DNA from: a virus
Virus record (IMG/VR): IMGVR_UViG_3300022933_000019
Span: 1 to 27,809 of that record
Direction: 5' to 3' (one strand)
DNA length: 27,809 nucleotides
Numbering within the stretch: the stretch's first letter is position 1; each line of letters opens with the position of its first letter. A model generated the notes under the pieces. It saw only the letters and a program-made list of their open reading frames with translations, searched no databases and was not told the DNA's origin. Position numbers and translations under genes: made by a program. Below are positions 1 to 27,809 of the stretch, piece after piece.

Positions 1-2
1 CA

Positions 3-551
3 GATACTATAGATTTTAACAAGTCTATATTACAAAAGATTGTAGCTAAACATGGCAACATGGGATTGTTTGATGACCCAATGGTAGAGCTTATTGAAAA
101 TGTAATCGGCTATAGTAAGCTAGTCTTCCTAGATAGACATGGTAACTATCGTATCATGAATGAACAGAAAGGTTCATGGCATGATGGTATATGGTATAGT
201 AATAATAGCTACAAGAAACCTGAACCAGTTGAATACACAGGATATGATTGGACTAAGCAAGGTACGCATCGCACTTCGCTGCCCATGGCAGCCAAGGACT
301 CCTGCTCCCTCGCCTCTGGTGAATGGGTTATATGTAATGAAGACTATGACTATGGTATAGGTGATGATACAGTAACCATTAAGAAAGGTGAGTGGGTTGA
401 AATAGAAAATGTAGATAGTAAAAGTAAAACTTGTACACTAATTACTGGTGACTACATGAACCCTACTATCTTTACTAAAGTACCTACATCTGTAGTAGAA
501 TCATGGGAAGATGCTGACTCTCCTAGTTACAATAAGACGTTTGACTTTTAA
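3..551 (+). CDS. C-terminal part of a putative class II glutamine amidotransferase-like protein (5' partial)
   Basis: The reading frame is open from the window edge, so the true start lies upstream; the first internal ATG is at 60 and 182 codons are visible. The core around residues 40-70 (LVFLDRHGNYRIMNE, then GIWYSN) resembles the C-terminal region of phage proteins annotated as class II glutamine amidotransferases. The catalytic N-terminal cysteine would be outside the window, so the call rests on family resemblance recalled from memory. If right, it would hydrolyse glutamine to supply ammonia, or be a related N-terminal-nucleophile enzyme. A GC-rich island at about 261-318 encodes a segment (THRTSLPMAAKDSCSLAS) unlike the rest of the gene. 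The last codons overlap the -35 box of the promoter at 541-569. Confidence 0.45.
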   Translation, partial: DTIDFNKSILQKIVAKHGNMGLFDDPMVELIENVIGYSKLVFLDRHGNYRIMNEQKGSWHDGIWYSNNSYKKPEPVEYTGYDWTKQGTHRTSLPMAAKDSCSLASGEWVICNEDYDYGIGDDTVTIKKGEWVEIENVDSKSKTCTLITGDYMNPTIFTKVPTSVVESWEDADSPSYNKTFDF

Positions 552-569
552 TTAATAGTATGGTATACT
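541..569 (+). promoter_or_regulatory. Sigma70-type promoter, TTGACT-N17-TATACT with extended -10
   Basis: The -35 box TTGACT is at 541-546, the spacer is exactly 17 nt, and the -10 box TATACT is at 564-569 with TGG directly upstream (extended -10). The predicted start is near 576, giving about 14 nt of leader that contains an AAGGAG ribosome site (578-583) before the ATG at 590. It probably drives the replication gene cluster. The promoter at 8325-8353 has the same design, which suggests recognition by host sigma70 RNA polymerase. Confidence 0.75.
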
Positions 570-589
570 ATTTATATAAGGAGTAAATT

Positions 590-709
590 ATGTTAAGATG
601 GTATATAGTAATAGAAAATGAAGCGGGTGATAAAGTAGAACTACGAGATGTCCCGAAAGATGTTGAGGTAGTTGTTGATGAATTTATACATGACATGGAG
701 GGTAACTAA
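590..709 (+). CDS. Hypothetical small protein, 39 aa
   Basis: A short ORF starting MLRWYIVIENEAGDKVELRD and ending FIHDMEGN. The start is supported by a good AAGGAG site at 578-583, six bases before the ATG, and by its position as the first gene after the promoter at 541-569. The protein is acidic with alternating hydrophobic and charged residues, which would fit a small beta-rich fold. I do not recognise the family. First-gene position after a strong promoter is typical of early phage proteins, but no role can be assigned. Confidence 0.55.
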   Translation: MLRWYIVIENEAGDKVELRDVPKDVEVVVDEFIHDMEGN

Positions 710-756
710 TATGTATGGTGAACGAAGAGATTTATAATTAACCGAAGGAGAATTGT

Positions 757-1122
757 ATGGAAAGGAGAGTTTGGAACAGAAGAAAAGATGGATACCTTCA
801 AGCTCGTATTGATGGTAAGATGTGGATGCAACATCGATATGTATGGACGTACCATAATGGTGCAATACCTAAAGGTATGGTGATACATCACATCAATAGT
901 GTGAAGGATGATAACAGATTAAGTAACCTAGCACTAGTAACTAAATCTGGTAATGAACTCAAGATAGATAGAGCTGGTAAAGGTTATACATATCAGAAAG
1001 ATAGAAACAAATACCAAGCTCAAAGAAAAGTAGGTGATAAGGTAAGGAACTTGGGTAGATTTGCAACTAAATGTGGTGCTTATATGGCTAATAGAATGGC
1101 TTATGTAACTAAAGGAGTATAA
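757..1122 (+). CDS. HNH endonuclease with C-terminal AP2-like domain
   Basis: A 121-aa protein of the free-standing HNH homing-endonuclease type. The HNH core is at residues 42-61: HH at 44-45, the conserved Asn of DDNRLSN at 53 and a final Asn at 57. Residues 77-116 (GYTYQKDRNKYQAQ, then an NLGRF turn and a helix ending MANRMAYV) look like an AP2-type DNA-binding domain, a common partner of phage HNH domains. The start has AAGGAG at 745-750. Such enzymes nick or cut DNA and often spread as selfish elements. It sits between early genes and no intron is visible beside it. The next ORF begins two bases after its stop. Confidence 0.85.
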   Translation: MERRVWNRRKDGYLQARIDGKMWMQHRYVWTYHNGAIPKGMVIHHINSVKDDNRLSNLALVTKSGNELKIDRAGKGYTYQKDRNKYQAQRKVGDKVRNLGRFATKCGAYMANRMAYVTKGV

Positions 1123-1123
1123 C

Positions 1124-1279
1124 ATGGAACGAAAAGATGAGGCATGGATTAATCCACCAGAACCAAAGGAAGAATACGAACCAGACTATGATGCTATCAA
1201 TGATAGAAAGAAAATAGAAGAAGAAGAAAGACAACAGCAGATAATAGAGTCATGCTGTCAACCAGGAGATATAAAATAA
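1124..1279 (+). CDS. Hypothetical charged protein, 51 aa
   Basis: The ORF begins MERKDEAWINPPEPKEEYEP and ends ESCCQPGDIK. An AAAGGAG site at about 1111-1117, inside the end of the HNH gene, precedes the ATG. The stop codon shares its last A with the ATG of the next gene (TAATG), which suggests translational coupling. The middle (residues 27-42, DRKKIEEEERQQQIIE) is probably a short charged helix. No family is recognised. Confidence 0.5.
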   Translation: MERKDEAWINPPEPKEEYEPDYDAINDRKKIEEEERQQQIIESCCQPGDIK

Positions 1280-1455
1280 TGCGATGCCAAGCATGTGATA
1301 AGAATCTATCTGACTTTGAGTCTACTCGTAAGCATCATGAATCAGGTGAGTTTGTAGACCTATGTAACAAATGCTTTGGTACTATACAAAGTGATGTCAA
1401 TGACATTGACGAGCGAGAAGACTTACGTCATGTAGATGATGAAGACTATGAGTAA
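1279..1455 (+). CDS. Small zinc-ribbon protein, 58 aa
   Basis: The protein starts MRCQACDKNL and contains CxxC (Cys 3 and 6) followed by CxxC in LCNKC, the layout of a treble-clef or zinc-ribbon knuckle, with an acidic tail (DIDEREDLRHVDDEDYE). A longer reading from the ATG at 1252 is possible. I prefer 1279 because it overlaps the previous stop as TAATG and begins right before the first cysteine pair. Zinc ribbons of this type bind nucleic acid or protein; the specific role is unknown. Its end overlaps the start of the primase (ATGAGTAA), so the two are probably co-translated. Confidence 0.65.
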   Translation: MRCQACDKNLSDFESTRKHHESGEFVDLCNKCFGTIQSDVNDIDEREDLRHVDDEDYE

Positions 1456-2137
1456 GTTTATTAAGTTAGGTCCGTGCCCACATTGTGGTTCAAGAGATAA
1501 TAGGGCTGAGTATGATAATGGCTATTGGTGTTTCGGATGTAGTAAACTAGAAAGAAAGAATGATACACAAACACTACGAGAAAGAGTATATGGTACGCAC
1601 ACAACTAAAGCAGATAGCAATTCTATAATCACTACAATAAAAAACATACCACAGAATGCTATGCAATGGTTACTAAAATATGATATACGTCTAGATGAAA
1701 TAGATAAATATAATATAGGATGGGAGCCTAACATGAATGTATTAGTATTAATTCAAAACTCTAATTACTGGCAAGGTAGAAACTTTGGCTTTGGTAATGC
1801 AAAGTATAGAAGTAATGGTATTAAACCCTTGACTATTTATGGTGAAGGTGATACAATAATATTAGTAGAAGATGTTTTATCTGCTATTAAAATAGCACGG
1901 ACACATAAGTATTGTGCTTCGCCTTTGCTTGGTAGCTCGTTGAGCAAGCAAGCCGAATCACAATTAGTTAAAGAGTATAAACATATCTATGTCTGGCTAG
2001 ATAGAGATAAGGCTAGTAATGCAGTGCGTATTAGAAATAGGCTAAGGTCTTTAGGTGTAACAAGCAGAGCTATTATCTCTGACCTTGACCCTAAAGAATA
2101 TGATAAACAAACTATAACGGAGATAATAAATGATTGA
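1448..2137 (+). CDS. DNA primase (T7 gp4 N-terminal type: zinc finger plus TOPRIM)
   Basis: A 229-aa protein that would make RNA primers for lagging-strand synthesis. A zinc finger at residues 10-31 has CPHC and CFGC, matching the template-recognition finger of T7 gp4. The TOPRIM domain shows the metal-binding Glu at about 141 (ILVEDVLSAIK) and the DxD motif at about 185-187 (VWLDRDKAS). In T7, primase and helicase are one polypeptide; here they are separate genes overlapping by eight bases. I chose the ATG at 1448 (MSKFIKLG), which overlaps the upstream stop; ATGs at 1436 and 1439 are possible. A GC-rich hairpin lies inside the gene at 1918-1957. Confidence 0.9.
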   Translation: MSKFIKLGPCPHCGSRDNRAEYDNGYWCFGCSKLERKNDTQTLRERVYGTHTTKADSNSIITTIKNIPQNAMQWLLKYDIRLDEIDKYNIGWEPNMNVLVLIQNSNYWQGRNFGFGNAKYRSNGIKPLTIYGEGDTIILVEDVLSAIKIARTHKYCASPLLGSSLSKQAESQLVKEYKHIYVWLDRDKASNAVRIRNRLRSLGVTSRAIISDLDPKEYDKQTITEIIND

Positions 2138-3368
2138 AGAAGTAATACTTAATCTATTCTTAAGAGACAGGCATCTCTATGAAAAGTATTATAAGTATAT
2201 TAACTTACAGTATATTAAAAATAACTTTACTAATCTTTACAAGTTATTTGTAGTGCTGCACCAACATTATGAATCAAGTAAAGATGTAACAGTTAGTCAA
2301 GTAGACTTTGAGTTAGTATACAATAGTAGTTATCTCTTAGAGAATAGCGAAAGACAAGAGCTAACTACCATACTAACTAGAATATATAGTTTAGAATGTG
2401 TAGAAACTAATGCAATTAAATATCTTAATGACCACAAAAAAAGATGTATAGCAGGTGAGTTAGCTAAGATAGCACTAGACGTAGAAGATGGTACAGCTAA
2501 GGCAGAAGAACTAACTAATAAAATGAAAGAGTTAGATACATCTGTTGATGTCAAAGAAGAAATTGATTTTGTTAATATGGATTTAGATTACTTATATGAA
2601 TCTCAAATACAATCACCAGGGTTAAGATGGAGACTACCTTGGCTTAACAAATCATTAGGTTCATTACGTAAAGGAGACTTTGGTTTTATCTTTGCTAGAC
2701 CAGAGACAGGCAAGACTACCTTCCTTGCAAGTGAGATAACACACATGCTTACACAAACTGATGGTGATATACTATGGTTTAACAACGAAGAACAAGGTAA
2801 TAAAGTAGGAGTCAGATGTCATCAGGCTATGTTAGGAGCAACCATTAAAGATTTGTTTGGTAACAATAGAAAAGCTAACAAAGAAAAATATGAAAAGGTA
2901 ACACAGAATCGTATTAAAATATTAAACTTAGAAGATAGTGGTAGTACCCAGCGTATAGAATATATACTTAATGAAACTAAACCTGCACTTATTATCTTTG
3001 ACCAGATAGATAAAATACGAGGGTTCAAAGCAGATAGATATGACTTACAACTTAAATCTTTATATCAATGGGCTAGAGAGTTAGCTAAGAAATATGCACC
3101 AGTCATTGCAGTGTCGCAAGCTGGTGGTACTGGTGAAGGTAAGATATGGTTAACAATGGATGATGTTGATAGCAGCAAGACTGCTAAGCAAGGTGAAGCT
3201 GACTGGATACTAGGCATTGGAGTAGAACAAAACAATACAAGCAATCAAAGATTTTTAAATATAAGTAAAAATAAATTACTTGGTGATGAAGATACACTGC
3301 CTGACCTACGTCATGGCAATCAACAAGTTTTAATTAAACCAGATATAGCGAGGTACATAGAGATATGA
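2130..3368 (+). CDS. Replicative DNA helicase (DnaB / T7 gp4 helicase family)
   Basis: A 412-aa RecA-fold hexameric helicase. Walker A is ARPETGKTT (residues 189-197; the usual first Gly is Ala), the catalytic Glu is in WFNNEEQG (about 220), Walker B is LIIFDQID (Asp 291) and the sensor-like Gln is in VIAVSQAGG (about 330). The N-terminal 150 residues are helical and resemble the DnaB N-terminal/linker region rather than a primase. It would unwind the fork with the separate primase encoded just upstream (8-base overlap) and the polymerase just downstream (4-base overlap, ATGA), so the three are likely translated as a unit. Confidence 0.9.
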   Translation: MIEEVILNLFLRDRHLYEKYYKYINLQYIKNNFTNLYKLFVVLHQHYESSKDVTVSQVDFELVYNSSYLLENSERQELTTILTRIYSLECVETNAIKYLNDHKKRCIAGELAKIALDVEDGTAKAEELTNKMKELDTSVDVKEEIDFVNMDLDYLYESQIQSPGLRWRLPWLNKSLGSLRKGDFGFIFARPETGKTTFLASEITHMLTQTDGDILWFNNEEQGNKVGVRCHQAMLGATIKDLFGNNRKANKEKYEKVTQNRIKILNLEDSGSTQRIEYILNETKPALIIFDQIDKIRGFKADRYDLQLKSLYQWARELAKKYAPVIAVSQAGGTGEGKIWLTMDDVDSSKTAKQGEADWILGIGVEQNNTSNQRFLNISKNKLLGDEDTLPDLRHGNQQVLIKPDIARYIEI

Positions 3369-4525
3369 GTTACTTAGTATTAGATGTAGAAACAACTATC
3401 AGTAATAAAGGTAATCCTTTTGACCAAACAAATAAACTTTGTATGGTTGGGTTACTCACGGCTAACGAGAAAATGATATACGATATAGAATACTCCGTTG
3501 ACCCCTACAAGGAATCACTAAAGCAAATCCAATTAGCCGTGGATAAGTGCGATGTGCTTGTAGGGTTTAACATTAAGTTTGATTTACATTGGCTAGCTAG
3601 ATATGGTATTACATTTGCTAATAAACGTATATGGGATTGTCAACTGACAGAGTTTATTTTACGCAGCCAGGTCAACAGTTATCCATCATTGGATAAGGTA
3701 TCTGAGTACTATGAGTTAGGTAGTAAGCTTGATGAAGTTAAAGAAAACTATTGGAAGAATGGTATTGATACAGACAAAGTACCTAAAGATATATTAATAG
3801 AATACTTAGAAAAAGATATAGAACTAACTGAACAAGTAATGTCTATGCAAATGAAAGAGTTAGCCGACCAGCCTCAACTGAGGCGGCTAATCTCTTTACA
3901 CAATCAAGACTTAATTGGTTTACAAGAAATGGAATTCAATGGTCTTAAGTATGAATACAATACATCACAAATTTTAGGAGATGAATTAGATGAACAAATC
4001 AGCAAACTTAATGAGAAGCTTTTTAGTTATCATGCTTACGATAATTTTAATCCCAATTCTGGGGAGCATCTTTCTGCTTTTCTTTACGGTGGGTTTATTA
4101 AAGAGCGTTTTCAACGCCCCATCGGACATTATAAAACTGGCACACATGCAGGCGAAGTTAAGTATAAATGGGATGAGCGACATAAAGAATTCCCACAAAA
4201 AATAAAACCAATAGCAGGTACTGAGTTAAAGAAAGAAGGTTTCTATAGTACTAACGAAGATACATTGCGTAAACTAAAAGGTAATGAAGAAGCTAAAAGT
4301 ATATTGCAAACATTACTAACTCGTGCTACACTAGAGAAAAGAAAGACTACATATTACCACGGGTTAGTCAAACTAATTGATGAGATGAACTGGAAAAAAG
4401 ATACTATACATGGTCAACTCAATCAATGTGTAGCAAAAACGGGTAGGTTAAGTAGCAGTAAGCCTAACTTACAAAACTTTGATGGAGAGATTAAGTCTCT
4501 CTTTACAACTAGATACGGAGAATAA
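3365..4525 (+). CDS. Family A DNA polymerase, N-terminal part: 3'-5' exonuclease and start of polymerase domain
   Basis: A 386-aa protein with all three proofreading motifs: Exo I LVLDVETT (Asp 7, Glu 9), Exo II VGFNIKFDLHWL (Asp 73) and Exo III YLEKD (Tyr 147, Asp 151). It continues into the polymerase domain with FNPNSGEHLSAFLYGG and, near the end, KTGRLSSSKPNLQN, the conserved segment before motif A. The ORF stops at TTRYGE, just before where the palm should continue. The missing half (motifs A, B and C) is the separate ORF at 4752. The two halves together give about 623 aa, close to T7 polymerase (704 aa), so they presumably assemble into one enzyme. Hairpins lie inside at 3503-3565 and 3860-3890. 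Confidence 0.9.
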   Translation: MSYLVLDVETTISNKGNPFDQTNKLCMVGLLTANEKMIYDIEYSVDPYKESLKQIQLAVDKCDVLVGFNIKFDLHWLARYGITFANKRIWDCQLTEFILRSQVNSYPSLDKVSEYYELGSKLDEVKENYWKNGIDTDKVPKDILIEYLEKDIELTEQVMSMQMKELADQPQLRRLISLHNQDLIGLQEMEFNGLKYEYNTSQILGDELDEQISKLNEKLFSYHAYDNFNPNSGEHLSAFLYGGFIKERFQRPIGHYKTGTHAGEVKYKWDERHKEFPQKIKPIAGTELKKEGFYSTNEDTLRKLKGNEEAKSILQTLLTRATLEKRKTTYYHGLVKLIDEMNWKKDTIHGQLNQCVAKTGRLSSSKPNLQNFDGEIKSLFTTRYGE

Positions 4526-4528
4526 ATA

Positions 4529-4750
4529 ATGGATATGGATGAATGGGAAATTAACATTAAAGACGCTGAAGAACAACAAGCACAAGAAGAAGCACATCAA
4601 CACTTTACAGCACATGAGTTTAGTGACATGATACTATCTCTTGGACCTAATGCAGTACTGTCATTACTTACTGATGAAGCTAGGTCTGAGCTACGTAAGA
4701 GTATCATTATACAATATAACCACAGATTAGTAGAAACATCAGGATTATAA
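4529..4750 (+). CDS. Small acidic protein lying between the two polymerase halves, 73 aa
   Basis: This ORF fills the gap between the two parts of the polymerase with three bases before it and one after. It has a GGAG site at 4517-4520. The N-terminal half is very acidic and Gln/Glu-rich (INIKDAEEQQAQEEAHQHF); the rest looks helical (FSDMILSLGPNAVLSLLTDEARSELRKSI). No nuclease, intein or DnaJ HPD motif is visible. From memory, polymerase genes of HMO-2011-type phages carry a partial DnaJ-like insertion between domains, so a replication-linked role is plausible but unproven. It could bridge or stabilise the two halves. Confidence 0.75.
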   Translation: MDMDEWEINIKDAEEQQAQEEAHQHFTAHEFSDMILSLGPNAVLSLLTDEARSELRKSIIIQYNHRLVETSGL

Positions 4751-4751
4751 T

Positions 4752-5465
4752 ATGATACTTAACGCAGATGCAAAAGCTCTTGAATGGGTATGTGCATCCT
4801 TCTTATCACAAGATAAGACAGCACATCAAGAGATACATAATGAGATTGACCAGCATACTGACAATCAAAATAGATTTGGATTACCATCTAGATTAATAGC
4901 TAAGACATTTGTCTTCAGACTAATCTATGGTGGTAGTGCATACAGTTATGCTATGGACAATAACTTTAAAGATATTGGTAATGAAGACTATTGGCAAAAC
5001 GTAATTGATGAGTTCTATAAAAAGTATACAGGTCTTAAAGATTGGCATGACAAGATATTTGCAGATGCCAAACGAGACCTTAGGCTTACTATGCCTACAG
5101 GTAGAACTTACTTATACCCTACAGAAATAAACAGTATGGGTAAAGTAAAATATCCACGCACCCGAATCCTCAACTACCCAGTGCAAGGATTGGGTGCTGA
5201 CTTAATGGCTATAGCTAGAGTATCATTACGTAATAGATTAAAAGAAACAGAAGGTATTAAGATAATTAATACTGTACACGATTCAATTATGCTTGACTTT
5301 GACCCATCAATATGTTATACTAATAGTATAGTAGAAACAGTTAAGCAATGTTTTGAAGATATTCCAAGTAACTTTGCTAAGTTATTTGGTAAAGAATTCA
5401 ACCTTCCTATGAGGGTTGATATACAACTAGGTACCAATTGGGGTAACCTAGAAGACGTAACTTAA
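4752..5465 (+). CDS. Family A DNA polymerase, C-terminal part: palm and fingers with motifs A, B and C
   Basis: A 237-aa protein that begins almost on motif A: NADAKALEWVCAS gives the catalytic Asp 6 and Glu 11. Motif B (O helix) is RLIAKTFVFRLIYGG, with Arg 47, Lys 51, Phe 55 and Tyr 59 in the RxxxKxxxFxxxYG pattern. Motif C is NTVHDSIMLDF with His 176 and catalytic Asp 177; the usual next Glu is Ser. Phe 55 corresponds to Phe762 of E. coli Pol I, a form associated in viral surveys with lytic phages. It cannot work without the exonuclease/thumb half at 3365-4525. An AGGA site precedes the ATG. A 12-bp hairpin lies inside at 5158-5197. Confidence 0.9.
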   Translation: MILNADAKALEWVCASFLSQDKTAHQEIHNEIDQHTDNQNRFGLPSRLIAKTFVFRLIYGGSAYSYAMDNNFKDIGNEDYWQNVIDEFYKKYTGLKDWHDKIFADAKRDLRLTMPTGRTYLYPTEINSMGKVKYPRTRILNYPVQGLGADLMAIARVSLRNRLKETEGIKIINTVHDSIMLDFDPSICYTNSIVETVKQCFEDIPSNFAKLFGKEFNLPMRVDIQLGTNWGNLEDVT

Positions 5466-5484
5466 TCTTAAGGAGATTATACAT

Positions 5485-6033
5485 ATGCAAGTAAATGTCG
5501 TAGATGTATCAAGCTTGAACACTCATGCAGCAAAGAATGGTAGACAATACCAGTCAATAGAAATCATGTACAAAAATGATGCTGGTCAAGCTCAAAATAA
5601 AAAGCTAATGTCTTTTGCAAACCCTGCCGTATTTAAAGCAGCACAGACTTGGAGTAAGGGTGATGTAATTCATGTGTCAACAGAAAAAGACCAGAATGGA
5701 TATTGGCAATGGACAGCAGTAGGAGATGCTAATACCACTACAGACAAACGTGATGATGGTACAGCACAGGGTTCTACTCAAGCCGCAAGCTCAACAGCAC
5801 CTACTCGTGTGTCAGGCAGTAACTACGAGACCAAAGATGAACGAGCAGCTAGGCAAGTAATGATAGTCCGTCAATCATCATTAAGTAATGCAGTAGCGAC
5901 CCTAGCAATAGAAGGGAGCAAGGCAACAGCTAATGATGTAATTAGTTTAGCTAAATTATATGAGGGATATGTCTTAGGTCAACAAGCAGAAGTATCTAGT
6001 ATTGATGACTTAGCATCAGACATTCCATTCTAA
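5485..6033 (+). CDS. Single-stranded DNA-binding protein (OB-fold)
   Basis: A 182-aa protein. Residues 1-80 alternate in a way typical of an OB fold (QVNVVDVSSLNTHAAKNGRQ through YWQWTAVGDAN). A low-complexity Ser/Thr/Ala linker follows, and the last residues DDLASDIPF match the acidic tip of bacterial SSB that docks replication partners. It sits directly after the polymerase, with AAGGAG at about 5470-5475 upstream. It would coat single-stranded DNA at the fork and recruit polymerase or helicase. Its stop overlaps the next start by one base (TAATG). Confidence 0.85.
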   Translation: MQVNVVDVSSLNTHAAKNGRQYQSIEIMYKNDAGQAQNKKLMSFANPAVFKAAQTWSKGDVIHVSTEKDQNGYWQWTAVGDANTTTDKRDDGTAQGSTQAASSTAPTRVSGSNYETKDERAARQVMIVRQSSLSNAVATLAIEGSKATANDVISLAKLYEGYVLGQQAEVSSIDDLASDIPF

Positions 6034-6338
6034 TGGATACTAAACTAAAGACGAATCTAGGAGCTTTAGGAGGAGTACTACTCTTCCTATTGCTCATAGG
6101 TTACTATGACAGAGATACTCCTACTCAGGTTCACAAAGAGGAGGCTATAAAGGAGCATGAAGAGTTTGTTACTTCTTTTCAAATAGTTGAAATCATCCCT
6201 GACTTACCAGTTATAGAAGGGTATGATAATCCTACAGTAGATGATTTACCTCCACTAACACTTGATGGTAGTCATCTTCCTATTATAGATGGATATGAAC
6301 CTTTGGAAGTTCATGAGTTACCTAACCTAGAGGACTAG
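6033..6338 (+). CDS. Small single-pass membrane protein with a duplicated C-terminal motif, 101 aa
   Basis: A hydrophobic segment at residues 11-24 (ALGGVLLFLLLIGY region) predicts one transmembrane helix. The remaining part is acidic. Residues 58-75 (LPVIEGYDNPTVDDLPPL) and 82-99 (LPIIDGYEPLEVHELPNL) are clearly repeats of each other. The family is not recognised. Its place between SSB and the 5' nuclease, with a one-base overlap to SSB, suggests expression with replication proteins, but a membrane role, for example anchoring or host takeover, is only inference. Confidence 0.7.
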   Translation: MDTKLKTNLGALGGVLLFLLLIGYYDRDTPTQVHKEEAIKEHEEFVTSFQIVEIIPDLPVIEGYDNPTVDDLPPLTLDGSHLPIIDGYEPLEVHELPNLED

Positions 6339-6339
6339 T

Positions 6340-7038
6340 ATGCAGGCATTAATTGACCATGATTTAGTAGTGTTTAGATGTGCAGCGTCAGCTGAAAATG
6401 ATAGTCTTAACATAGCAATCTATAGAGCAGAAGCATTGCTTGATGAATTGCTTACTAAGACTGGAGCAGATAGCTACCGTGCATTCTTATCAGGTAAGTC
6501 TAACTTCCGTAAGACTATCTATCCTGAGTACAAAGCTAATCGTACTACACCTAAGCCCGTGCATCTAGAAGCTCTACGAGAATATGCTCTAGACAAACAG
6601 AATGCAGAGTTGGCACCTGATACATTAGAGGCTGATGATGCCCTAGGCATTAATCAGACTGATGATACTATGATTGTATCGTTAGATAAAGATTTACTAA
6701 TGGTCCCAGGTAAACACTTCTCATGGGAGATTAAAGGTAAAGGCTGGACAAAGCCCGATAAGTTTACTGAACAGACAAAGCTAGGAGGATTGAGATTATT
6801 CTTTGAGCAATGTCTTAAAGGTGATACTGCTGATAACATCAAAGGTATCGAGAAGATAGGTAACAAACGGGCTAAAGCTTTACTTGCAGATTGTGTTACT
6901 GAACAGCAGATGTTTGATGCTGTTCGTAATGCATATGGTAATGATGACGAGTTCATTATGAACGCATCAGTACTATGGATAATGCAGAATGAGGAGGATG
7001 TATGGAAGGACAGGTTTAATGCCTACGTTCAAAAGTAA
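6340..7038 (+). CDS. 5'-3' exonuclease (Pol I 5' nuclease / T7 gp6 family)
   Basis: A 232-aa FEN/PIN-fold nuclease. Visible metal-binding and signature residues are IDHD (Asp 6 and 8), the YKANR helix (64-68), LEADDALG (Glu 97, Asp 99, Asp 100), SLDKDLL (Asp 116, Asp 118) and GDTADNIKGIEKIG (Asp 162, Asp 165, followed by a helix-hairpin-helix). It would remove RNA primers and degrade host DNA into nucleotides, as T7 gp6 does together with endonuclease I, whose gene overlaps its end by 20 bases. Pol I normally carries this domain fused to the polymerase; here it is a separate gene. Confidence 0.9.
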   Translation: MQALIDHDLVVFRCAASAENDSLNIAIYRAEALLDELLTKTGADSYRAFLSGKSNFRKTIYPEYKANRTTPKPVHLEALREYALDKQNAELAPDTLEADDALGINQTDDTMIVSLDKDLLMVPGKHFSWEIKGKGWTKPDKFTEQTKLGGLRLFFEQCLKGDTADNIKGIEKIGNKRAKALLADCVTEQQMFDAVRNAYGNDDEFIMNASVLWIMQNEEDVWKDRFNAYVQK

Positions 7039-7399
7039 ACTAGAAGTTAAAGCTTGGGCAGTACTCAAAAAACATTTCCCAAGTGTTAAGTATGAACCTG
7101 ATGTAATAGAATACATACAACCCATCAAGTCACGGAAATATAATCCTGACTTTCGTATGGCAAAGAATGTATACATAGAAGCAAAGGGTAAGCTTGACTT
7201 AGCTACTAGACAAAAGATGGTTTGGTTTAAAGAATGTAATCCTGAAGTCACCATAATTTTCTTGTTTATGAATCCCGATAACAAGATAACCAAACGCAGC
7301 AAAACAACATACTGGCAGTGGGCTGAGAAACAAGGGTTCATGTGGCTAGACTTTAGAAAGGATTGGATAAATGATTATAAAAAACTTAAAAGAAAGTAA
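7019..7399 (+). CDS. Endonuclease I, Holliday-junction resolvase (T7 gp3 family)
   Basis: A 126-aa protein. The catalytic set is Glu 9, Asp 44 (YNPDF), Glu 54 and Lys 56 (YIEAK). The spacings (35, 10 and 2 residues) are the same as those of T7 endonuclease I (Glu20, Asp55, Glu65, Lys67), which also supports starting at the ATG at 7019 (MPTFKSKLEV). ATGs at 6989 and 6998 would add an unneeded extension. It resolves branched DNA before packaging and cuts host DNA. The gene overlaps the exonuclease before it and the 62-aa ORF after it. Confidence 0.92.
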   Translation: MPTFKSKLEVKAWAVLKKHFPSVKYEPDVIEYIQPIKSRKYNPDFRMAKNVYIEAKGKLDLATRQKMVWFKECNPEVTIIFLFMNPDNKITKRSKTTYWQWAEKQGFMWLDFRKDWINDYKKLKRK

Positions 7400-7559
7400 A
7401 GATGGTAGTGTAGACTTTGATTTTAAAGTTAACAAACAAGAGACAGAGTTCTTGTTATCGTTTGCTATCAAAGCTCTCATGCGTGAGGGTATAATTAAAA
7501 CAGCAGAGGAAGAGTTCGCTGAAACAGAAGTAGACCTTCCACTGGAGACTATGCAATGA
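7371..7559 (+). CDS. Conserved-looking hypothetical protein, 62 aa
   Basis: The ORF begins MIIKNLKESKDGSVDFDFKV and continues with an amphipathic helix (QETEFLLSFAIKALMREGII) and an acidic tail. An AAGGA site at about 7359-7363 inside the preceding gene serves the start. It overlaps endonuclease I by 29 bases and the phosphoesterase by four (ATGA). I recall similar short ORFs in marine phages but no known function. The beta-hairpin plus helix layout suggests a small globular protein. Confidence 0.65.
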   Translation: MIIKNLKESKDGSVDFDFKVNKQETEFLLSFAIKALMREGIIKTAEEEFAETEVDLPLETMQ

Positions 7560-8323
7560 AGAAACATTTAGTAATAGGAGATACCCAGGTTAAGCCTGGG
7601 ATTTCCCTATCTTATTTAACATGGATAGGTAGGTACATTGTTGACAAACAACCAGATGTAATTGTAATGATTGGTGACTTTGCAGACATGCCTAGCTTAT
7701 CATCCTACGATGTAGGTAAAAAATCTTTCGAAGGTAGAACATACAAAGCAGATATTAAAGCTGCTCACAAGGGCATGGAAGCATTGCTAGCACCTATGAA
7801 AGCACTTAACAAAAGACTAGCTAAAGCTAAGAAGAAGTTATACAAACCTAAGATGGTACTAACTATGGGTAACCATGAGCAACGTATTAACACAGCCATT
7901 GAGTATGACAGAAAGCTAGATGGTCTTATATCATTTGATGATTTACAATACAAAGAAGCAGGATGGGATGTAATTCCATTCTTAGAAGTAACTAGTATTG
8001 ATGGTGTTGCATACAGTCATTACTTTGCTAGTGGTGTTATGGGTAGACCAGTAACATCAGCACGTGCTTTACTTACCAAGAAGCATATGTCATGTGTAGC
8101 TGGGCATCAGCAAGGACATGATATAGCATACGGTATGAGAGCAGATGGTAAACAGATGACATCTATCATTAGTGGTAGTTGTTATCTACATGATGAGTCA
8201 TACTTATCTCATCAAACTAATCAACATTGGAGAGGATTGTACATGTTACATAATGTAGAGGATGGTTCATTTGATGAATGTGCAATACCATTACATTATT
8301 TAAAAAGAAAGTATAGGAAATAG
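7556..8323 (+). CDS. Calcineurin-like metallophosphoesterase
   Basis: A 255-aa phosphoesterase with the family's metal-binding blocks: GDTQ (residues 8-11, Gln in place of the common His), MIGDFADM (Asp 41), MGNHEQR (Asn 106, His 107, Glu 108), AYSHY (His 155) and AGHQQGHD (His 184, His 188). These enzymes cleave phosphomono- or diesters; the substrate is unknown, with nucleic acid ends or nucleotides plausible given the neighbouring nucleases. The variant GDTQ is, from memory, common in marine phage members. The gene overlaps the previous stop as ATGA. A perfect CCCAGG/CCTGGG hairpin lies just inside the 5' end (7584-7600). Confidence 0.88.
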   Translation: MKKHLVIGDTQVKPGISLSYLTWIGRYIVDKQPDVIVMIGDFADMPSLSSYDVGKKSFEGRTYKADIKAAHKGMEALLAPMKALNKRLAKAKKKLYKPKMVLTMGNHEQRINTAIEYDRKLDGLISFDDLQYKEAGWDVIPFLEVTSIDGVAYSHYFASGVMGRPVTSARALLTKKHMSCVAGHQQGHDIAYGMRADGKQMTSIISGSCYLHDESYLSHQTNQHWRGLYMLHNVEDGSFDECAIPLHYLKRKYRK

Positions 8324-8324
8324 C

Positions 8325-8353
8325 TTGACTTTCTCTGTAATATATGCTATAAT
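8325..8353 (+). promoter_or_regulatory. Sigma70-type promoter giving a leaderless mRNA
   Basis: The -35 box TTGACT (8325-8330), a 17-nt spacer and a perfect -10 box TATAAT (8348-8353), with TGC immediately upstream as an extended -10. The expected start, seven bases past the -10, is 8360, the A of the next gene's ATG. There is no ribosome-binding site between the -10 and the ATG. It starts directly after the phosphoesterase stop and probably drives the DUF3310 gene and the following small genes, including the tmRNA-like RNA. Confidence 0.85.
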
Positions 8354-8359
8354 ATTATT

Positions 8360-8575
8360 ATGACAGCAACTAAAAAACAAGTAGGTGGTAAACATTATAC
8401 TAACTATAAGATACAACCTATAGAATTTATAACAAGTAATAACATTGGTTTCATTGAAGGTAATGTTATTAAGTATCTATTAAGATTTAAAGAAAAGAAT
8501 GGTATAGAAGATATAGATAAAGCTATACATTACCTAGAACTTTTAAAAGAAATATATTACAATGGAAAAACTTAA
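8360..8575 (+). CDS. DUF3310 family protein, 71 aa, predicted leaderless start
   Basis: The sequence QVGGKHYTNYKIQPIEFI, then GNVIKYLLRFKEKNG and IEDIDKAIHYLELL, matches the short DUF3310 family found in many phages, sometimes annotated as a nucleotide kinase-like protein. The biochemical role is unsettled. The ATG coincides with the predicted transcription start of the promoter at 8325-8353 and has no Shine-Dalgarno site. Its 3' end overlaps the next ORF by 14 bases. Confidence 0.85.
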   Translation: MTATKKQVGGKHYTNYKIQPIEFITSNNIGFIEGNVIKYLLRFKEKNGIEDIDKAIHYLELLKEIYYNGKT

Positions 8576-8708
8576 AACAAAAAGAATTTGCAATAAATGC
8601 AAAGAACCTGCTAAAATCTGGGATAAAAGTCAGTGGTGGTGTTCTATTGATAGTAGCATGGGTAGTTACAACATGCGTGGTTATTGCATAAGGGAGAAAA
8701 AGAAATGA
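8562..8708 (+). CDS. Small zinc-ribbon-like protein, 48 aa
   Basis: The ORF starts MEKLKTKRICNKCKEPAKIW. Cys 10 and 13 (CNKC), Cys 27 (WWC) and a late Cys (GYC) make a likely four-ligand zinc site, and both ends are Lys-rich, which fits nucleic-acid binding. The start is inside the end of the DUF3310 gene, and its TGA overlaps the next ATG (ATGA). No specific family is recognised. Confidence 0.6.
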   Translation: MEKLKTKRICNKCKEPAKIWDKSQWWCSIDSSMGSYNMRGYCIREKKK

Positions 8709-8794
8709 AAAATTTATTTACAACAACCATAGGTCATCTAGTTATAATAGCTGTTCTTATTGGTTTATATGCTATAGTGGTATTTACATTATAA
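8705..8794 (+). CDS. Tiny hydrophobic membrane peptide, 29 aa
   Basis: The ORF encodes MKNLFTTTIGHLVIIAVLIG and nine more hydrophobic residues, a single predicted transmembrane helix (about 9-28). The ATG overlaps the previous stop (ATGA), and AGGGAG (8691-8696) lies about eight bases upstream. It ends seven bases before the tmRNA-like RNA. Small size makes coding status uncertain; coupling and the ribosome site favour it. Confidence 0.5.
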   Translation: MKNLFTTTIGHLVIIAVLIGLYAIVVFTL

Positions 8795-8801
8795 CAAAAT
8801 A

Positions 8802-8879
8802 GGGGTAGCTTTGGTTTCGACAACATGTAACATTAATTTAGCATGTTGGACGCGAGTTCGATTCTCGCCTACTCCACCA
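8802..8879 (+). ncRNA. tmRNA tRNA-like domain without an mRNA-like domain (mini-tmRNA)
   Basis: A 78-nt RNA with the hallmarks of the tmRNA tRNA-like domain. The 7-bp acceptor stem GGGGTAG (8802-8808) pairs with CTACTCC (8869-8875), followed by discriminator A and an encoded CCA (8877-8879). Its third pair is G-U, the alanine identity element. The reduced D-arm reads TTTGGTTTCGAC, matching the tmRNA 'GGNUUCGAC' signature, and GGACG precedes a T-arm GCGAG-TTCGATT-CTCGC, as in bacterial tmRNA. Between them, where tmRNA carries pseudoknots and the tag reading frame, is only a hairpin: AACATG (8822-8827) with CATGTT (8842-8847) and 14 nt between. TAA/TTA pairs within those 14 nt would extend it and leave a 7-nt loop CATTAAT. 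The order is 5' half then 3' half, so it is not the permuted alphaproteobacterial gene. No resume codon or tag is present. Confidence 0.85.
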
Positions 8880-8930
8880 ACATAGGAGCAGATATGAACT
8901 ATAGAAACCTAAATTTACAAAGGATTAATT

Positions 8931-9092
8931 ATGCCAGGAACTAATGGTACAAATGATTACGAAATTCCTGGTGCAAAGTTAAAGACTAGTGTACCAAATG
9001 ATAAATACAAGAAAGGGTGGGACAGAATCTTTGGTTCCAAGCCTAATGATAAACAATTTGATAAGGTCAAAAAGACTAAAGGTCGGTCATAA
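8931..9092 (+). CDS. Hypothetical small basic protein, 53 aa
   Basis: The ORF begins MPGTNGTNDYEIPGAKLKTS and ends KKTKGRS. It is Gly/Asn/Lys-rich with little hydrophobic content, probably flexible. AAAGGA at about 8919-8924 lies seven bases before the ATG, and the next gene starts two bases after its stop. It is the first clear gene after the tmRNA-like RNA. No family is recognised. Confidence 0.6.
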   Translation: MPGTNGTNDYEIPGAKLKTSVPNDKYKKGWDRIFGSKPNDKQFDKVKKTKGRS

Positions 9093-9094
9093 CT

Positions 9095-9286
9095 ATGGCT
9101 CTATCATTCAAAGAAGTCTGTGAAGAATTAACTAAGCTAGATGAAACAACTCTTCTTGAAGTACTTGACATTTCATCAGAAGATATAGTTAATCACTTTC
9201 AAGACAAAATCGAGGACAATCTCGAAGAACTATCTAATGATTTAGATGAACATACTAAACAATTAGACATATTTAACGAAGAATAA
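9095..9286 (+). CDS. Hypothetical acidic helical protein, 63 aa
   Basis: The ORF starts MALSFKEVCEELTKLDETTL and is strongly acidic, with amphipathic helices and a heptad-like C-terminal part (IEDNLEELSNDLDEHTKQLDIF), perhaps a short coiled coil. It lies between the 53-aa ORF and the reductase. I recall similar ORFs next to phage reductases or packaging genes but cannot name a function. Codon use resembles its neighbours. Confidence 0.65.
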   Translation: MALSFKEVCEELTKLDETTLLEVLDISSEDIVNHFQDKIEDNLEELSNDLDEHTKQLDIFNEE

Positions 9287-9298
9287 CAGGAGATAGCA

Positions 9299-11161
9299 TT
9301 GGATATTTACCAATCGGTAATAGCATCATCAAGATACGCACGTTTTATACCAGAACTTAAGCGACGTGAGACATGGGAAGAAACAGTAGACAGGATGGTT
9401 ACATACCTTAAGTCTAAAAACAAAGGATTAGACAAAGAGTTTAAGGATATACGTGAAGCAATACTTAATTTAGAAATCATGCCTTCTATGAGGCTTATGA
9501 TGTCAGCAGGAGAAGCATGTGAAAGGGACAACATTGCTGCTTATAATTGCTCTTATTTGGCTATTAATAATAAACGAGCTTTTAGTGAAACATTATACAT
9601 TTTAATGAATGGAACAGGAGTTGGTTTTAGTTGTGAGAGACAAGAGATTAGTAAACTACCTAGCATACCAGAGGTACTTAGTAACACTGATGATACTATT
9701 GTTGTTGGTGACAGTAAGCTTGGCTGGGCGAAGTCGTTTAAGAAACTATTATCTAGTCTATGGGAAGGAGATATACCCAAGATTGACTACTCTAATGTTA
9801 GACCAGCAGGTGCTAGGCTAAAGACATTTGGTGGTAGAGCTAGTGGTCCAGAGCCATTAAAGAGATTGTTTGATTTCGTAGTAGAGTCATTTAATCATGC
9901 ACAAGGTCGTAAACTAACATCATTAGAAGTCCATGATATTATTTGTATGGTAGGAGAAATTGTAGTCGTTGGTGGTGTTAGACGTTCTGCCCTTATCTCA
10001 CTATCAAATCTTACAGATAAACGCATGAGAGAGGCTAAAATGGGTGCCTGGTACAATGATTTTGCATGGCGAGGGTTAGCTAATAACTCAGTTGCTTATA
10101 CAGAGAAGCCTGATATGGAAACATTCATGGATGAGTGGGTATCCTTAGTTAAATCTAAGTCAGGTGAACGTGGTATATTCAATAGAGTTGCTGCGCAGAA
10201 ACAAGCTGCTAAATGGAAAAGACGTGATGAAACATTGACTTACGGAACAAATCCTTGCAGCGAGATAATTTTACGTGATAAACAATTCTGTAACCTAACA
10301 GAAGTAGTTGTAAGAAATGGAGATACTAAAGAGAGTCTACTTAACAAAGTGCGACTAGCTACAATACTTGGTACATTACAATCTAATCTAACTAACTTTC
10401 AGTTCTTGTCTCATGAATGGACTAAGAACACAGTAGAAGAAAGATTACTTGGTGTATCACTAACAGGTATTATGGATGCTAAAATAACATCTAATCCTGA
10501 CCCTAAATTTTTAGAGGAGATGAGAGACCATGCTAGAAGAACCAATCACAAATACGCAGACAAACTTGACATACCAAGAAGTACAAGTATTACGTGTGTT
10601 AAACCTTCTGGGACTGTTTCTCAGCTTGTTGACAGTGCTAGCGGCATTCATGCTAGGCATGCTGAGCAATATATAAGAACTATCCGTATGGATAAGAAAG
10701 ACCCTATCTATGAGTTTCTTAAAGGTCAGGGTGTAACAGTAGAAGATGAGCAGTTTAGACCTGATTCAACAGCAGTATTTAGTTTCCCAATAAAAGCTCC
10801 TAAAGGTGCTGTTACTCGTAATGATATGACAGCCATAGAGCAGTTAGAGAACTGGTTAATCTATCAGAGACACTGGTGTGAACATAAACCATCAGTAACT
10901 ATCAGTGTAAAAGAGGATGAGTGGATGGATGTAGGTGCATGGGTATGGAAATACTTTGATGAGATATCAGGTATATCTTTCTTACCTTATAGTGACCACT
11001 CTTATCAACAAGCTCCTTATCAAGACTGTACTGTAGAGGAATACAAAGAGTTACTTGATAAAACACCTAAGAATATTAAATGGGATTCGTTTATTGAAAC
11101 TGATGATAACACAGAAGGTGCTCAAACACTAGCGTGTACAGGAGGTTCTTGTGAGATTTAG
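9299..11161 (+). CDS. nrdJ: Adenosylcobalamin-dependent (class II) ribonucleotide reductase
   Basis: A 620-aa monomeric-type class II reductase that converts ribonucleoside triphosphates to deoxy forms using vitamin B12. Active-site residues match Lactobacillus leichmannii RTPR: Cys 84 (YNCSYL), Asn 318, Cys 320, Glu 322 (NPCSEI) and Cys 331 (FCNLTEV), with the 11-residue gap between the thiyl-radical Cys and its partner preserved. The C-terminal redox pair is CTGGSCEI (Cys 613 and 618). It is about 120 residues shorter than RTPR (739). The start is TTG at 9299, five bases after AGGAG. It supplies dNTPs alongside the nucleases that recycle host DNA. No thioredoxin or glutaredoxin is seen nearby, so host reductant is probably used. 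Confidence 0.92.
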   Translation: MDIYQSVIASSRYARFIPELKRRETWEETVDRMVTYLKSKNKGLDKEFKDIREAILNLEIMPSMRLMMSAGEACERDNIAAYNCSYLAINNKRAFSETLYILMNGTGVGFSCERQEISKLPSIPEVLSNTDDTIVVGDSKLGWAKSFKKLLSSLWEGDIPKIDYSNVRPAGARLKTFGGRASGPEPLKRLFDFVVESFNHAQGRKLTSLEVHDIICMVGEIVVVGGVRRSALISLSNLTDKRMREAKMGAWYNDFAWRGLANNSVAYTEKPDMETFMDEWVSLVKSKSGERGIFNRVAAQKQAAKWKRRDETLTYGTNPCSEIILRDKQFCNLTEVVVRNGDTKESLLNKVRLATILGTLQSNLTNFQFLSHEWTKNTVEERLLGVSLTGIMDAKITSNPDPKFLEEMRDHARRTNHKYADKLDIPRSTSITCVKPSGTVSQLVDSASGIHARHAEQYIRTIRMDKKDPIYEFLKGQGVTVEDEQFRPDSTAVFSFPIKAPKGAVTRNDMTAIEQLENWLIYQRHWCEHKPSVTISVKEDEWMDVGAWVWKYFDEISGISFLPYSDHSYQQAPYQDCTVEEYKELLDKTPKNIKWDSFIETDDNTEGAQTLACTGGSCEI

Positions 11162-11291
11162 TATATACCCAATACTTGGAGTACATGTAGGCTTCGAGTT
11201 TACTGATGCAATAGTAGATGATGTACCAATAAGTTATTTACTAATTGATTTGTTTGTTATAAGAATACAATGTGCGTGGTATCCACAATGA
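11151..11291 (+). CDS. Small protein with GTG start, 46 aa
   Basis: The ORF starts at GTG 11151 and encodes MRFSIYPILGVHVGFEFTDA, then DVPISYLLIDLFVIRIQCAW. It is supported by a strong AGGAGG site at 11140-11145, five bases upstream, and by ATGA overlap with the next gene. It overlaps the reductase end by 11 bases. The hydrophobic C-terminal half (YLLIDLFVIRI) could be a membrane-associated helix or strand. I recall similar short ORFs in marine phages; no function is known. Confidence 0.65.
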   Translation: MRFSIYPILGVHVGFEFTDAIVDDVPISYLLIDLFVIRIQCAWYPQ

Positions 11292-11656
11292 AGTTAGCTA
11301 TCATAGGAAGTAGAAGTATTGAAGATGATGCCTGGACTCTTAAAACCGTAGATAAGGCAGTAAAAGAACTTAATCCTACATGCATACTAATAGGTGCTGC
11401 TAGAGGTCCAGACAATGCAGTAAGTCATTATGCAGAGTCTCATGATATAGATTTAGTAAGGTTCTTACCTTATCATTTATTAGACCCTGTAGCTAACTTT
11501 GATAGTAAGCATTTCTTTATACGTACTAAACAGATTATAAACAATGCTGACCATGTATTAGCCCTTTGGGATACTAAAAGTCATGGTACACAGTATGCGA
11601 TTAGATATGCTCAGAAGCTAGAGATACCTGTTAATGTTGTGAAATTTGTCTGGTAA
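11288..11656 (+). CDS. SLOG / YspA-like nucleotide-binding protein (DUF2493 type)
   Basis: A 122-aa Rossmann-like protein: MKLAIIGSRSIED gives the GSR loop, ILIGAARGPDNAVSHYAE the Gly-rich helix start typical of the SLOG superfamily, and FIRTKQIINNADHVLALWD with SHGTQYAI the conserved middle and end. Such proteins are thought to bind nucleotides or nucleotide-derived ligands; the phage role is unknown. I chose the ATG at 11288, which overlaps the previous stop (ATGA), over the ATG at 11270. Its last 26 bases overlap the minus-strand ORF at 11631-11786 tail to tail. Confidence 0.8.
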   Translation: MKLAIIGSRSIEDDAWTLKTVDKAVKELNPTCILIGAARGPDNAVSHYAESHDIDLVRFLPYHLLDPVANFDSKHFFIRTKQIINNADHVLALWDTKSHGTQYAIRYAQKLEIPVNVVKFVW

Positions 11657-11786
11657 CAGTACACTCTTCTGTTATAACTTTAACAGCATCTTTATCATCT
11701 AATGCTAGGGGGTCAATATAATCCCCTCCAATTACTGCCATACATATAGCAACAACGTGTAGTATTACTGACTTACTTGTTTCCAT
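11631..11786 (-). CDS. Small hydrophobic-N-terminus protein, 51 aa, last gene of the minus arm
   Basis: Read on the minus strand the ORF encodes METSKSVILHVVAICMAVIG, then DYIDPLALDDKDAVKVITEE and a short tail. The ATG overlaps the stop of the 187-aa gene by one base (TAATG), the same coupling used by other minus-arm genes. Residues 6-20 form a hydrophobic stretch, a possible signal anchor. Position at the end of the late operon would suit a lysis or envelope protein, but no lysis motif is visible. It overlaps the SLOG gene's 3' end by 26 bases on the other strand. Confidence 0.6.
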   Translation of the reverse strand: METSKSVILHVVAICMAVIGGDYIDPLALDDKDAVKVITEECTVTRQISQH

Positions 11787-12349
11787 TAATTATTTGCATC
11801 TATCTCAAGTTTAAAGGTAGCTCCCTCTCCTTCTGAAGAGCCTAAATGTTGAGCTACTTTTCTAACTTTACCATAGTTAGATTTTAAATCTTCTGCTTTT
11901 ATATCTGCAGTAATAGTTTTTAATTTCTCTGATAACGGTATATTTTGTCTATCTTGAGGAGCATCATTAAAATTAAATCTATCAATTATATTAATTTTAC
12001 CATCTATAACCTCAAAACTAAATTGTCCTAAAGTTTTTTTTACTCTTTGCTCAGGGTCTGTAAATATATCTGTAACAGAGCCTCCTCTTCTTTCAACTGA
12101 TGTAGTACCTGAAGGATAATGTTTATATTCAATAGTACCTTTAGATTTACCTGTAGCTTTAATTCTTTCTGTTACTCTTTCTTTTATAAATTTTAAGTCA
12201 CTCTCTTGAAAAAAATCTTTATCAAAAGTCATTTTGTTTTGTAACTTACCAGGAAGCAATGAATTAAAAACAACATCATTAACTAAAGCTTTAATAGGTG
12301 CAGGCGTAAATTCTTCTACTAAATTTCCAAATACTACAGGCATTACCAT
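11786..12349 (-). CDS. Hypothetical late protein, 187 aa
   Basis: The protein begins MVMPVVFGNLVEEFTPAPIK. A basic central part (FIKERVTERIKATGKSKGTI) is followed by beta-rich sequence (GQFSFEVIDGKINIIDRFNF) and an end rich in charged residues. The sequence GTIEYKHYPSGTTS and the repeated beta-strand pattern suggest a structural or virion-associated fold. GGAG in the end of the preceding gene gives the ribosome site, and ATG or the internal ATG two codons later could start it. No family is recognised. Location after the ejection proteins makes a virion or lysis role likely but unproven. Confidence 0.65.
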   Translation of the reverse strand: MVMPVVFGNLVEEFTPAPIKALVNDVVFNSLLPGKLQNKMTFDKDFFQESDLKFIKERVTERIKATGKSKGTIEYKHYPSGTTSVERRGGSVTDIFTDPEQRVKKTLGQFSFEVIDGKINIIDRFNFNDAPQDRQNIPLSEKLKTITADIKAEDLKSNYGKVRKVAQHLGSSEGEGATFKLEIDANN

Positions 12350-12350
12350 A

Positions 12351-13058
12351 CTATTTCTCCATTAATTTTATATATTTATCAGCTAAAGGTTTTCTATTTT
12401 CCATACGTATAAATCCTTTTACAATATTATCTAAATCTTTTTCTGTATATACATCCTTAACTCCAGCAGTTTGTTGAACTACTTTTAAATACTTTTTAAC
12501 ATCATTCTCAGACTCAGGAGCATACTCAGCAATCATCTTACGTAAATCACCATCATGTCTATTAAGTTTAGTAGTTAAATCTTTTTTCATAGCTCTGATA
12601 CCAGCTTCTGGTGTAGTAAATATTGCAAACCTTTGACGAGGACCATAACCTCCTTCAGCTAAACCTTCCCATTTTATACCTCTTTCTATATTTCCAGGAT
12701 TATTGTATTGACTAATACTATAATCCCCCTCTACTTTTTTATTAGATGTAGCATTATCAGTGCTATTAGTAGGCTTACTATCAACTTTTTCATTTACTAT
12801 TTCCTCTATCTTTGGTTCTTCTGGTACAGCAGTAGTTATTGCCTCAGACATTTCTTCTATAGGTTGTTCAGGTTCAACAGGGCTTGTTACTGCTTCTTCT
12901 ACTACAGTTTCTTTACCTATTGGTTCTGGTTGTCTAGGACTTGATGTAGGTCGTTGTAACAAACCTTGTGCTTGTTTCATAGCATTAGCAGCTAATGATA
13001 ATGATTTACCACTATCATGGTCTATAACTGTTTGTAAAATATCTCTACCAGTAGTCAT
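12351..13058 (-). CDS. Virion-associated or lytic protein with lysozyme-like NNPGNI domain, 235 aa
   Basis: The first 35 residues are helical, residues 38-110 are a Pro/Glu/Thr-rich linker, and residues 115-233 form a compact domain starting ISQYNNPGNIERG and continuing QRFAIFTTPEAGIRAM, YAPESENDVKKYL and a long final helix. The NNPGNI plus RFA-F plus GIRA pattern recurs in phage proteins with a lysozyme or transglycosylase-like fold, so peptidoglycan cleavage during DNA entry or at lysis is a reasonable inference. The exact catalytic Glu is not certain (Glu 125 is a candidate). It is coupled to the gp15-like gene (TAATG). T7 carries its transglycosylase on gp16; here the likely muralytic domain is on a separate gene. 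Confidence 0.65.
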   Translation of the reverse strand: MTTGRDILQTVIDHDSGKSLSLAANAMKQAQGLLQRPTSSPRQPEPIGKETVVEEAVTSPVEPEQPIEEMSEAITTAVPEEPKIEEIVNEKVDSKPTNSTDNATSNKKVEGDYSISQYNNPGNIERGIKWEGLAEGGYGPRQRFAIFTTPEAGIRAMKKDLTTKLNRHDGDLRKMIAEYAPESENDVKKYLKVVQQTAGVKDVYTEKDLDNIVKGFIRMENRKPLADKYIKLMEK

Positions 13059-14866
13059 TACTTTTTCTCTAAGTTAACGTTAGGAAAAAACTCAGCTAAT
13101 AAATCATTAATAGTTTTACTTAAAGGCTCAGACATTTCAGAACTTTTTGCTATTTTATTATCTATTGTAGCTATATCAGTTATTCTTCTTAAAGAATCAT
13201 TTACTTGATTTACTTGAATTGGACTTAATTCAGGATTATTTTCAGCAGATACGAACAATGTATTGTTTGTTCTGTTAGCAGATAGATTAAGTTCAGCATC
13301 TCCAATTACAGCATATAAACCTTGCCTTGTTGTTTCTGTATAAACATTTAATTGTTGATTTAAAGCTCGACTAAAGTTTTGGTCATTAACTAATTCTTTA
13401 AGCACTGGTTCAGGTATTGTATTTATAAATGGTCTAAGTTTTTGTTCTTGAAACTGTAACAATTTTTGTCCACTAAGAGAACTAGCTGGTAAAGTAATAG
13501 CAGAAGTATACATTATTTTATATGTATCTTGTAATTTACCATTCTTTTTTATATCTTCTACAGCATTTAAATGACTAGCTGTTGATATTTGCATAGGTTG
13601 AAATTCTTTATCTGGACCAACAAAGTTATCAGATATAGGGTCTTCTGCTGTAATACCTTTACTATATTTTAAAGCATTCTTAGTAACTTCTGTCATTAAG
13701 TTATTAAAACCTACTACATTTTTACCACGTAATTTATCAACTATAGTAGATATTTTAGTTACTGCCTCTAGTTCTGGTAAGTTAATTCTTCTAGCAACAT
13801 TAAATTCATCAGATTTTAATTGTATACTTAAATGATTAGTTACCTCAGTAAGTACATTAGCTCCAGTTGCTCTCTTCTTAAATGACTCTTCCATTCTTTG
13901 TAAGTCTACCATTAAATTTGATGTTAATATATTACCTTCTACTGCATCTTTAGGTAAACTAGATATAATACCACCTAAAGAAGTCTTAGCTTTTACTATT
14001 TCAGAACTTGCTAAATCTAATTTGTCATCAATACTCATTGTAGTATTTTCAGCAATTAATTTTAATCTTACTTGTAGACCACCATAAATTACATTATTAG
14101 TTCTTTGAAAACCACCATCTTGTTTAAACTTTTGATAAGCTATTTGTTTTTGATTTTCATCAGCATTTTTTAATTGTTGTACTACAAATTCCATTCTTGT
14201 TGTATCTGCAGTTATATTTTTTATTCTACCATAATAACTTGCTATTGTATCATTATCCATACCTGAAGTATCACCTATATACTTCTCAACTTCTGTTACC
14301 ATTTCATTTCTTCGTGCTATCATTGCAGTTTGCCTAGCTTTTAGTAAAGCTGAGTCTGATGCAATAATATCATTAACTCCTGTAGCACTAAAGATAGCAT
14401 TCATTTTAGTAGATATTTCTTCTTGGTATGCAGGGTTATTGCTAGTTAATTCAGCTGCTTTAGTCATCATCCTATGTTTCATTTCCCCAGGACCTATCCT
14501 ACCTTGCTCTTGGGCTAATTCTAACTTTTCATTTAACATATCTATTTCTGCTACAATAGTACTATTACCTGCATCTTTTGATAAATCATCTTCTAATCTT
14601 AATTTACGTTGAGCTAAATCATTTGTATATGTTTCAGAACCAGTTAGATAGTCTTCAGATAATTGATTAGCTGCATCAGTAGCTACATTATCTATATACT
14701 GGTCTTTAACTTCACGAGCTTTTTCTATACCTTCTGTAGCTAACTCAGCAAAAGCACCTAAGTTACTAAACTTAGCAGTTAAAGCTTGAGGAGTTGTATA
14801 AGTTAAACCAGGTGAATTTGGTTTTATTTTATCAGTTCTAAAATCCATTTTATCATTAGTTGCCAT
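13058..14866 (-). CDS. Internal virion (ejection) protein, T7 gp15-like, 602 aa
   Basis: A large, mostly helical protein (LEDDLSKDAGNSTIVAEIDM, then repeated charged helices) with no membrane segment and no enzymatic motif. Its size (T7 gp15 is 747 aa), helical make-up and position between the gp16-like gene and the muralytic gene support an inner-core/ejectosome role: forming the channel that carries DNA through the periplasm. Assignment is by context rather than sequence motif. Both ends overlap neighbours by one base (TAATG). Confidence 0.65.
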   Translation of the reverse strand: MATNDKMDFRTDKIKPNSPGLTYTTPQALTAKFSNLGAFAELATEGIEKAREVKDQYIDNVATDAANQLSEDYLTGSETYTNDLAQRKLRLEDDLSKDAGNSTIVAEIDMLNEKLELAQEQGRIGPGEMKHRMMTKAAELTSNNPAYQEEISTKMNAIFSATGVNDIIASDSALLKARQTAMIARRNEMVTEVEKYIGDTSGMDNDTIASYYGRIKNITADTTRMEFVVQQLKNADENQKQIAYQKFKQDGGFQRTNNVIYGGLQVRLKLIAENTTMSIDDKLDLASSEIVKAKTSLGGIISSLPKDAVEGNILTSNLMVDLQRMEESFKKRATGANVLTEVTNHLSIQLKSDEFNVARRINLPELEAVTKISTIVDKLRGKNVVGFNNLMTEVTKNALKYSKGITAEDPISDNFVGPDKEFQPMQISTASHLNAVEDIKKNGKLQDTYKIMYTSAITLPASSLSGQKLLQFQEQKLRPFINTIPEPVLKELVNDQNFSRALNQQLNVYTETTRQGLYAVIGDAELNLSANRTNNTLFVSAENNPELSPIQVNQVNDSLRRITDIATIDNKIAKSSEMSEPLSKTINDLLAEFFPNVNLEKK

Positions 14867-17800
14867 TAGAAATATTCCTTATTTTTTAATCGTTCTTTTC
14901 TGTACTCAAGTACATCGTTTTCTTTATTAGAAGCATTAGTCTGTTTCATAATCATAAGTATATGGTCTACACCTTCTTTTTGAGTTTGATTACCATTGTT
15001 TTTAAATATCTCTTGTAAGTTTTCAAACTCTTTTATTTTTTCAGGAGAAACTCTTTGAGTATTTGTTGCCTGTTCTACAGCTTTAGTATAAATATTATCA
15101 ATTAAAGTACCTGAACCTCTACGTTGATACTGTGTCATTAAGTTTAAAAGGTTAAATGCTCTTTCTTCAGATAAGAAATCAGACCCAGTTAAAATAGCTT
15201 TTAATCCTCTATGTACCTCACCTATTTGTTCTACTGTTGGAGTCTCACCTAAACTTAATACCATTGCTTTATAGTATTGTTTTGCTAATTGTTTATCTGC
15301 TTCTTTAGCATCTTTAGCATTAGCAAAGTTTTCAAATATTAATCTTTCTGCTTTACTTTGTACAGAGGTCCAACCAAATAAATATTGTTCTGCTTTAGTA
15401 TAGTTTTGTCCAGATACTTGCCCTAGTTTAGAACGCTTATCTCCAAGCAAAGCTACAGTAACAGCTCTTGCTAATCCACTTGTAAGACCTGTAAGCTTAG
15501 CTAATGCTTTATAAGAACCTAATACTTGTTCTTCTGTTTGAGTAACATCTGATATAGCAGGAGACCAAATAGCTGAAAACATATCAGTTACTCCATCTTT
15601 ACCAAATATATCTTTTAGTAACTGACCTGAAGGACCAAATGAAACATTACCACCTTCACCATCATTCATTATATATCTATATATTGCACCATAACCACCA
15701 AAGGGCATATCAGCACCCATAGGTGAGAACCTTAAATTAAACTCTAAGTCTGACCTGAGTAAGTTACCTTCTTCATCATATGTAGGAAATGCAGCATCAG
15801 CCATACCATTTATAACTATATTAAGTAAAGATAAGTCATCTAAGTCATTTACTATTTCTTGTCCTTTCTCTTCACCAAATGCTTGACTAAATAGTTCTAG
15901 TAATAAACCTCCCATACCATACCAAACACCACCTCTAACTCCATACACCATTGTATTCCAACCTGTTAGAGCTGCCATTTGTTTAGGATTAAATGGAGTA
16001 GCAGATGTATTCCATAGTCCTTCTGATGATTTAAATATAAAGGAACTAAACTGTGCAAAAGTAGCTAGTATAGGTACACGTTGTATACCCATTTCACCAT
16101 ACTTATCCATAGAACCAGCTAACTTACGAGCACCTGTATTAATTTCTTCTAATGCTTTAGCGCCTCTCCAGTCTTTACCTGGATTTTTTTGTACCCAATC
16201 TATTCTAGCAGCCATCCAAGTATTAATCCTACCCATTAACTCACCTTGTTCAAAACCTACCTGACCTACTTTCTCATTCATTTTACCAAATACTCTAGTA
16301 TCTCTACGAGACTGTAGTTTTTTAGGTCCTTGACTAAAGAAGTTTTTAGCAAAGGTATGGTCAGCTATATGAAAGAAACCTGAGTTTTTACCATTAGCAA
16401 TAATTAAAGCTAAATCTTTTTTAGACAAGTCTAGAATATTATCTGTTCTGCCTAGTATACTAGCATCATTTTCAAGTAACCAATCATATCCAGCACCCAG
16501 TTCTTTAGCATACTTTTTAGAATTTATATTATTTCTTGTTATCATATGTACTATGTAAGCAGACTGACTAGCTGTTGTAATATAGTTGTTTAATGTTTGT
16601 TTATTAAATCCTGCATAACCGCCTACTGCTAGATGTCCCCATGAGTTAGCTGTTTGTATAGCCCAATGCCACCAGGGTATTTGCCATTGAATTTTTAATG
16701 TAGATGTAGTTCTCATTAAAAAGTTATGAGCTAAACTAGGTCTTTTAGATATTGCATATGTTGCAGGTAAAGCTTTTTCAATAGCTTTAGATATTATAGG
16801 CATTCTATCTTGTAAAGTTTTTGCTTTTGTTTCACCATACTCAGCAAGTCTACCAGCAATTTTTTGCAAAGACCTACCTATCCAGTTTGGAACATGTCCT
16901 TGGTCTAGTACCATAATTTGTTGTAGTTCTTTATTTGCATTAGCTATTATTGCTCTACGTTCTTTAGGGTCTAATGTATCTTTCCATTGAACGTCTGCTA
17001 CCATACTTCCTACTTCATCTCTAGACTTAGGAAATTCTGTTAAACCACCAACAATTTTATCTTTATAAGTATCTATCCATAATTGTTTATACTCATTTAA
17101 TAGTGGAGCCATATAAGCTCTACTACCATTAGATTCTGTTGCCATAACAAAAGATGCAAAAGTATCTTCATAAACAGCTTTAGCTACAGGTAAATCAGTT
17201 CTTTGTTTTGATGATGACATAGCTTCTTCTCTAAGAGCATTAGCTTCTAGTCTATCTCCAGACCTTAATTCATCAGCTATTCTTATTTCAAAAAACTGTC
17301 CATCTGTATTAATATTAGACTCTTTAGCCCAAGCATCTAAGTTATTTCTTAACCATCTTTGAGCACCTATTTCTGTTGGAGCTACTGCAATAGCTCTAGC
17401 ATAACCACTATTTTGCATTTCAAGTATCCAAGATTCTCTAGTACCACCCTCTTGTACATGCTTTTCAAATGTTCTACTAATACCATTAACAGTTACTTCC
17501 TTAGGATACATTCTTACAAAGTTAGTTCCCTTCATAATAGATGGCATGTGTCCTGTACGACTTCTTAAAACTTGTTGTGGTAAAGCTTGTGCTTCTTGAT
17601 TTCTAAAAATACCATACTCAAATACACGACCTTGTGAATCTGTATAGTTTTTAGCAAGTCTATATATTACTATATTTGTATTGCCTTTTTCATTGTGTAA
17701 AGTTTTTTTATTTTCTAATACAAAGTTAGCTTGTGATGTAGGACTTTCTACAGGTCTACCCTTTTCAAAATCCCATACCTCTCTTGGATGTACTTGATTT

Positions 17801-20592
17801 AAATTACCAGCTTCATCTTTTATTTGAGGAAACTCAAAGTCATCTTTAGCTACTACTCGTTGTGTAATAGGTTTACCATTTTCACCCATCATAGGATTAC
17901 CTTGAGAATCTCTTTGAACAACTACAAAAGATTCTTTATACCCAAGTTTAACTAGTCTATCAAGTTCAAACAAGTTCTCTGCTTGAAATCTAAATCTATT
18001 TAATCCTCTAGTTTTAGTAATAATATTTTGATATAAGTAAGCTGTTTCTAAAGGTAAATCTGGTCTACCTAACATTGTTGTTATATCATCTATAGTTAAA
18101 TAATCTTTATAGTCTAAAGATTTTTTATATAGTAAAGCCATATCATTTCTACCTGACTGGTCTAATTTATTAATATCTTTTTGTAAGTTTGTTAAAGTAT
18201 CTTTAAACCAAGCTTCACTACGTAATCCAGCCATTTGCATTTTAGATTCAAACTTAGCATTTATAGCACCAAACTGAGCTAAACCTTTCCATAACCAAGT
18301 ACTACCAAATAAAGTTTGTGTAAATAAATTACTTCTTTTAGGAGGATTATTAAAACCATCTGTTATTTGTCTAGCTGAGTCATAGTATTCTGCTTTTCTA
18401 TTAATTCTAACTCTAAGATTAGGTTCTTGAGATACTTTACCTTCTAACTCTTTAGCTACTTGTATTTCTTTTTCTAGGTTTCTAATTTCTACTTCACGTA
18501 ACCCAGCTCTTACTTTAGCTACTCGTAACCATTTTTTAGGAGTAACTCCTTGTAGTTCAGCTTCAGCTTTAACTCTTTCTTTACTAAGTATAATCTTTCT
18601 AGCTGATGCAGACTCGGCAAGTAAATTAGTTTTATTAGCTTCTAGGTTTGCTAGAGAATCTACTGCTTTTCTAAATAATGGATATTGTTGTAAAGCTTCA
18701 ATACTATCAAAAGTTTTTCTTACTGCTCCATTACCATCTACATGTTCTATAACTAACTGAAAATCTGATTTACCTGACTCTTTAATCTTTTCTAAAATAA
18801 CAGTAATTGCATCTGATGCTTCTGCTACACTCTTATAGTTTGTTCTATCATTCTTACTAAATACTATAGATGTATCTAAACCAGTTCCTGTATCATAAAA
18901 AATACTATCTGAGTTTCTTTGATATATATCTACACCTGCAGATATATCATCTAATACATTATCTGTATCTCTAATCCATGCTTTTCTTTTTTCTGGAAAC
19001 AAATGTCCTTCATTAGTAAAGTAAGATTGTTGCATAGTTCTATAGAGTTTTTCTTGTAAACTCCATTCATGCATATCTAAATGCCTACCTTTATTAAGTA
19101 TACCTCCAATGATAGGAGCAAAGGCTAAACCTATAATTGATGTTCTTTTAACATCTACTGATGCTGCTATTTTACCAGAGTAATCTGCTATAATATCTAC
19201 AGTTAGTTTATTGCCTTTTTCAGAGTTAGCTATTCTTATGTTTTGATAAGGACTATCTAATTTTATATTATTAGTTTCATTAATTACATTAAGAGGAGAT
19301 ATAACATTTCCTTTTGGTTTACCTGGTTCAGCTGCATCTAAAGCTTCTAAGAACCTAGAAACTGTTTTATCATATCCTGCTTTATCTAAATCATATCTTC
19401 TTTTAGTAGTTCTAGCAATAGACTTACCTTTTTTAGCACCAGCCAAAACAAAGAAGGATGCTATTTCAAGAGGTACTTTGGCTGCTTCTGGATTTGTTGA
19501 ATTTATTTTTTTAGCTACCCATAAAAAACCTTCATCAATAGTTTCAAAAGTACTCATAGTAATAGAATCTTGAGTTATGTAATTATCAAACTCTTCTTTA
19601 GTAGCTACTAAGCCACCCACTCTCATTACTGTATGCCAAAAGTCTCTCCAATTAAGAGCTATATCACCTACTATACCTACACCTTGATAGTCATTTAAAA
19701 AACCATATACTTTTTCAGGCTCTTGAGCATATAATTTTTCTACATACCTTCTCATCTCAGTCATGTTTTTTATAGCTCTTATTTTTTCATCATCAGTTAA
19801 AAATAAGTCACCAAAAGCATCTAATGCTTTACTATCAGGATTAGCTCCTTCAAGTCTAGCTATTGGAGTACTACCTAATATACCTATATACATAGGTAAT
19901 TCAGCAATAAAAGCATTAAATAGTTGTGTTGCATTAACACCTAGACCATAGAAAAACCCATCATTTTCTTCTAGTTCTTCATCTGACATTTCAAAAAACT
20001 TAGTATACCCTGGACTTAAATCAGCCATAGCTTTTAGTAGTTTACTTGCTTGAGAAGTGTCTACATTTACTCCAGGATTATTTTCTGAAAAGTACATCAT
20101 ATTTTTACGTAGACTATGACCTACTTTTAAAGATTCTTCAACTAACTTTTGTTTATCCATACTCATGTATAGATTTTCTATTTCATCATCTGTGCTAGTT
20201 GCTGCTTCTTCTGCAGAAATAGTTTCAACATACTTATCTCTTATAGACATAGGAGGATTATATCCATAAGTATATGCAGTTAGTAAACCTTTTTTATCTT
20301 CTGCAGAAATTTCATCATCATCTATAAGAGCAGTAATTGTTTGCTTAACAGATTCATCTTCTTCTTGTGCAATTTGCTGTTGAGTAAGAGCAAGTAAAGA
20401 AGAGTTACCCATTACAGCATACTCTTCCATTGTTTCATCAAACTTATTCATAGTATCTTCTGCATTTAATTCAGCAGAATAATAAGCATCATGTTGTATT
20501 TGTTCTAAATCTTCTAGACTAGTAACAACACCTGCAGAATAAGGAGGTATTTCTTGCCCAGGTACAAAACCATTGTCTATTTTTTCTTCCAT
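14866..20592 (-). CDS. Giant internal virion protein, T7 gp16-like ejection protein, 1908 aa
   Basis: The largest gene in the window. The N-terminus (MEEKIDNGFVPGQEIPPYSA) is followed by acidic helical sequence, without the transglycosylase domain found at the start of T7 gp16 (1318 aa). Predicted hydrophobic parts occur near residues 385 (EIASFFVLAGAKKG), 490 (IIGLAFAPIIGGIL) and in the C-terminal third (QIPWWHWAIQTANSWGHLAV; GGVWYGMGGLLLELFSQAF), consistent with insertion into the host envelope during DNA ejection. Size and order after a gp14-like gene support the call. It would leave the capsid with the gp14- and gp15-like proteins to build the trans-envelope channel. Confidence 0.75.
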   Translation of the reverse strand: MEEKIDNGFVPGQEIPPYSAGVVTSLEDLEQIQHDAYYSAELNAEDTMNKFDETMEEYAVMGNSSLLALTQQQIAQEEDESVKQTITALIDDDEISAEDKKGLLTAYTYGYNPPMSIRDKYVETISAEEAATSTDDEIENLYMSMDKQKLVEESLKVGHSLRKNMMYFSENNPGVNVDTSQASKLLKAMADLSPGYTKFFEMSDEELEENDGFFYGLGVNATQLFNAFIAELPMYIGILGSTPIARLEGANPDSKALDAFGDLFLTDDEKIRAIKNMTEMRRYVEKLYAQEPEKVYGFLNDYQGVGIVGDIALNWRDFWHTVMRVGGLVATKEEFDNYITQDSITMSTFETIDEGFLWVAKKINSTNPEAAKVPLEIASFFVLAGAKKGKSIARTTKRRYDLDKAGYDKTVSRFLEALDAAEPGKPKGNVISPLNVINETNNIKLDSPYQNIRIANSEKGNKLTVDIIADYSGKIAASVDVKRTSIIGLAFAPIIGGILNKGRHLDMHEWSLQEKLYRTMQQSYFTNEGHLFPEKRKAWIRDTDNVLDDISAGVDIYQRNSDSIFYDTGTGLDTSIVFSKNDRTNYKSVAEASDAITVILEKIKESGKSDFQLVIEHVDGNGAVRKTFDSIEALQQYPLFRKAVDSLANLEANKTNLLAESASARKIILSKERVKAEAELQGVTPKKWLRVAKVRAGLREVEIRNLEKEIQVAKELEGKVSQEPNLRVRINRKAEYYDSARQITDGFNNPPKRSNLFTQTLFGSTWLWKGLAQFGAINAKFESKMQMAGLRSEAWFKDTLTNLQKDINKLDQSGRNDMALLYKKSLDYKDYLTIDDITTMLGRPDLPLETAYLYQNIITKTRGLNRFRFQAENLFELDRLVKLGYKESFVVVQRDSQGNPMMGENGKPITQRVVAKDDFEFPQIKDEAGNLNQVHPREVWDFEKGRPVESPTSQANFVLENKKTLHNEKGNTNIVIYRLAKNYTDSQGRVFEYGIFRNQEAQALPQQVLRSRTGHMPSIMKGTNFVRMYPKEVTVNGISRTFEKHVQEGGTRESWILEMQNSGYARAIAVAPTEIGAQRWLRNNLDAWAKESNINTDGQFFEIRIADELRSGDRLEANALREEAMSSSKQRTDLPVAKAVYEDTFASFVMATESNGSRAYMAPLLNEYKQLWIDTYKDKIVGGLTEFPKSRDEVGSMVADVQWKDTLDPKERRAIIANANKELQQIMVLDQGHVPNWIGRSLQKIAGRLAEYGETKAKTLQDRMPIISKAIEKALPATYAISKRPSLAHNFLMRTTSTLKIQWQIPWWHWAIQTANSWGHLAVGGYAGFNKQTLNNYITTASQSAYIVHMITRNNINSKKYAKELGAGYDWLLENDASILGRTDNILDLSKKDLALIIANGKNSGFFHIADHTFAKNFFSQGPKKLQSRRDTRVFGKMNEKVGQVGFEQGELMGRINTWMAARIDWVQKNPGKDWRGAKALEEINTGARKLAGSMDKYGEMGIQRVPILATFAQFSSFIFKSSEGLWNTSATPFNPKQMAALTGWNTMVYGVRGGVWYGMGGLLLELFSQAFGEEKGQEIVNDLDDLSLLNIVINGMADAAFPTYDEEGNLLRSDLEFNLRFSPMGADMPFGGYGAIYRYIMNDGEGGNVSFGPSGQLLKDIFGKDGVTDMFSAIWSPAISDVTQTEEQVLGSYKALAKLTGLTSGLARAVTVALLGDKRSKLGQVSGQNYTKAEQYLFGWTSVQSKAERLIFENFANAKDAKEADKQLAKQYYKAMVLSLGETPTVEQIGEVHRGLKAILTGSDFLSEERAFNLLNLMTQYQRRGSGTLIDNIYTKAVEQATNTQRVSPEKIKEFENLQEIFKNNGNQTQKEGVDHILMIMKQTNASNKENDVLEYRKERLKNKEYF

Positions 20593-20594
20593 AT

Positions 20595-21260
20595 TTATCC
20601 AAATATTTTAGTAGCATTATCAAATATACTATCGCCAAGAACAGCTACATTTTGCCATCCTCCACTCTTAGCTTCTGCTTGAGCCGCTTGACTTCCATAG
20701 TTAGCTGACATAGTATTAAATCGTGATATTTGATTACCTACGTCTTCAGCTACATTAATATTACCTAGATTTTGTGATGCTTGTGTTCCTAGACTACCAA
20801 CAGAACCTACATAACCTGATGTACCACCTGCACCAACTGCTGAACCATAACCACCACCTACTTGTGCTTGTGCTATTCTAGCAGCTCGTATTGCTTGATA
20901 TCTACTTCTTTTTTGTAGTAACTGATTATATTTATTTCTAGCAGCATCAGATTTATTTTTAGCTTCTATTTGTTGTCGTTGATAACCTGATTGTTGACTA
21001 GCATATTTCATGGATTGAATACTACTTATTCCTTGCATAGCTAAACCTCCTGCACTCATCAGAGTGCCTGCAGATATACCTGCCCCTGCTGCTGCCCCTG
21101 CTGCTGTACCTGCTGCTAAATAGTTAGCTGACATTGTAGCATAACTAGCACCACCTGCAGTTGTACCTGCTGACGTAAGATAAGGTCCTCCATAGTACAT
21201 AGCTACTGCTGCGGCTACATAAGGTGCTACTTTTTTTACTGCTTTAACTGCTCCACCCAT
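20595..21260 (-). CDS. Internal virion protein, T7 gp14-like, 221 aa
   Basis: The N-terminal 85 residues are extremely Ala/Gly-rich and hydrophobic (VAPYVAAAVAMYYGGPYL; GTAAGAAAGAGISAGTLM). A basic coiled-coil-like helix follows (QRQQIEAKNKSDAARNKYNQ), then a Gly/Ser-rich part and a short helical end. This matches gp14-type proteins (T7 gp14 is 196 aa), which form the outer-membrane pore of the ejection machine. It sits directly upstream of the gp16-like gene. The start is ATG (MGGAVKAVKK). Confidence 0.8.
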   Translation of the reverse strand: MGGAVKAVKKVAPYVAAAVAMYYGGPYLTSAGTTAGGASYATMSANYLAAGTAAGAAAGAGISAGTLMSAGGLAMQGISSIQSMKYASQQSGYQRQQIEAKNKSDAARNKYNQLLQKRSRYQAIRAARIAQAQVGGGYGSAVGAGGTSGYVGSVGSLGTQASQNLGNINVAEDVGNQISRFNTMSANYGSQAAQAEAKSGGWQNVAVLGDSIFDNATKIFG

Positions 21261-21261
21261 A

Positions 21262-21567
21262 TTATATCTCCAATACTGTTAAATAATTTAATAAACCATC
21301 ATCTGTAAGTAAAATACCATTTGGTACTGGTTTAGCTCCAAATACTATATTAAACTTTCTTTCTTTCTTTGTTTCACATATACCAAAAACTCTTTTAATA
21401 CCTCTGTTTCTAAGTTCTTGTTTAACTGTTTCTAATCCTTTTAAATATCTTTTAAACTTATTATGACTCCATGAATGACATTCTATATGCATTATCCATT
21501 CATTCATTTCTTTACTAAAACTAATACCTATAAAGCCATTGTCTGACTCATCATATAACTTTTCCAT
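21262..21567 (-). CDS. Small protein of acyltransferase-like appearance, 101 aa
   Basis: The ORF begins MEKLYDESDNGFIGISFSKE and contains EWIMHIECHSWSHNKFKRYL with a helix and strand alternation ending VFGICETKKERKFNIVFGA. The layout resembles short GNAT-like phage proteins found near internal virion genes, such as T7 gp13 (138 aa), which is needed for assembly of the core. No acetyl-CoA loop is clear, so I treat it as a gp13-position protein of unknown biochemistry. It is tightly packed between nozzle and gp14-like genes. Confidence 0.6.
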   Translation of the reverse strand: MEKLYDESDNGFIGISFSKEMNEWIMHIECHSWSHNKFKRYLKGLETVKQELRNRGIKRVFGICETKKERKFNIVFGAKPVPNGILLTDDGLLNYLTVLEI

Positions 21568-21568
21568 A

Positions 21569-23818
21569 TTACGGAGTTGATAGCATAGTTACTGGATGTC
21601 CCCATCCTAATAACTTCATGTCCTTACCTGCTTCTGACCTAATATATAAACTTAAACATTTACCTGAACCCCTAAGTTTATTTTTAGTTACTACCATAGA
21701 GTCACCACTATCATAAGTATCACCTACTCCTGATGGTGTATAGTTTCTTAGTATTCTATATGCTTGAAACTCATTACCCCATTTACCATTAGCTGCAGAA
21801 TTAGACCAACCCCATTGTGCTTGTACTTTACATGAAGATTGATTCTTAAATACTAAGTCACTACCTGATGCTTGAAAACCATCTTCTGTTTTTTGTAAAT
21901 AAAAGAATAAATAAGGTACTTGTTTTTCTTTCATTATATCCCCAAACAATTCATATCCTGTATAAAGGTAACTAGAGTAATCTACTCCTACACTATCTTT
22001 AGTTTTCCAATCTAAGAAATCACTACCATTATATTTAGATAATGTAAATGATGTTCCTACAATAGTAAGAAAACTAAACTGTTCTGTTCTACTTGTAGCT
22101 ACATCATCAGGTACTACAACTGTATTTCCTGCAGTAACTAACACAGTAGCTGTTCCTGCTACAACAGATTCTGCTCTAGATGATACTGAGTATCCTGGCA
22201 TTTCTACATAGTCTGCTACATAAGGTGAATCTGAAGCTAAACTAGATAATTCATTTTTAGACCAAGCTTTTAAAGTTAAATCATAAATTAATTCTTTATT
22301 ATAACTATTAGGATAGTTAGAAGAAGAGTAGTCTGTACTATCATTATATAAGAATCTAACTCTATTTTCTTTTTCATCATAGATACCTTTACAGAAATCT
22401 TTAGCTACTTCAGGTATGTTAAGATATAAATCTTGTATTGATGTTAATGATAAAGATTCTGCTGCAAATCTACCTGATGCTGTGTCAGGTTTAAGTAAGT
22501 ATATACCAGCTTTAGACCAGTAAATAAAGTTACCATTTACATTAACTACAGATTCTCCATTAGTAATACCATTAGTAGATATTTTACTTGCTTGGAAAGA
22601 TGTAGCAATAAACCCTCCAGTATCTCCATAAACCTCCCACACGCCATTTTCTGCAAAAATTAATACTGAGGCTTGGGAAGATATAATTTTAACAACACGA
22701 GTGATATCTGGTATTTGTATTGAACCACCATCTGTGTCTATTAAATCATTAATACCTGGGTCTGTTGGGTCAGCTTCTTGATGACATTTACCTAAATCAT
22801 CATCTGCTTTAATAACTTTACTAAAGAAAATATAACCTGAATAATTAGGAGACCTAATATCTGGTCCAGTTACATTTGAGTCAATTCCTGAATAAAATAA
22901 TCTTTGTGCATAAGAAGTAATAGTACTTATGTTACCTTCTTCTCTATCAGTAGGTAATCCAGAAGTTACATCTGATTTATTCATTCTACCTACACCACGT
23001 TCAAAAGCATCAATAATAAAACTACCTTTAGCTATTTGATAGTTAGAAAATGAGTTCTTTACTAATGTATCTGGGTCATACTTTTCATAATCAGCAGATG
23101 AAGCATTAGATATTTTACCTAATGTCCAGTTATCTGCATTAGATGGATATTGTCCTATTTCTGTAAATGTATAATCAATTGCATCAGCACCAGTACTTGT
23201 TACAATATTTTTATTCCAACCTTGATTACGTAAATTATATTTGTGTTCATTACTTAATGTAGTAGGTCTAGTATCAAGAAGTAAAGTATCGTCTACACCA
23301 TATATATCTCTTATTTCTAATTGAATAGTTGATTGAGTTACAAGACCAGTAGCTTTAGCATAAGTTAATAAAACAGGTCTAGGTAAATCTTTAGAAACAA
23401 TAACACATTTATTATTAATAACAGAAGTTTCTATTTTACTATTACTTAAAGAAGCTATAGTAATAGGAGAACCACCATTCTTAAGGTTAGCAGATGGGGA
23501 ATCTGTTAATAGATTCATAAACCATATCTTATCTTTAATACGAACAAGACCTAAGGATACTGATGTATCTCCATCAGGACTTTCCCATACATGAAAAGAT
23601 TGCTTACCTTCTTTAATATCTGTAGCAGTTAAACCTGTAGCTGTTAAAGCATAAGAAGATTCATAGTCGACACCTAACCTTCTAGACCTTGAACCATCAC
23701 GGTTAAGGACAAAATTAGCTTCATCTATAGATGCATTGTCAGGAAATGTTAACTGATTAGCTTCAGTTATTAATCCTTTAACAAACGACCTATAGGCTGC
23801 TTCCGCTTTCTTTGCCAT
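21569..23818 (-). CDS. Tail tubular protein B / nozzle (T7 gp12-like), 749 aa
   Basis: The N-terminus AYRSFVKGLITEANQLTFPD, followed by ASIDEANFVLNRDGSRSRRLG, is characteristic of gp12-type nozzle proteins, and the rest is beta-rich as expected for their propeller and fibre-dock domains. T7 gp12 is 794 aa. It forms the tip of the short tail that binds the adaptor ring and opens for DNA release. Its start lies 29 bases inside the end of the preceding 100-aa gene. Confidence 0.88.
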   Translation of the reverse strand: MAKKAEAAYRSFVKGLITEANQLTFPDNASIDEANFVLNRDGSRSRRLGVDYESSYALTATGLTATDIKEGKQSFHVWESPDGDTSVSLGLVRIKDKIWFMNLLTDSPSANLKNGGSPITIASLSNSKIETSVINNKCVIVSKDLPRPVLLTYAKATGLVTQSTIQLEIRDIYGVDDTLLLDTRPTTLSNEHKYNLRNQGWNKNIVTSTGADAIDYTFTEIGQYPSNADNWTLGKISNASSADYEKYDPDTLVKNSFSNYQIAKGSFIIDAFERGVGRMNKSDVTSGLPTDREEGNISTITSYAQRLFYSGIDSNVTGPDIRSPNYSGYIFFSKVIKADDDLGKCHQEADPTDPGINDLIDTDGGSIQIPDITRVVKIISSQASVLIFAENGVWEVYGDTGGFIATSFQASKISTNGITNGESVVNVNGNFIYWSKAGIYLLKPDTASGRFAAESLSLTSIQDLYLNIPEVAKDFCKGIYDEKENRVRFLYNDSTDYSSSNYPNSYNKELIYDLTLKAWSKNELSSLASDSPYVADYVEMPGYSVSSRAESVVAGTATVLVTAGNTVVVPDDVATSRTEQFSFLTIVGTSFTLSKYNGSDFLDWKTKDSVGVDYSSYLYTGYELFGDIMKEKQVPYLFFYLQKTEDGFQASGSDLVFKNQSSCKVQAQWGWSNSAANGKWGNEFQAYRILRNYTPSGVGDTYDSGDSMVVTKNKLRGSGKCLSLYIRSEAGKDMKLLGWGHPVTMLSTP

Positions 23819-24092
23819 TTACTTCCTCTTTTAATTTTTTCTTAGCTAGTCTTTTTTCTGTTTTAGCTTTAGCTTTTACTCTTTCATCTACCTGTTCTTT
23901 AGGTTTTGAATTAGCTAAATAACTAGCAACTGATGTTTCCATAAATACCATTGATGTATATGTACCTGTTAACTCTTTTGGTATCTCTCCACCTTCACTC
24001 CACTGAAATACATAGTGTGCTGTGTTAGGTGCAATAACTGCTTGTAAATCCATCTTACCGTGAGTCTTCCAACTCTTTTTGACATTGGTCAT
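23790..24092 (-). CDS. Hypothetical protein, 100 aa, with lysine-rich C-terminus
   Basis: The N-terminal half (MDLQAVIAPNTAHYVFQWSE, then GTYTSMVFMETSVASYL) looks like a small beta-structured domain. Residues 62-95 are very Lys/Glu-rich (RVKAKAKTEKRLAKKKLKEE), probably a charged helix. A GGAG ribosome site lies upstream of the ATG. It sits between the basic proteins and the nozzle gene, so it is probably a virion or assembly component. No family is recognised. Confidence 0.65.
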   Translation of the reverse strand: MTNVKKSWKTHGKMDLQAVIAPNTAHYVFQWSEGGEIPKELTGTYTSMVFMETSVASYLANSKPKEQVDERVKAKAKTEKRLAKKKLKEEVNGKESGSSL

Positions 24093-24102
24093 GTCTATCT
24101 CC

Positions 24103-24696
24103 TTATTTTACGTATCTACCTCTGAGTGTTCCTGCTCTTCTCATTCCACCCATACCTGTCATTGTTGGTCCAGCTCTAAATCTTTTTGGAGTTTCAAAAC
24201 CTGCTGGTGCTTTTGTTGCTGCTTTTTCCGCAGTTGTTTTTAACTTGCCCTGTTTATTTTTTTGCATACCACCATATTTAGTATCTTCAGTAATTTGTCT
24301 TACATCACCATAATTACCTTTAGGTGCAGCTTGCCTTTTTTTTGCTGCTCCTTCACGGTGAAAGTTAGCATCACCATAAGGAGATTTTGTCATATTTGTA
24401 GGTTTATAAACTGAAGTATCCATTTTAGCTGCTTGCTTAGCTTTGTCTGCATTTGCCATAGCTTTAAACATACCACCAGTAGTTTTTACCTGTTCACCTT
24501 TCATAGTACCTTTAACACGTGTTTTCTTTTTTTGAGTACGAAACATACTTGTAGGTTGTTCGGCAGATAATATACCTTTCCAACCTCCAGGTATAGGTTG
24601 TCTTTCGTCCATTGTAAGTTTCTTTTTTGGTTTTTTTTCTAATGGTCCAAATTTTGCAAGATTCCTTTTTGTTTCCAGTCTCTCTTTTCTAGTCAT
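24103..24696 (-). CDS. Highly basic hypothetical protein, 197 aa
   Basis: A protein very rich in Lys, Arg, Gly, Thr and Pro with few hydrophobic residues (FGPLEKKPKKKLTMDERQPI; GGMFKAMANADKAKQAAKMD; TGMGGMRRAGTLRGRYVK), probably disordered and DNA- or RNA-binding. A good AAGGGG site precedes the ATG. It belongs to a cluster of small basic genes between adaptor and nozzle. A role in neutralising DNA within the head or as a scaffold is possible, but not shown. Confidence 0.65.
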   Translation of the reverse strand: MTRKERLETKRNLAKFGPLEKKPKKKLTMDERQPIPGGWKGILSAEQPTSMFRTQKKKTRVKGTMKGEQVKTTGGMFKAMANADKAKQAAKMDTSVYKPTNMTKSPYGDANFHREGAAKKRQAAPKGNYGDVRQITEDTKYGGMQKNKQGKLKTTAEKAATKAPAGFETPKRFRAGPTMTGMGGMRRAGTLRGRYVK

Positions 24697-24760
24697 GTCG
24701 TTTTCCCCTTAGTAATTTAGAAGGTTTAATAAAGTCTTCTATTGTTTTAAATTCTGCCAC
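24689..24760 (-). CDS. Possible 23-aa peptide linking two basic-protein genes
   Basis: A GTG-started reading frame (MAEFKTIEDFIKPSKLLRGK plus three residues) that overlaps the upstream stop (TAGTG) and the downstream start (ATGACTAG). GGAGAAGAGGA lies just before the GTG. It fills the only 60-base gap in this part of the operon and keeps ribosomes moving between the flanking genes. It is too short to judge by content. Confidence 0.35.
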   Translation of the reverse strand: MAEFKTIEDFIKPSKLLRGKRHD

Positions 24761-24975
24761 TATCCTCTTCTCCTTTTTTTTGTTTTAAGTTTTGCTTGTT
24801 TAGCTGTTTTAAAACCACTTACTTGTGGTTTAAGATTAAGACTCGTAAATGAATTAATTTGAGAAGCCTTGGTAATAGACAACAATTTCGCAACTTGTGT
24901 TTTAAGTCTTTTCTTTTTCTTTCCATATTGTTCTGCATGTATAAATGATTTAGTATTCTGTGTATTGAAACTCAA
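24760..24975 (-). CDS. Small highly basic protein with TTG start, 71 aa
   Basis: The ORF starts at TTG (24975-24973), overlaps the adaptor stop (TTGA), and has a perfect AGGAGG site at 24985-24990, nine bases upstream. The protein (SFNTQNTKSFIHAEQYGKKK, ending KLKTKKRRRG) is strongly Lys/Arg-rich at both the centre and the C-terminus. It is likely nucleic-acid binding or a virion packing protein. No family is recognised. Confidence 0.6.
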   Translation of the reverse strand: MSFNTQNTKSFIHAEQYGKKKKRLKTQVAKLLSITKASQINSFTSLNLKPQVSGFKTAKQAKLKTKKRRRG

Positions 24976-25751
24976 TATTTAGACCCTCCTGTTTTGTTAG
25001 CTGAATGTCTACCATAGTTAGGGTATCTAATACCTTTAGCAATCTTCCAAGCATCTTGACTCATTCTACGTCTTTGTGTTATAGATATCTGTTCTGCTTT
25101 TTGATTAGCCATTTGTTTCAATGTTAAGAAACAAGCAGACTTAGCTTCATTAAGTAAGTATGTAAACATCTGTACTGGTAAGTCTGGAGTAAATGTATCT
25201 GACATTGTAAAGGCTACTGACCTTTTACCATGACATTGTGTTTTAGAATTTTGTAATGTAGTATCTAATGCACTTAAATAAGAATCCATAACAATATTTT
25301 CATCATCAAAAGATGTAAAATACTGTGGACATTTATCATTAAGTATGTTAAGAGTAATACCAGTAGTATCTGTAACTTTGTAAATATTAGTAGCAGTGCT
25401 ATCTCTAGCATCTAATATATCCATAAAATCTTCTGGTAATTTATATTCAATAGATTGAAATAAATCTTTAGCTATAGCTGTTTTTTTATTATTATATTTA
25501 ATAAATTTTAAATCAATAATATCATCAGGTAATCTCATATGAGTAGGTCTAGTATCAGTACCACTAGCTGTTAATTTAAAAAGCTCATATAAAAATGCAT
25601 AGTTCTTACCATCAATAATATTGTAGTAAGTAGTCTTAATTATCTGTGCTACTTGTAAAGCTTCTACACTATCATTAATGCTATTGACATCATCTGAATC
25701 CATGTCAGATAAGATATCTTGAGTCATTGCTAGTAAATTCATTTTAGCCAT
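24972..25751 (-). CDS. Tail tubular protein A / head-tail adaptor (T7 gp11-like), 259 aa
   Basis: The N-terminal segment LLAMTQDILSDMDSDDVNSI, then EALQVAQIIKTTYYNIIDG, is typical of gp11-type adaptors, and the C-terminal helical part (MSQDAWKIAKGIRYPNYGR) matches their usual end. T7 gp11 is 196 aa. It forms the dodecameric ring joining portal and nozzle, in keeping with the gp12-like gene downstream. The ATG overlaps the previous stop (TAATG). Confidence 0.88.
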   Translation of the reverse strand: MAKMNLLAMTQDILSDMDSDDVNSINDSVEALQVAQIIKTTYYNIIDGKNYAFLYELFKLTASGTDTRPTHMRLPDDIIDLKFIKYNNKKTAIAKDLFQSIEYKLPEDFMDILDARDSTATNIYKVTDTTGITLNILNDKCPQYFTSFDDENIVMDSYLSALDTTLQNSKTQCHGKRSVAFTMSDTFTPDLPVQMFTYLLNEAKSACFLTLKQMANQKAEQISITQRRRMSQDAWKIAKGIRYPNYGRHSANKTGGSKY

Positions 25752-26311
25752 TAGACTACTCCTAATACTCTTAAAGATAAACTAGCGTATTGAATAGTAG
25801 CTGATGCACTAGTTTTAGATTTAACTTCTATATAATCATTAGTAGCCATAGTTGTACTTCCAACAACTGTAATATTTCCCCAATCACTTGTTGTTGTAGT
25901 TCTTATACTTCTTGAGCCTGCTATTTCTGTACCATTTTTAAATAAGGCAAACTCTACATTTTTATTACTACCTGAAGCTTGATTACAAGCCATTGCTAAA
26001 GTAATTGTAACATTCTTTGTATCTGTACCATCATACCTAAGTCTAGCATTAGGTGATGTTTGAACTGTAAAGTCTGATACAACTCCACTAACCCATGTAG
26101 GGTCTAGTAATACATCTGATGTAGTATTAGCTTGTGTGTATGTAGGACTAGCTGAATTAAATGCAATGTAGACATTAGCTACTGCATTAGGTGCTGTCCA
26201 TGCACCTGAACCAGAACCATTAGCAACATATACAGTCTTATTAGAGGCTGCCGCTACTCCCTTTGGTTCATGTAGGTCACTACCTGTAATAAGATTATGT
26301 TGTATTGTCAT
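25751..26311 (-). CDS. Putative structural protein (head fibre or decoration), 186 aa
   Basis: A Thr/Ser/Ala-rich beta protein. The start MTIQHNLITGSDLHEPKGVA resembles the short N-terminal anchor of phage head-fibre-like proteins. The C-terminal 110 residues (VEFALFKNGTEIAGSRSIRT; TTMATNDYIEVKSKTSASAT) look like a TNF/C1q-type jelly roll as used in viral fibres. It follows the capsid genes after the hairpin at 26335-26361, so it probably decorates the capsid. Specific function is inference. Confidence 0.65.
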   Translation of the reverse strand: MTIQHNLITGSDLHEPKGVAAASNKTVYVANGSGSGAWTAPNAVANVYIAFNSASPTYTQANTTSDVLLDPTWVSGVVSDFTVQTSPNARLRYDGTDTKNVTITLAMACNQASGSNKNVEFALFKNGTEIAGSRSIRTTTTSDWGNITVVGSTTMATNDYIEVKSKTSASATIQYASLSLRVLGVV

Positions 26312-26334
26312 AATGTTTCCTGTATTAAATTAGG

Positions 26335-26361
26335 GGTAAGCCCTCCTAAGAGGGCGTTACC
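26335..26361 (-). terminator. Strong intergenic hairpin, likely attenuator after the capsid genes
   Basis: GCCCTC (26340-26345) pairs with GAGGGC (26350-26355) around a CTAA loop, and GGTAA (26335-26339) with TTACC (26357-26361) extends it across one bulged base: 11 pairs in total. It fills the 56-base gap between the 162-aa and 186-aa genes. On the minus transcript it is followed by CCCCTAATTTAATA, which is a poor U-tract, so it is more likely a leaky terminator, processing site or 3' stabiliser that raises capsid gene output. Confidence 0.6.
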
Positions 26362-26367
26362 GAGGTA

Positions 26368-26856
26368 TTACTTGTCGTATGCGAATTCTACGACACATCT
26401 TGCTTTACCAGCAGTCAAATCGTCAACTGACTTATCTACGATAAGTTGACCTGGATTTGCACCGATGCCTTTACCAACTAATGCACCAGTACCATTAACA
26501 ACGTCGCCATCAGCGTCGATAAGTGCACTTTCTGCATTAACTGCAGTAATTAAACCATCTACGTCGATATCAGTTCCATCTTTCTGTTCAAGACCAACTG
26601 TTAAGTCAGTAGTAGTAGAAGTAGATGTAAATGCTTCATCGATATAAAGAGTAGCAGACACAATAGATGCGTTTGCTGGAATTACTTGTGGTAGATTGCT
26701 GTTAAGAGCAGCAGGCAAATCATCATATGAGAAGTGCCATTCTGCGGACTTAACTACGCCCATTTTAGTAGACTCTTGACCACCATATTTATTTTTAGTA
26801 GTACGAGTACCATAATGATTTGCAACGCCCCTGATAGGAGCTAATTCAATAGTCAT
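26368..26856 (-). CDS. Putative capsid-associated structural protein, 162 aa
   Basis: The protein starts MTIELAPIRGVANHYGTRTT. The second half (IVSATLYIDEAFTSTSTTTD; LTVGLEQKDGTDIDVDGLIT) is beta-rich and acidic, ending in KARCVVEFAYDK. AAGGAG lies eight bases before the ATG. It follows the major capsid gene after 11 bases and precedes the hairpin, so it is likely abundant: a decoration or minor head protein. Its GC content is visibly higher than that of neighbouring tail genes, as in the capsid gene. Confidence 0.65.
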   Translation of the reverse strand: MTIELAPIRGVANHYGTRTTKNKYGGQESTKMGVVKSAEWHFSYDDLPAALNSNLPQVIPANASIVSATLYIDEAFTSTSTTTDLTVGLEQKDGTDIDVDGLITAVNAESALIDADGDVVNGTGALVGKGIGANPGQLIVDKSVDDLTAGKARCVVEFAYDK

Positions 26857-26867
26857 AACTTTTCTCC

Positions 26868-27809
26868 TTAGTAAGTTGCTTCATCAGTTAATAGAACGCC
26901 TAGTGTATCAGCACGCTGAACACCAAACCCGAACCTAGAAGTAACCTGATATTTATCAGCTCTTTCTTCTTGGTCTCTCCAACCTTCTGTTTGCGGAGCA
27001 CGTCTCCATGCATGCATAACAGGCTTACATGAATCATCTGCTACGCACATGAAGATGTTAGCCTTATCACCAACTTCAGCTGTATCATTAGCTAGGTCAT
27101 ATGCTGCACCGTTAATAGCTTCTGTTGCTGTAAGTGATGGTAAGAAGTTAGAAGTATAAATATCCCAACCCATAATGTTTCTTACGAAACGGTGGTCTCT
27201 AGCAAAACCTTCGTTAAGAACACCTTGGAATTGCGGAGTGTTATTAACTACAGATGTTTGTGAGATTAATGAGTTAAGAGTTGCTTCTACGATAGGGTCA
27301 ACAATTGCAATACGACCTGATGCAGGTGCATTAGCTTTGTCAAACGCTAGTTTCATAGATACAAAGTCAGCAAGAACAACATTTCTTGTTGCTGCTCCAG
27401 AACCACCAGCTACCCAACGATGTGGACGACCATTAACTAAGTTAAGGTCTGCTGCTGTTTGTCCGCCATTAGCTACGGCTAAACAACGTCCTTCGTGGTT
27501 TTCACCAAGAGCACGTGTTGATTCCATAGCTCTCATAGCCATGAGTGTATCTACTTGTGAACCATCTTCACGTAGGTCATCAGTAACTTTCCAAGCATCA
27601 CCGATATAATCAGTAATAGATAGAGTAATGTTACCAGTGTCTATGTTAGTAAAGTTCAATGGTGTATCTTCAGCTGCATCTTGAAGTGTTACAGTACCAA
27701 CTGTTTTAATGTTTAGTGTTGTACCTGAACCGAAGTCTGTTACATCACGATACATTCCTTCTGGAAGAAGGTAGTCGTGTAAGTTATCAAGAATAAACTG
27801 AGAATACTG
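26868..27809 (-). CDS. Major capsid protein (P22-coat/HK97-fold type), start outside the window
   Basis: The frame stays open from the window edge (QYSQFILDNLHDYLLPEG before the first Met at 27755), so the N-terminus is missing; 313 residues are visible. LPEGMYRDVTDFGSGTTLNI is typical of the start of these coat proteins, and the middle (DYIGDAWKVTDDLREDGSQV; RALGENHEGR) and the end (DKYQVTSRFGFGVQRADTLG) match the P22-like coat pattern of HMO-2011-type phages. It forms the icosahedral shell. Codon choice is richer in G and C than elsewhere, as expected for a highly expressed gene. Confidence 0.85.
   Translation of the reverse strand, partial: QYSQFILDNLHDYLLPEGMYRDVTDFGSGTTLNIKTVGTVTLQDAAEDTPLNFTNIDTGNITLSITDYIGDAWKVTDDLREDGSQVDTLMAMRAMESTRALGENHEGRCLAVANGGQTAADLNLVNGRPHRWVAGGSGAATRNVVLADFVSMKLAFDKANAPASGRIAIVDPIVEATLNSLISQTSVVNNTPQFQGVLNEGFARDHRFVRNIMGWDIYTSNFLPSLTATEAINGAAYDLANDTAEVGDKANIFMCVADDSCKPVMHAWRRAPQTEGWRDQEERADKYQVTSRFGFGVQRADTLGVLLTDEATY

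Follow-up and report, generated by a model that had tools for sequence, protein, structure and literature searches.

A 78-nt phage tmRNA reduced to its tRNA-like domain belongs to a large class of phage RNAs that may interfere with ribosome rescue

The viral DNA analyzed here (IMG/VR record IMGVR_UViG_3300022933_000019, positions 1 to 27,809; hereafter, the window) encodes at positions 8802-8879 of its plus strand a complete 78-nt tmRNA that has been reduced to the tRNA-like domain (TLD). At least 72 distinct RNAs following the same pairing plan, nearly all of them in phage contigs, define a class of TLD-only tmRNAs, and we lean towards the view that the window RNA would serve as an active decoy against host trans-translation, a ribosome-rescue system that almost all bacteria possess and that is an antibiotic target.

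A cmscan search of the whole 27.8-kb record returned a single match to the Rfam tmRNA model RF00023, located at 8802-8879 on the plus strand and scoring 72.6 bits (E 1.1e-26) against a model cut-off of 47 bits. The match spans model positions 1-374 of 374 and is flagged as not truncated, with 304 mid-model consensus positions skipped, in agreement with the original prediction of a phage tmRNA from which the message part is absent. The two TLD halves lie within the 78 nt in the normal order, the 5' half being encoded before the 3' half, and the RNA is thus not a permuted tmRNA. The 5' strand of the acceptor stem (GGGGUAG, 8802-8808, with G3 at 8804) forms 7/7 pairs with 8869-8875, within a 3' segment (8869-8879) made up of CUACUCC, with U70 at 8873, followed by A73 and the encoded CCA. 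The D-loop, read from the sequence as CUUUGGUUUCGAC, occupies 8809-8821 and carries the GGUUUCGAC signature. This region of tmRNA is the part contacted by SmpB in known structures. The GGAC junction, extending into GGACG, and a T arm with 5/5 pairs (GCGAG-UUCGAUU-CUCGC) fill 8848-8868. Just 26 nt separate UUCGAC from GGACG, and they hold neither a tag reading frame with its stop codon nor the ring of pseudoknots, but one short P2 hairpin with 6/6 pairs (AACAUG-14 nt-CAUGUU, 8822-8847). Folded alone, the RNA adopts the acceptor/P2/T-arm form with an energy of -23.7 kcal/mol, compared to -15.0 +/- 2.8 kcal/mol in shuffled sequences (z = -3.1).

All the tmRNA hallmarks expected of a TLD (7-bp acceptor stem, G3-U70, GGNUUCGAC D-loop, T arm and CCA) are therefore found at exactly the positions originally predicted, as is the AACATG/CATGTT hairpin in place of the pseudoknots and tag frame. 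Two details of that prediction did not survive. The proposed 7-nt loop CATTAAT requires a weak UAA/UUA extension around a bulged G, the actual apical loop being 14 nt long, and the UUA assigned to an anticodon position was rejected, as comparison between phages shows no tRNA-like conservation of the loop. The RNA is not a canonical tRNA either, having no D stem, a long P2 loop and no 7-nt anticodon-type loop. ARAGORN called neither a tRNA nor a tmRNA here, probably because the program expects a message domain.

Beyond the RNA, the window encodes a primase, a DnaB helicase, a two-frame DNA polymerase, an exonuclease, a phosphoesterase, a ribonucleotide reductase, and head and tail proteins. The ribonucleotide reductase shares 95% identity with its counterpart in MEP401, a Methylophilales phage of the Zobellviridae whose host is an OM43 bacterium. 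The window itself comes from a marine member of the Zobellviridae closely related to MEP401 and its fellow OM43 phage MEP402. The two polymerase frames (3365-4525 and 4752-5465) are separated by a 73-aa ORF, and MEP401 is annotated likewise (gp13, gp15). Identity to MEP401 is 94% over window positions 8201-8772 and 92% over 8900-9400, and between these flanks lie 127 bp, including the RNA, in the window versus 287 bp in MEP401, where the site is occupied by most of a 127-aa gene (gp23). A 29-aa remnant of a gp23-like gene that keeps its first codons (8705-8794, plus strand) ends just 5' of the RNA, and synteny resumes 3' of it with a 53-aa homolog of MEP401 gp24 (8931-9092, plus strand). The comparison with MEP401 and MEP402 indicates that the RNA has replaced coding sequence. 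Upstream of the small-gene operon containing the RNA lies a promoter-like site, TTGACT-17-TATAAT with a TG before the -10 element (extended -10; 8325-8353, plus strand), which agrees with 11 of 12 consensus positions; it is a consensus match only, and the total number of such sites in the region does not exceed that in shuffled sequences.

The RNA was not found at the equivalent site in MEP401, MEP402 or five other near relatives (L007, L008, L009, L012 and L013). Absence from close relatives had been put forward as grounds for dismissing the RNA. The absence itself is real, but copies in other contigs and in unrelated phages point to a mobile cassette rather than to an artefact. A pattern scan of IMG/VR recovered the identical RNA in L005, L087, L088, L091 and L093 and a diverged copy in L089, and later scans added L156, L182, L207 and L225, for exact or diverged copies in 10 other contigs. 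In the three distinct sequences of this subfamily 54/54 pairs are retained, and at five pairs both bases have changed; this signal is lost when the partner strands are slid against each other. Double-sided changes affect two pairs of the acceptor stem and two of P2 (three sequences), and a T-arm C-G pair is replaced by U-A in L225. Conservation of all pairing, originally asserted without relatives in hand, thus holds when relatives are compared, and compensatory stem changes are present in related phages.

Movement of the RNA between phages is visible both within this subfamily and beyond it. L087 and L088 are 91-92% identical to the window over 6-7 kb, with zero differences in the 478 nt (8602-9079) that have the RNA at their center. 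Such local identity suggests recombination around the RNA. L089 and L225 are contigs of other phages, with a different helicase and a YqaJ-like recombination nuclease (read by eye from translations), and share one gene-content group apart from the window clade. In the clade comprising L156, L182, L207 and L225 (e.g., L225 7992-8160), a tRNA-Tyr gene starts 6 nt past the last base of the RNA, leaving 5 nt between them, and this unit occurs in all four contigs. Flank drift between L225 and L207 predicts 5.9 changes in the 78-nt RNA, where none is seen; the effect is weaker in two other pairs. L164 and L166 carry near-identical RNAs in unrelated flanks, so that the RNA alone aligns, a sign of horizontal movement.

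The extent of the class was assessed by scanning viral contigs for TTCGAC and GGACG/T-arm elements 5-36 nt apart, which yielded 33 and 68 contigs, and 37-67 nt apart, which yielded 23 more. Requiring at least 6/7 acceptor and 4/5 T-stem pairs, 79 sequences passed a first pairing filter; L154 was dropped on inspection as not tmRNA-like and sequences with gaps above 36 nt were left out, leaving 72 distinct TLD-only RNAs, 71 from IMG/VR phage contigs and one (L287) from a genome collection. This number is a lower bound, as variants such as the GGACC form of phage LuckySocke escape the patterns. The carrier contigs fall into about 49-50 gene-content groups sharing fewer than two genes, or 33 if one shared gene suffices to join them, an estimate given that many contigs are fragmentary. 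Several leads were discarded along the way: L002, the lone result of the first viral pattern, is a chance match within a coding region; the acceptor stems of L090, L094 and L095 are unpaired; and BLAST of the 78-nt RNA in phage records returned only pieces shared by tRNAs and tmRNAs, mostly the T arm.

The patterns impose TTCGAC, GGACG and GTTCRA, and these positions are uninformative on conservation. Elsewhere, constraint is strong. Among 36 representatives (80% clustering on stems) no acceptor or T-stem pair is broken in any sequence, individual positions show as many as six pair types, and P2 pairs are formed in 92-100%, against a null of about 45%. The first P2 pair is formed in 72/72 RNAs through six pair types, and P2 averages 5.3 pairs in the 79 sequences versus 1.6 in shuffled loops. 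The alanine identity elements G3-U70 and A73 are invariant (72/72), including in the 66/66 RNAs recovered with a pattern that did not require them; G1-C72 and G2-C71 are likewise invariant, and acceptor pairs 4-7 are variable. A GG just 5' of UUCGAC, which is not part of the pattern, is present in 68/72 relatives. Loop lengths fall in clusters of 12-19 and 25-35 nt and hence do not form a smooth decay series.

Most loops of 28-32 nt (L092, L125, L138, L152, L195, L215 and others) share a motif 3' of P2, approximately URAARCC..GAAGUG or CCGCAYGCGG, possibly left over from pseudoknot PK1, and the class seems to run from this remnant to a bare tetraloop hairpin. A stop triplet (UAA/UAG) acting as resume codon was also considered for these loops and discarded: such triplets occur in 82% of loops versus 69% of shuffled ones, an excess explained by the purine-rich UAAA-like motif after P2. 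RF00023 scores above cut-off in 41/42 carrier records, each match being TLD-only, and no full-length tmRNA above cut-off accompanies them in these 42 records. Automatic annotation probably mislabels the class. At TLD-only RNAs, ARAGORN reports a tRNA-Glu in L145 (8486-8576, minus strand), a tRNA-Arg in L169 (1899-1981, plus strand) and a tmRNA with an odd 30-aa tag in L216 (5493-5835, plus strand).

The class is restricted almost entirely to phages. An equivalent pattern, run against 84,980 genomes of bacteria and archaea, gave 38 hits, with L287 as the sole sequence to pass the pairing filter; the same pattern gave 39 distinct sequences from 64 viral contigs. In the 37 other genome hits the acceptor stem is not formed, and most are the 3' ends of normal full-length tmRNAs that happen to have a TTCGAC upstream. 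L287 (4765-4844) lies in the Bacillota metagenome-assembled genome Th196P3bin37, next to genes whose proteins weakly match phage families of unknown function, and is perhaps a prophage or phage contig. The occurrence of TLD-only RNAs in dozens of unrelated phages and almost no bacteria suggests that many phages use them to interfere with ribosome rescue. No SmpB was found in the 58 records searched, and the partner protein must therefore be that of the host.

TLD-only RNAs are also present in five cultured Streptomyces phages (L289, L290 and L292-L294), as four distinct sequences identified in a follow-up BLAST search with concatenated 5' halves. In LuckySocke, GiJojo, pSt2308 and BRock they are well paired and lie inside tRNA gene clusters, where they are not annotated as such; LuckySocke (17977-18057) and GiJojo (17025-17105) carry the same RNA. 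The Alone3 copy has two T-stem mismatches and may be decaying. Acceptor stems of the cultured copies show compensatory differences, with G3-U70 kept in all. A GiJojo hypothetical protein (gene 44) is called over the RNA.

RNAs of this kind are already known from one published phage example. Mycobacterium phage DS6A encodes a TLD-only tmRNA reported to inhibit endogenous tmRNA in Escherichia coli (Mao et al., 2009, as cited in PMC4131195 and PMC11915505). By these published accounts, the DS6A RNA, like that of the window, is phage-encoded, extends little beyond the TLD and has no tag frame, although phage type and host differ. To that single example we add 71 distinct phage-contig sequences and four from cultured Streptomyces phages; we found no description of the breadth of the TLD-only form across phages in the literature. 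A survey of 97,179 sequences lists nine as "Standard, no CDS" and describes mitochondrial tmRNAs and plastid tmRNAs of about 65 bp without a CDS (PMC11915505). The jakobid and oomycete mitochondrial tmRNAs (RF02544) and two plastid tmRNAs of about 65 bp resemble the window RNA in keeping the TLD and lacking the tag frame and pseudoknots, but organellar tmRNAs are often permuted and kept by cells with an imported SmpB, whereas the RNA described here is phage-borne, unpermuted and without SmpB. Full-length phage tmRNAs (Streptomyces phage Annadreamy and others, mycobacteriophage Bxz1, and the two-piece tmRNA of Melnitz) are also phage-encoded and have the same TLD, but include a message domain with a tag and can support trans-translation, which is impossible for the window RNA. 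The TLD fragment crystallized with SmpB and EF-Tu, as presented in PMC3968760, shares the anatomy of the window RNA and is delivered to stalled ribosomes, the difference being that it is a laboratory piece and the window RNA a natural gene.

We infer the following course of events. The RNA would be transcribed with an early or middle small-gene operon and trimmed like a tRNA; the tRNA-Tyr gene located 5 nt downstream of the RNA in the L225 clade fits tRNA-type processing. Host AlaRS would then charge it through G3-U70 and A73, which constitute the identity rule for this enzyme (PMC3968760), as the invariance of these positions suggests. Host SmpB would bind the D-loop and elbow, and EF-Tu-GTP would bring the RNA to ribosomes that have stalled at the end of an mRNA. 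Such delivery does not require the message domain, as seen in the crystal structure of a stalled ribosome bound to alanyl-TLD, SmpB and EF-Tu (Neubauer et al., 2012, as presented in PMC3968760). With no resume codon or tag frame, at most one alanine could be added and nothing could be decoded, and the RNA would tie up SmpB and the A site and keep host tmRNA out, consistent with the strong tmRNA inhibition reported for the DS6A-like RNA in E. coli. Phages might gain by sparing nascent chains from tagging, or their mRNAs from tmRNA-linked decay. Plain titration of SmpB leaves the invariant G3-U70 unexplained, which favors a charged RNA that goes to the ribosome.

For such a charged RNA, a dead-end competitor is the preferred reading and a tag-less rescuer its main rival. 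The charged TLD and host SmpB might take over the nascent chain with one alanine and eject the broken mRNA, with another factor (ArfA/RF2, ArfB, RQC or drop-off) freeing the ribosome and leaving phage proteins untagged. In this case too, the invariance of G3-U70 and A73 speaks for the importance of the charged form, and mitochondrial and two plastid tmRNAs are conserved without a tag frame, the mitochondrial ones with imported SmpB (PMC11915505, PMC3985003). That organellar TLD-only tmRNAs are kept together with SmpB hints that a useful role, as opposed to an inhibitory one, is open to such RNAs, which counts against a decoy, as does the fact that some phages encode complete tmRNAs. On the other hand, after translocation the A site has to receive the resume codon (PMC8363625), and a rescuer of this kind would leave it without a codon; moreover, the only test on record for a phage TLD-only RNA showed inhibition (PMC4131195). 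We regard tag-less rescue as rather unlikely. Sequestration of another TLD client (AlaRS, EF-Tu or an RNA-processing or decay enzyme such as RNase R), or action as a regulatory tRNA mimic, appears less probable still: nearly all known tmRNA partners bind the TLD (PMC3968760), but an ordinary tRNA-Ala would serve most of these purposes as well, and the fact that the tmRNA-specific D-loop and GGAC junction have been retained points to SmpB.

The two remaining explanations fare worse. Since ssrA is a common integration site, the RNA might be a relic of an attachment site or of transduction, a piece of host ssrA acquired through integration or imprecise excision, as the original prediction also allowed, and a tyrosine integrase is present in 6 of the 58 records searched (6/50 other carriers). 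None was found, however, in the window, MEP401, MEP402, the three window-clade contigs L087, L088 and L091, LuckySocke or GiJojo, nor in 44/50 other carriers, and the window RNA is not merely a duplicated ssrA 3' end: both halves are there, fully paired, and in unrelated phages, with strong covariation and conservation, clustered loop lengths (12-19 and 25-35 nt) instead of a continuum, and, at the MEP401/402 site, a coding gene. DS6A itself is listed as integrating at tRNA-Lys, not at tmRNA (PMC10865867). This origin is already largely refuted and very improbable. It is about as hard to credit, and if anything harder, that the RNA is half of a two-part molecule and pairs with a tag-bearing piece encoded at another locus, in the manner of permuted two-piece tmRNAs; the OM43 phage Melnitz does have a two-piece tmRNA (PMC9004378), but such molecules split the TLD halves over their pieces, whereas here a single 78-nt strand is closed by a short P2, and no second tmRNA piece scored above cut-off in the carriers searched. 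The decoy, one of the options raised at the outset, is the one backed by the published DS6A work, in so far as PMC4131195 and PMC11915505 relate it.

The TLD-only tmRNA, with about 70 distinct versions in around fifty gene-content groups of phages and hardly any in bacterial genomes, is more than an oddity: it is probably a means by which phages counter or bypass ribosome rescue. A standard annotation tool overlooks these genes or labels them as tRNAs, and the cultured carriers named here (LuckySocke, GiJojo, pSt2308 and BRock) are phages in which their function can be tested. Tentatively, and with a little less assurance than for the window RNA alone, we propose that they form a large, horizontally moving class of anti-trans-translation RNAs that would depend on alanylation and act in dozens of phage lineages with different hosts as charged dead-end substrates, replacing host tmRNA on stalled ribosomes.
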